IMG/VR virus record: IMGVR_UViG_3300019890_000009
Span: 1 to 45,846 of that record
Source of the DNA: a virus
Strand: one strand, 5' to 3'
DNA length: 45,846 nucleotides
A model generated the notes under the pieces. The model was not told where the DNA came from, did no database searches, and worked only from the letters and a program-made list of their open reading frames with translations. Positions 1 to 45,846 of the stretch are shown in pieces (the first letter of the stretch is position 1; each line of letters begins with the position of its first letter). The position numbers were made by a program, and so were the translations under genes.

Positions 1-127
1 AATGGAAAGTCTTTGGCATGTTGCTTCCAGCGCTCGGCGGTCTCATGAACCTGCTGGCTGCTGGGCCGCTCGGCCCCGTCCCACCCGGCCAGTCCACCCT
101 TCGGCACGCAAGCCCATAGCAGGCCCC
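1..127. repeat. Terminal direct repeat (assembly overlap), left copy
   Basis: The first 127 bases are identical to the last 127 bases of the window. An exact 127-base overlap at both contig ends is what a de Bruijn assembler with k = 127 leaves on a circular or circularly permuted molecule. It is therefore probably not a biological terminal repeat. Removing one copy gives a 45,719 bp circle. Confidence 0.93.
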
Positions 128-170
128 ACACGGACACGAGGCCAACGATGAGGGCGATAAGATCGGCCAC
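1..170 (-). CDS. Small membrane protein, N-terminal part (gene split by contig ends)
   Basis: Leftward frame starting with GTG at 168-170 and open to base 1. It continues at 45719 and ends with TAG at 45632-45634, giving about 85 residues on the circle. Residues 2-22 or so are a strong hydrophobic segment (ADLIALIVGLVSVWGLLWAC), followed by a charged region with a GWDGAE stretch. It looks like a single-pass inner-membrane protein, and being first in the late transcript it could be a lysis accessory protein, but no family is recognised. No clear Shine-Dalgarno sequence precedes the GTG; the frame is open a further 18 codons upstream without a better start. Confidence 0.55.
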   Translation of the reverse strand, partial: MADLIALIVGLVSVWGLLWACVPKGGLAGWDGAERPSSQQVHETAERWKQHAKDFP

Positions 171-259
171 GATAAAAAGGCCGCGAGTCAGCGGGCAGGC
201 AACCGGGGAGACCAGCCGGTATCACTCACATCCCACTGACTCAAGCGGCGCAGAAAAGT

Positions 260-317
260 GCCCTGCATAGCTCGTCTTCGGGAAATCCCAAACTGTGACG
301 AGGCGACTAGACAGGGC
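260..317. other. Nested inverted repeats, structured RNA candidate
   Basis: Three nested arms occur in 58 bases: GCCCTG 260-265 with CAGGGC 312-317, CTCGTC 271-276 with GACGAG 297-302, and GGGA 280-283 with TCCC 286-289. Both strands can form the fold. It lies in the probable leader of the leftward late transcript, next to the tRNA-like element at 332-396. It has no T-arm and is not a tRNA. Confidence 0.45.
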
Positions 318-331
318 GGGTACCTAAGACA

Positions 332-396
332 CGGGCACCTGGGAGTTGAACCCAGCGGACGCGGCACACAGACCGCCCGTCCCACGAACGCACCCG
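332..396 (-). tRNA. tRNA-like element, His-type GTG anticodon, reduced D arm
   Basis: On the minus strand a T arm (CTGGG, loop TTCAACT, CCCAG) is followed by GTGCCCG, which pairs with CGGGTGC at 396-390 with two wobbles. A 4-bp anticodon-like stem GCGG/CCGC carries an 8-base loop TCTGTGTG in which U33 could be followed by GTG. The D arm is only GTTC/GGAC with a 3-base loop and the usual two bases before it are missing. No CCA is encoded. At about 65 bases it is too short for an ordinary tRNA; it may be degenerate, a tRNA mimic, or an RNase P/Z processing signal in the late leader. Confidence 0.4.
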
Positions 397-501
397 CAGA
401 GATTATTGCTTATACGCGCGGTAGAGCAGCCAGACGATGCCGGCAAAAGCGGCCAGGGTTAGTAGCACGAGGACGATGGCTGCATCGGTATACACGCACT
501 A

Positions 502-530
502 ATTATACCACAAAAACAGCCCAGGCGCAA
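502..530 (-). promoter_or_regulatory. Leftward sigma70-like late promoter candidate
   Basis: On the minus strand TTGCGC (530-525), a 17-base spacer and a perfect TATAAT (507-502). Bases 497-513 are identical to 37353-37369, the only other place where the same 17-base word with a TATAAT box was seen, and there too a TTGC -35 hexamer sits 17 bases away. Transcription would start near 495 and run leftward through the tRNA-like element into the late genes across the contig junction. Confidence 0.6.
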
Positions 531-540
531 ATGAAGGTGC

Positions 541-567
541 ATAATACCTAGATGTAAAGGTTGTCAA
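541..567 (-). promoter_or_regulatory. Second leftward promoter candidate, tandem
   Basis: Minus-strand TTGACA (567-562, full consensus) and TATTAT (546-541, five of six) separated by 15 bases, which is short. It lies just upstream of the promoter at 502-530 and would point the same way. Confidence 0.35.
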
Positions 568-806
568 AGTCCAATTTCTATGTAGCAGCCGCGCGACTAG
601 AAGTCCCCCCAGGAGTCCCATAGGTAGACCTCAAAGGTAGTACCCCCGGCATCTTCGGTATAATCGTTGTGCGTTCTTGATACCCCGGATAGTCGTCAAA
701 AGAATAAACACTATAATCGATTGTAGGGATTACATATCATCTATGAGGGAATGTTAGGGTCAACCTCTGACTGGGGCTAACAGATGACGGGATGGTCCAA
801 TAATAT

Positions 807-831
807 CCTCATTATCAGGCGAATAATGAGG
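807..831. repeat. Perfect inverted repeat, 9-bp arms
   Basis: CCTCATTAT (807-815) and ATAATGAGG (823-831) with a 7-base spacer. A consensus -35 word TTGACA follows at 833-838 on the plus strand but has no matching -10 box at the right distance, so the repeat may be an operator rather than part of a promoter. Confidence 0.6.
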
Positions 832-986
832 GTTGACAAGCGGCCGAGATGGGCCGACAGTTACCGCTTAGGTCCGATATGTACAACCTATACAGTTTAC
901 AGCAGCTTATTGCTTTCCCGCTAACTGCCTCCGCTACCTGCACTTACGTTCTCCCCCCTCCGTACACCCTACGCCCACATAGCTTT

Positions 987-1054
987 CTATAGACATGTAC
1001 ATCAATTATGCTATATACCCCCTTTACATAATAATTGATGTACATTTCCTATAG
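987..1054. repeat. Long inverted repeat with CTATAG ends, candidate origin or operator
   Basis: Perfect 15-bp arms ATGTACATCAATTAT (995-1009) and its complement (1031-1045), separated by 21 AT-rich bases. Each arm is flanked outside by CTATAG (987-992 and 1049-1054). The word ATGTACA, with the palindromic core TGTACA, recurs at 879-885, 995-1001, 1038-1044 and 1073-1079. Clustered palindromic sites around an AT-rich stem fit a replication origin or a repressor/activator site; the sequence alone cannot decide. Confidence 0.6.
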
Positions 1055-1216
1055 GACCAATATAGCCGTTGTATGTACAGTAGGGGCAGAACGCTAACTC
1101 TATCTGTGCTAATTAGTTATCAATAATCTTGTAAAGGCATTTGCCTAGCCGACCTTTACAATCCATAATCATCCCGTCACCGGCGACATTCGCCTGAGTG
1201 AGAAAAAGATTCTGGT

Positions 1217-1245
1217 TTGCACAATCGTAAAACGTAGTGTAAATC
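1217..1245 (+). promoter_or_regulatory. Rightward early promoter candidate
   Basis: TTGCAC (1217-1222), a 17-base spacer and TAAATC (1240-1245). The -35 hexamer begins TTGC like those of the candidates at 502, 5202 and 37358. Transcription would start near 1252, leaving a leader of about 54 bases before the first small gene. The weak -10 match keeps confidence low. Confidence 0.4.
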
Positions 1246-1305
1246 AGAGGGGTATCAAGTGGCTAACCTACTTCAACGGTTAGAGAGAAAGAGTAGGAAA
1301 AACTT

Positions 1306-1485
1306 ATGTGCAAGAGTTGTGCAACGGGCATCAAGCCCAGCGCTCGTCGATCATTCCCTCTACCAATGGGCGTGATCCAAGCGGAACGTGAAGTCACTGC
1401 ACCGATTCGCAATCCAAAGCCCCACAAGGCAGCGGTCGCGAATCAGGTTACAGTTGCCGCGATCCTGGCAGCGGCGTGGATGTGA
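1306..1485 (+). CDS. Small hypothetical protein (59 aa)
   Basis: First gene of the rightward arm. ATG at 1306 follows a purine-rich leader with AGGA and GAGTAG, closely resembling the leader of the amidotransferase gene at 3457 (both read ...TTATGTGC at the start). The product begins MCKSC and ends in an Ala-rich hydrophobic tail (VTVAAILAAAWM). No family is recognised. A 19-codon frame follows immediately at 1489-1548 (MRYAYCTKVDGHW...) and may be a further translated peptide. Confidence 0.5.
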   Translation: MCKSCATGIKPSARRSFPLPMGVIQAEREVTAPIRNPKPHKAAVANQVTVAAILAAAWM

Positions 1486-1552
1486 ACCATGCGGTATGCG
1501 TACTGTACTAAGGTAGACGGGCATTGGGCCATCGGGAGAAAAGGATAAACGT

Positions 1553-1651
1553 ATGGGCATCGAAGTAATTCACTGGGTTGCAACGCTCTACGCTGCGAAG
1601 CAACTAGCCGCGTATCTTGTCCGCAAACTGTCCAGCGTCAAAGCTCGATAG
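1553..1651 (+). CDS. Very small hypothetical protein (32 aa)
   Basis: ATG at 1553 follows GGAGAAAAGGA, a good ribosome site. The peptide begins MGIEVIHWVATLY and alternates hydrophobic and basic residues to the end (LAAYLVRKLSS), consistent with an amphipathic helix that could sit on a membrane. No homology is recognised. Confidence 0.4.
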   Translation: MGIEVIHWVATLYAAKQLAAYLVRKLSSVKAR

Positions 1652-1658
1652 TGCTTGA

Positions 1659-1708
1659 ACTTCGCAGCAGTGCCGAAATGCTGCTGCGATGTTCCGACAC
1701 TGCGAAGT
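1659..1708 (+). promoter_or_regulatory. Mutually exclusive hairpins over a small-gene start
   Basis: TCGCAGCAG (1662-1670) pairs with CTGCTGCGA (1681-1689), leaving the ATG at 1678 in the 10-base loop. ACTTCGCAG (1659-1667) can instead pair with CTGCGAAGT (1700-1708). The two stems share bases 1662-1667 and cannot coexist, so initiation of the 32-residue protein could depend on which forms. Confidence 0.5.
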
Positions 1709-1776
1709 GTAGGAAAGAGTTTAAGGGTAGACGCAACCGCGTTCCGCGGAAGTGTCGCAACCAAAAAGTAGGGTAA
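1678..1776 (+). CDS. Very small Cys-rich basic protein (32 aa)
   Basis: ATG at 1678 with the stop TAA at 1774-1776, four bases before the amidoligase start, so the two are probably translationally coupled. The sequence has three cysteines in a basic context (LRCSDTAKCRKEF ... PRKCRNQ) and resembles a short zinc-binding or nucleic-acid-binding peptide. Its start lies inside a hairpin loop and lacks a strong Shine-Dalgarno site, so it might act as a leader peptide for the next gene. Confidence 0.4.
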   Translation: MLLRCSDTAKCRKEFKGRRNRVPRKCRNQKVG

Positions 1777-1780
1777 CAAG

Positions 1781-2995
1781 ATGCCGGATATTCCGGAACT
1801 GGCGGACTCCCCGCCCGAAGTGGACGATGACGCGCTGTACGGCTGCGAACACTGCGAACGTGCGTTTAGCGATGAGGATAACCTAGTGTCCGTCCGCGTC
1901 AGCTATCGGGGCACTCGCCGCCACGATACGCGACTCGTCTGCGATCGCTGCCGATGGCAGTGTGCAGATTGTAGCGAGGAATTTTTGGACAACCTAGACT
2001 ACGGCGGGAATAACACCGATGGCGATGGAGTCTGCGAATCATGCTCGGAGAACTACTTCTATTGCGAGAGCTGTGGCTGCACAAACCATAATGATCACTG
2101 TGCGGACGATTCCCTATGTGACTCATGTGCGGATGACCTCGATGAGAATGCGGACGATGGGAGTACGCATGAAAATGGGTATCCACGAGCGCCAAAGATC
2201 ATCAATAACTACTCCTACAAGCCGCGTGCGGTACTCACGCACGCCATAGATGAGACTGTATCGACGATGACGCCATACTTCGGCGTTGAAATTGAAGCAG
2301 AGAGTACGGGTAGCCACGATCGGCATGAATCAGTTACCGGAGCAATTGCGAAGCAATGCACGCGCGGATTTTGGTACGCCAAAGATGACGGTTCGCTCGA
2401 CAACGGGGCGGAATTCGTTTCGCATCCCGCAACTTGGAAATTTTGGAGCACTGCGGCGTTGCCGCATTTCGAATATCTTCAGTTGCAAAGGTGGCGAAGC
2501 TACAACACGACAACGTGCGGGATGCACGTACATATTAGCCGAACCGCGTTTAGCAAGTTCGGCATTGTGAAGTTAATGCGGTTTTTCCGCAACAACGCAC
2601 AATTGGTGCTCGCACTGTCGCGACGTGAAAGCAAGGTCGCCCTAGATAGGTACAGTGCCGTTGATACGGCGGACAACCACGGTATCACGTACAAGGTGAA
2701 AAAGCCTAGTTGGGGTCACGCGGAACGGTATGCCGCGATTAATCTGGAGAACGCGAACACTGTTGAAATACGGGTATTCCGCGGAACTTTAGACGCGGCG
2801 GGAATCCGCAGGAATATCGCCTTGTGCTACGCCCTTGTCCACTTTGTTCGTTGGGCGGGATTGCAGCAGCTTACCGCGAAGCATTTCGCAGGATGGTTGC
2901 GTGGCAACGGGCGATTCCTGCTAGGCAGGGAACATGGCGAACCCCTTATCAAGTGGGTAACCCAGCAGGTGAAGCCGATTGATAAAGACGCATAA
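1781..2995 (+). CDS. Zinc-finger amidoligase (COOH-NH2 ligase fold)
   Basis: Predicted ATP-dependent ligase that joins an amine to a carboxylate (Amidoligase_2 type, glutamine-synthetase-like fold). Residues 20-120 hold a row of CxxC knuckles (CEHC, CDRC, CADC, CESC twice, CDSC), which should bind several zinc ions. The catalytic part starts near residue 167 with FGVEIEAES, followed by DDGSLDNGAEFVSHP (about 202-216), CGMHVHIS (about 246-253) and RYAAINLENANTVEIRVFRG (about 316-335), matching the family's E-x-E, D/E-F, H-x-H and N/E-x-R pattern. It starts 4 bases after the small Cys-rich frame. A GC-rich hairpin follows the stop. The substrate is unknown; modification of a protein or peptide is plausible given the knuckles and the downstream amidotransferase. 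Confidence 0.82.
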   Translation: MPDIPELADSPPEVDDDALYGCEHCERAFSDEDNLVSVRVSYRGTRRHDTRLVCDRCRWQCADCSEEFLDNLDYGGNNTDGDGVCESCSENYFYCESCGCTNHNDHCADDSLCDSCADDLDENADDGSTHENGYPRAPKIINNYSYKPRAVLTHAIDETVSTMTPYFGVEIEAESTGSHDRHESVTGAIAKQCTRGFWYAKDDGSLDNGAEFVSHPATWKFWSTAALPHFEYLQLQRWRSYNTTTCGMHVHISRTAFSKFGIVKLMRFFRNNAQLVLALSRRESKVALDRYSAVDTADNHGITYKVKKPSWGHAERYAAINLENANTVEIRVFRGTLDAAGIRRNIALCYALVHFVRWAGLQQLTAKHFAGWLRGNGRFLLGREHGEPLIKWVTQQVKPIDKDA

Positions 2996-3005
2996 GGTGT
3001 TCGAT

Positions 3006-3031
3006 TCCCCGCATGTAAATGCGTGCGGGGA
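3006..3031 (+). terminator. GC-rich hairpin after amidoligase gene
   Basis: TCCCCGCA (3006-3013) pairs with TGCGGGGA (3024-3031) around a 10-base loop, 10 bases after the stop. An inner alternative CGCAT/ATGCG also exists. No U-tract follows, so it may be an RNA-stability or processing hairpin rather than an intrinsic terminator. Confidence 0.5.
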
Positions 3032-3097
3032 TTCCATCATCTTAGACGGGTAGTTCGATTAACAGTGCCCCAATGGGGCGGAAAAGAGTAGTGTCCT

Positions 3098-3379
3098 ATG
3101 TTCGCATCTGATTCTCTCATCGCGTCGCAGCTCGCCGCACAGAATGCCCTGACAACGGAGCACAACGCCGCAATGGACAAGCTGAAAGAGTCGCAAGTCG
3201 CGAAACTTCGCGGCGAGCTCACCAGTACGCGGTACGCCAAGCGCTCGCTTGCGAAGCTTGCCAGCGTCATCAACGAAAGCCCCGCGAGGACGGAAAACTT
3301 ACTGGCGGTCATTCACGCCAATAAGTCTGTCGGACGCCGCACGGGCAAGAGCTATTACAGCCGCTACATCACGCTGTGA
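3098..3379 (+). CDS. Small basic helical protein (93 aa), function unknown
   Basis: ATG at 3098 preceded by GGAAAAGAGTAG, the same style of leader as its neighbours. The protein is helical throughout (LIASQLAAQNALTTEHNAAMDKLKESQ...) and ends in a basic, aromatic tail (RRTGKSYYSRYITL). No family is recognised. It sits between the amidoligase and the glutamine amidotransferase, each separated from it by a hairpin, so a substrate or partner role in that pathway is possible but unproven. Confidence 0.65.
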   Translation: MFASDSLIASQLAAQNALTTEHNAAMDKLKESQVAKLRGELTSTRYAKRSLAKLASVINESPARTENLLAVIHANKSVGRRTGKSYYSRYITL

Positions 3380-3382
3380 ACT

Positions 3383-3407
3383 TCCCGCCCGCTAATAACG
3401 GGCGGGA
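3383..3407 (+). terminator. GC-rich hairpin after the 93-aa gene
   Basis: TCCCGCCCG (3383-3391) pairs with CGGGCGGGA (3399-3407) around a 7-base loop, 3 bases after the stop. It is very stable but is followed by TGTTCCTAG rather than a U-tract. Confidence 0.55.
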
Positions 3408-3456
3408 TGTTCCTAGCGAATAGGTCGCAAGGAAAGAGAAAGAGAGTAGATGAGTT

Positions 3457-4440
3457 ATGTGCTTGATTGCATATCAACCGGCAGGGGATGAACCTTTTGC
3501 CCGCGAGATACTGGAGAACGGGTGGGATGCGAACCATCACGGGGCGGGATTTATGTTTGTGGCCGATGGAAAGCTCCAAATCCGCAAGCCGTTTCGCAAG
3601 TTGAAAGAGTTGATTGCCGAATATTCAAAGGAACATACGGCACATGGGGCAACATCGGCTTTTTGCATCCACTTTCGATGGGCGACGCACGGCAGTAGCG
3701 ACGTGGTGAACATTCATCCGCATATTCTGGCCGATGGACAAGCGGGGCTTGTCCATAACGGGATTCTGCATAACTTCGACCCGCCCAGCGGGAAGGACTT
3801 GTCCGACACCGCGTGGTTCTGCCGTACCGTACTGGCCGGGCGAACACCGCAGCAGCTTACGTCGGTGGACTTCGGTTGCGTTCTCGCCGAGATGATCGGC
3901 AAGAATAATAAGTTTGTACTAATGGCCGCCGATGGATCGGCTATTATTGTGAACCCCGCGAGCGGTGTTTATGAGGGAAAGCGCTGGTTCTCCAACACGT
4001 CGCACCGCCAATACAACGGCGGCATGACCACGGGCAGCGGTACAATCGCAAGGGGGTTGGTTCTGCCACCCGCCGGAAAGCGAGAGCGAAAACGAAAGTG
4101 GGAAAGCCGCAACGCCGACTTGCGAGCACTCCCGCAGCACTACTTATCGGACGAAGAAACATTGTCTATCGACGCATGGGATGATTACCGAGAGGCGGAC
4201 TCTCTCGACTTGAACATTGACCCGCAGGCGTTGTGGGATAGCCTGGTCATCGAAGATCGCAATACGCTGGAGGGGCTATACGATAAAGCCATTGATGAGC
4301 TAATTGCGGAATCTCGCGAAATGCCGGCGGGCACTAACGCCGACTGGGACTTGATGGATGAAGCCGCATGGCGTATGGCACGAGACTGCTACGTGCAGAG
4401 TCACGAACAGAACTTGGAGCTTGCCGCCGACGCGGAATAA
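3457..4440 (+). CDS. Class II glutamine amidotransferase (Ntn hydrolase)
   Basis: Predicted to hydrolyse glutamine and deliver ammonia or an amide. Removal of Met1 would expose Cys2 (MCLIAYQPAG), the Ntn nucleophile. Other family signatures are HFRWATHG (about 72-79), the glutamine-binding stretch before IHPH, and LVHNGIL (about 98-104, oxyanion Asn-Gly). Residues 170-190 have the WFSN-like strand of stand-alone phage versions. The C-terminal 100 residues are acidic and helical with no known domain, and no synthetase domain is fused. A purine-rich GAGAGTAG leader precedes the start. Its likely partner is the amidoligase 0.5 kb upstream. Confidence 0.82.
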   Translation: MCLIAYQPAGDEPFAREILENGWDANHHGAGFMFVADGKLQIRKPFRKLKELIAEYSKEHTAHGATSAFCIHFRWATHGSSDVVNIHPHILADGQAGLVHNGILHNFDPPSGKDLSDTAWFCRTVLAGRTPQQLTSVDFGCVLAEMIGKNNKFVLMAADGSAIIVNPASGVYEGKRWFSNTSHRQYNGGMTTGSGTIARGLVLPPAGKRERKRKWESRNADLRALPQHYLSDEETLSIDAWDDYREADSLDLNIDPQALWDSLVIEDRNTLEGLYDKAIDELIAESREMPAGTNADWDLMDEAAWRMARDCYVQSHEQNLELAADAE

Positions 4441-4448
4441 CGATGTGA

Positions 4449-4475
4449 GCGGTGCCACCGAGCCTTTTGCACCGC
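4449..4475 (+). terminator. GC-rich hairpin after amidotransferase gene
   Basis: GCGGTGC (4449-4455) pairs with GCACCGC (4469-4475) around a 13-base loop containing CCTTTT. It begins 9 bases after the stop and ends 3 bases before a tRNA-like element, so it could also be a processing site. Confidence 0.5.
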
Positions 4476-4477
4476 GT

Positions 4478-4548
4478 TGCACTGTCGTCTAATGGTAGGA
4501 CACTTGGCGTAAGGCCGAATGATGCGGGTTCGATTCCCGCCCGTGCAT
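4478..4548 (+). tRNA. tRNA-like element, Gln/Glu-type body with odd anticodon loop
   Basis: Acceptor TGCACTG/CCGTGCA pairs except at the sixth position. The D arm GTCT-AATGGTA-GGAC and T arm GCGGG-TTCGATT-CCCGC are textbook. The 17-base anticodon arm CTTGG-CGTAAGG-CCGAA has a mismatch at its outer pair and G instead of U at position 33; reading 34-36 gives TAA (Leu), which does not suit this short-variable-arm body. No CCA is encoded. It may be a degenerate tRNA or a mimic. Confidence 0.6.
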
Positions 4549-4564
4549 TGAACGAATATCTACG

Positions 4565-4585
4565 CGGATGGACTTGATCCATCTG
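4565..4585 (+). repeat. Small hairpin upstream of the 114-aa gene
   Basis: CGGATGGA (4565-4572) pairs with TCCATCTG (4578-4585) with one wobble and a 5-base loop. It lies 32 bases upstream of the next start and leaves the ribosome site AAGGGGGA free. Confidence 0.4.
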
Positions 4586-4617
4586 CTACAACGGAGACCG
4601 CCAAGGGGGATAGCCAA

Positions 4618-4962
4618 TTGATGATTACCATGTGTACCGTGCGTAGCACGGACGCGGATGGGGCAATTGAGGAACACTGGCAAGTCTATGACCCTGGCAC
4701 GGCCAAGCGCCTTGCCGCCGGCGTAGGCCGCAAGTTCCCCGATCGCCGCATAGACGTTAAACAGGAGACGATTACGCACGTCATCACCAGTATTATGATC
4801 CCCGCAGATGAACTGGAGGGGTTGCCGCGGGCGAAAGCCGCGAGCACCGCAAACGACTGGTCAAATCGTGGAAGGGTAAAGTACCCGCACGGCTCGACCG
4901 ATGAACAAGCGGCACGGTCCTCGTTAGAGAACCGCACCGCGTACTCTTGCCCGATAACCTGA
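4618..4962 (+). CDS. Hypothetical protein (114 aa)
   Basis: ATG at 4618 follows AAGGGGGA with good spacing. The protein has a beta-rich N-terminal half (TMCTVRSTDADGAIEEHW..., VKQETITHVITSIMI) and a disordered C-terminus. No domain is recognised. It belongs to the block of hairpin-punctuated genes, with a strong stem starting 9 bases after its stop. Confidence 0.6.
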   Translation: MMITMCTVRSTDADGAIEEHWQVYDPGTAKRLAAGVGRKFPDRRIDVKQETITHVITSIMIPADELEGLPRAKAASTANDWSNRGRVKYPHGSTDEQAARSSLENRTAYSCPIT

Positions 4963-4971
4963 TCTACTCTT

Positions 4972-5010
4972 GCCCGGCGCTACTAGGAATCACAAAGCCC
5001 TACGCCGGGC
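4972..5010 (+). terminator. Strong hairpin, probable terminator
   Basis: GCCCGGCG (4972-4979) pairs with CGCCGGGC (5003-5010), and TAGG (4984-4987) with CCTA (4999-5002) extends the stem above a 4-base bulge. CCTCTTTGTTTC follows. It closes the accessory block that starts at 1.3 kb. Confidence 0.6.
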
Positions 5011-5201
5011 CTCTTTGTTTCTGCACATCCCGCCATCCTAGCGAGCGCCGCATCATCCCATAGAGCAACGCAAGTGAACACCGCCGGCATTCACACGTCG
5101 GGTGTGATTCTTTGCGCATCCCTCGACCCCGATCACATCCGCGCGGTACAGTTGGCCTAGCGAAAAACGGGGCACTCAGTGCTAATAAAATTGCGTCTGG
5201 T
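5011..5201. other. Short non-coding stretch before the 5.2-kb promoter
   Basis: No supported gene. A small palindrome GCACTCAGTGC lies at 5172-5182, about 20 bases upstream of the promoter candidate, where a regulator could bind. Confidence 0.35.
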
Positions 5202-5230
5202 TTGCCCGCATCCTGTTCGTGTGTTATACT
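5202..5230 (+). promoter_or_regulatory. Rightward sigma70-like promoter with extended -10
   Basis: TTGCCC (5202-5207), an exact 17-base spacer and TATACT (5225-5230), preceded by TGT, which gives the extended -10 TGn. Transcription would start near 5237, about 16 bases before the first stem of the structured leader. Confidence 0.6.
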
Positions 5231-5252
5231 TAGTCCTGTAAAGAAACGTCCG

Positions 5253-5380
5253 ATAGATGTGCCGCCCGCCAAAACGTAATAGGTGGGCGAACTTAACATA
5301 ACACCGATTGTAAGTCATCCCATATATCGGGAGCACATCTATTACCGCACCCTTGAAGCTCCCCATAATGGGGCGGCACA
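5253..5380 (+). promoter_or_regulatory. Structured leader RNA, riboswitch-like three-way junction
   Basis: P1 is a perfect 10-bp stem, ATAGATGTGC (5253-5262) with GCACATCTAT (5333-5342). Inside it lie P2, CGCCCGCC (5263-5270) with GGTGGGCG (5282-5289, one G-U), and P3, CCGAT (5304-5308) with ATCGG (5326-5330), so the three stems form a three-way junction. TGTGCCGCCC (5258-5267) can instead pair perfectly with GGGCGGCACA (5371-5380), which destroys P1 and P2. A small CCCC/GGGG stem (5361-5364/5370-5373) competes with that alternative. The element starts just after a promoter and ends 32 bases before a gene. No known riboswitch class is recognised. Confidence 0.55.
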
Positions 5381-5412
5381 GGTGATATCCGATTTAACGT
5401 GGAGAAATGCAA

Positions 5413-5697
5413 ATGAGCTTCCCCGGTTTTCAGTCTGAACGTGATGCAATCGTGACCATCCGCAAGGCGTATCCGAACGAAGGGCCGTATGCCCTCGCGA
5501 AGCGAATCGTCGCCCGGCATCACTTCGTTGGCGCTGAGTTGGAGCTGTGCGGAGCGACCGGCGGTCGTCCGGTGCTGAGCGTTCTTGGCGTCATCCGCCG
5601 CTACGACGCGAAGGGTTACTACTCCAACGGCGGCGAGACCAAGCAGGCGGCTTGGCGTCGCGCCGTTGATTGCAAGGATCGTCTCGCGGTCGCCTAG
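5413..5697 (+). CDS. Hypothetical protein (94 aa) under the structured leader
   Basis: Two in-frame starts lie at 5407 and 5413; GGAG at 5401-5404 is 8 bases from the second, so 5413 is preferred. The protein (MSFPGFQSERDAIVTIRK...) has an alpha-beta pattern with a basic C-terminal helix (KQAAWRRAVDCKDRL). No family is recognised. It is the first gene after the leader at 5253-5380 and heads a tightly packed run of small genes. Confidence 0.65.
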   Translation: MSFPGFQSERDAIVTIRKAYPNEGPYALAKRIVARHHFVGAELELCGATGGRPVLSVLGVIRRYDAKGYYSNGGETKQAAWRRAVDCKDRLAVA

Positions 5698-5712
5698 TCG
5701 AAGGGGGTTCGA

Positions 5713-5835
5713 ATGGCATGGGCTTTAGGTATCGGGTTCTGGTGTCTGGCCGTCCTGTTCGTCATCGCGTTTCCGCGGGGAGAAAGCCTGCAAGATGACG
5801 TGTTAGGAACGGACGACTTTAACGGTCGAGGTTAG
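5713..5835 (+). CDS. Small membrane protein (40 aa)
   Basis: ATG at 5713 follows AAGGGGG. Residues 2-20 (AWALGIGFWCLAVLFVIAF) form one transmembrane segment, followed by an acidic tail (ESLQDDVLGTDDFNG). It lies between tightly spaced small genes and could be a single-pass inner-membrane protein. Function unknown. Confidence 0.55.
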   Translation: MAWALGIGFWCLAVLFVIAFPRGESLQDDVLGTDDFNGRG

Positions 5836-5837
5836 TC

Positions 5838-6023
5838 GTGAGCTTTCGAAATAAACTGCGGATCAAGGCGATTCGCCGGGTTGAACGGGCCGAACGGGTT
5901 CGCCGTCCTGTGCCGTTCCTGGGGGTTTGGGTACGTAAGACGGATGTGCTGGGGCACCGCTATTTGGCAAGCGAGGGCTTGCCTCACAGTGAATCCTCCG
6001 CACGGGTGGTGATCCATGCGTAA
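5838..6023 (+). CDS. Small basic protein (61 aa)
   Basis: GTG start at 5838, two bases after the previous stop; the stop overlaps the next start. The first 25 residues are strongly basic (RNKLRIKAIRRVERAERVRR), suggesting nucleic-acid binding. No family is recognised. Confidence 0.5.
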   Translation: MSFRNKLRIKAIRRVERAERVRRPVPFLGVWVRKTDVLGHRYLASEGLPHSESSARVVIHA

Positions 6024-6243
6024 ACGGAAGCTCGACGCGGACGCGGATCAGTCCATCCGCGACAAGTTCAAGGGCGACCCCGATGCGTTCTTCAGCGGCG
6101 GGGAAGATGCCTCGGTCGGGTCACGCCGCCGGACTCGCCGCCGGGAACGATACGCCGCTCGGCTCGCTGAGGGGTTCAACATGCTCGACCCCGATAGCGG
6201 GGAGGGTGCTGAACGGGATGGTTCCGATGACGACATTGATTGA
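6016..6243 (+). CDS. Small charged protein (75 aa)
   Basis: ATG at 6016 overlaps the previous gene by 8 bases. Basic middle (SRRRTRRRERYAARL) and acidic ends (final residues SDDDID). Probably largely disordered. Function unknown. Confidence 0.5.
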   Translation: MRKRKLDADADQSIRDKFKGDPDAFFSGGEDASVGSRRRTRRRERYAARLAEGFNMLDPDSGEGAERDGSDDDID

Positions 6244-6253
6244 AAGGATTCCT

Positions 6254-6523
6254 GTGCCCTACATCACACCCGGAGCACGTCGGCAACTGAACGTGAAGCC
6301 GTTCACCGCCATGTCGCCCGGCGAACTGAACTACGTCATCACGAAGTTGGTTCACAACTACGTGGAGCGAAGCAAAGCGGGTCTTCGCTACGAGACGTTA
6401 AACGAAGTTATCGGCATTTTGGATTGTGCCAAAGCCGAGTTTTATCGGACGGTCGTTGCCCCGTACGAAGATGAGAAGCGTCGCGTTACCGGGCCTATCT
6501 CCCAACTGGATGCAGTGCCATGA
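6254..6523 (+). CDS. Conserved small phage protein, DUF6899-like (89 aa)
   Basis: GTG at 6254 is chosen because AAAGGA lies 5 bases upstream and the conserved family start is MPYITPGAR. The pattern PGELNYVITKLVHNYV, then LNEVIGILDCAKAEFYRTVVAPYE is typical of a widespread phage family of about 90 residues with unknown function. The ATG codons further upstream in this frame lack a ribosome site. The stop overlaps the next start (ATGA). Confidence 0.75.
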   Translation: MPYITPGARRQLNVKPFTAMSPGELNYVITKLVHNYVERSKAGLRYETLNEVIGILDCAKAEFYRTVVAPYEDEKRRVTGPISQLDAVP

Positions 6524-6735
6524 GATCGTTTTTCTTTCACTACAACAAGCCGGCCAGCCAGCGGCGGGGCAAGCCGACGATCACGGTTCACTGGAAGGGG
6601 GCTTGTCATCTTGTGGATAACATCATTGCGATGATCCCAACGAAAGGACGTATCCGTAAGTCACAGCCCCGGTTTGTCATGGCGGGGCAGGCTCGGTCCC
6701 TGAAGATCGTTCAGGGCATCGCATATCTGGTGTAA
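6520..6735 (+). CDS. Conserved small phage protein (71 aa)
   Basis: ATG overlaps the preceding stop as ATGA. Begins MRSFFFHYNKPAS and contains ITVHWKGACHLVDNI and QPRFVMAG, motifs that recur together in small phage proteins usually found next to the family of the previous gene. Function unknown. Confidence 0.7.
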   Translation: MRSFFFHYNKPASQRRGKPTITVHWKGACHLVDNIIAMIPTKGRIRKSQPRFVMAGQARSLKIVQGIAYLV

Positions 6736-6738
6736 CAA

Positions 6739-7020
6739 ATGCTCTCTGCCCCTCCAGTGCATCGGCCTCGGCGTCTGGTCACATTAGACTTCGAGTTTGC
6801 TGCCGATCCATTCGACCCCCGAATGCACCGTGACTCGCCTAACCGCGAGCACACGGTTTTAGGATTGCTGATTGAGATTTGGGCCTGGGTTCGGAATCAC
6901 CCTGATAGCGTGCCGCCCGAACTGGTCCCGGTGTTTAACTCGATTGATAGCCTGCTAAGGCGTGAGGCCGCTGCGGATATCAAGGAACTGGAACGGATAC
7001 TATGTCAACTGAACCCGTGA
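6739..7020 (+). CDS. Hypothetical protein (93 aa)
   Basis: Starts 3 bases after the previous stop and overlaps the next gene by 19 bases. Residues 30-90 are helical and amphipathic (HTVLGLLIEIWAWVRNHPDS..., LLRREAAADIKELERIL). No known domain. Confidence 0.55.
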   Translation: MLSAPPVHRPRRLVTLDFEFAADPFDPRMHRDSPNREHTVLGLLIEIWAWVRNHPDSVPPELVPVFNSIDSLLRREAAADIKELERILCQLNP

Positions 7021-7481
7021 AGTGGGATCTTAAAGCGGCGTTCGACGCTGCCTTTCGTCTGCGGCGTACCGTCGTTCAGATCAGTGAACGCCAGCCGTCG
7101 CACGCTCGATCAGTGATCGATCAGTATCTGAAGTTCATCGCTCCGTCCTTGGCGGGCAATTACGGGTCTGACTTCCCGATCACCTGTCGGCGTGCGGCGA
7201 CGAACAATGAGCGCTGCCGGGTCGAAATGCCGGGCAAGTATCCGTTGCTGTACTTCCACATTAGCAACGCCATCCTTGGGTACTACGACGGGGTCACCGG
7301 CAAGTCACCCGACGCGTTCGAATCCCGGTTGAAGCTGCTGACTAGCATCGCCCGCCTGGGTATCGATGAATACGTGGTGGACGGAGATACCTTGCGGGGT
7401 TTCGTGCTAATCACGAAGGATGATATGAAGGCACAGATGAAAGCGGAGGATGAAATCCGTGCCGTATCAGATGCAAAATAA
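7002..7481 (+). CDS. Hypothetical protein (159 aa)
   Basis: ATG at 7002 inside the end of the previous gene, with GGAACGGA upstream. Soluble and mainly helical; contains RSVIDQYLKFIAPSLAGNYG and NAILGYYDGVTGKSPDAF. No domain recognised. Part of a tightly overlapping run, so probably co-translated. Confidence 0.6.
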   Translation: MSTEPVKWDLKAAFDAAFRLRRTVVQISERQPSHARSVIDQYLKFIAPSLAGNYGSDFPITCRRAATNNERCRVEMPGKYPLLYFHISNAILGYYDGVTGKSPDAFESRLKLLTSIARLGIDEYVVDGDTLRGFVLITKDDMKAQMKAEDEIRAVSDAK

Positions 7482-7878
7482 GACGGAAAAATTTTCAGAT
7501 TTTACGCTGACTCCCGAGGAGCTAGATGTTCGCGATGCGCTCAAGGTTTACGAATGGAATGAAGACTGCAGCACCCCTGACGACTTTGTGCCCACGCGGG
7601 TTCTGTACGGCGTATACGCCGCCTATATTGAACAATGGGGCAAGCATGCCCTGACTCCCACGCAATTTGGATGCGCTCTGCGTCGGGCTTTCGGGCTTGA
7701 CCCCGGACGCAAAGCCCGACGCAGAATCGGGGGCGGTCCCGCAATCAACGGGTATACGTTCGTTAAGCTGAAGGAAAAGAATGCTCGATCCGACCCGGCC
7801 CCCGTCGTTCAAACCGCCTGCCCTCGCTGTGGCGGCGTCGGCACCCACTATCTCGACTGCACCGGCATCGGTGATTAG
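7459..7878 (+). CDS. Winged-helix-like protein with C-terminal zinc knuckle
   Basis: GTG at 7459 is preferred because GGAGG lies about 9 bases upstream; an ATG at 7450 is in frame but overlaps that ribosome site. Residues 20-100 (YEWNEDCSTPDDFVPTRVLY, AYIEQWGKHALTPTQFG, LRRAFGLDPGRKARRR) resemble the winged-helix domain found at the C-terminus of phage and plasmid D5-type primases. The end has CPRCGGVGTHYLDC, a likely zinc site. A DNA-binding replication or regulatory role is inferred. It overlaps the genes on both sides. Confidence 0.6.
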   Translation: MPYQMQNKTEKFSDFTLTPEELDVRDALKVYEWNEDCSTPDDFVPTRVLYGVYAAYIEQWGKHALTPTQFGCALRRAFGLDPGRKARRRIGGGPAINGYTFVKLKEKNARSDPAPVVQTACPRCGGVGTHYLDCTGIGD

Positions 7879-8083
7879 CACTGTGGGCCTGCCCGCCAAT
7901 CCTGTGTTCGTCGTTGAATATGGGTACGGCGGTCGCAAAGGAAAGATCGTCGGCGAGACCGCCCGCAACGGGCGGGGGATGTGGGTCGTGCAGTTCGAAG
8001 ATGGGACGATGCCCAACCGAACGTGCTTTATGAGTTCCTGTTTCTCAGACAAGAAAGTTGCGGACATAGCCGCAGGGATATGA
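7781..8083 (+). CDS. SH3-like small protein (100 aa)
   Basis: ATG at 7781 follows AAGGA at good spacing, so the 98-base overlap with the previous gene is probably real. Residues 1-35 are Pro/Ala-rich; residues 40-90 (VFVVEYGYGGRKGKIVGE, GMWVVQFEDGTM) look like a small SH3/KOW-type barrel. Function unknown. The stop overlaps the next start. Confidence 0.5.
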   Translation: MLDPTRPPSFKPPALAVAASAPTISTAPASVISTVGLPANPVFVVEYGYGGRKGKIVGETARNGRGMWVVQFEDGTMPNRTCFMSSCFSDKKVADIAAGI

Positions 8084-8709
8084 TGTACTACAGCCAACAC
8101 GGTGAAGATGCGTGGATCGTGGAGAACCTGGAGCTCCCGCAACTAGGGTTCTTCGTTGAAGTGGGGGCGTTCGATGGGGTGAACCTGTCGAATACCAAGC
8201 ACTTCGAAGACAAAGGGTGGCTGGGTCTGTGCATCGAAGCCGACCCGCGATCGTGGGTGCCGCTGCTCCGCAACCGCAAGTGCCAGAACTTCCTGGGTGC
8301 GATCGACGTCGATCGTGGTTCGCTGCCGTTCGACTGCGTCGCCGAGCCGAGTCATTCCGGGTTCGACCGTAACGGGTCGTCCCCTTTGGGCAGCGGCAGC
8401 GTCATCAACGTACCGACGTTGCCTTTGGGTGTGGTGCTCGACGCGTACGGCATTAGCGAGATCGATCTGCTTAGCATCGACACCGAGGGCACGGAGATCA
8501 ACGTGTTCTGGAGCGGCCATTTCGGTGGACACACCGGCCGGTACGCCGATGCCTCGCACGGTCGCCCTTGGCCGAAGATCGTCATCGTTGAGTGGGAGAC
8601 CGCCGGCCTGCCAAGCAATGAGCAGAAGCTGATGGAATTCTTCTCTCGGTATCCGTACTCGCTGGTTCATCGCAACGAAGGCAACCTGATCTTCAAGTAC
8701 CAAGCATGA
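8080..8709 (+). CDS. FkbM-type SAM-dependent methyltransferase
   Basis: Begins MMYYSQHGEDAWIVENL, followed by FFVEVGAFDGVNLSNTKHFEDKGWLGLCIEADP (about 20-55), the typical SAM-binding start of the FkbM family, and DLLSIDTEGTEINVFW (about 127-142), where the Asp closes the site. FkbM enzymes methylate hydroxyl groups of sugars and other small molecules. The start is at ATGATG behind AGGG, overlapping the previous stop. Together with the late glycosyltransferases it points to modification of sugars on phage or host surface. Confidence 0.82.
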   Translation: MMYYSQHGEDAWIVENLELPQLGFFVEVGAFDGVNLSNTKHFEDKGWLGLCIEADPRSWVPLLRNRKCQNFLGAIDVDRGSLPFDCVAEPSHSGFDRNGSSPLGSGSVINVPTLPLGVVLDAYGISEIDLLSIDTEGTEINVFWSGHFGGHTGRYADASHGRPWPKIVIVEWETAGLPSNEQKLMEFFSRYPYSLVHRNEGNLIFKYQA

Positions 8710-9071
8710 AGCGTCTGAAGCATCACAAGAGCGTGGATACCAAGCGCTGCTCAGCGTGCCAGGATGTGAAGACCCTGGACGACTTCGACCGCAACCGCTC
8801 GCGGCCTGATGGGTTCGACAACCTGTGCCGCTCGTGCCGGAAGGATTACCGGGCCGAATTGAAACAGGCGAAGCTGGAAGCGACCGGCCCCTGGGTTCAG
8901 TTCAACGGGCAATGGCATTTGTACAGCGGTGACGCGGCATGGGCCGACGCTCACGGGTTGATTCTTGTTCATGGGAAACGCCCCGATGCTTACCAAGTTA
9001 CCACCGCCGCCGCCGCCGTTCGGACGCAAGCAGGTCCAGTCCGTCCTGCCGGCGAAGCCGAGCTTCAGTGA
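8706..9071 (+). CDS. Small zinc-finger protein, HNH/endonuclease VII-like N-terminus
   Basis: ATG overlaps the previous stop by 4 bases. Residues 14-50 carry KRCSACQDVKTLDDFDRNRSRPDG and LCRSCRKDY, the CxxC-x(n)-CxxC arrangement common in phage proteins related to recombination endonuclease VII, but the catalytic HNH core is not visible. The last third is Ala-rich and overlaps the polymerase frame, so the C-terminus may be flexible. DNA binding is likely. Confidence 0.55.
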   Translation: MKRLKHHKSVDTKRCSACQDVKTLDDFDRNRSRPDGFDNLCRSCRKDYRAELKQAKLEATGPWVQFNGQWHLYSGDAAWADAHGLILVHGKRPDAYQVTTAAAAVRTQAGPVRPAGEAELQ

Positions 9072-11163
9072 CTTCCACGACACGGGCACGTATCGGATGC
9101 CCATGTTCGACAAATATACGCCGGCCTGGGTGAAGGTGCTCAAAGACAAACGGTGGCCGACTGATGTTCTGGTGATCGACTTTGAAACGTACTTCGATCC
9201 GACGTTCTCGATGCGGTCCATGGCAACCGCAGTGTATGTGGCCGATCCCCGGTTCGAAGTAGTGAGCGTGGCAATCACCCACATGAACGGGGAAACCCCG
9301 TTCGCAAGTTACGAACAGAATACGTCGTTCTTCGCGGGTGAGGATCATGCCGCCCGCCAACTGAAATACTTGCAAGGGGAGTACGGGCAGAACTTTGAGC
9401 GGGCCACCGTCGTCATCCAGAACGCCAAGTTCGACTGCACCGTTCTAGCCAAGCGCTACGGTATCTTTCCGCCGCAGGTCGTGGACCTGTTGGGCATCGC
9501 TCGCGCTTTGCATCCCAGGTCGCTCGTGGGCCTGGGTGCATTGTGCAAGCGATATGGACTCTCCGATAAGGGCGACACCAGCGACTTCTGCGAAGCGACC
9601 TTCCGCACCCGGTTCAAGAAAGGGACCGGGCGGAAGAAAGGGCCGAAGATGCCCATCGCTATTCCGAAGATGACCGAAGCCAAGGTCATCGCCCTGCGGG
9701 AGTACAACGTCGGTGACAACCTGCGAGAGTGGGAACTGTTCACGCTGATGCTCCCGCTGCTGAGCAACCCCAACACCGAGTTGGCGTTGATGCAGCACAC
9801 GCTGGAACTGTTCACCAAGCCGACACTGATGTGCGACTTCGAGCACGGAACGGAACTGGTCAAGCAGATGGAGCAACGGGTTGTTGACGCGATCCCGCCC
9901 GGCCTCACGCACGATGAGATTAGCGGCAACCTGAGCTTCGAGCATCTGCTGAACACGGCCATCATCGCAGCCGGCGACAACCCCGGTGCGTATCACAAGT
10001 GGATGAAAAACGGGGTGTCGTTCGCCCTGGCAAAGACTGATCCAGAGCGTGAGAAGCTGCTGAATCATCCTGATCCGACCGTGCGAGGGCTGATGGAAGC
10101 CCGCGTCGCGATCCGATCCTGGCCGCTGCACGTCAGTCGCGTCAACGGCATCATGGCGATGGCCAGGGCGTGCGATGGGGCAATGCCGGTGCCGCTGAAG
10201 TACCACGGCGCTCACACGGGCCGCTGGTCGGGCGATGAGGATATCAATCTTCAGAACATGCCTAAGCAGGGCGACCCGTTGCTGGTTTCGATTCGTGGTC
10301 TGCTTGTGGCCCCGCCCGGCATGATGCTGGTGATCGCCGACGCCGCTGCCATTGAAGCCCGCGTGCTGGCATGGATCGCCGGCGAATGGTGGCTGGTCGA
10401 GAAGTTCGCCAACAAGCAGGAAATTTACTGCGATTTTGCTACCAAGGTCTTGGGATGGAAAGTCCGCAAGCCCAGCCGCAAGGGGTCGTTTATCCCTGCG
10501 GTCGAAGACAAAATGGAATGGGCACGTAACTCGGTCGGCAAGATCGGTGTGCTCGGTTGCGGTTACGGCATGGGTGCCGAGAAGACACAGAGCTATGCAA
10601 AGGGAGCAATTGATTATCCGACGGCGGAGAGAATTGTCCAGACGTACCGGACGGAGCATGGGGCGATCGTCCAGTTCTGGACGGACATTGAGAAAGCCTT
10701 CTGCTACGTCGTCCGTTATCGGCGGTCATGCGACTTACCCAGGGGTCTTCGGTTTGACCCCTATCAGGAAACCGGGGTCACCATTACCCTCCCCAATGGC
10801 CGCGAGCTTCACTACGAAGCCTGCCGGATCGTTCCTGATCCGAACCGTTCGGGGCGTGATTCGCTTCGTGTTCTCAATCCGCTAGGGCACACCTGGGAAC
10901 ATGTGTGGGGCGGGCATCTGACCGAGAACGTCGTGCAGGCGATCAGCCGGGATATCCTGGCCGAAGCGCTGCTGCGGCTGGAAGCGGCGGGGCATCACAC
11001 CGCTCATCATATCCATGACGAACTGGTGATCGTGTCCCCTGTGGATCAGGCGAAGGATGTTTTGAAGCTCGCCGAAGCAGAGATCGGGCAAACCCCGACG
11101 TGGGCACCGAAGATGGCGCTCGGCGCTGAAGGTGTACTAAGCGAGCGTTATGCCAAACACTGA
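8965..11163 (+). CDS. polA: Family A DNA polymerase with 3'-5' exonuclease
   Basis: Replicative polymerase. Exonuclease motifs: VIDFETY (near 70), QNAKFDCTVL (near 152) and YNVGDNLREWELF. Polymerase motif A is IADAAAIEARVLAW (near 457), motif B NSVGKIGVLGCGYGMG (near 522) and motif C HIHDE (near 682). In motif B the residue four after the catalytic Lys is Leu, equivalent to position 762 of E. coli Pol I, a variant common in environmental phages. There is no 5' nuclease domain. The start is uncertain: TTG 8965, ATG 8971, 8986 and later Met codons (near 9100) are possible; the Pro-rich first 35 residues overlap the preceding gene. Confidence 0.92.
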   Translation: MFMGNAPMLTKLPPPPPPFGRKQVQSVLPAKPSFSDFHDTGTYRMPMFDKYTPAWVKVLKDKRWPTDVLVIDFETYFDPTFSMRSMATAVYVADPRFEVVSVAITHMNGETPFASYEQNTSFFAGEDHAARQLKYLQGEYGQNFERATVVIQNAKFDCTVLAKRYGIFPPQVVDLLGIARALHPRSLVGLGALCKRYGLSDKGDTSDFCEATFRTRFKKGTGRKKGPKMPIAIPKMTEAKVIALREYNVGDNLREWELFTLMLPLLSNPNTELALMQHTLELFTKPTLMCDFEHGTELVKQMEQRVVDAIPPGLTHDEISGNLSFEHLLNTAIIAAGDNPGAYHKWMKNGVSFALAKTDPEREKLLNHPDPTVRGLMEARVAIRSWPLHVSRVNGIMAMARACDGAMPVPLKYHGAHTGRWSGDEDINLQNMPKQGDPLLVSIRGLLVAPPGMMLVIADAAAIEARVLAWIAGEWWLVEKFANKQEIYCDFATKVLGWKVRKPSRKGSFIPAVEDKMEWARNSVGKIGVLGCGYGMGAEKTQSYAKGAIDYPTAERIVQTYRTEHGAIVQFWTDIEKAFCYVVRYRRSCDLPRGLRFDPYQETGVTITLPNGRELHYEACRIVPDPNRSGRDSLRVLNPLGHTWEHVWGGHLTENVVQAISRDILAEALLRLEAAGHHTAHHIHDELVIVSPVDQAKDVLKLAEAEIGQTPTWAPKMALGAEGVLSERYAKH

Positions 11164-11788
11164 TACGTTGCTCGGATCGTTCGCTTACTACGCGGGCGTC
11201 GACCCCGGCAAAAAGGGGGCCATCGGCCTGATGAGCAGCAGCGGCACCGCCTTACGGGTGTGGCCCATGCCGGTCAAGGATGATGGGGAGATTGATCTGA
11301 ATGGACTTCGTACTGTGTACCGTAGCCTTTCTTTTCTCCCGTCTCTGTGCGTGGGGATCGAGTGGCCGGAAGCGTGGCCGGGCGCGTTCAACAACGTGAT
11401 CCGTGACGCCGAGTTATTTGGCCGGCAGAAAGGATACCTTGAAGCGTTCGCGTTTCTCCACCACCTTGAATTCTGTCGTGTGTCCCCGGTGCTCTGGAAG
11501 GGGCGACTTGGTCTGGATGGCAAAACAATTGAGGGGGCAAATCAGCGGGCCGCTGGTCTGTTCGATCTGTACTACCCGTCATACTCCACTGCAATACGTG
11601 GAAGTCGAGGCGGACTTAGAGACGGTCCACTCGATGCACTCCTCATCGCGCATTTTCTCCGCATGAGAGGATCAGACGGAATGAAAAGTGTGGTCAAAAC
11701 ATTCGGAAAAGATTCTCTGCAAGCATTCGTGACGGTCATGGGCGGGGGCCGGCGGAAAAATAAATTCGGCAAACGCCGACCGGCCTGA
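11150..11788 (+). CDS. RuvC-like Holliday junction resolvase
   Basis: RNase H-fold endonuclease, predicted to cut branched DNA during replication or packaging. The first catalytic Asp lies in AGVDPGKKGAIGL (about 16-28), an acidic residue in VGIEWPEAWPG (about 68-78), and the last pair in DGPLDALLIAHFL (about 157-169). Glu and Trp near PVLWKGRLG match the family's substrate loop. The C-terminus is basic (GGGRRKNKFGKRR). The start overlaps the polymerase end by 14 bases, consistent with one operon. Confidence 0.82.
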   Translation: MPNTDTLLGSFAYYAGVDPGKKGAIGLMSSSGTALRVWPMPVKDDGEIDLNGLRTVYRSLSFLPSLCVGIEWPEAWPGAFNNVIRDAELFGRQKGYLEAFAFLHHLEFCRVSPVLWKGRLGLDGKTIEGANQRAAGLFDLYYPSYSTAIRGSRGGLRDGPLDALLIAHFLRMRGSDGMKSVVKTFGKDSLQAFVTVMGGGRRKNKFGKRRPA

Positions 11789-11799
11789 TGTAAATGTTG

Positions 11800-11805
11800 T
11801 ATAAT
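11800..11805 (+). promoter_or_regulatory. TATAAT box upstream of RecB-like gene, weak promoter candidate
   Basis: TATAATTAG occurs 27 bases before the start codon, in the same TTG(T)-TATAATTAG context as the two late promoter copies, but no -35 hexamer lies at a suitable distance. It could be activator-dependent or chance. Confidence 0.3.
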
Positions 11806-11831
11806 TAGCAGTCCGCACGCAGAGTAGACCA

Positions 11832-12962
11832 ATGCCAACAGTCAACCCAACTTGCTTTCACGTCAGCGCCAGCAGTGTTGCCGCGTTCAAGGCGTGCCCG
11901 ACCCGCTTCCGCCTTCAGTATCGTGAGGGTATCCGGCAGGCCGTGGACATGGATAGCCAGCGGGTCGGTACCAACTGGCACGCGATGCACGAGGCCTATG
12001 CCAACACGTCCACCATAGACGCGGTCGTTGAACACCTGAACAAAGCCTACGCCGAGCGTCCGAACTATAAGACCGCCGAGGAATGGGAGCTTGAACGCAC
12101 GATCCTGTTCGTCAGCTTCGTAGCCTATCAATGGTACTACAGCGAAGACCCGCTGGAGTTTCTGGCCAGTGAACTGCCTTTTGAGTTGCCGTTGCGTGAC
12201 CCCCGTGTGGGTCTGCCGCTGAGCACCAAGGAAGTTCTCTGCGTCGGCAAGATCGACCACATCGTGAGGTGGCAGGGGGCGATCTGCAATCTGGAACGCA
12301 AGAGCACCAGCCGCAGCATCAGCGACGACAGCGACTATTGGGACAAGGCCAAGAAAGATACCCAGGTCTCGATGTACGCAATGGCGTTCCGCGACATGGG
12401 GTTGTACGCCGACCAGGGCCGAGCCGGCAACACGCTCTACGATGTTTGGCACAAGCCGACAATCAAGCCAACTGATCTCACGCAGAAAGAGACCGCCGAG
12501 TTCATCGCCAGCGGCGAGTATCAGGGCCAGAAGTTTGAAGTAGCGCTCACCGAGGGTGAACCCCACGTTGTCACGGTCAACGGCGTTAATGCCGAAGTGA
12601 CGATGGGCAAGAAAGGGTTCGCGGTCAAAGAGACCGTTGATATGTTCGGCGCTCGTCTGCTTCAGGATATGTACGCACGGCCTGAGTTCTACTTCCGCCG
12701 CAAGGAAATCGCCCGCACGGATGCAGACATTACCCACTTCCGGGGCCAGTTGTACGCGGTCTATCAGGCGATGAAGAACTACAGCGCCACCGGCCACTGG
12801 TTCGAGAATGAGAGCCAGTGCCGGGCTACCTTCGCGTGTCCATATATCCCCATCTGTTATGGGCCGGGGGCCACGGCGGTATGTGATGGGAAGACAACCC
12901 CCAACGGGTTCCGTCGCATATTTGTTGATCTTACGATTAACGGCCAAGCGATCGAAGAATAG
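11832..12962 (+). CDS. PD-(D/E)XK exonuclease, RecB/Cas4-like
   Basis: Single-domain nuclease of the PDDEXK_1 type. It begins FHVSASSVAAFKACPTRFRLQY, the usual opening with the first cluster Cys. RVGTNWHAMHEAY holds the conserved His. The catalytic core is VGKIDHIVR (Asp) and ICNLERKSTSR (about 150-160, E-x-K), followed by the Gln/Tyr helix DTQVSMYAMAFR. Near the end, CRATFACPYIPICYG supplies three cysteines, so a 4Fe-4S cluster is likely. It starts 43 bases after the resolvase, behind GCAGAGTAGACC, and works with the ATPase that follows in recombination or end processing. Confidence 0.85.
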   Translation: MPTVNPTCFHVSASSVAAFKACPTRFRLQYREGIRQAVDMDSQRVGTNWHAMHEAYANTSTIDAVVEHLNKAYAERPNYKTAEEWELERTILFVSFVAYQWYYSEDPLEFLASELPFELPLRDPRVGLPLSTKEVLCVGKIDHIVRWQGAICNLERKSTSRSISDDSDYWDKAKKDTQVSMYAMAFRDMGLYADQGRAGNTLYDVWHKPTIKPTDLTQKETAEFIASGEYQGQKFEVALTEGEPHVVTVNGVNAEVTMGKKGFAVKETVDMFGARLLQDMYARPEFYFRRKEIARTDADITHFRGQLYAVYQAMKNYSATGHWFENESQCRATFACPYIPICYGPGATAVCDGKTTPNGFRRIFVDLTINGQAIEE

Positions 12963-13049
12963 CCGGGCGGGAACGGTGGGCATACAACCGCGATCAGTGC
13001 TCAACATGCCGGCTGATCTGCCCCGCCCGGCTTTTTACTGGAGACGACC

Positions 13050-13994
13050 ATGAGTGCCATAGCGCCACCGACAGTGCCTTTGAAGATGCCGGGTAAACCC
13101 CCGGTGCCGGTCAAGCTGCCGCAACTGATTAAGCCCGCGAGCACGAACGCATCAGCCGTGCCAACCAAGCCGGCGAAGGTGTTCACGATCGAGTCGTGGT
13201 CCGACGCCGACGAAGGGGAGAAGATTATCCTCTACGGCAAGAGCGGCATGGGTAAAACCACCCTCGCTTCGATGGCCCCGAACGCGGTGTTCATCGGCCT
13301 GGACGACGGCGGTCGCAAGATTTACCACCCGGTCACGGGTGAACTTATCAAGCGTATCCCCGGCGTGACGACCTTCAGTGATGTTCGCGACGCGCTGCAT
13401 CAGGCGAACCTGTGGCCTGAGAAAGCCACCATCGTGATTGACACGATGACCAAGTTGGAAGCGATCACCGAAGAACACATCATCGGGACGTACAAGAAAT
13501 CGGGTGGCGCTTCGGCCAAGACGATGCGGGACTTCGGCTGGGATGGTCCGGCTCACAACCTGGATTGTACCCGTCTGCTGCTGAGTGATCTGGACGCCCA
13601 TGTGCGTGTCGGTCGCAACGTTATTCTGCTCTGCCAGCTTGCACAGATTCGCGTCGCCAATGCCGAAGGCTTCGACTACCTGGAAGATGGACCCAAGCTC
13701 CAGCACAACAACCAGTACAGCACCCGCACCGAAGTCTGCGAGTGGGCCGACCATGTGCTGCGAATCGGCTATCAGGAAATGCAGGTCGTCAAGGAAGACA
13801 CCAAGGCCAAGGCCGGCAAAGTGACGAGCACCGATTCCGCCCACGTCATCTATAGCGGTGGCGCTCAGCACTTCATGGCCAAGAGCCGGCCCGTGAAAGG
13901 GCATCGCATCCCCACGGCGGTCACGTTTGGCCAGCCGTCCGACAATGCCATCTGGAGTTTTATTTTTGACGGGGCAATCGCCCAGGAGACCTAG
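13050..13994 (+). CDS. RecA-like AAA_24 ATPase, Sak4-type recombinase candidate
   Basis: Walker A LYGKSGMGKTTLA (about 62-74), followed by FIGLDDGGRKI; Walker B ATIVIDTMTKLEA (about 128-140). This RecA-core organisation belongs to the AAA_24 group, which includes phage Sak4 single-strand annealing proteins. The first 40 residues are Pro/Ala-rich. Start ATG follows GGAGA. It lies between the RecB-like nuclease and a GroES-like gene; nuclease plus annealing ATPase plus a DNA-binding partner is a common phage recombination set. Confidence 0.82.
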   Translation: MSAIAPPTVPLKMPGKPPVPVKLPQLIKPASTNASAVPTKPAKVFTIESWSDADEGEKIILYGKSGMGKTTLASMAPNAVFIGLDDGGRKIYHPVTGELIKRIPGVTTFSDVRDALHQANLWPEKATIVIDTMTKLEAITEEHIIGTYKKSGGASAKTMRDFGWDGPAHNLDCTRLLLSDLDAHVRVGRNVILLCQLAQIRVANAEGFDYLEDGPKLQHNNQYSTRTEVCEWADHVLRIGYQEMQVVKEDTKAKAGKVTSTDSAHVIYSGGAQHFMAKSRPVKGHRIPTAVTFGQPSDNAIWSFIFDGAIAQET

Positions 13995-14383
13995 TGATTA
14001 GACCCAGGAATACCCTCGTGCTGTGTGCTTTGATTGAGCAGGCCACGCGGATCATCGGTTCCATCGTGCAGACCACCAACCGCGATGAGTACACCGAAGC
14101 AACTGTGTTGGCGGTGGGACCGGGGAACATTGCTGCTGAGGGTGGACGATCCGACACGGTCGATCTGATCCCCGGCCAGCGAGTCACGATCCTGTACAAG
14201 CAAGTGGATCGCAACAACATTCTGAAGAATGTTGGCATCCCCGTGACCCAGGCGGACGGCAGCGTGGCCTACCTGTACGAGCAGGCCCGCATCATCAGCA
14301 TCAATGCTGATCCTGATCTGAAGCCGTCCCTGGCAAACGAAGGTCGTGCAGGGCGTGTCGTGTCGAGTACGGAGATCAACTGA
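13994..14383 (+). CDS. GroES-like co-chaperonin (Cpn10 fold)
   Basis: GTG start overlapping the last base of the ATPase gene. IRPRNTLVLCALIEQATRIIGSIV, EATVLAVGPGN and LIPGQRVTILYKQ follow the GroES barrel: IRP start, V-L-A-V-G-P-G turn and the G-D-x-V strand. The mobile loop region (about residues 20-36) is present, so it could cap the host GroEL. At 129 residues it exceeds the usual 95 because of an insertion near 55 and a C-terminal extension. Phage GroES-like proteins usually help capsid folding, so its place in a recombination operon is unusual. Confidence 0.72.
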   Translation: MIRPRNTLVLCALIEQATRIIGSIVQTTNRDEYTEATVLAVGPGNIAAEGGRSDTVDLIPGQRVTILYKQVDRNNILKNVGIPVTQADGSVAYLYEQARIISINADPDLKPSLANEGRAGRVVSSTEIN

Positions 14384-14385
14384 TT

Positions 14386-15312
14386 ATGGCAAACAAACTG
14401 GAAAGCAAGGGGACGTACCTGTTCAAGATTATTGAATCAGGTCTCGGCCTCACGAAGAACAACTTCCCCCGCGCCATCATGCGTCTGGCGGCGGTGCAGA
14501 AGTACGTCGAAGACGCACCGGAGATCGCCCACTTCCAGCAGCAGCAGTTGCTGGCCGATGGCAAGCCGGCGTATATTGACTGGACCGCGTTCGGCGAGGA
14601 GACTGTCGAATCGTTCGTCCTGTTCAAAAGCGCCAGCGAGTTTACCAAGGACACGGCGCTGCTGAACTACGAGCAGCTTCAGATCGCCACCGGCTGGGAT
14701 GGCCTGGACTTTGATGCTCTCATCAACGGGTCGCTCGTGGACAAGGTCATCCTGGGTCGGGTGGACTTTGAGTCCTACACCAACCCGGATACCAACAAGA
14801 CGACAGAAGGATTCCGTGTCAAATGGATCGACAAGGCGGATGCAGACCCGAATCGCAGCCTGAAGTCGGTGGACGCCGATCAGGTGAGCAAGCTGTCGGC
14901 CATGCTGAAGATGGGCCTGGGAGCAGCGAAGCCCAAGCCGGCAGCGGCAGCGGCCAAGCCAGCGGCTGCGGTGGCGGTGGCGACCAAGCCCGTCGCGAGC
15001 ACGGCCCCTGCTGTCGCGACTTCGATTTCCCCATCCTCTGTTTCTTCTGCCCCTACGACTTCTAAGCCGCCGAAGGTGAGCAAGAAGAAGGTCGAAGCGC
15101 CGCCGGTCCCGATCGCGATGATCGAGGAGACCACGCAAGACGCCGCTTGGGCGTACGTGATCGAGAACAAGGGCACGGCCACCGATGACGCGGTGACGAA
15201 CGCCTGGATCGCCGCCTGCGAAGTGGTTGGTCCCACCAAGGAGCAGACGGACTTCACTAGCAAAGACTGGTTGAACGTTCGCAATGTCGCTCTCTCGAAG
15301 CTCGTTGCCTGA
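14386..15312 (+). CDS. Probable ssDNA-binding or recombination accessory protein
   Basis: Starts 2 bases after the GroES-like gene with GGAG upstream. Residues 1-165 are a folded beta-rich domain (KGTYLFKIIESGLGLTK, FESYTNPDTNKTTEGFRVKWID); residues 180-250 are a Pro/Ala/Lys/Ser linker; residues 255-308 form a small domain (TQDAAWAYVIENKGTATDD...). Folded domain plus flexible tail next to an AAA_24 recombinase suggests a single-strand binding partner (DUF669-like position), but sequence alone does not prove it. Confidence 0.5.
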   Translation: MANKLESKGTYLFKIIESGLGLTKNNFPRAIMRLAAVQKYVEDAPEIAHFQQQQLLADGKPAYIDWTAFGEETVESFVLFKSASEFTKDTALLNYEQLQIATGWDGLDFDALINGSLVDKVILGRVDFESYTNPDTNKTTEGFRVKWIDKADADPNRSLKSVDADQVSKLSAMLKMGLGAAKPKPAAAAAKPAAAVAVATKPVASTAPAVATSISPSSVSSAPTTSKPPKVSKKKVEAPPVPIAMIEETTQDAAWAYVIENKGTATDDAVTNAWIAACEVVGPTKEQTDFTSKDWLNVRNVALSKLVA

Positions 15313-15329
15313 TCCCTCCTCTCGCACAG

Positions 15330-15403
15330 ACGACTGTAGCCCAATGTAGAGGCACCGCGATACAAAGCGGCCAAGCTGCGGGTTCAATCCTCGCCAGTCG
15401 TCC
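15330..15403 (+). tRNA. tRNA-like element with 8-base anticodon loop
   Basis: Perfect 7-bp acceptor ACGACTG/CAGTCGT, D stem GCC/GGC, T arm GCGGG-TTCAATC-CTCGC with one G-U. The anticodon stem is only CCGC/GCGG with the 8-base loop GATACAAA; if the T is U33 the anticodon is ACA (Cys codon UGU). The variable segment is 7 bases. No CCA is encoded. It lies in the 97-base gap between two rightward genes, so RNase P/Z cleavage there would separate their messages. Confidence 0.55.
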
Positions 15404-15409
15404 TTCCCC

Positions 15410-17722
15410 ATGAACAAGTTTGTAAGGCTACTCGAAGCCTTTCAGGGTAACGCATACCCAGCCATGATTGCCGACTTGGCAGATCACCTGGGTGTGTCCG
15501 CAGACTCTGTAAGGCGATTGGCGCTCGGGTGGGCACCCATCGTCACCTTCAAGAAAGCAAAGAGCTTTCAGGGGTGGTGGGCGATACCCGAGCGGGACGC
15601 CGATGCTAACCCCATTGGACTTTCATTGCGATCACAGGATGATTGCAAGGTCACATACCCAGGGAGCAAACGTGGTTTAGTTTACGAAGTCAACCCGAAT
15701 CACCGTGGGGGCGAAAAGGGGTATAGCTCCGGCGCTCACAACTGGGTTCGCACAATGGACGCCGGGCAACTGTGCCCCGTCTGCGGGAAGCCAGATGGCT
15801 GCGTGCTCTCGGCCGACAACGTCGCCGACCCCAAGGCCGCGATCTGCATTCGCGTGAAGTCCGAACGACCGATGCGTTTTGGCTTCCTGCACATCCGCAA
15901 AGCGGAAGGCAACCTGAGCAATGCGTCGGCGCTCATCGACGGCAAAGAGCCGGTCGTTGTCGTCGAGGGGTTCAGCGATACCTGCGTGGCGCTGGACCTG
16001 GGATTCCGCGGCGTGGGTCGTCCCAACGATCTGGCGTGCATGGACGTTCTCCGTGACCTGGTGCGGGCACAGCCCGTCATCATCGTCGGGGAGAACGATC
16101 GAAAGGCGGATGGTCGGGAGCCGGGCAAAGAGGGGATGATCGCCGCGTTCCAGACCCTGAAGACGGTCTGCCGTGACGTGACGATGGTGATGCCGCCGGA
16201 GCACGTAAAGGACTTGCGGTCCTGGAAGAACAAGTATGGCCTCACGCGCGATCAGTTCCTCAAGTTCGTCGAGGAGCACGGCCAGAAGCGGGTAGACTCC
16301 ACCCTCATTGTCGATGACCGACCGACCACGATCGCCCGTTCCTTCCTTGATGAACGCTACCGGCTGGTCAGCCGCTACATCCTGCGGCGCTGGGAGGAAA
16401 CCTTCTATCGCTACAACGGGATGAAGTACGCGCCGTTGAAGAAGGAAGAATTCATTCAACCGATATACAACTGGGCATATGACAGAATTGTTCAGCGGGT
16501 TGACTCCAAGGGGAACATCAAACTCGAACCCCTCGTCGCTGATAATACCTTAATTGCGAATCTCACGCAAGCAGTTATCGCCGAGACGTTAGTACCTTCG
16601 CGGAAGATTCCGGTCTGGATCAATGGGGCAAGCGGCCCCGATCCGCGTGATTGTATCGTCTTTTCCAATGGCATCCTGAACGTGCCGGCTTTCCTAACGG
16701 GTGACAACGACGCCCTGCTCGATCCAACGCCTGATCTGTTCACGACTGCGGCTCTCCCGTTTGCGTTCGATCCTACAGCGAAGTGCCCTGCGTGGGAATC
16801 TTTTCTGCACTCGTCTTTGGGTGATGACCCCGACAAGATCAATCTACTTCAGGAATGGATCGGGTATGTTCTCACGAGTGATACAAGCTTTCAGAAAATG
16901 CTTTACATGCGCGGCCCCACCGCCTCCGGCAAAGGTCGTATTCTGGAAGTGCTCTCGGCATTGGTTGGAGAGGAACAAGCCTGCGACACCAGCTTCTCTG
17001 ATCTCTCCGGCGGCTTCGGTCTTGCTCCCCTGGTTGGAAAACTTCTCTGCACCATCGGTGATGCCCGTGCTCCACGCGATGGAACAGCCATGCGGGGACT
17101 TGAACTGCTGCTTAACATTGTTGGAAACGACGGCGTCCAGATCAACCGAAAGCATAAGGACCAACTCGAACGGCATATTCTTACTGCTCGGATTACCATT
17201 GCCTCAAATGAAATCCTGGATGTGCCGGATCATGCCGGCGCTCTGATCCGCCGGTTAAACCTTCTGGAATTCACCCGCAGCTTCAAGGACAAACCGGATC
17301 GCCTGCTGCCAGACAAGCTGGCGATGGAGACTGCGGGCATCGCCGTGTGGGCGTTGGAAGGACTTCGCCGGCTTCGCGCCAATGGGACGTTCACCGTGCC
17401 GGTTAGCAGTCATGAAGCGCTGCTCGAATGGCGAACGGCCACCAGCCCGGTTGCGGCGTTCCTCGAAGAATGCACTGATCAGGATAACGACGGCGAAGTG
17501 TTGAAGGATCAGTTGTTTGATAGCTGGGTGGGCTGGAGCACCGAGCGGCGAATCCGGCAGGAGACCAAGAGTCGGTTCTATGAACGGTTGCGATCCAACG
17601 CCATCTACGCCATCAGTGCTACTTACGAAAAGGGAGGGCACAAGTACAGCGTGTTCAAAGGTTTGAAGTTGAAGAAATGGGCCGCTGCCAAGTTCGGCGG
17701 TAACCCGGTTGGGAGACAATAG
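15410..17722 (+). CDS. DNA primase-helicase, TOPRIM plus D5/SF3 helicase
   Basis: Replicative primase fused to a helicase. The N-terminus (residues 15-45) looks like a helix-turn-helix; a zinc ribbon follows (CPVCGKPDGCVLS, about 122-134). TOPRIM signature VVVVEGFSDT (about 182-191) with GENDRKADG later. A D5_N-like linker leads to the SF3 helicase: Walker A MRGPTASGKGRILE (about 499-512), Walker B region LLCTIGDARAPRDG, sensor LTARITIASNEI and arginine finger RRLNLLEF. A short winged-helix region ends the protein. Start ATG lies 7 bases after a tRNA-like element and lacks a clear ribosome site. Confidence 0.88.
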   Translation: MNKFVRLLEAFQGNAYPAMIADLADHLGVSADSVRRLALGWAPIVTFKKAKSFQGWWAIPERDADANPIGLSLRSQDDCKVTYPGSKRGLVYEVNPNHRGGEKGYSSGAHNWVRTMDAGQLCPVCGKPDGCVLSADNVADPKAAICIRVKSERPMRFGFLHIRKAEGNLSNASALIDGKEPVVVVEGFSDTCVALDLGFRGVGRPNDLACMDVLRDLVRAQPVIIVGENDRKADGREPGKEGMIAAFQTLKTVCRDVTMVMPPEHVKDLRSWKNKYGLTRDQFLKFVEEHGQKRVDSTLIVDDRPTTIARSFLDERYRLVSRYILRRWEETFYRYNGMKYAPLKKEEFIQPIYNWAYDRIVQRVDSKGNIKLEPLVADNTLIANLTQAVIAETLVPSRKIPVWINGASGPDPRDCIVFSNGILNVPAFLTGDNDALLDPTPDLFTTAALPFAFDPTAKCPAWESFLHSSLGDDPDKINLLQEWIGYVLTSDTSFQKMLYMRGPTASGKGRILEVLSALVGEEQACDTSFSDLSGGFGLAPLVGKLLCTIGDARAPRDGTAMRGLELLLNIVGNDGVQINRKHKDQLERHILTARITIASNEILDVPDHAGALIRRLNLLEFTRSFKDKPDRLLPDKLAMETAGIAVWALEGLRRLRANGTFTVPVSSHEALLEWRTATSPVAAFLEECTDQDNDGEVLKDQLFDSWVGWSTERRIRQETKSRFYERLRSNAIYAISATYEKGGHKYSVFKGLKLKKWAAAKFGGNPVGRQ

Positions 17723-17727
17723 AGACT

Positions 17728-18702
17728 ATGAATCATTCAGACGTGCAGGATAACTTCTCGACAGGCGCAAAGCGGGACACCCAACAGGGCAAGCTCCGCT
17801 ACGACCTGATCTCGCCGCTGGCCCTCACCCGCCTCGCTGAGATTTATACCCAAGGTGCTGAACACTATGGCGATCGGAACTGGGAAAAGGGAATGCCCTT
17901 CACCCGCGTGCTCGCCAGTCTGGAACGTCACCTGATGGCGTTCAAGCTCGGCAAGGTGGATGAAGATCATCTGGCGCAGATGGTGTGGAACGGCTTCGCG
18001 CTGCTTCACTTCCAGGAACAGATCGCCAACGGCCACCTGCCGGCGACGCTGGATGACACGCCCAACTACGCCAGCAAGTATGAATTGCCCCAGGAAACGC
18101 CCCAAGATTTTGTTGAGCAGGCGATTCAGGACTCCACTTGCGAACAGTTTGTATTCAATAACCCCAAGCGACAGGGCTTGTACGAGCATCTGTTTATCCT
18201 GGGATGCCCCGCCAAAGTCGCCGAGCAGATCGTTGGCGGCACAACCTTCAGCGATGGTGAACTGCTCCGCGAAGACACCGAGGCCCATCGCCCGTTTGTC
18301 TACATCGCCGGCCCGATGCGCGGGTACGAGTCATTTAACTTCCCGGCGTTTGATAAGGCCCGCGATACCTTCCTGGGCATGGGCTTCAACGTCATCAGCC
18401 CTGCCGACATTGATCGCTACGGCAACCCCAACGCCTCCGACACCGCGCAGGACGTGAACGATCAGACCGTGTTTGTGCTCCGCGATTTCTGGTCGAACTT
18501 CTTCATCGCCAAGGAAGGCCATGAGCAGGGGGGCATCGTGTTGCTGCCCGGCTGGACCAAGAGCGTTGGCGCTTCCGGGGAATTCTTTCTGACGCAGTGG
18601 CTGAAGCTGCGGGCGTACAAGCCCTACGGCGGCGACTACTACAACGCCAAGCATGAATTCGCCCTCGCCAACGCCCTCGCCACGCCCATCCTGAGCATCT
18701 AG
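17728..18702 (+). CDS. dATP/dGTP pyrophosphohydrolase-like domain fused to DUF4406
   Basis: Residues 10-110 (GAKRDTQQGKLRYDLISPLAL, YTQGAEHYGDRNWEKGM, LERHLMAFKLGKVDEDHLAQMVWN) match the dATP/dGTP diphosphohydrolase N-terminal family, an all-alpha NTP pyrophosphatase-like group with E/D metal ligands. Residues 188-324 (FVYIAGPMRGYESFNFPAFDKA..., WTKSVGASGEF) match DUF4406, a nucleoside 2-deoxyribosyltransferase-like fold. Combining both in one chain suggests a nucleotide-pool enzyme. No PurZ-type adenylosuccinate synthetase is present, so Z-base synthesis is not indicated. Confidence 0.75.
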   Translation: MNHSDVQDNFSTGAKRDTQQGKLRYDLISPLALTRLAEIYTQGAEHYGDRNWEKGMPFTRVLASLERHLMAFKLGKVDEDHLAQMVWNGFALLHFQEQIANGHLPATLDDTPNYASKYELPQETPQDFVEQAIQDSTCEQFVFNNPKRQGLYEHLFILGCPAKVAEQIVGGTTFSDGELLREDTEAHRPFVYIAGPMRGYESFNFPAFDKARDTFLGMGFNVISPADIDRYGNPNASDTAQDVNDQTVFVLRDFWSNFFIAKEGHEQGGIVLLPGWTKSVGASGEFFLTQWLKLRAYKPYGGDYYNAKHEFALANALATPILSI

Positions 18703-18803
18703 CTCCGGTCGTAATAATCCTAACTACAAGCACGGACGCGACGCGGGCCGCAATCGCCGCGACTACATGCGGGCATGGTATGCGGCCAAGAAAGAATTTG
18801 CTC
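18703..18803 (+). pseudogene. Possible remnant of a small phage ORF
   Basis: In one frame this gap encodes GRNNPNYKHGRDAGRNRRDYMR followed by AWYAAKKEFAHV and a stop, a basic helical sequence of a kind seen in small phage proteins, but no start codon precedes most of it. It may be a decayed gene or a C-terminal tail lost from the upstream gene by a frameshift. Confidence 0.3.
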
Positions 18804-19523
18804 ATGTCTAAGGTTTTAGTAGTGGGGGACATTCACGAGCCGGTCAGCCACCCAGGTTATCTGTCGTTCTGCCGTGATCTGCGGGACGAGCACCAGTGTG
18901 ACGCCACGATGTTCATCGGGGATGTGTGCGACTGGCACGCGATCAGCTTCCACGCGCATCATCCTGATGCTCCCGGCCCCAAGGATGAATATGAACTGGC
19001 CGCACAGCGGGTGGGGCGGTGGCATCGGAACTTTCCGAACGCCAGCGTCTGCATCGGCAATCACGATGAGCGCCTGATTCGTCTGGCCGAGACGGTGAAT
19101 ATCCCCAGCCGCTTCCTTCGCGACTACAAGGATATCTGGAAGACGCCGGGCTGGAAATGGGGCACCGATCACATGATCGATGACGTGTTCTACTTCCACG
19201 GCACCGGCACCGGCGGGCTGCACCCGGCGTTCAACTCGATGATGAAGCAGTTGATGAGCGTCGTGCAGGGGCACATTCACTCTGCCGCCGGCATCAAGTG
19301 GCGGGCCAATCGCGATCGTCGAACCTTCGGTATGGATACCGGCTGCGGGGTTGACGATCGGGCCGTGGCGTTTGCCTACGGTCATCACTCACAGATTCGT
19401 TCCATCCTGTCGGCAGGGGTTGTCATTGATGGCATCCCGCAGCATTTCATCATGCCCTGCGGACCCGGCGAGAAATATAACCGCCGGAAATTCAAGAGCC
19501 ATAAGCTCAGAAAGTTCTCCTAA
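18804..19523 (+). CDS. Calcineurin-like metallophosphoesterase
   Basis: Metal-ligand motifs are complete and in order: VVGDIHEP (residues 7-14), MFIGDVCDWH (about 36-45), CIGNHDERL (about 84-92), YFHGTG and VQGHIHSAAG (about 153-162). These coordinate two metals for phosphodiester hydrolysis; the substrate cannot be told. ATG at 18804 with GAAAG upstream is preferred to the Met at 18780, whose first residues (MRPRKNLL) have no ribosome site. Confidence 0.88.
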   Translation: MSKVLVVGDIHEPVSHPGYLSFCRDLRDEHQCDATMFIGDVCDWHAISFHAHHPDAPGPKDEYELAAQRVGRWHRNFPNASVCIGNHDERLIRLAETVNIPSRFLRDYKDIWKTPGWKWGTDHMIDDVFYFHGTGTGGLHPAFNSMMKQLMSVVQGHIHSAAGIKWRANRDRRTFGMDTGCGVDDRAVAFAYGHHSQIRSILSAGVVIDGIPQHFIMPCGPGEKYNRRKFKSHKLRKFS

Positions 19524-20047
19524 TGAAAGACTGGTTACTTCGTGTTCTCTTTGCAATCTGGTGCCTGGGCGCTTCGGCAGGTTTGATTCTCGCCTGTGGG
19601 GGTTGCCAGCCCTCGGCGGTACGGCAGAAGGTAACGACTATCGCCAACCGGGGGACGGTCAATGACGCCCTGGGGGAGTCCGACCCGCTTCGCCACCCTA
19701 TCAAAGCCATTACCGCGTATGTGAAGAAATTCGAGAAGCCGCTCATCACGCTGACGGTGATCGCGGTGGTGGCGCTGGGCGTGGGGATCGGCCTGTACTT
19801 CACCCCGTTGTCCTGGATCAGCACCATTCTGGTGCCGGTAGCGGGATCAGTCGCAGCCGTGTCGTTCACTGGCTTAGTATCGCTGCCGGTGTTTCCGTGG
19901 TTTGCGTTGGGGCTTATTGCACTTGGCGTATCGCTCGTGATCTATGAGTTGTACTACACCAAGAGCCTGCCCGGTGCGATCACGGCCCTCAAGTCCCTGT
20001 TCGGGTTCAAGTCCACCCCGACAACGGTTCAGTTGACGCACACATGA
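19523..20047 (+). CDS. Membrane protein with lipoprotein-like signal
   Basis: Start overlaps the previous stop. Residues 1-28 form a signal sequence ending LILACGGC, compatible with a lipobox and lipidation at a Cys near 25 or 28. Two or three transmembrane segments follow (LITLTVIAVVALGVGIGLYF, about 75-94; LVPVAGSVAAVSFTGLVSL; FALGLIALGVSLVIYELYY). Function unknown; membrane remodelling, superinfection exclusion or a lysis role are possible. Confidence 0.6.
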   Translation: MKDWLLRVLFAIWCLGASAGLILACGGCQPSAVRQKVTTIANRGTVNDALGESDPLRHPIKAITAYVKKFEKPLITLTVIAVVALGVGIGLYFTPLSWISTILVPVAGSVAAVSFTGLVSLPVFPWFALGLIALGVSLVIYELYYTKSLPGAITALKSLFGFKSTPTTVQLTHT

Positions 20048-20130
20048 AGATCACGCTGCCTGATCTATTGTACCTCGTCGGTTCGTTGTGCTTCGTCGCG
20101 GGCACCTTAGTCAACGCGGCACGGAGATAA
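20044..20130 (+). CDS. Tiny membrane peptide (28 aa)
   Basis: ATG overlaps the previous stop as ATGA. Residues 8-24 (LLYLVGSLCFVAGTLVN) would span the membrane, and it ends in RR. The next gene starts 2 bases after its stop with GGAG inside its final codons. Confidence 0.45.
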   Translation: MKITLPDLLYLVGSLCFVAGTLVNAARR

Positions 20131-20132
20131 AT

Positions 20133-20426
20133 ATGAAGAAGAAAAAACCCAAGCTCGCGGAATTGTTCAAGTGTCAATCGGTCAAGCAGATCGTCGCTCT
20201 GCTGAAGCGATACGGAATCAGAGGCAAACTAAACAACGGCTGCGATTGTCCCCTATCCAACTTTGCCAAGAAGTGCGGCGTGAAGAAACCCTCGGTCCTA
20301 ACCCGCGGGTGTTGCAAGTCTTTCGATGCAGTATATGGACACAAAATCATCTTCGGTGAAAGCATGATCCGTGAGAAGTTTATCCGCAGGTTCGACGAGG
20401 GCAAGCTCCCCGAACTGGTTGCCTAA
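20133..20426 (+). CDS. Small basic Cys-containing protein (97 aa)
   Basis: ATG at 20133 is preferred over an upstream frame start because GGAG lies 7 bases before it. The first residues are MKKKKPKLAELFK; NNGCDCPLSNFAKKCG and TRGCCKSFDAVYG hold five cysteines. No family is recognised; compact metal binding or a disulfide fold is possible. Confidence 0.6.
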   Translation: MKKKKPKLAELFKCQSVKQIVALLKRYGIRGKLNNGCDCPLSNFAKKCGVKKPSVLTRGCCKSFDAVYGHKIIFGESMIREKFIRRFDEGKLPELVA

Positions 20427-20698
20427 TGAAGATTTTCCGCACACGACAAGACGTGATTGACTTCGCGACGGGGAACGCTCCCACCCGTGCCTGTCAGCGG
20501 CAGATGGAAACCCAAGGGGAGCTATCAGTCTTCGGGGGCGTCACATCCCCCGAGGGCTTTCCCGGCTGGCTCGTTCGGGTCAACCGGAAGTGGCAGATCG
20601 GCATTTGGCTCGACGCCGCTTCACAAAAAATCAGCGTGACTTATCCGACTCAGGAAATTCCCGATGCAGCCAAGCTGATCAAAGGACCGATGCTATGA
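20426..20698 (+). CDS. Hypothetical protein (90 aa)
   Basis: Start overlaps the previous stop (TAATG) and the stop overlaps the next start (ATGA). Beta-rich middle (GELSVFGGVTSPEGFPG, RKWQIGIWLDAASQKISVTY). No family is recognised. Confidence 0.6.
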   Translation: MKIFRTRQDVIDFATGNAPTRACQRQMETQGELSVFGGVTSPEGFPGWLVRVNRKWQIGIWLDAASQKISVTYPTQEIPDAAKLIKGPML

Positions 20699-21003
20699 GC
20701 AAGGAAATTAAAACGGCACAGATTCCGGCCTATCTGTGGGAAAAATACCGGCTGCGGGTTTCGCGACAGACAGTCTATAACTGGATGAGCAAAGGGCTGC
20801 GCGGCGAGACGCTGCCCTACACGGTGATCGACAACCGCCAGACGGCGCGGTTTCCCGGCACTCGTCGAACGACAGAGGAACAGTTAGATGCGTTTTTACA
20901 GCGTTGTGGAATCAAACTCCCCTACCTTGACCGTGGCAACGATTGGGCTGGCCCGTCTGAAGATGTTGATTCAGAACAAGATGGAGGTTCGCTGGAGTCG
21001 TGA
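20695..21003 (+). CDS. Excisionase/MerR-like helix-turn-helix protein (102 aa)
   Basis: ATGA overlap with the previous gene. YRLRVSRQTVYNWMSKGLRGETLPYTVIDNRQTARFPGTRRTTEEQLDAFLQR (about 19-70) follows the winged-helix excisionase pattern, where the helix after SRQTVYNW reads DNA and the wing (RQTARFPG) contacts the groove. No integrase was found, so it is more likely a regulator or DNA architectural protein here than a true excisionase. Confidence 0.65.
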   Translation: MSKEIKTAQIPAYLWEKYRLRVSRQTVYNWMSKGLRGETLPYTVIDNRQTARFPGTRRTTEEQLDAFLQRCGIKLPYLDRGNDWAGPSEDVDSEQDGGSLES

Positions 21004-21241
21004 CGGGGAAGTGCGGGTCGTCCCGCTGCACATCCTTCGCAACGTCTACTACGGTTTTAAGGATGGGATGAAACAAGTAGAGCCTCACCGCTTGGGTGAG
21101 GCTCTGGCTCATGCACATACGATCAAGTGGGAACAGACGCTTCCGCTACCCGACGCTCCAGTGGAAGTGGTTTTTAATCCACGACCAGCCGCCGGCGAGT
21201 ACGCCCGCAAGCGCCGTACTGAAGACGGCGTAACCCGCTAG
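20888..21241 (+). CDS. Last rightward gene, hypothetical (117 aa)
   Basis: ATG at 20888 has AGAGGA about 8 bases upstream, within the end of the previous gene (116-base overlap). Later starts at 20963 or 20981 have poorer ribosome sites. The middle, RWSRDGEVRVVPLHILRNVYYGFKDGMKQ, looks protein-like. Its final 32 codons overlap, on the other strand, the end of the leftward holin-like gene, and it spans a strong hairpin at 21079-21105. Confidence 0.45.
   Translation: MRFYSVVESNSPTLTVATIGLARLKMLIQNKMEVRWSRDGEVRVVPLHILRNVYYGFKDGMKQVEPHRLGEALAHAHTIKWEQTLPLPDAPVEVVFNPRPAAGEYARKRRTEDGVTR
21079..21105 (-). terminator. Perfect hairpin at the convergence, leftward terminator candidate
   Basis: AGAGCCTCACC (21079-21089) pairs with GGTGAGGCTCT (21095-21105), 11 bp with a 5-base loop. 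Leftward transcripts meet it 41 bases after the last late stop, followed by ACTTGTTTC. It lies within the rightward frame. Confidence 0.6.
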
Positions 21242-21448
21242 GGCTTTTTTCTGAGTCTGTTCCAGGCGGTTCACCCGCCCTTCAAACGATCCCACCGTTT
21301 GCAGGGCGCTGTTGACCGCCTGTTCCACTTTGGCGGCGTGCTGGTTCAACTCGGTCTTCATCAGGTCCAGCGCCGGCTGAACGATCAGGTCCATTAGCAA
21401 CTTGGCATCCTGAAAGTTCTTCGGCAATCCTACGCTTGTACTGCTCAC
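21146..21448 (-). CDS. Holin-like small membrane protein with coiled coil (100 aa)
   Basis: GTG start overlaps the stop of the 1490-residue gene (GTGA). Residues 15-66 are heptad-like helices (AKLLMDLIVQPALDLMKTEL, VEQAVNSALQTVGSFEGRV), and residues 70-92 (ALAGYAVFSTALAGVLAGGW) form a single transmembrane helix close to the C-terminus. Such a coiled coil plus one membrane span suits a holin or spanin-like role at the end of the late operon, but no family was recognised. Confidence 0.55.
   Translation of the reverse strand: MSSTSVGLPKNFQDAKLLMDLIVQPALDLMKTELNQHAAKVEQAVNSALQTVGSFEGRVNRLEQTQKKALAGYAVFSTALAGVLAGGWSWIKNHFHWSVG
21212..21250 (+). terminator. Rightward intrinsic terminator candidate
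   Basis: CGCCGT (21212-21217) pairs with ACGGCG (21225-21230); a small CCC/GGG stem follows and six T residues lie at 21245-21250, just after the last rightward stop. Confidence 0.5.
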
Positions 21449-24400
21449 TTTACAGCCCTCACATCCTGGGCGATCTGCTTGAACATCGCCTGCTTCTCCG
21501 GCGTGGTCTTATCCGACCGGCCGATTTTTCCTTTGATCTGCCACTGCATCTGTCTCCGCTCATCCGAAGTCATCTCCTTCCAAATCTTCATCAGGTCATC
21601 GGGTCGAAGCTCGCTGTTGCCGAGCATCCCCTTCAACCCGGTTGGTTCATTGGCGCGTTTCTCGATCGTGCTCACATCCTTCGGCGATAAGAGCTTCTGA
21701 TTGACTCCCTTGCGAATGTCGCCCATCGCCGCCGGGTTATTATCCCGCAATTCATTCTCGTACTTCCGCAGCGTCTGCGACTTTTCCGCTTCCTCGGGGC
21801 TGCGGCCAGCGGCGCTGGATCGCTCCTGAAGAATCTGGTGCGCCTTGATCTCGGCATCCGATTCGCTGAGCGCGCGGGGGGCGGTCTTGAAGCCGAGCAT
21901 CCCGGCGACCTTGGCCCCGGTGCTTTTGGTCCCTTCAGATTCAAGCTGGCGATACTGGTTGATCGACAGGGGCATTCCCGATTTGATCAGGTACTTGGTG
22001 ATCTGCCCGGCCTGCTTGTACCACGCGTCATCGTTGTCATAGACCTTGGTGCCGGTGAAGTCCTTGTTGCGGGCAATGTCGGTGGCGGCATGCACGATCG
22101 GGGACGCCTTGGCCGACAGCGTATCGACTGGATGGTGCATGAAGTCAAACCAGTCGCTGGTGTAGAATCCGGTATTCAGGCGAATGTCATGCCCATCCCG
22201 ATCCTTCGCGCCGGTCGGCGGAAAGATCAGGTCACGCAGCTTGCTCGGGGCTTTGCCCGTCGCCATGTACGTGGTGATCGCCCCGGTGAACGCGGTGAGC
22301 ATGCCAGTCGTGGCCAGATAACTCACCCGGCGCGTGTCCATATCCGACAGCTTGCCGCCCCTGGCAAGTGACCCCAGGCCCTTGCCCAAGTCCACCAACC
22401 CGCCCGCCAGGGCACGACCGCTGCCGTAGTTCCATCCTACAGACAACGTGCTGAGCGTGGCCAGATCGCGGGCCGTTCTGTTCCAGAACAGGTTGTCACG
22501 ATTCATTAAACCCAGCACGTTGTCCAAGTGATCGCTAACCTTCGCCGCTTCCTTGTTGATTTCCGCGGAAGTGGCGTTCGGTGATTGTTTCAGAAAGTCC
22601 CCAATCATTTCACTGCCAAGATGCAGCTTGGCGCGTTGGACATATCCGAACACACCCTTCTGCATCAGCTTCTCATTCAGCGCCAGAGGACCATGCACGC
22701 CAGCGCGGAGCAGCCCCTGCAATCCACCATCACTGATCGCCTTCTGGAACTTGCGGCCAAACTGCGTTTCATATGCCGGATCGGCCTTGGCGGCGAAGGT
22801 CGTCTTCATCGCGTCGATGACCTTCCCCTGCTCAGGACTGCCGGCCATCTTGGTCCCGAGCATCATCTTCTGAATGTCGCCGCCGTTCATCACCGCTTTG
22901 GCCGGTGAGAGCAGCGAACCTTTGAGCACGCCGCCCGCTTCACCGAGCCTGCCTTGCAACCCCAGGTCCAGCGATCGCGCGGCCTGAAGGTTAATCAGTT
23001 CCTGCGTCACCTTACGAACGTGGAACGCCGACAGGCCGAGCATCGATTGCGTGATGGTGTTGTTGGCATCTTGCAGGATGCGGTAGATTGGATTGCTGCC
23101 GACCTTCGACGGCTCGACAATGTTCTTCAGGATGCGATTGACTTCCACCGGAGCATAGGCTTTGCCGTCGCTCTTGATGATATCCTTCAGCACACCCTTG
23201 GTTCCGGTTGGCACTTCCTCCCAGCCGGCGGGAACTTTTTTCTCATCCTCGAAGCGCTTGATCTGTCCATCCTTGGCCAGACGATCCATCCCCTGATAGC
23301 CGGCGAGAAACTTGCTGCGCTCAGCGCGGGTGGCCAGGAACATTTCCACCGGGTTCTCATACTTGGGAACCAGACCCTTGGCCAGACCTTCATCGAAGTC
23401 GGCCAGCGCCCGCTTATTCAGGAACCCTTTCTTTCCCTCGATCGCGCCCGGACGCATCGCCTTCTGCATCGTGTCAGCGGCCTTGGCGTCCTTCTTCCAC
23501 ATCATGTTGTACCAATGATCCGACCATGTTTGGGCGGCGGTGTTTCCCAGGCTCGCCAGCTTCTGGCGTCCTTCATTGGTGTCTTCGTACATCGAGTCGG
23601 CGATCTTCTGAAGCTCGGGCGTCGCCTGCGGTTCCTGGTTATACATCTTCCGCTGGAAATCAGTCTGCTCTGCCGGCTTCAACTTATCAAATCCCTGTCG
23701 AGCCTGCTCAAACGCATCCTGGGCGGCAAGCTGATTGTTGTTGGCCCTGTTGAATTCCTCGCGCATTACCTGCGCGGTCTTTTCACTGCCGCCGCCGGTC
23801 TCCATCGGGAAGGTGTTCTTCAGCGTGTCCTTGATGAACTTGCCGGCCTCGGCCAGCTTGCTGAGTTTCGGCTTGATCTCCTCGTGATAGATCGAGCCGG
23901 GGCCGACCATATCATTGGCGCTCGGCAGCGCCATAGCGCCCGCGCGGCGACCCCCGGACAGCCGGTTCTGCCGGGCGGTCTCCATCAGGGTCTGAAGTTT
24001 GGTCGATTCAACTGTGTGCTCGGGGAGCTTGAATGGCCCGGCAGGCTGGGCCTGTTCCTTCGGAGCAGACGCCTTCTCCTCAGGCGGCGGCGTGTAGGTG
24101 CCCGGCGGAAGCCCCTCGAACCCGGCGGTATCCAGAACGTGCTGCACATCCCGATCGGACATATCAGCAGTAGTGTGCTGATACGGCTTGCTGAGAATTT
24201 CCCTCAGCCGATTCGCGATGTGCGGCGGTGTCGGCTCGTGCTTCATGTCCCGAACTTGGGCCATGATATCTTCAGCTTTATCTTCTCCATGCACCTGCTC
24301 GTAATCAGATACCTGTTTCTGGACTTCGGCGGCGAGATGGTCTGCCGCAGGATCATTGCGGGACTTTGCTTCGAGGAAGTCCCGCTGCTTCAGTAGAATG

Positions 24401-25917
24401 GCGTCCTTTGCCGGGTCGCTCTCGCGGCTGGACCCGGACGCCGAATTTTCCGTCTGCGCCGATTCTGTGGCCGACTCGATTCCGTGTTTGCCGATCAGGT
24501 CTTCAGGAACATATGCAGAGACGTGAGTATCACCAGCAGCTTTGGCAGCGGCGATGCGATGGGCGCCGTCGAAGATGTTCCCTTCTGGCCCAAGGATGGC
24601 CGGCCCGAGCTTCTGGCGGTCTTCAGGGGCCATCTTCGCCAGCGAATCGACCTTGGACTGGTCCACGCTTTCCCCGATGCCCTGGGCGAACTCTACGGGC
24701 ACCTTCGCCTTCTCATAGGGGGTGTGCGGGGCCATCGACTTCAGAAGCTCGCCGGTCTGGTCGTTCGGGTTATTCCGGTTGTAGTAGTCAGTCAGCTCAT
24801 GAATGTCTTTGAGCCGGTCGGGATGAGCTTCTGGCGCGGTCGATTCCGGCGCGGGCGCCGGCGCTGGAGCGGGGGCGGCGGATTGCCGATCAGGTTGGAT
24901 ATGATCGAAGATATCTTTCGGGGCGCTGGCGAGCTTCTGGTCCTGGGCCTGTTGCTGGGGGGCTTGACCGTTTTGAGCTTCCTGTGGGGTTTGTTCCGCC
25001 GGCGATTTACTCGGTTCACCCCGCCGACGAAGCATGTCCGTCCCCCCGTGGGCGGCGGCAAAAGCAGCGGTCTGGATCAGCGGGGCAATGGCTGATTGCG
25101 CGCCCATCCCCTCGGTGACGGGTCGCCCGTCAATCAGGTTCTGCGCTGCAATCTGCGCGTGGGTGATGACTTCATTGGTCACAGCGTCAGCGCCGAACCG
25201 CTTGGCGAAGTTCGCCACGATGTTCTTGGCGACCGGCACCGCGTCAGCGCCGGCGGTCTTCCCGAGCGCGCCCCCGCCAAAGAGCTTGCCGCCTGCTTTG
25301 TTGGCGACCACGTTCATGCCGTAGTCGAGCGCTCCAGTACCGGCGACGCGGGCGATTTCGCTCGATCCGCTCACATCCTGGCCATTGGCCCGTTCCTCGG
25401 CGATATCAATTCGTTTGTTGCCCATCGCCTCGGCGGCGGATAGAGCGCGGCCCGCCCCGGTCATCACGTATGGAGCGTTAACCAAGTTGCCCGCCTGGGC
25501 GCCGGCGAACCCCGCCGCGCCCGTCTGCGGGCCATAGTTCAACTGGGCCTGCTGCCGAAGCTGCATTCCTGTGTCGGGGGAAACCAGACCGACTGCCCCT
25601 TGAATCGGAGCGGCGATCGTCTGCGCCATCGCGTTACCGAAATGGGCAACGCCCCCCTGGTTCTGCGCCACCTGAGCGCGTTCCTGCTCAGGCGTCATGG
25701 GCTGCTGCTGCATCTGCCCGGTGTGCAGTTGCGTGAACGCCTGCTGCACCGCGAGCGGGTCCATGTTTGCGTGCGTCGCGAAATACTGCGAAGCATCGTG
25801 CGGCCCGGTGGGGATGGACGAGCCGATCTGGTCGAAGATATCCCCCTTGGGCGCGGCGGGCATAGTCGTGGGCGCAGGGGCGGCTTGCGTATCAAGTTGA
25901 TCGAAGATATCGGGCAT
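21445..25917 (-). CDS. Giant probable ejection (internal virion) protein, 1490 aa
   Basis: Large helical protein, placed after the fibre and Gln-rich genes where podoviruses keep proteins injected with the DNA. The N-terminus repeats a D-I-F-D-Q/H motif (residues 3-7, 26-30 and near 336). A Gly/Ala-rich stretch (about 100-290) could insert into membranes. Near 410-470 a ParB/sulfiredoxin-like segment appears (LGPEGNIFDGAHRIAAAKAAG). The centre and C-terminus are long helices, with DRLAKDG... repeats and a hydrophobic block near 1190-1230 (VSYLATTGMLTAFTGAITTYMA). No transglycosylase motif was seen. GGAG lies before the ATG. Confidence 0.75.
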   Translation of the reverse strand: MPDIFDQLDTQAAPAPTTMPAAPKGDIFDQIGSSIPTGPHDASQYFATHANMDPLAVQQAFTQLHTGQMQQQPMTPEQERAQVAQNQGGVAHFGNAMAQTIAAPIQGAVGLVSPDTGMQLRQQAQLNYGPQTGAAGFAGAQAGNLVNAPYVMTGAGRALSAAEAMGNKRIDIAEERANGQDVSGSSEIARVAGTGALDYGMNVVANKAGGKLFGGGALGKTAGADAVPVAKNIVANFAKRFGADAVTNEVITHAQIAAQNLIDGRPVTEGMGAQSAIAPLIQTAAFAAAHGGTDMLRRRGEPSKSPAEQTPQEAQNGQAPQQQAQDQKLASAPKDIFDHIQPDRQSAAPAPAPAPAPESTAPEAHPDRLKDIHELTDYYNRNNPNDQTGELLKSMAPHTPYEKAKVPVEFAQGIGESVDQSKVDSLAKMAPEDRQKLGPAILGPEGNIFDGAHRIAAAKAAGDTHVSAYVPEDLIGKHGIESATESAQTENSASGSSRESDPAKDAILLKQRDFLEAKSRNDPAADHLAAEVQKQVSDYEQVHGEDKAEDIMAQVRDMKHEPTPPHIANRLREILSKPYQHTTADMSDRDVQHVLDTAGFEGLPPGTYTPPPEEKASAPKEQAQPAGPFKLPEHTVESTKLQTLMETARQNRLSGGRRAGAMALPSANDMVGPGSIYHEEIKPKLSKLAEAGKFIKDTLKNTFPMETGGGSEKTAQVMREEFNRANNNQLAAQDAFEQARQGFDKLKPAEQTDFQRKMYNQEPQATPELQKIADSMYEDTNEGRQKLASLGNTAAQTWSDHWYNMMWKKDAKAADTMQKAMRPGAIEGKKGFLNKRALADFDEGLAKGLVPKYENPVEMFLATRAERSKFLAGYQGMDRLAKDGQIKRFEDEKKVPAGWEEVPTGTKGVLKDIIKSDGKAYAPVEVNRILKNIVEPSKVGSNPIYRILQDANNTITQSMLGLSAFHVRKVTQELINLQAARSLDLGLQGRLGEAGGVLKGSLLSPAKAVMNGGDIQKMMLGTKMAGSPEQGKVIDAMKTTFAAKADPAYETQFGRKFQKAISDGGLQGLLRAGVHGPLALNEKLMQKGVFGYVQRAKLHLGSEMIGDFLKQSPNATSAEINKEAAKVSDHLDNVLGLMNRDNLFWNRTARDLATLSTLSVGWNYGSGRALAGGLVDLGKGLGSLARGGKLSDMDTRRVSYLATTGMLTAFTGAITTYMATGKAPSKLRDLIFPPTGAKDRDGHDIRLNTGFYTSDWFDFMHHPVDTLSAKASPIVHAATDIARNKDFTGTKVYDNDDAWYKQAGQITKYLIKSGMPLSINQYRQLESEGTKSTGAKVAGMLGFKTAPRALSESDAEIKAHQILQERSSAAGRSPEEAEKSQTLRKYENELRDNNPAAMGDIRKGVNQKLLSPKDVSTIEKRANEPTGLKGMLGNSELRPDDLMKIWKEMTSDERRQMQWQIKGKIGRSDKTTPEKQAMFKQIAQDVRAVK

Positions 25918-26949
25918 TTAGAAACTCCAGCCGGTTTGCTGAGCGAGCAGGCGGGCCTTGTTCTTATCCCCGCCGGCGGCTTGCATAAAATGCTGCGCGC
26001 TTTGGGCGTCAAGTTGATGCCCAGGTTTGGGCGGCTGCGGCAATTGTGCCTGTTCACCGCCAGCACCTTTGACCTGCTGAAAGACATGCTTCATTCGCAG
26101 CGTCTCAGGATCGTTGCCGACAAATTGCGATTCGTCCCCTTCGTAGTCGATGCCGGGGTTGGCCTTCATCAGTTGATCGCGTTGATGCTGCGACTGCTGC
26201 ATTTGCTGATGCTGCTGGGTCGCCTGCATATGCCGCTGGTTCTGCATCGCGTTTTGGAAATGACCCATGACCTGCTCGGGTTTCGCGCCCGATTGAATCG
26301 CGGCGATGCCCGCCTGTCGGAGCTGTTCGGGGATTTGACCCTGGAAGCTGTTGATCATCTGCACGACCGGGTCATTCTGCTGAGCGCCGGGAACCTGCGC
26401 AGTCCTGGACTGCGCCTGCTTGGCGAACAAACTGTGCTGGGCCATGCCCTGATATTCCTGCGGGAGTTTGAAGCTCCCGGTTTCCGGTGCGGTCTGATCC
26501 GGGGTCTTGAAGGTCATCTGATTCGCCGGCTGCTGGGCCTGGCCGGCGAAATCATGCTGAACCGGTGGTCGGTTCTGCTGCCGCGTTTGCAGAAGCTGAT
26601 GCAGCATCTGCGGCGTGGTGCCGTCATCGTGGGCAAGCTGGTTGTACTTTTCCCGCTCTTTATCATCCACGCCGGCGGCGTCAATCAGCATGGACTTATA
26701 AAGCGAACTGCTCACCGGGCCACGATTGCCTGGACCCGAGGCGGGTGTGGAAGTCTGCCCGCGCCCCTTGGCGACTGCCTGGGCGTGGGCGTTCTGAAGC
26801 TGCATGGACGGGTTGTCCATCATGCCCGAGGGCATGGCCATCGGCGTGGCGCGGGGCTGCACTTGTCCCATTCCGGTGGGGACGGTCTGAACCTGCCCGC
26901 GCCGCGCGAGCATCTGCGCCATCACTTCGGCTGGAATAAGAGAGGCCAT
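25918..26949 (-). CDS. Gln/Met-rich structural protein (343 aa)
   Basis: ATG preceded by CGGAGTTTAACA. Low-complexity Gln, Met and Pro throughout (QMQQSQHQRDQ, MQATQQHQQM) with helical islands (EREKYNQLAHDDGTTPQMLHQL). Its stop touches the next start. The position between fibre and giant protein genes and the composition suggest an internal virion or ejection component. No catalytic motif. Confidence 0.65.
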   Translation of the reverse strand: MASLIPAEVMAQMLARRGQVQTVPTGMGQVQPRATPMAMPSGMMDNPSMQLQNAHAQAVAKGRGQTSTPASGPGNRGPVSSSLYKSMLIDAAGVDDKEREKYNQLAHDDGTTPQMLHQLLQTRQQNRPPVQHDFAGQAQQPANQMTFKTPDQTAPETGSFKLPQEYQGMAQHSLFAKQAQSRTAQVPGAQQNDPVVQMINSFQGQIPEQLRQAGIAAIQSGAKPEQVMGHFQNAMQNQRHMQATQQHQQMQQSQHQRDQLMKANPGIDYEGDESQFVGNDPETLRMKHVFQQVKGAGGEQAQLPQPPKPGHQLDAQSAQHFMQAAGGDKNKARLLAQQTGWSF

Positions 26950-26951
26950 TG

Positions 26952-27644
26952 TTAAACTCCGTAATCGCCACCGCCGCCGCCGTCACCACCAACGCCGGTC
27001 TGCTGTCCCTGCATCATCAGTGCCATCTGGTCGGGGGTCATTTGCTGCTGGGTTCCGGCGTTGGCCTGGAACTGTGGCTGCGCGGCATTCATCAGGTTCT
27101 GATACCCGGCCATTTGTCCGCCGGCCTGCTGTCCCTGCTGGAAATCAGAAGGCATCGCTGGCGAGTAACTCTGCTGCGGGCCAGCCATCTGTTGCATCTT
27201 CTGCTGGGTGAAGTTCGTCTGCGCGTAAGGTTGCTGCGTGTTGCTGATCGCTGTGCCCCCCTGAGCCGACGCGTTGGCCAGATTCCCATATGCCTGCATC
27301 TGACGCTGGGCATTCAAATCGCCCACCTGGGCCATCCCCAGGTTGTAGCTTTGAAGGGGGGCCTGCCCCATCGTCTGGCTGACGCTGGTGTTTCCCAGGC
27401 CGCGATTGGTCATGTTCTGCTGGACATTGGCCTGATTCTGCTGAAGCTGCGTGCCAAGCTGCATCTGCTGGGCATTGGTAGTCTGGCCGCTGAGTTGGGC
27501 GGCTTTGTTTAGATATTGCAACCCGGAGTTGATACCTCCGGTCTGCGCTCCGCTGCCGGGCGCGTTGCTGTTGAATTGCGGAAGTTGCGGGGGCTTTGCC
27601 GCCATAGGCGGCTTCGCTCCCATCATGGGCATAGGTCCGGGCAT
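26952..27644 (-). CDS. Gln/Gly-rich structural protein (230 aa)
   Basis: ATG follows AGGAGTATTTC. N-terminus MPGPMPMMGAKPPMAAKPP, central helices rich in Gln and Asn (LGTQLQQNQANVQQNMTNRG), C-terminal GVGGDGGGGGDYGV. Likely partner of the following Gln-rich protein in the virion core. No homologous domain recognised. Confidence 0.65.
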   Translation of the reverse strand: MPGPMPMMGAKPPMAAKPPQLPQFNSNAPGSGAQTGGINSGLQYLNKAAQLSGQTTNAQQMQLGTQLQQNQANVQQNMTNRGLGNTSVSQTMGQAPLQSYNLGMAQVGDLNAQRQMQAYGNLANASAQGGTAISNTQQPYAQTNFTQQKMQQMAGPQQSYSPAMPSDFQQGQQAGGQMAGYQNLMNAAQPQFQANAGTQQQMTPDQMALMMQGQQTGVGGDGGGGGDYGV

Positions 27645-27661
27645 GAAATACTCCTAGTACA

Positions 27662-29875
27662 TTAGCCTTGAATGCAGACGGTTCCGGTCTGTATCGTGAT
27701 TGAATCTCCGGCGTTGATAGACGTAGCGGACGCTGTGAACTGTAGGGTTAGCGCGCTGGTTAGGTTGACGGTAGACACCGTGAACGACGTCGCCGTTGCA
27801 ACGGCATTAGCCACCACTTTTGTCGAGGCCGCTACGGTTCCGGTTGCACCGGTTGTTTGGGTATATACCAGTGTCTCAATCACTGATTCCAGACTACCCG
27901 ATGCAACCGCCGCCGTCGTGTAACTGGAGATGACGGTTGATCCAAGCTGGATATTAAACGTGAATGTGTTGGCGATTGCGGACGCGTTGAAAGTGACATG
28001 TAGGCGGATCAGTACGGCCCGCCCGACAATGTTGAGGAACGCGGCATTATACGGTATCTGATCAGTTGCGAACGTCAGCGCAGAGGTGCTGGCCGTGACG
28101 CTTTGGGCCGCCGCCCATTTGGCCGTGTTCGCTGAGACCGTTCCGAGAAGTCCGGGAGACGGCGCGAAGTTGCACACGAAGGCAACGGCCGTAGTGTCGA
28201 ACCACGCATTGGCTATCGCCGGACTGCCCGGCGTGCCGACGCTAGTTCTAAACCCGTTGACGAATAACCCACTACTGACACCTAGCCCGCCGGGTGCCGC
28301 GATGTTAACGGCTATACCAGAGGCCGAGGTTGCGAGTGTCGTATTAATCAGCTTAATCGATAGACCGCCGGCCCCGACCTGAAGGCCACCAGTCGAAACC
28401 AACCGAACGCCGATCGTGGTACTGCCGGTGCTAGACCCGAGTATGATAGACTGGTCGGCGGCGATCAGAGGAGTGCCCGCCGTCGAGGCGGTGAGAACTC
28501 CCGTACTGTTAACGGTGATCGTCGATCCGTCCGCGTTGATCGAAACCCCGGTCGAGCCGATCAACAAGCCGCTCGTGCTCGATGTTAGGACTCCGAGGCC
28601 AGTAGCCCCGAGGTGAAGACCAGAATAGAACGTCGAGGAATTTTGCGACACCTGAAAATTGTATGCTTTACCGAAACTGAGGCTATTCGCCTCCCACAGT
28701 CCTAGTCCAACATTGGCCGCGTAGTTACTTGTGGTGGCCGAGCAAGAGCTACCGTTAATAGCGGCGGTGATCAGATTTCCCGCGACTGTGACGGTAAGGT
28801 TGTAGACCGAACTTGTGTTGAGAGTGACCAGTGTGGACGCTATGACTCCGGTGGTCATATCAGTAATCCACATTCTGTCAGTCCACACTCGTACCGAAAT
28901 ACCTTGTCCGCTGGTGAAGGAAACCTTATCCGTGCGAAGGAACACTCCGATCGCCGCAGTTGTGCCGACAGACATGCCCGCTTCCGGTGTCATGCTCATC
29001 GTGATCGTGTAGTTCGTCCCGATTGCGAGAGTAGGCACGTACATCGCAGATGCAGTCTGCGATCCAGTGTTGGATCGGGCACCCTTGGTTGTGACCGTTC
29101 CGGCATTCTGGATCGTCATCGCCGTGTCATCTTGCGACCCGTTCGGGATGATCACGCCGGCAGAGCAATACCATGTTGTGCCAGAACCGCCGATCGCCCC
29201 GACGTTGGCCCCAAGGGTTTGCGTGGTGAAATCGAAATTCAACAGACTTGTGGAACCGCCGCCATCCGCGAGCATCACCGCGATACCCGTTGAGGTAGTC
29301 GTGATGCCCCCGTTTGATCCGTCTCGGACCCGGATCGTCGTGCTTCCCGTGCTTGAGGCAACTGCGATCGACGTATCTCCTGCGATGATTGGCGCGGATA
29401 TGGTACTACCGATCACGGTCAATTCGTTTAGTCCGTTAACGGTGATCGTCGATCCGTCAACCCCGACGAACAAACCGTTCGTGCTGTTGACGTTCAGGGC
29501 GCTGGTCGTCGCAGAACGGAACACAGCGATCGTGCTCCCGGCGAAGTTGATTGAGCTGTCGCCGTTGCCGATCCGGAAACCCGTGCTGTCCAGCCCAAAG
29601 CCGGGATTAGTGCTGGCAATATTGACGCGTAAACCAGCGGCATTTTCGGCGAGAGAATTATTCGCGAGCTTAACCGCCAGCTTGTCCCCGGAGATAATGA
29701 TAGTGGACCCGTCCACTTTAACACCGGTCCCGGCAACGCCCGTGGACAACGCCCCATTTGGATCAACAGTAAAGCTGCTGCCGCCAAGCGTGCTGGTTGC
29801 GATCAACTGGCTCAGCCGCTGGAAGTTCCGGCGGATGCGATCATTCGAGGATGAATTGCGGTCTATCTTCGACAT
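27662..29875 (-). CDS. Tail fibre, repetitive beta protein (737 aa)
   Basis: Short N-terminal helix (RRNFQRLSQLIATSTLGG), then repeats built on VDGSTI-x(2)-(S/N)G, e.g. VKVDGSTIIISGDKLAVKL, VGVDGSTITVNGLNEL and INADGSTITVNSTGVL, typical of trimeric beta-helical fibre shafts. Residues 240-410 look like a globular lectin-type insert (FTTQTLGANVGAIGGSGTTWYCSAG...). The last 200 residues form a beta-rich tip. The stop of the tail-hub gene overlaps its start. Confidence 0.75.
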   Translation of the reverse strand: MSKIDRNSSSNDRIRRNFQRLSQLIATSTLGGSSFTVDPNGALSTGVAGTGVKVDGSTIIISGDKLAVKLANNSLAENAAGLRVNIASTNPGFGLDSTGFRIGNGDSSINFAGSTIAVFRSATTSALNVNSTNGLFVGVDGSTITVNGLNELTVIGSTISAPIIAGDTSIAVASSTGSTTIRVRDGSNGGITTTSTGIAVMLADGGGSTSLLNFDFTTQTLGANVGAIGGSGTTWYCSAGVIIPNGSQDDTAMTIQNAGTVTTKGARSNTGSQTASAMYVPTLAIGTNYTITMSMTPEAGMSVGTTAAIGVFLRTDKVSFTSGQGISVRVWTDRMWITDMTTGVIASTLVTLNTSSVYNLTVTVAGNLITAAINGSSCSATTSNYAANVGLGLWEANSLSFGKAYNFQVSQNSSTFYSGLHLGATGLGVLTSSTSGLLIGSTGVSINADGSTITVNSTGVLTASTAGTPLIAADQSIILGSSTGSTTIGVRLVSTGGLQVGAGGLSIKLINTTLATSASGIAVNIAAPGGLGVSSGLFVNGFRTSVGTPGSPAIANAWFDTTAVAFVCNFAPSPGLLGTVSANTAKWAAAQSVTASTSALTFATDQIPYNAAFLNIVGRAVLIRLHVTFNASAIANTFTFNIQLGSTVISSYTTAAVASGSLESVIETLVYTQTTGATGTVAASTKVVANAVATATSFTVSTVNLTSALTLQFTASATSINAGDSITIQTGTVCIQG

Positions 29876-32148
29876 TATCGAATCTCACGATTACGTCCGC
29901 CCGGGACAAATTCAAGCATTGCGGACTCGATCGAAAAGAATGCCTGATCCGTGAAGTTGCTCAGCGTTAGACTGAACCAGCCCCCGCGCATACGTTGGCG
30001 AAATACCTTCTGCCGGCGGTCCATCGGCATTACGACTGTGGCGATGGGGTGATTATTCGCGGCATTATTTAGCCCCTCTGTTACAGAGTATGCATCAGGT
30101 CCCGCCGCAAGCTTGGCCTGAACGTTCCAGTGCGTGGATGACAAGACAGGCGGGAGTTCCCCGAGATCGATCGTGACCCCGGTAAGCACGGCTGCTTCAC
30201 CAGGAACGGGCGCAAACGGCCCGAGGGTCACGGTCGCTGCGATCGTAGACCCATCATCATCGTACACCGTATCGCTTAGAGATCGTATGAACCCGTCCCA
30301 GCCCCCGAGGAGTATGGCGCGGTTGTTAGGATTTCCGTCTGCGAAGAACAAGACAGACGAAGTAGGACCAATGGTCGAGACGTATTGCGTTGGCCAGAAT
30401 CCGGCCTCACCCTCGCCGACGCTACGCATATCCACGGTCATGTGTGTTCCGGCGGATTGATCTATCGGGGTCACGAAGATATGGAGATACAGAAGATCGG
30501 GGTCGTAGACTAGAGATACTTTCGTGGCCGAGGGATTCAGGCCAGTGAAACTCTGATTGATCTGCCGCTGGCTGATCGGTTCCGGGGGGCGGTAGAACTC
30601 CCATGCTGGGCGAACTTGGAAGACGCCGCCGGTCGCGACGAACCACAGGGTACCCGCCGGGTCGACGCACCACGCGTCCTTACCGACGATGCCGAGGGTA
30701 TTACTGACGTTGGTGATCGTACCGCCGTCTGCTGGATCACCTTGGGCCATCCACAGAGAATGCGAGCAGCCAAATTTAAGATAGTCGTCGCTGAACGGAA
30801 TCAAAGCGGTGATCGGCTCGCCGATCTTTCCGCTGTGGGCAAGATTGCCGGCCACAGCAGCGGCAGAGTCGGTCTGCGAATAGTCCCAGTCGGCCCCCGG
30901 GGGTATGACCACCAGGGTGCTGGTGACGGTGTTGAAGTAGGTGCCAGACGGACGGGCCATGTAAAAGTTCTGCGGATTCGCGGAATCGCCCGCCAGCGTG
31001 ACACGGCCCCGCCAGTTACAGATTAGATTGCAGTTCGGCGGCACGGTGCCAGTTACGTTGCCCGGTGAAGGGACGGGCGTGACCGCGGCGACTGTATCGG
31101 TCGCGATCGTGTACCCCCACAAGAAGGGGCTCCCATCGGCTATAAAGACCACACCATCGGCATAGGCCATGCTCACAAATGCGGTCGGGGAAATCTGCGG
31201 AGTCGCTTGCCCGTTAGCGGCTTTCGCAATCACACCGTTCTCACCAACCCACACATATCCATCACACACGGCGATCAGTAACGTCTCATACCCGACCTGT
31301 CCTGTGGCGACCCCGACAGTCTGAGTGAGAACGAGATTGCTGACCGTCATCGACTCGGACAGATTAGACGGATCGAGGACGGTGAATATGGAGATATAGT
31401 CGGAACCGGAACTTACTGGAACGTGGAAGGTCCCGCCCGATCCGCCGCCTCCCCCGCCATTCGTGGTCCACGATCCGAACGTACCCGAAATATTGCCCCC
31501 AGAAGTCCAGGTGATGGTCATCGGTATCGTCGAACCCGGCGGGGCGCTGATCGCATTCGTTGTTTGAATGAAATCCCCAGTTGTGCTAGAGAAAACAAAC
31601 AAATTGCTCGCAGCGGTCGAAGAGAGGAATTGATAATCCAACGAAAGCCGGGGATTGGGGCTTCCGAAAGAAGTCGCGGGATCGGGATCAATATTGATGA
31701 TCAGGTCAAGCGAAGAGTTTGTCGATGTTGTATAGGACACATCAAATGAGAGGACCCACCCTACTTCGGGAAGGGTGCTGTTATACCTCGGCGTCGTATC
31801 GGAACTCCCCCCGACGTAATTAAATTCGTACAGCAGATTGTTCATTGCCGTAGAAACGTGGGCGGGCACAGTCCACCCGTTTAGCGGGGTGACGCCCGTG
31901 CTTGCATTACCCCCGGCATAAGCTACGTTGTTGACCGGCAGCATGCCCTGAATCTTGCCGATGCCAAGATCAGTCGGAAATTCCTTCGCCACTCCTGAAC
32001 GCTGGGCCACGCGCTTGCGACCGAATGCGTCGTACGGGAGGACGTTTAGGGCGTTCCAGCAAGTGCCGGGTGGCTGCCCCTCGCGGGCGACCACGGTATT
32101 CACTCCACCGATGGGAGACGGGGCATGGATTCGAAGTGGCTGCGGCAT
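29875..32148 (-). CDS. Tail hub/nozzle-like protein (757 aa)
   Basis: Opens SPIGGVNTVVAREGQPPGTCWNALNVLPYDAFGRKRVAQRSG (about 11-52, shown here in part of the family's P-x-G-G-(x)-N ... A-L-N-V-x-P pattern), which is typical of podovirus tail-nozzle and stabilisation proteins. The rest is beta-rich with propeller-like repeats (YVWVGENGVIAKAANG, VVFIADGSPFLWGY). It would form the narrow end of the tail. Starts after a leftward terminator candidate at 32152-32181. Confidence 0.7.
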   Translation of the reverse strand: MPQPLRIHAPSPIGGVNTVVAREGQPPGTCWNALNVLPYDAFGRKRVAQRSGVAKEFPTDLGIGKIQGMLPVNNVAYAGGNASTGVTPLNGWTVPAHVSTAMNNLLYEFNYVGGSSDTTPRYNSTLPEVGWVLSFDVSYTTSTNSSLDLIINIDPDPATSFGSPNPRLSLDYQFLSSTAASNLFVFSSTTGDFIQTTNAISAPPGSTIPMTITWTSGGNISGTFGSWTTNGGGGGGSGGTFHVPVSSGSDYISIFTVLDPSNLSESMTVSNLVLTQTVGVATGQVGYETLLIAVCDGYVWVGENGVIAKAANGQATPQISPTAFVSMAYADGVVFIADGSPFLWGYTIATDTVAAVTPVPSPGNVTGTVPPNCNLICNWRGRVTLAGDSANPQNFYMARPSGTYFNTVTSTLVVIPPGADWDYSQTDSAAAVAGNLAHSGKIGEPITALIPFSDDYLKFGCSHSLWMAQGDPADGGTITNVSNTLGIVGKDAWCVDPAGTLWFVATGGVFQVRPAWEFYRPPEPISQRQINQSFTGLNPSATKVSLVYDPDLLYLHIFVTPIDQSAGTHMTVDMRSVGEGEAGFWPTQYVSTIGPTSSVLFFADGNPNNRAILLGGWDGFIRSLSDTVYDDDGSTIAATVTLGPFAPVPGEAAVLTGVTIDLGELPPVLSSTHWNVQAKLAAGPDAYSVTEGLNNAANNHPIATVVMPMDRRQKVFRQRMRGGWFSLTLSNFTDQAFFSIESAMLEFVPGGRNREIR

Positions 32149-32151
32149 ATT

Positions 32152-32181
32152 AAAAATCCCCGCCCTCGTTAAAGGAGGGGG
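32152..32181 (-). terminator. Leftward intrinsic terminator candidate inside the late operon
   Basis: CCCTC (32163-32167) pairs with GAGGG (32175-32179), extended by two pairs across a bulged G; on the minus strand it is followed by ATTTTT (32157-32152). It lies 4 bases before the tail-hub start codon, so it may attenuate expression of downstream tail genes. Confidence 0.5.
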
Positions 32182-32209
32182 ACCTGTAAGAAAAGATGAC
32201 TAGAATTCC

Positions 32210-32797
32210 TTACCGCAGCGGATTGCCCAGCGCGTCCAGCCCGTCGCGCCATGAGACGATGCAGGATGCGTAGACAACCTCAACGGCGAAGATTTGAACG
32301 GCATCGGTCGTGTGGGCACCGGCCGTAATAACGAAGGAGAGGATTTCGTCCCGGGTTAGCCCCTGGCCCGATAGATCGAATTCGTAGACTGCTTCAGTCG
32401 CGGTGATCGCGGAAGATGTCACCGATGTGCCAGCGATGCCGACTGTGCTGCCGAGGATCGTGGTGCTGGAAGCAACGGTCAGCGTCGGCGTATTGGTCGC
32501 CCCGCCCATGCGGGCGAGAAGGCGGACGCGGATCTGATCAGAGTTTTCGTCATAATCGCGCGGGACTAGAAATCCGTACGTAGCGATCGTGGTATTGGAT
32601 GCGGCGGATGAAATGATCGGGACGTTATTCACGGTGGTGAATGTAGCACCGGCCGCGAACACACCGCCGTTAAGGCCCAGGCTATAGTCCAGATTAAACC
32701 CCCCGTCATTCGGCAGCGGGGCGGTCGGGTTCTGGCGAAGACCGCCAGGGACGATGTTCTTGATATTCTGAAGAAAATTGTTAGGTGAAAACTTCAT
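32210..32797 (-). CDS. Hypothetical structural protein (195 aa)
   Basis: Beta-rich throughout (GGVFAAGATFTTVNNVPIISSA, GATNTPTLTVASSTTILGS). Sits between the connector-like and tail-hub genes, so probably a virion protein, perhaps an adaptor or a decoration subunit. No domain recognised. Confidence 0.6.
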   Translation of the reverse strand: MKFSPNNFLQNIKNIVPGGLRQNPTAPLPNDGGFNLDYSLGLNGGVFAAGATFTTVNNVPIISSAASNTTIATYGFLVPRDYDENSDQIRVRLLARMGGATNTPTLTVASSTTILGSTVGIAGTSVTSSAITATEAVYEFDLSGQGLTRDEILSFVITAGAHTTDAVQIFAVEVVYASCIVSWRDGLDALGNPLR

Positions 32798-32843
32798 AGC
32801 GATACTCCTAGCATGGTGACACGGAGCGCGTCACGGAGAAAAA

Positions 32844-34085
32844 TTAACCCAGGGGATTGACACCCACGGTGGGTCGTTGATACCAGTTGTTACGGAAGTC
32901 GCGAATCAGGCCACCCATCGTGCCGCCCGACGAGGGATTGCCGAAGTAACCCAGGCGCTTGGGGGCGCTCATGGCGTCAAGCAGGAATGCTTTCTTCAAA
33001 GCATCCCCCTTGTAGTATTGCCAAGCAAGACCCATCTGGTTTTCCACGTCGAATTCAGTCTGCGCCAGACACGCGGCCTTGAGCGCTTCATCAAACGCGA
33101 ACGGAGAAGGGGGCGTGTCGGTGAGATTGACCAGCGACTGGAAACCCAAACGGTACGGAAAGATCGCGTGCAGAAATTCAGAACTGATGCGCCACGTCAT
33201 CAGTTCCCAGCGGCGGCGCTGCGGGTAGTATGTGAGGTTCACGTTTCCCGGCGTGGCGCTGACAATCGAAGGCGTTGGCATCAGGCGAACTGCACATTCA
33301 TACGGCGTGCCTGATTCAAAGTTGTAGTTCTGCCGGCGGCTGCGGATCGATACTTCATCGGTCCAACTGAGGATCATTCCCCGGTTGGTGTTCTGAATGT
33401 AGGTGATATCGCCGGTGTATTGCCCGGCAAAGTCAGCCGGCAGGGTATAGTCGCCGTTTGCGATCATCGACCAGCAGGTGGACTTCACGCCCGTTGATGT
33501 GAACGTGCTCGAAGCCGGCTGGCCGAAAATTTGAATCTGCGTCGGCGACAGGTAATTGACGATCGTGAACGGAACACCGTTGTTGGCGGTGCTGCTCGCT
33601 CCGAAGGGAAGCTGGAACCCCGGCACGGTGGTCGGCGGGTTGCCTCCCAGGAAGATGCTGCGAAGCTCCATCGACGGATAAAAACCAGCCGTTGATGTGT
33701 TGGTGCTAGACACGGTGCTGCCGTAGTGCAGCGTCAGCGTGGTGAAGTTGCTGGTCGAGTCATACGCCGTCGAAGATACATAGCTGGTGAGGCCCGTGGT
33801 ATCGGCGGCGATCATCGGCCAGAAGTCGATCTGTGCAACCGGGTTCAACCACTTCCAGCCATTGGGGCCGGGGCCGTCGTTGATGAACATGCGGATCGCG
33901 TTGTTGACGATCTGCTTGCACTTGAATAGATCATGAGCGTCCACGGGAACCTGCGGCACGCCCTGGCCATCGGGGCCATAGTAAGCGACGCCCATTTTAT
34001 AGGCGACTTCCAGAATCAGGTCGCTGAACGCCAGCACGCTGGTAGGCTCAGTCGTCGGATATGTTGGAATTCCACCGAGGGGCAT
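32844..34085 (-). CDS. Head-tail connector/adaptor-like protein (413 aa)
   Basis: Residues 15-75 (SVLAFSDLILEVAYKMGVAYYG, HDLFKCKQIVNNAIRMFIND, GWKWLNP) resemble the helical start of phage adaptor proteins that bind below the portal. The remainder is beta-rich and ends with a helical tail containing AFDEALKAACLAQTEFDVEN. Function is inferred from position after capsid and decoration genes. Confidence 0.6.
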   Translation of the reverse strand: MPLGGIPTYPTTEPTSVLAFSDLILEVAYKMGVAYYGPDGQGVPQVPVDAHDLFKCKQIVNNAIRMFINDGPGPNGWKWLNPVAQIDFWPMIAADTTGLTSYVSSTAYDSTSNFTTLTLHYGSTVSSTNTSTAGFYPSMELRSIFLGGNPPTTVPGFQLPFGASSTANNGVPFTIVNYLSPTQIQIFGQPASSTFTSTGVKSTCWSMIANGDYTLPADFAGQYTGDITYIQNTNRGMILSWTDEVSIRSRRQNYNFESGTPYECAVRLMPTPSIVSATPGNVNLTYYPQRRRWELMTWRISSEFLHAIFPYRLGFQSLVNLTDTPPSPFAFDEALKAACLAQTEFDVENQMGLAWQYYKGDALKKAFLLDAMSAPKRLGYFGNPSSGGTMGGLIRDFRNNWYQRPTVGVNPLG

Positions 34086-34107
34086 GGGTTAGTCTTTCAC
34101 GAAAGAG

Positions 34108-34158
34108 GGGCCGGATAAACCAGCGGCGGGTCTTCACCGTCACTGATCCATCCGGCCC
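34108..34158 (-). terminator. Long-stem hairpin after the decoration-like gene
   Basis: GGGCCGGAT (34108-34116) and ATCCGGCCC (34150-34158) pair perfectly around a 33-base loop, in the gap between the decoration-like stop and the connector start. CCTCTTTCG follows on the minus strand. It may end most capsid-level transcripts, so that tail genes are expressed less. Confidence 0.5.
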
Positions 34159-34178
34159 GAGGGTAGAGAAGATATGGA

Positions 34179-35003
34179 CTAGATCAGCTTAGCTGCCGTG
34201 CGGAGGAAACTGATATTGGCGTTGGCCGTAGCGGTGGAAGTTCCGAAGCCCAGGAGAGCGCCGTAGCTATCCGCAAGGTCCATCGTCTGGTCAATCAGTT
34301 TCTTGGCCACCTGCGAGCCGTTGACATACCAGTATACGTACTGCTTATCCGTTCGCAGACCCAGCTTTACCCACGAACTACCGGTGAAAGCACCGGGGGC
34401 AACCGCCGGAACATAGGCGAGATTCGCCGGGTTCGGGTTGTTGGCATTCGCGGTAAGAACGTTCGCGAGAACCGTCGTGGTGCTCTGGACCGTCTGGCCG
34501 TGGTACACGGCATCCAGATTGCTCGGAGCATCGGCGTGCATCCAGAAGCCGATCAGGCCGGTGCTAGCCGCGAGGGCTACGCCGGTCGAGAAGACCGTTG
34601 AGCTAAGCGCCGTGCTGTTCGCGAAGCCGAAGAACATATACTGCGACGTGATCTGCGCGGGTTCGACGCTGATCTCATACCAGAGTTTTGTCTGACCGTT
34701 CGGGGCGATGGGGGCCATCGGCCGAACAAACGCGATCGCATTGGCGGTGCTGGTATACACCACATTCACGACGCTATCACCCGCCGTATTGAACGACCAG
34801 GTGCCGTTCTGGACCGGAAGGCCCGGGGCGGTCAGATCCGCCTTGAAATCCTTATGAACAAAGTATCCAACCGCTTCATCAGTAAGTTCCTGGGACGAGC
34901 AGTCACCGAAGATATTGCCGCTGGGAAGCGACTGAGTAGTGCCGACCTGCGCGGTCGAGTTGACCTGCCCGGGGGCACCATAACCGATAATTCCGTAAGC
35001 CAT
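34179..35003 (-). CDS. Beta-jelly-roll decoration or structural protein (274 aa)
   Basis: AAGGA precedes the ATG. Residues 55-250 have the strand pattern of a concanavalin A-like lectin fold (FVRPMAPIAPNGQTKLWYEI, MFFGFANST, SSWVKLGLRTDKQYVYWYVNG). The N-terminus includes an ordered arm (CSSQELTDEAVGYFVHKDF). Located next to the capsid gene, it probably decorates the head. Confidence 0.6.
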   Translation of the reverse strand: MAYGIIGYGAPGQVNSTAQVGTTQSLPSGNIFGDCSSQELTDEAVGYFVHKDFKADLTAPGLPVQNGTWSFNTAGDSVVNVVYTSTANAIAFVRPMAPIAPNGQTKLWYEISVEPAQITSQYMFFGFANSTALSSTVFSTGVALAASTGLIGFWMHADAPSNLDAVYHGQTVQSTTTVLANVLTANANNPNPANLAYVPAVAPGAFTGSSWVKLGLRTDKQYVYWYVNGSQVAKKLIDQTMDLADSYGALLGFGTSTATANANISFLRTAAKLI

Positions 35004-35063
35004 GACTTGAATTCCTTATTTCAGTGAGACTGTGAGTTTCAACAAATGCTGAAATCAAGCCAA

Positions 35064-36179
35064 TTACACAATAGCATTATGGATCACGAAGCCGGTCGTT
35101 CGGCGGTTGACGCACAGGTTGTTGTGCGAACCGTCGAGGAAGACAGTGAACGTGGTGTGCTGGCCACGATCAGTGATCGGCTTGGATTCCTCCATCCAGT
35201 ACCCATCCTGCACGATCGGCTGCAACTTGCTCCAGTCCACGCAGAAGATCGGGTTCGGGTTCTGAGTCGTCGCCGACCCTTGAACGCTGAAGCCGTCCAA
35301 CTGCGGGATATACTGAATCGGCATCTTGTTGAAGTGCGCGACCCCGTCGAAGTTGTGCAGCATCTTGCCAGCCAGATCACCCGGCTGGTTGTCGTCGTCC
35401 CGCTTATCGGACAAATCCTCAAGCTGGCTAGTCACGTCATCGGCGGCGTAGAGCTTAATCTTCGCGCCGACCTTGTCGTTGCCTGGCTTCTGGACGTTCG
35501 GGGCGGGTTTGAACCGCGTGCGGCGAACGGCGCTGCGTAACGTGCGGAGCAGGTTGTTATCCACGCGCTTGTAGATATCAGCGTAGTTCTGCCACTTCGG
35601 TTCGCTGGCGGCGTCGATGCCCGCGCAGACGGTGCCGGTGGTGCCGTTGCTGTAACGGATCGTCTGGCCGGCGAAGCCGCCAGCGGTGACGCCGTTGTTG
35701 AGGAAGTTGATATAGTACGGAATGCCGTAGGGATACAGCGTGTCCGAGGAACTGGTTGGCGTGCTCCAGCCGCGCGTCTCGATCAGTTCGGCCAAGTCCC
35801 ACATGCGTTCGACGCGGCGCGATTCAAGAAGGTCAATAAAGCCCTTCGCCGAATTCTTGTTCCGCATGATTTCCAGAACGTCCCACGAGTAGTCCGTGGA
35901 AAGCTGGGTCCAGGGGACGTTCACCTGGAACTGGCTCTGATCTACCGTGGGCTGGTCGGTGTCATAGAGGCGGCGGTACTTGGCGCGACCGAAGCGGTCG
36001 AGGATCACGTTACGCTGGATCGACGTACCGCCGTCAACCTTGCGTTTATCTTCCTGGTAAATCTGGCACAATTCGTAGTTCTGACTGTCCCACATCACTT
36101 CGAACTGCCCCTTGGGCAGATCACGAAGCGTGGTCGCAATCAGGTCGGCGAGTGCGGCATTATCAACGGCCATTGTCAA
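35064..36179 (-). CDS. Major capsid protein (371 aa)
   Basis: Assigned from position directly after the scaffold-like gene, length, and a mixed alpha-beta composition suitable for an HK97-type fold: an N-terminal helix (ALADLIATTLRDL), a long spine-like helix with a conserved acidic-aromatic stretch (SRRVERMWDLAELIETRGW), and a C-terminal beta-rich domain (GQHTTFTVFLDGSHNNL). No protease gene was recognised, so maturation may occur without cleavage. Start could be at 36179 or two codons later. Confidence 0.75.
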   Translation of the reverse strand: MTMAVDNAALADLIATTLRDLPKGQFEVMWDSQNYELCQIYQEDKRKVDGGTSIQRNVILDRFGRAKYRRLYDTDQPTVDQSQFQVNVPWTQLSTDYSWDVLEIMRNKNSAKGFIDLLESRRVERMWDLAELIETRGWSTPTSSSDTLYPYGIPYYINFLNNGVTAGGFAGQTIRYSNGTTGTVCAGIDAASEPKWQNYADIYKRVDNNLLRTLRSAVRRTRFKPAPNVQKPGNDKVGAKIKLYAADDVTSQLEDLSDKRDDDNQPGDLAGKMLHNFDGVAHFNKMPIQYIPQLDGFSVQGSATTQNPNPIFCVDWSKLQPIVQDGYWMEESKPITDRGQHTTFTVFLDGSHNNLCVNRRTTGFVIHNAIV

Positions 36180-36209
36180 TTCACTTTCAAAATGGCACGC
36201 GCAGGACCA

Positions 36210-37280
36210 CTAGACGAACAGCTTGGACAGACTCCCTTTAACCCGCTGTTCGAGCTTCCCCTTGTCGTTGAGCGGCGCTGCCGGGCGTGAACCCGGTTTA
36301 AGCGTCACGCCCTTGGCGCGGGTTTGAAGCTGTGATGTGATCTGCTTGCGTGCGGCTTGTTCTTTCAACCCGCCGGATACAGCGTCATGCGCGAGGCTCA
36401 TCGCCTCGTCGAAGGTGAGTTGACGCCCTTGTTGAGCGGCCCCACCAATCAGTGCATCCGCGTATTCCAGCACCTTGGTCCGCTGAGCATTCTGAGTATC
36501 AGTCAGCTTGCTCGCGCTGGTTCCGTACGAATCCTTGTACGGGTCCAGTTCCTTGCCGCCGAAGAACCCATCGATCTGTCGAACCAGCATGTCGGCCTGA
36601 GCCTGTTGGCTGCGGGCCTGGGTCTGTTCAACGATCGGCAAAGCCCGTTGCATCTGCTCGATCAGCGGGTTCACCCGCCCCACGAGCGCGTCAATCAGGC
36701 CACCGGCTTCATCGCCGTAGGTCTCTTTCAGCTTGGCCACTTCCGCATCACTGAATGCCTGGAAGGCCGGCTTCGTCGCTTCCTTCGTCGGCGTTGTCTG
36801 TGCGGACGTTTGAGCTTGTGACTCTTTGGTCCTGCGACCTAGCTCTGCCCAGGCGGCGACTTCCTTATTCCGCGTCTGGTGAACCTTGGCCGCGATGGTG
36901 AGGAACTTCGGGTCGGCTGCTGCCGAATCGATCTCCTCATCCGTCCACTCCATCGCCTTCAAAGACCGTCGATACGCAGCAGGAAGGGTTGGGGCTTTGC
37001 CTGCGAGGGCTTTCTTAGCCGCAGCTTCTGTGGTCGGTGTCTTTGTCTCTGCCGCTGACTCCGCAGCGGTCTCGGTCGTTTCAGTCTCGGTGGCCGGGGT
37101 TTCAGTCTCGGTCTCCGTGGACTCTGCCGGTGTTTCATCCACCGTTTCGGTCGGGGTCTCGTCAGGCTCGTCGCTGAACACCGCGTCGAACTTCGACTGG
37201 ATGTTGGCAGCGAGTTGATCCTTGGTTGACTCCGACGCCATCGGGACGGCAGCGCCGCCCGTTGATTCAATCTCCGGCAT
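36210..37280 (-). CDS. Scaffold-like protein (356 aa)
   Basis: ATG at 37280 with GGAG upstream is preferred; the frame opens at a GTG (37355) that lies in the promoter. Residues 30-85 are Thr/Glu/Ala-rich acidic repeats (ETETETPATETET), then helices, ending with a basic tail (KLEQRVKGSLSKLF). An acidic disordered start plus long helices and basic end just before the capsid gene is typical of scaffolds. Confidence 0.7.
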   Translation of the reverse strand: MPEIESTGGAAVPMASESTKDQLAANIQSKFDAVFSDEPDETPTETVDETPAESTETETETPATETETTETAAESAAETKTPTTEAAAKKALAGKAPTLPAAYRRSLKAMEWTDEEIDSAAADPKFLTIAAKVHQTRNKEVAAWAELGRRTKESQAQTSAQTTPTKEATKPAFQAFSDAEVAKLKETYGDEAGGLIDALVGRVNPLIEQMQRALPIVEQTQARSQQAQADMLVRQIDGFFGGKELDPYKDSYGTSASKLTDTQNAQRTKVLEYADALIGGAAQQGRQLTFDEAMSLAHDAVSGGLKEQAARKQITSQLQTRAKGVTLKPGSRPAAPLNDKGKLEQRVKGSLSKLFV

Positions 37281-37357
37281 AATCGTGAACTCCACTGCTG
37301 GCGAGGCCAGGGTAGGGGAAGGGGGCGCATGGCCCAACAGGTGGTATGATGTCACTA

Positions 37358-37386
37358 ATTATACCACAATATGTGGTATAAAGCAA
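37358..37386 (-). promoter_or_regulatory. Leftward promoter for scaffold/capsid genes
   Basis: Minus-strand TTGCTT (37386-37381), 17-base spacer, TATAAT (37363-37358). Bases 37353-37369 equal 497-513 exactly. Transcription would start near 37351, upstream of the scaffold ATG at 37280, so the zinc-ribbon gene and the genes before it would be on an earlier message. Confidence 0.65.
37359..37381. promoter_or_regulatory. Operator-like palindrome over the late promoter
   Basis: TTATACCACA (37359-37368) and TGTGGTATAA (37372-37381) are perfect arms with a 3-base spacer, covering the -10 box and reaching the -35. A further half-site GTGGTAT lies at 37341-37347. The copy at 497-513 has one arm only, so any regulator binding here should act more strongly on this promoter. 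Confidence 0.55.
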
Positions 37387-37391
37387 ATAGA

Positions 37392-37751
37392 TTAACTTCG
37401 GACGCGCTCGCTGTTGGTTTCGATAAACCCTGCTGCGCCAAGGGCTTGCATCTTCGCTTTGCGGGTTCTTGCTACCGGAACGCCGTACATCGGATCGTCC
37501 GGGTTGGTGCTGATCTGCACATCAGGGCATTTGATGGAGAACGCGCGAATCTCCTCCTGATCTTCCATGCCGATGGAAAACATCTCGATCGGGGTGTGGT
37601 ACTCTTTCAAATCAGTGTGGGGGAGCGTGGGGACGCGGTCCATCACGCTGCCGCAGCGGCTGCACAGTTCCTGGTGATCACTGATGATCTTGTGGAACAC
37701 ATCCTTGGCGTCGAAGCCGCAGGATTCACATCGGTAGTCATAAAGGGGCAT
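37392..37751 (-). CDS. FmdB-like zinc-ribbon protein (119 aa)
   Basis: MPLYDYRCESCGFDAKDVF and ELCSRCGSVMDRVPT give two CxxC pairs in the arrangement of the FmdB regulatory family. The rest (IEMFSIGMEDQEEIRAFSIKCPDV...) is unassigned. GGAG precedes the ATG. Possible phage regulator or structural accessory; only the zinc site is certain. Confidence 0.65.
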   Translation of the reverse strand: MPLYDYRCESCGFDAKDVFHKIISDHQELCSRCGSVMDRVPTLPHTDLKEYHTPIEMFSIGMEDQEEIRAFSIKCPDVQISTNPDDPMYGVPVARTRKAKMQALGAAGFIETNSERVRS

Positions 37752-37819
37752 TCGATCTCCAGCAGGTCCGCATCTTCAGGGTAGAATCCATCCAGAATAT
37801 CCGACACATTGGCCCCCGT

Positions 37820-37993
37820 TCATTTCGGAAACGCGCGGCTGAGTCCTTTCTTGACGCGGTGTTCCAGGGGAGGTTTGGGGTGCTTTCGTTCTGGAAGTTT
37901 CCTATCCTTGGGCGTTGCGGATTCAAATTCTTTGGCGATCTCCGGGTGGTTCGCGTACATGTACTTACGCTGCGCTTGGCTCTGGAACGGCAT
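37820..37993 (-). CDS. Small conserved phage protein (57 aa)
   Basis: Starts at the second Met (37993); MPFQSQAQRKYMYANHPEIAKEFE is a pattern I know from many short phage proteins of unknown function, usually near structural genes. Basic throughout. It overlaps the end of the glycosyltransferase gene by 29 bases. Confidence 0.65.
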   Translation of the reverse strand: MPFQSQAQRKYMYANHPEIAKEFESATPKDRKLPERKHPKPPLEHRVKKGLSRAFPK

Positions 37994-38690
37994 GGGGCAA
38001 CTCAACATTCGCGTCCCACCCGGCGAAAAAATCAGGCCGGGGAGAGATGCAGTTAGGGCAGATCGGGCAGACTTCGCAGACGATCGGTTTCTTCAACCCC
38101 TCGGCAATCCACAGCGGGCAGGACTGGTTGCCGATGAACAGGTCACAGCCGGCAATCACGTAGGCAAGGTCTTGCAGATCAGGCGTAGGCAGATACCGGA
38201 TGGCCCCCACGGATTCCTTAAACGCGGTGTACTCATTCCACGTCCCTACAAACTCCGCACCAGGGTATTGCTCCAGAACCCGCTTCCAGGGGAAGCGATC
38301 GTTGTGGTAGCGAGCCGATCGCGCAATGAGCACGCCCCCGAACCGCGTCGCCGGTGCATTTAGCCAGGGCGATAATGCGGCGCTGCGATCAACCCCGTTC
38401 ACATCCAGATAATGATTGGGCAACCACTCATTACACAAATCACGATTCATGCGGCGGAAACAATTGAGGTTGACGCAGTCCCCCGGCGGATAGGCCCACT
38501 GCACATCGGTGATATAGGGCTGCTTGCGCAACAGGGGGGCGATCGCGTCGAACCGCTCGCGGGTCATCCCGTGCATTGTTTCTACGCCATACTCATCCCG
38601 CAGATAGAGTCTCCCACCGCCCATTGCCCGGACGGTCGGCAGGGCAGAGATCACATCACCAAGATCACCGCTGTGAAAGAAATCCGTCAT
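37965..38690 (-). CDS. GT9/heptosyltransferase-like glycosyltransferase (241 aa)
   Basis: Begins MTDFFHSGDLGDVISALPTV (residues 1-20), the Rossmann start of family 9 enzymes, and has GCDLFIGNQSCPLWIAEGLKKPIV (about 180-203, donor-binding region). About 100 residues shorter than bacterial heptosyltransferases. A Cys-rich spot (VCEVCPICPNC) lies near 210. Placement between small virion genes suggests modification of a capsid or tail protein, or of host surface sugars. Confidence 0.7.
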   Translation of the reverse strand: MTDFFHSGDLGDVISALPTVRAMGGGRLYLRDEYGVETMHGMTRERFDAIAPLLRKQPYITDVQWAYPPGDCVNLNCFRRMNRDLCNEWLPNHYLDVNGVDRSAALSPWLNAPATRFGGVLIARSARYHNDRFPWKRVLEQYPGAEFVGTWNEYTAFKESVGAIRYLPTPDLQDLAYVIAGCDLFIGNQSCPLWIAEGLKKPIVCEVCPICPNCISPRPDFFAGWDANVELPHAVPEPSAA

Positions 38691-38693
38691 GGG

Positions 38694-39011
38694 CTATTCG
38701 TCCTCGTGAACGATTGATTCGGTCTGTGCATCTTCCTTCTGCGATTCGCCCTGGAAGGTGCCCTTGTCCTTGTCGCCGCCGAAGGCTTTCTTCATGCGGC
38801 CCTTGGTCTTCTTTTCCAGTTGCTTGCGGGCGTTCTTGTGGGCGTCCTGGGCAGTACCGGCGTTCTTCTCCAGATGCTTCGACGCCTTCGCGTGGCGATC
38901 AGGATCGTTCTGGATTTCCTGAGCCTTGGTGAGCGTGTCGGCATCCGACTGCGACTGGTACTCCTCTGAGCCATATTCCGGGTCGGCCCCGGCGACGAGT
39001 TTCTTAGCCAT
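38694..39011 (-). CDS. Small charged virion-region protein (105 aa)
   Basis: ATG at 39011 with GGAGAA upstream is preferred over the longer frame to 39362, which lies within the portal. Highly charged, helical (ARKQLEKKTKGRMKKAFGG) and acidic at the end (SIVHEDE). Possibly a portal- or scaffold-associated protein. No family recognised. Confidence 0.55.
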   Translation of the reverse strand: MAKKLVAGADPEYGSEEYQSQSDADTLTKAQEIQNDPDRHAKASKHLEKNAGTAQDAHKNARKQLEKKTKGRMKKAFGGDKDKGTFQGESQKEDAQTESIVHEDE

Positions 39012-39046
39012 GTCAAGTTCTCCATCAGAAAAACTACGTACTATTT

Positions 39047-40999
39047 CTAAAACGCATTGGCGTCGGCGTTCATGCCGCCGGGGATTGCCGGGCCGGGGCG
39101 GAATGCGCTGCGCATGGCGGACTTCACCATGCTCTGTGCGTCGTTCGCGCCTTCCTGGAACCCGGCGTTCTGACTGTGCTGTTGCGAGGGTTGTCCCCCC
39201 ATCACGGAGGAGGGCTGGCCGTTCTGAAGAATCTGGTCCATCATCCCGCCCCCCTGGGGCTGAGCGACCTGCCCCTTGCTGTTCTGCGCCTGTGGCCCCA
39301 TCGCCTGCTGCTGCATCTGTTCTGTCTGGAACTGCGGGTCGTAGAAGACTTCTTCCATCCACTCGATCCCCGAGTCCTTGGCCATGCGGACGATCATCGC
39401 GGCGGCGTTGAACGGAATGCCCAGCGCCATGCAGATTTGCGCTGCGGCCATGACGGCGGGAAGAATCTTTTGGGCAAAGTCGTATGCCTGGGCCACGCGC
39501 GTCTTGGCGTCGACGCGGCCCATCGACTCCGGTTCAATCTTGAAAGTGAAGTCGATGAAGTCGCCGCGGCGGGCTTCGGGGGTTAAGACCACCTGGACTT
39601 CCTGCACGCTCGGCGGCATCCAGATCGCCTGTCCGCTGACCGGGTCAACCATCTGCTGGCCCGGCTGCTTCTGCCGCTGGATCAGCGGAATCTGCATGAG
39701 CGGATCAGTATGGAAGTACCATGCGCGGCGGCGGGCCTCATCGGCGGCGGCGACGTAGACCATGTCCTTCATGTCTTCGAGCGTGACGCCGGCGTTGTTG
39801 TTCAGAATCTGCGCGGCGGTGGCGCTCTTGGCGTCCACGCGCTGGCCACCCACCTGCTCGGGATTGCCGGCCATCATGTTGAACCACGCCTGAAGCGCGG
39901 CCAAATGGTTCTCGTTGCTGCTCTGCTGCCCGCCGAAGCTGAGCACCTTCACCGCATCAGGATCATCCACCGCGATCGCTTCACCATCGCCGGCGTTCTG
40001 AAGTTCTTTGGCGTCATCGCTGGCGGTGCGTTTGTAGGCGGTGATATCTTTCTGGCGCTCGGCCTGCTCAATGATTTTCTTGGCCATGCGGTTGGCCAGC
40101 ACATGCAGGTCGTTCCAGATGCCCACCATCGGGATTGGCAGCGGGTTGCCCGGCACCGGCGGCGTCAGCGCCAGCAGGGTATACGGGCCTTCCTTCACGC
40201 CGTAGTAGTCATCAATGCGAAGGTAGTCATCATAGACCACGTCAGCGGCGCCGGGGATGGTGACGATCGCGTTGGCGCTGGGCACCCATAGCTCGACGAT
40301 CTCCACGTCATCTTCAAACGCGGCGTTCTCCTCGATCTGGATGTTCCGCATCGACAGCGCGGACGCTTTGCTGTCCCGGTTGTCCGCGTTGTTCACGCCC
40401 GGCAGCCGCTCGATGAGATCGTTCTTATAAAGTCCAGACTCAAGTAGCACACGTCGAGGCACAGTAATGCGATCACCCATGTAGGCGGCGTCGCGGAACA
40501 TATGCTCGCGGCTATTAGGATCGACTACAAAATTATCGAAGTCAACCTTCTCAGTGTAGACAGTGCCGGGATCAATGTGGGCCTCCAGATCATCCATCGC
40601 CAGGATCGAGTCCGACGCGCACAGACCCGTCTTCATGATGCCCAGCGTAAAGATCGCATCGACGATGCACGCGCGGTACACGTCACGAATACGAATCTTC
40701 TGGTCATGCTGATCGAGCGCGAGGCCGAGCAGCGTGGCGTACTGCTTGGCTTGCAGGTACGGCGTCATGAGGGTGTGCTTGGGGAAATTCATGACCATCG
40801 TGGGCACGAGGATTCGCACCGCGTTGAAGATCATGTTGAGGGCGTTGTCTCCGACCGCGCCGCTGGGCTTGTCGTAGTACGCGCCGGTGTACTGATTCAG
40901 AAAGTGCAACCGGGCGGCGCGGAAGTTGGCGAGGCGTTCGAACCCGCGGTTCACCGCCTGCTGCAATTTCTTGGGGGAGACTTCCTGGGTTACAGGCAT
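39047..40999 (-). CDS. Portal protein (650 aa)
   Basis: Follows the terminase as usual. Long helices (LQQAVNRGFERLANFRAARL), VRILVPTMVMNFPKHTL, and a middle part with VGIWNDLHVLANRMAKKIIEQAERQKDI and AGNPEQVGGQ, consistent with podovirus-type portals of 600-700 residues. The last 100 residues are Gln/Pro/Met-rich (QQAMGPQAQNSKGQV), resembling the barrel and tail linker. It forms the ring through which DNA is packaged and ejected. Confidence 0.8.
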   Translation of the reverse strand: MPVTQEVSPKKLQQAVNRGFERLANFRAARLHFLNQYTGAYYDKPSGAVGDNALNMIFNAVRILVPTMVMNFPKHTLMTPYLQAKQYATLLGLALDQHDQKIRIRDVYRACIVDAIFTLGIMKTGLCASDSILAMDDLEAHIDPGTVYTEKVDFDNFVVDPNSREHMFRDAAYMGDRITVPRRVLLESGLYKNDLIERLPGVNNADNRDSKASALSMRNIQIEENAAFEDDVEIVELWVPSANAIVTIPGAADVVYDDYLRIDDYYGVKEGPYTLLALTPPVPGNPLPIPMVGIWNDLHVLANRMAKKIIEQAERQKDITAYKRTASDDAKELQNAGDGEAIAVDDPDAVKVLSFGGQQSSNENHLAALQAWFNMMAGNPEQVGGQRVDAKSATAAQILNNNAGVTLEDMKDMVYVAAADEARRRAWYFHTDPLMQIPLIQRQKQPGQQMVDPVSGQAIWMPPSVQEVQVVLTPEARRGDFIDFTFKIEPESMGRVDAKTRVAQAYDFAQKILPAVMAAAQICMALGIPFNAAAMIVRMAKDSGIEWMEEVFYDPQFQTEQMQQQAMGPQAQNSKGQVAQPQGGGMMDQILQNGQPSSVMGGQPSQQHSQNAGFQEGANDAQSMVKSAMRSAFRPGPAIPGGMNADANAF

Positions 41000-41007
41000 G
41001 GCAGTTC

Positions 41008-42918
41008 CTACTGGGCCGAGAAGTCAAAGCGGTCATTCCGCTTCCGATTCTTCTGGCGTTCCTGATGTTCTTTAAGTCGGGCTACAAACGACCGGGCGGG
41101 CGACACCCGTTCCTCGGTCTGATACTTGGGAGCGTCCATCACGCCGAGAACCGCGAGCATGTCGGCGATGACCCGGTCTCCGTGGCCCTTGCGAGCAGCG
41201 TCAGACTCTGCAACCAATTCAGCAGGTCCGATGCCGCCACCTGGGTAGCTGACGTAGGTAAGTGCTTCGTTAAGAGCGGCGAGTGAATGATTGACGATTC
41301 GACCGTGGGCGTAGGCGCGGCGAAGCTCGCCCAGGGCGGTGGCTTTCTTTTCAGGGGAGCTACGCCAGCCGTATCGCTTGCCCACCTTTTCTCGAATCGT
41401 CCCAGCTTGTCGATCAAAGTAGATGCGGGGATAGCGGCAGACGTGGACGAACTGCCGGCCGAAGTCGAGTCCTGGATCACCGTTGTTCTCCCATACGACC
41501 AGCGGAAGCCCGTTGCGACCGCCGGCCCACAGGGCAATGGCGCAGACCACGCGGGCAAACTCGTGTGGCGGCGTGGACGCATTGGCGTACTCGCCGATCT
41601 TCTCGCGCGTTTCATTGCAGATGATCGACACCGTCGAGTTGCTGGCGTTCTGCCCTTTGCTGATATCCACGCCCAGCGTGTACGTCTTGGATTGATCCGG
41701 CCGGCGCGAACTATCCAGGGCGCACCAGATCAGCAGATCGCCTTTCTCGGTGACGCGAATGCGGTCGAGCGCGCGGCGGCGCAGCGCTTCCATCACCTTC
41801 TCGTCGGAGGTATCTTTCTTCCAGGAGACGCCGATCACATGACGCGGCTTGCGGACGTAGAGTTTCTTGTGCTGCTCGATGATGATCGATTCGAAGAAAG
41901 TGTCGCCCGAACCGATATGATCCATATCCAGTTCGATCGCCATTTCCTTGGGGGTACGAACCTTCTCTTCAGCTTCATACCAGGGAGACGTGACCCGCCA
42001 GCGGCCGAGCTTGTCCTGCACCGCTTTGCGATTCGCGCCCTTCTCAGGATGTTCCCACCAGGGGAGGACGAACACCGGTATGGTGCCGCTCAATCGCCAC
42101 TGGCTAAACGTCGTGCCAGGACCATCGGGCGTAGAGCAGACCAGACGACAGGCGGTAACGTCCTTCGTAGAACGCTTAATACTTTCCGCCTCTTCAATCT
42201 TGGCAAACTCATCAAGGAAGATCGAAGTGCGACGATCAGATGATCCCGCCGTCGCATTGGCCGATTCACCATCGATACGAGCGCCGGTCGTTTGGTTGAC
42301 AAGGTGCAGCTTCTTCCGGTTCATCGCCGGCAGCATCCATTCAGGAAGCCGGCTGAGGATGTAGTCGATCTTGCCGAACAGCGTGCCGGGATTGCTGACC
42401 GGCCCGTGCGGGTAGTTCTTAATCAGTCCGTCGAGGCCATCAACCGCGTCTTCCTTGCGGGAGATCAGCAGGTGCGACTCGGACTCGCGAAACAGGAACC
42501 GATGCGTAAGGACGGCAATATGGTTCCATGTAGCCCCCATGTCACGGCTCTTGTCCGTGAGGAGCGATTCACCATCGTCGATGCCCGACTCAATTCGAAG
42601 GATGTGATCATCCTGGATAGCCCAGGTGACATACGGAAGGTGGACGTGCTCGGCCTGTTGAACTTCACCTGTGTTAGAAGGTTCAAATACCCGAAGCGTG
42701 AATGCGAACGTGTTAATCCAAAACAGAATCGACTGCGAAGCAGCGGTGTACAAATCGACTTGAAGCTCAGGATCATTTTCGGCGGCGGTCAATAGTTCGG
42801 CGCGCCAGCGCAGATTCGCTTCTGGTTCCTTGGGAATGCGAAGCCCCGTGATCGGACACTCCCAAACAGAAGGGGCGGCGATGACGGGTAGCGCAGGTTT
42901 TTCAATGAACAGGTTCAT
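41008..42918 (-). CDS. terL: Terminase large subunit (636 aa)
   Basis: Packaging motor. ATPase: a Walker A-like loop LLTDKSRDMGATWNH (about 119-133, R-D-M-G-A-T instead of the classic GKS), Walker B SIFLDEFAK (about 232-240), and C motif CSTPDGPGTT. Nuclease: YTLGVDISKGQNASNSTV (about 422-439), LVVWENNGDPG (about 476-486) and HGDRVIADML (about 592-601) supply the acidic metal ligands. ATG overlaps the preceding stop as ATGA. Confidence 0.88.
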   Translation of the reverse strand: MNLFIEKPALPVIAAPSVWECPITGLRIPKEPEANLRWRAELLTAAENDPELQVDLYTAASQSILFWINTFAFTLRVFEPSNTGEVQQAEHVHLPYVTWAIQDDHILRIESGIDDGESLLTDKSRDMGATWNHIAVLTHRFLFRESESHLLISRKEDAVDGLDGLIKNYPHGPVSNPGTLFGKIDYILSRLPEWMLPAMNRKKLHLVNQTTGARIDGESANATAGSSDRRTSIFLDEFAKIEEAESIKRSTKDVTACRLVCSTPDGPGTTFSQWRLSGTIPVFVLPWWEHPEKGANRKAVQDKLGRWRVTSPWYEAEEKVRTPKEMAIELDMDHIGSGDTFFESIIIEQHKKLYVRKPRHVIGVSWKKDTSDEKVMEALRRRALDRIRVTEKGDLLIWCALDSSRRPDQSKTYTLGVDISKGQNASNSTVSIICNETREKIGEYANASTPPHEFARVVCAIALWAGGRNGLPLVVWENNGDPGLDFGRQFVHVCRYPRIYFDRQAGTIREKVGKRYGWRSSPEKKATALGELRRAYAHGRIVNHSLAALNEALTYVSYPGGGIGPAELVAESDAARKGHGDRVIADMLAVLGVMDAPKYQTEERVSPARSFVARLKEHQERQKNRKRNDRFDFSAQ

Positions 42919-43139
42919 TTATCGTCGGCGGCTTTGTTCATCGACCAGCGGTAAAGTTCCACTTCGCTGGCGCGGCGCTGCTGGCACTTGGGGCAGGTAT
43001 TGACTTCGTTGAACTTATGAATCTCGTATGCGCAGCACCCGCACTTGCGGCACGTCCAGGTCTCGACGATCAGGATGCCCCCGCAGCCTTCCGCGGCGGT
43101 GATGACCTGCTCCAGCGTCATCCGATCAGGCTTGCTCAT
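42915..43139 (-). CDS. Small zinc-ribbon protein (74 aa)
   Basis: ATG at 43139 is the natural start (MSKPDRMTLEQVI). TWTCRKCGCCAYEIHKF and NTCPKCQQRRA provide CxxC pairs about 16 residues apart. Just upstream of the large terminase with an ATGA overlap, it might assist packaging or regulate late genes. Confidence 0.6.
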   Translation of the reverse strand: MSKPDRMTLEQVITAAEGCGGILIVETWTCRKCGCCAYEIHKFNEVNTCPKCQQRRASEVELYRWSMNKAADDK

Positions 43140-43533
43140 TGGAATCCTTGGCGGGTGGGCGAGGAATTTTGGGAGGTCCGACCGTGACAGCAGCGAGCTT
43201 GTTGATGCGGGCCTTGGCGAGATCGCGGACTTTGTCGGTGGCGCTGATCCGATCGACACTCTCGCTTTGAGCGATCGCAGCTTTTCCCTCAGTGCGTTCA
43301 AAGACGTACTGCATCGCCCACGCCACCGGCGGATGCGCGATCTCTTTCCGGTTGCCATCGTCATCACGCGTGGTCTCCACCCACCCCAGGGCCAGCTTCC
43401 AGATCAGTTCCGCCAGTGTCTGCGCGCGGGTGACGGGGGTGCCGTCATCCAGAACTGTGTGAACCTGCATCGCGAGCTTGCGTAGCTCATCGGTGAGGGC
43501 TTTGCCGCCGAGAATGCCGGGTGCCTTGGCCAT
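43126..43533 (-). CDS. Candidate terminase small subunit (135 aa)
   Basis: Assigned by position two genes before the large terminase, size and composition: N-terminal helices (ALTDELRKLAMQVHTVLDD, AQTLAELIWKLALGW) and a central helical stretch ending in a basic C-terminus. No helix-turn-helix is obvious, so this remains a positional guess. Its stop overlaps the zinc-ribbon start. Confidence 0.45.
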   Translation of the reverse strand: MAKAPGILGGKALTDELRKLAMQVHTVLDDGTPVTRAQTLAELIWKLALGWVETTRDDDGNRKEIAHPPVAWAMQYVFERTEGKAAIAQSESVDRISATDKVRDLAKARINKLAAVTVGPPKIPRPPAKDSNEQA

Positions 43534-43725
43534 TTAGTAAATCCAGTGTCCGCACAAATAGGCGACCGGCCTCAACAGGCGGGCGAGCCAAGTCCGGGCC
43601 ATGTAGCCGATCACCGCATCTGGAGGTAACTTCGGATACGGTGGACGGATTTGAACGTCCCAAAACTGCTCCCATCCCGCCGGGGTGCAATTCCACAACT
43701 CACGTTGGTACACACGACGGATCAT
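43534..43725 (-). CDS. Small hypothetical protein (63 aa)
   Basis: ATG overlaps the previous stop (TAATG). Aromatic-rich, MIRRVYQRELWNCTPAGWEQF and AVIGYMARTWLARLLRPVAYL. A competing frame (43487-43696) has no such coupling, so this one is preferred. Confidence 0.5.
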   Translation of the reverse strand: MIRRVYQRELWNCTPAGWEQFWDVQIRPPYPKLPPDAVIGYMARTWLARLLRPVAYLCGHWIY

Positions 43726-44162
43726 TAGAAGTTCCCGCCGGGGGTCAGCAGTTCACGCCATGTCGGACGCGGACCCTGCGTGGTTCCTTCCACGATGCGG
43801 CCATCACCGCTGACGTGGATGACCGCTGCGTTGGTGGACGTGAAAACCGAGGGCGTGACGCCCACCGGCATGCTGATCCCCTCCTTGCAGTCCAGATTCA
43901 GGCCGACCGCCGTATTGAAGCTGGCGATCAGCGTGCTGCTGGTAGCGCTGGTGGCCCCGGCGACGGCAGCGAGGAAGTCAGCGGTGCCGGAAGAAATCGT
44001 TCCTTCCAGGTTGTCGATGACCAGCCGTTCGGTGGACTTCAGCGGGCGCGCCACGAAATTGGCGTCCAGAATGACCAACGCCGCCGAGGCAACAGCCGCA
44101 GCGGTGGAGACGAGGGCAAGGTGAACATTTTCACCCTGGGTTGTCAGATTGTGCGCGGACAT
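43725..44162 (-). CDS. Hypothetical structural protein (145 aa)
   Basis: ATG at 44162 (MSAHNLTTQGENVHLAL) is preferred over the longer frame. Ala/Ser/Thr-rich strands and helices (TAAAVASAALVILDANF, TADFLAAVAGATSATSS) look like a small phage head or decoration protein. No family recognised. Confidence 0.55.
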   Translation of the reverse strand: MSAHNLTTQGENVHLALVSTAAAVASAALVILDANFVARPLKSTERLVIDNLEGTISSGTADFLAAVAGATSATSSTLIASFNTAVGLNLDCKEGISMPVGVTPSVFTSTNAAVIHVSGDGRIVEGTTQGPRPTWRELLTPGGNF

Positions 44163-44164
44163 GC

Positions 44165-44737
44165 TTACTCCGAAATGAATTCGAAAATGTTGCCAACCAC
44201 CGTGGGGTTTTCTTCCCACCGCGTCTTGGGAACTGGAAAATACAGAATGAGCGGTGTGAGCTTCAGCGCCGGCTGAGTAGTGGCGAGGGTGATCTTCCCA
44301 TCAAGACTATCAGGCAGGTATTCATGGTCGGGCACCAGCCAGACCAGATCGGGCGCGTAGTAGACGCCGGAAATCCCCAGGCGCTGGTGGCCACCGTTGC
44401 AACAGAGCAGAACAATAACCTTATCAGGGTATCGCTTCTGCTCGTACTTCACAACCTGCTGCACGGTCAGATACCGCATGCAGTCGGTCGCGGTGCAGTC
44501 CCATACTCCATTCAGGTGATCACCGCCGTGGCAGAGCACACCGACCGCATTCGGGAATCGCCGGCCGATCTCACGCTGCCATGCTGGCGCGTACAGACGC
44601 AGAGAAGGATCGAGCACTTCCATCACGACGGCGGGGCGCTGCTCGGTGATCTTCGGCAGCGACCATGCCCAGGTCATAAAGACCACTTCCAGGACGATCG
44701 CAAGGCAGAGCGCAACGGTGACAAAGTATTTACGCAT
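44165..44737 (-). CDS. Membrane-anchored protein with caspase-like His/Cys pattern (190 aa)
   Basis: ATG at 44737 is followed by KYFVTVALCLAIVLEVVFMTWAW, a membrane anchor. The outer part has NAVGVLCHGGDHL (His about 70) and DKVIVLLCCNGGHQ (Cys about 112-113), separated by about 40 residues, the spacing and strand context (hhhHG ... hhLhxCxxG) seen in caspase/CHAT-type cysteine peptidases. If the fold is right it would be a periplasmic or cytoplasmic protease tethered to the membrane. The two Cys between (WDCTATDC) might form a disulfide. Alternatives include an unrelated alpha-beta hydrolase. Confidence 0.5.
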   Translation of the reverse strand: MRKYFVTVALCLAIVLEVVFMTWAWSLPKITEQRPAVVMEVLDPSLRLYAPAWQREIGRRFPNAVGVLCHGGDHLNGVWDCTATDCMRYLTVQQVVKYEQKRYPDKVIVLLCCNGGHQRLGISGVYYAPDLVWLVPDHEYLPDSLDGKITLATTQPALKLTPLILYFPVPKTRWEENPTVVGNIFEFISE

Positions 44738-45632
44738 GGGCTTTCTCCACAAAGTCATCCATCGCATTCAGCATCAGTTGCTGGTCGGCCCCGACGACGG
44801 AGGTAAATTGCCAGGTAAGGGGCAGGTGCTGGGACCAGAGCCTACCGTGTTTAGCGGTGAGCTTGTCGGCATGGGGCTTCCAGTTGGGGTCTCCATATCC
44901 GCCGGTTGAAGCATGACACAGAGAAAGATCACAAGCGACGCCAATACGAATTCCACGCTGAAAAGCGCTGAAGCTAAAATCCACGTCGTAGCCATGAAAG
45001 CCTGGGCAAGTGTCTGGATCGAACCACGCGCGACCCGGCGTAAGCACGCCACGGTTGCACGCCATCCAGAAGCCGTCGATGACCTGGATGTTTTCAACGA
45101 GTCGATTGGGCACCCCATAGACGCTCAGCATGAACTGAACTTTGACACCCTCGGGCGTCTGCATCCCGACTTGATTCAGGACTTGACCTGCGACATGAGG
45201 TGGTCCAGCAGTGAACCATGCCGGGCCATCAAGGCGCGAGCTTCCGGCACCCCCGACGATATCAACGCGAGATAGATGCCGTCGTAGCTTTGCCGCAATC
45301 GGTCGTAAAGGTGCCGCGTCGTCGTGGCTGAAGATGACGTACTTGCCAACGGACTGGGCGAGTCCCCGGATGTATCCTTCGGCGATTCCAGTTGCGTCTT
45401 TGATTCGGATGATCTCATAGGCTTCACCGGCCAGCGCCACTGAATACGCGCCGCTCATAGCGTTGAACTTGTCGTCGTTGATAGAACAGACCACAACACT
45501 GAATTCAGGAATCCGAACGCTCGGCATCTTGGGAATAATCGCATCCATCAGATTCACCGGTGCCGGCGGGGGCACCTGCTTGCGATCCAGGGCCCGGTTC
45601 ACTGCGTCCGCAATCGAGTCCTTCGTGTTCAC
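44730..45632 (-). CDS. GT2-type glycosyltransferase (300 aa)
   Basis: GTG at 45632 follows TAG of the small membrane gene by overlap. Residues 44-130 (EFSVVVCSINDDKF, EIIRIKDATGIAEGY, KYVIFSHDDAAPL) fit the Glyco_tranf_2_5 group: a nucleotide-binding Rossmann core with an H-D-D metal motif. IDGFWMACNRGV and CPGFHGYDVDFSF match the acceptor and catalytic regions. Likely transfers a sugar to a virion protein or host polysaccharide. The neighbouring methyltransferase and GT9-like gene may belong to the same pathway. Confidence 0.78.
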   Translation of the reverse strand: MNTKDSIADAVNRALDRKQVPPPAPVNLMDAIIPKMPSVRIPEFSVVVCSINDDKFNAMSGAYSVALAGEAYEIIRIKDATGIAEGYIRGLAQSVGKYVIFSHDDAAPLRPIAAKLRRHLSRVDIVGGAGSSRLDGPAWFTAGPPHVAGQVLNQVGMQTPEGVKVQFMLSVYGVPNRLVENIQVIDGFWMACNRGVLTPGRAWFDPDTCPGFHGYDVDFSFSAFQRGIRIGVACDLSLCHASTGGYGDPNWKPHADKLTAKHGRLWSQHLPLTWQFTSVVGADQQLMLNAMDDFVEKAHA

Positions 45633-45738
45633 TATTCAAACTCCGAAAAATCCTGTCGAACTCCGCGCCGTATCTGGCTTGATCCACACGACGATATGTG
45701 TCGCCTTTGCCGGCGTCGGAATGGAAAGTCTTTGGCAT
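45505..45738 (-). CDS. Conserved small protein overlapping two other genes (77 aa)
   Basis: Begins MPKTFHSDAGKGDTYRRVDQ and continues ARYGAEFDRIFRSL, a pattern I associate with small phage proteins (D-x-G-K-G-D-x-Y ... Y-x-x-x-F-D-R-I-F). The remaining 38 residues lie in an alternative frame of the glycosyltransferase gene and look low in complexity. The start lies inside the membrane-protein frame. It is either a true overlapping gene or the sign of a frameshift. Confidence 0.45.
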   Translation of the reverse strand: MPKTFHSDAGKGDTYRRVDQARYGAEFDRIFRSLNSEHEGLDCGRSEPGPGSQAGAPAGTGESDGCDYSQDAERSDS

Positions 45739-45846
45739 GTTGCTTCCAGCGCTCGGCGGTCTCATGAACCTGCTGGCTGCTGGGCCGCTCGGCCCCGTCC
45801 CACCCGGCCAGTCCACCCTTCGGCACGCAAGCCCATAGCAGGCCCC
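45632..45846 (-). CDS. Small membrane protein, C-terminal part (5' end beyond the window end)
   Basis: Continuation of the membrane-protein frame at bases 1-170; bases 45720-45846 duplicate bases 1-127. The final 28 or so residues are arginine-rich and low in complexity and coincide with another frame (45505-45738) that looks better conserved, so the functional part may be the membrane segment and the first 35 residues after it. The TAG stop shares its last base with the GTG start of the next gene (TAGTG), suggesting coupled translation of the glycosyltransferase. Confidence 0.5.
   Translation of the reverse strand, partial: GLLWACVPKGGLAGWDGAERPSSQQVHETAERWKQHAKDFPFRRRQRRHISSCGSSQIRRGVRQDFSEFE
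45720..45846. repeat. Terminal direct repeat (assembly overlap), right copy
   Basis: Exact copy of bases 1-127. The ends cut through a leftward reading frame that is continuous only after circularisation (170 to 1, then 45719 to 45632), so the join is real. Confidence 0.93.

Follow-up and report, generated by a model that had tools for sequence, protein, structure and literature searches.

A zinc-finger amidoligase, a small basic protein, and a glutamine amidotransferase (GATase) are encoded one after another near one end of a phage genome, raising the questions of whether these genes work together, what reaction they might catalyze, and on what. A first-pass annotation of the DNA had read all three as a single block in which the two enzymes could ligate glutamine-derived ammonia or another amine to a protein, possibly the small basic protein itself. 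Here, comparative analyses resolve the block into a conserved pair of enzyme genes and a lineage-specific passenger, and allow the candidate substrates to be weighed.

Genomic setting

The window, i.e., the whole stretch of 45,846 nt analyzed, is the entire virus record IMGVR_UViG_3300019890_000009. At about 45.7 kb, this record looks complete, because a 127-bp direct repeat is found at its two ends (positions 1-127 and 45720-45846). Among its phage genes are those for a DNA polymerase A, a primase, a Sak4-like recombinase, a metallophosphoesterase, and a terminase. The ligase-GATase pair precedes the replication genes close to one end of the genome, a position from which we infer that it is probably expressed early in infection. 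When the window ligase, GATase, or DNA polymerase was used singly to query viral contigs, no close relative was recovered, and the lineage is therefore sparsely sampled. The three open reading frames were located exactly where the first-pass annotation had placed them (Table 1).

Table 1. Features of the ligase-GATase locus (window coordinates)
Feature	Position	Strand	Basis
Zinc-finger amidoligase (Amidoligase_2, glutamine-synthetase-like fold), 404 aa	1781..2995	+	PF12224, phrog_16683, model, Foldseek
Cys-rich ligase N-terminus, aa 22-118, LIM/treble-clef-like zinc fingers	1844..2134	+	Cys/CxxC count, LIM profile matches
Ligase catalytic core, aa 166-345	2276..2815	+	Motif residues invariant, 87/87 relatives
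GC-rich hairpin 3' of ligase gene, without T-run	3006..3031	+	z -6.1
93-aa basic protein, lineage-specific passenger	3098..3379	+	Homolog at same position in L008
GC-rich hairpin 3' of 93-aa gene, without T-run	3383..3407	+	z -5.0
Class II (Ntn) GATase, 327 aa, Cys2 nucleophile, helical C-terminal tail	3457..4440	+	Profile and fold matches, model
GATase catalytic domain, aa 1-180	3457..3996	+	Model, pLDDT mostly above 90

A zinc-finger ligase and a class II amidotransferase

The name zinc-finger amidoligase, given by the first-pass annotation to the first protein, was upheld on both counts. The protein matched Amidoligase_2 (PF12224) above the curated cut-off (E 3.1e-6; 27.7 bits against 22), as well as phrog_16683 (5e-29) and phrog_2443 (“amidoligase enzyme”), and all 55 aligned relatives likewise matched PF12224 at E <= 0.01. 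Ahead of the catalytic core lie 14 Cys residues and 6 CxxC motifs, in a region for which LIM domain matches were obtained with the family profile and with 4 relatives; at least 8 Cys with at least 3 CxxC were present at the N-terminus of 42 of 51 ligases. Within the core, G168-x-E170-x-E172, D203, S205, E211, H249-x-H251, and E329-x-R331-x-F333 were invariant in 87/87 relatives. We take ExE, HxH, and ExR to be the metal- and nucleotide-site signatures of the ligase fold, the ligands being assigned by motif.

An AlphaFold model of the ligase (pLDDT 78.6) was searched with Foldseek, and all ten matches with E <= 0.001 were carboxylate-amine enzymes of the glutamine synthetase (GS) fold: GS, Dop, YbdK and a YbdK homolog, PafA, and the gamma-glutamyl-methylamide synthetase GmaS. 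TM-scores were low (0.26-0.34), with a multi-domain query and large rmsd. The ATP and metal ligands on which the first-pass annotation had made the ligase assignment depend would be in place, going by the invariant motif residues and the GS/YbdK/PafA-like fold of the model. Fold and motif pattern are held in common with YbdK/glutamate-cysteine ligase, GS, and PafA/Dop, but the substrates of these enzymes differ and, to our knowledge, none has a GATase partner gene. In sequence, a profile of the ligase core returned nothing credible among solved structures, solved members of these three groups included, and TIGR02050, the comparison for YbdK/glutamate-cysteine ligase, gave a weak match.

The GATase begins with Met-Cys. 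Its match to Pfam GATase_6 (E 0.0023) fell under the Pfam cut-off, and stronger matches were obtained to phrog_25883 (7.5e-16), to NCBIfam glmS models (2.4e-14 and 1.1e-13), to the GlmS glutaminase domain by profile (4.8e-11), and, from the model, to the fold of 1xff (1.9e-7), with the EgtC fold matched likewise. Because the glmS models, the GlmS profile, and the 1xff fold agree, its identity as a class II enzyme is settled, and the earlier assignment to the Ntn-type GATases was correct. Cys2, His72, Arg74 (within an RWATHG motif), His87, and His100-Asn101-Gly102 were conserved in 85/85 GATases and Asp117 in 83/85, so that the Cys nucleophile and the Arg, Asn-Gly, and Asp of a class II glutamine site are all present. 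GlmS and EgtC share this fold and these active-site residues; however, the GlmS glutaminase is fused to a sugar isomerase, whereas the window GATase is a stand-alone subunit encoded with a GS-fold ligase. Judged from their sequences, both window enzymes look catalytically competent. The tail of the window GATase is helical and has 1 Cys; in 45/50 relatives the tail is a Cys-rich zinc ribbon (at least 4 Cys with at least 2 CxxC).

Ligase and GATase genes form a near-obligate unit

The first-pass annotation had made its case contingent on the two enzyme genes co-occurring elsewhere, and they do so almost without exception. In viral contigs, the ligase profile retrieved at least 546 relatives; at the best 80 loci, a GATase gene adjoined the ligase gene in 79, lying downstream in 78 and upstream in one (L049). 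At the sole locus without a GATase (L081), the contig ends 59 bases past the ligase gene. Searching in the other direction, from the GATase profile, yielded 409 relatives, and a ligase gene was found upstream in 77 of the best 80, the 3 exceptions starting at a contig edge with no room for a ligase; the intergenic gaps at these loci were mostly -10 or -1 nt, and none of the 80 encoded a fused ligase-GATase open reading frame. Bacterial genomes yielded 344 relatives, with a GATase beside the ligase in 76 of the best 80. Overall, the start and stop codons of the two genes usually overlap or fall within 15 nt of each other, and no other gene recurs as widely across the relatives' loci.

The linkage is not due to chance, because the genes are adjacent in nearly all relatives while the ligase was found in just 24 of 50,697 phage records. 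Distance matrices of the two proteins were also correlated (Mantel r 0.81 for 116 non-redundant pairs, with 0/999 permutations as high). Ligase and GATase therefore constitute a near-obligate unit, their genes being very tightly linked in mobile elements. Such linkage indicates a shared pathway and is not in itself proof of a physical complex or of ammonia channeling.

Carriers of the pair include phages of both actinobacteria and proteobacteria, a large number of uncultivated aquatic viruses, and mobile elements of clostridia. The bacterial copies were mostly in Clostridia, and since a recombinase, integrase, relaxase, or excisionase gene was found within the fetched flank at 53 of 80 bacterial loci, the pair appears to be carried on mobile elements broadly. 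Such carriage fits a function that helps the element in its host. A literature search for amidoligases on integrative elements returned nothing relevant.

Proposed reaction

We consider it reasonably likely that ligase and GATase are the subunits of one enzyme that carries out ATP- and glutamine-dependent amidation of a carboxylate. Judging by its residues and its fold, the GATase, a class II enzyme, would hydrolyze glutamine to glutamate and ammonia by means of Cys2, exposed after Met removal. The GS-fold ligase, with its invariant ExE, HxH, and ExR motifs, would bind Mg-ATP and phosphorylate the substrate carboxylate, and attack of ammonia on the activated carboxylate would then give a carboxamide; possibly a small amine or amino acid is transferred in place of ammonia. 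The zinc-finger domain of the ligase, and in most relatives also that of the GATase, may dock the complex onto a partner or target. Ligation of glutamine-derived ammonia or an amine, as the first-pass annotation had suggested, is the most likely chemistry.

The substrate is most likely a host molecule whose amidation aids the incoming mobile element. Among individual candidates, the peptide carboxylates of peptidoglycan precursors rank first, followed by a host or phage protein. The likelihoods attached below to wall, protein, and small-molecule or DNA substrates cut across the likelihood of the amidation mechanism and are not additional to it.

Peptidoglycan precursors as a candidate substrate and the phiEco32-type cassette

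The combination of amidoligase and GATase in phages is of a kind already known, having been predicted in 2009 (Iyer et al., as cited in PMC10580990), and it is often annotated within a peptidoglycan-modification cassette, so that the idea is less open than the first-pass annotation held. Peptidoglycan modification has been proposed for this cassette in phages of the phiEco32/LUZ24 type (PMC5498523, PMC10580990, PMC11945000), with a gene list given in PMC3890496. By extension, the window pair may amidate, or ligate onto, the carboxylates of D-Glu or meso-DAP in the peptide stem of peptidoglycan precursors, in the service of superinfection exclusion or wall remodeling. This would be a specific substrate of the amidating enzyme described above and not another chemistry, and we hold it as a tentative reading, plausible but well short of probable.

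Several comparisons speak for it. In the early regions of phiEco32, LUZ24, and tf, an Amidoligase_2 protein and a class II GATase share their superfamilies with the window pair, and in phiEco32 (phi32_84, phi32_83) and tf (tf_21, tf_22) the ligase gene precedes the GATase gene, the same order as in the window. Among the 80 GATase-retrieved loci, 44 had an ATP-grasp ligase related to phiEco32 phi32_80 within about 2 kb after the pair. These 44 loci apparently belong to marine phages, and they link the window-type pair to the phiEco32-type peptide-modification cassette. Gamma-glutamyl cyclotransferase (GGCT) was present in a few loci (L059, L200, L202, L211), and no such ATP-grasp gene followed the pair in any of the 80 ligase-retrieved viral loci or the 80 bacterial loci. 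Since ATP-grasp and GGCT genes occur in some relatives, the pair represents the core, to which the other ligases are optional additions. AsnB/LtsA-type enzymes, which belong to the class II GATases, amidate meso-DAP in some bacteria.

Other comparisons weigh against a wall substrate. While phiEco32 and tf additionally carry a COOH-NH2 ligase, an ATP-grasp ligase, and GGCT, the window genome stops at the core pair: a Pfam scan of its gene calls detected none of these three genes, and phmmer searches started from tf, phiEco32, and StenR_269 proteins detected no cassette gene either. The ligases themselves are remote, that of phiEco32 scoring about 20 bits against the zinc-type ligase profile and that of tf falling below threshold, and neither has the CxxC-rich N-terminus that forms the zinc fingers of the window ligase. 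The GATases differ in length as well (327 aa in the window versus 531 in tf). In addition, a soluble UDP-precursor would present no obvious need for zinc docking domains. A contig assigned to Lokiarchaeota (L089) that carries the pair was considered as a case against peptidoglycan and rejected, as its neighboring genes (DnaB-like helicase, SSB, and terminase-like, from their translations) resemble those of a bacterial-type phage; the contig may be mis-binned.

Other counterparts of the window pair were compared as well. In mycobacteriophage Marvin, gp105 and gp106 are an adjacent ligase and GATase with no cassette genes annotated beside them, as in the window; the Marvin ligase has 10 Cys before its core and 29% identity to the window ligase over 68% of the query, and the GATase, at 31% identity, keeps a Cys-rich C-terminus. 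Methylophilales phages MEP401/402, whose genes were reported as amidoligase and GATase (PMC10580990), and podovirus ctgrD200 have the two genes side by side where the early region begins, with 26-29% identity to the window ligase and 30-32% to the window GATase. What is new is a separate subfamily marked by zinc fingers (on the ligase N-terminus and, as a rule, on the GATase C-terminus too), the stand-alone occurrence of the pair, which in the window genome and in mobile elements of clostridia lacks the other cassette genes, and the extent of the pair and its presence on bacterial mobile elements. Because single substitutions can inactivate both active sites and the genes stand alone, this minimal pair makes the 2009 wall-modification hypothesis directly testable.

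Zinc fingers and a possible macromolecular target

A second possibility, which we regard as somewhat doubtful, is that the pair amidates or aminoacylates a protein, either of the phage or of the host (for example one of transcription, translation, or a defense complex), to which it is recruited by its zinc fingers. Zinc fingers were present on both ligase and GATase in 37/50 pairs, i.e., in most relatives; the pair occupies an early-region position in the window and in other phages and is carried by phages and mobilizable elements of very different hosts; and the protein-acting PafA and Dop are among the best fold matches of the ligase. The PafA match is no better, however, than the matches to the small-molecule enzymes GS and YbdK, and no conserved third protein that might be a dedicated substrate accompanies the pair. 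The search for a precursor of the RiPP type gave the same result, with no small gene recurring beside the ligase among diverse relatives. In a broader form of this reading, the zinc-finger-docked pair would amidate some non-peptidoglycan host macromolecule, a protein or nucleoprotein recognized by the paired zinc fingers, as a general tool of takeover or counter-defense; this, too, seems to us rather unlikely. If the target is indeed not the wall, the pair would represent a novel way for mobile elements to modify their hosts.

Less likely again is amidation of a small molecule or of a nucleotide or DNA base, for example to yield an anti-defense metabolite or a hypermodified base. For most characterized enzymes that have the GS fold or are coupled to a GATase, the substrates are small molecules, and phages use GATase-coupled enzymes in base modification. 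Against this reading, no genes for thymidine or guanine hypermodification were found among the Pfam matches of the window, no match to known anti-defense families was obtained, and the zinc docking domains argue for a macromolecule. PADLOC defense profiles matched no protein of the window or of L008, a sister contig, and the three single matches of relatives' ligase cores to defense or anti-defense families were unconvincing.

The intervening gene and hairpins

The 93-aa protein carries a net positive charge (K/R versus D/E count). Its open reading frame is a real gene, because a homolog occupies the same place in L008 (1606-1827; 45% identity over 67 aa). Although the gene thus lies between the enzyme genes in both the window and L008, the proposal that its product is the pair's substrate is very improbable and was rejected, along with a role as third member, since it had no match beside the other pairs examined or in 50,697 phage records and in most pairs the two enzyme genes adjoin directly and leave no space for it; confined to the window lineage, it is not a general substrate. 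Of the three-gene block in the first-pass annotation, then, the ligase-GATase pair stands and recurs in other phages, and the third gene, found again only in L008, drops out.

In Methylophilales phages MEP401/402 and podovirus ctgrD200, the pair genes touch or overlap and the 93-aa gene is absent. The window genes, in contrast, are separated by a gap of 461 nt that contains the 93-aa gene and two strong hairpins, and translational coupling has therefore been lost in the window.

Sequence features in and around the ligase-GATase pair

Three of the gene borders in the region of the zinc-finger amidoligase and class II glutamine amidotransferase (GATase) genes carry strong hairpins that possibly represent RNA-processing sites or Rho-assisted ends. 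Leaders sharing AGAGTAG, a motif that differs from the standard Shine-Dalgarno sequence, lie a short distance 5' of the start codons of the ORFs at 1306, 3098 (the 93-residue basic protein), and 3457 (the GATase). Decoding by the first tRNA is doubtful because a G precedes the anticodon, where U is usual; the second tRNA-like call was not confirmed by Rfam.

Features of the window (positions in nt)
Feature	Position	Context	Call
GC-rich perfect hairpins without T-runs	1662-1689, 3006-3031, 3383-3407	Gene borders flanking or within pair region	
AGAGTAG-containing leader	1291, 3086, 3444	Common to three ORFs	
tRNA	4478-4548	Directly after GATase gene	Leu(TAA); Rfam, 41 bits
FkbM-type methyltransferase gene	7981-8709	Ahead of DNA polymerase gene	
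tRNA-like gene	15330-15403		ARAGORN; anticodon undefined

Variation among related loci and additional cargo

A single GATase with two ligase genes nearby (L059, L119, L122, L123, and L152) suggests ligase duplication, the copies perhaps differing in substrate. Butyricicoccus pullicaecorum DSM 23266 encodes at least five separate pairs, each on a different contig (L107, L118, L142, L156, and L158) and probably spread over several mobile elements. In the apparently marine phage loci retrieved with the GATase, the stretch separating the GATase gene from the ATP-grasp ligase gene repeatedly contains small, unassigned genes without any Pfam match (L237:4918-5301 and L183:3219-3548). The FkbM-type methyltransferase is unusual cargo for a phage, and it too could act on a surface molecule of host or phage; its gene appears conserved, with a counterpart in the sister contig (L008:5016-5585).
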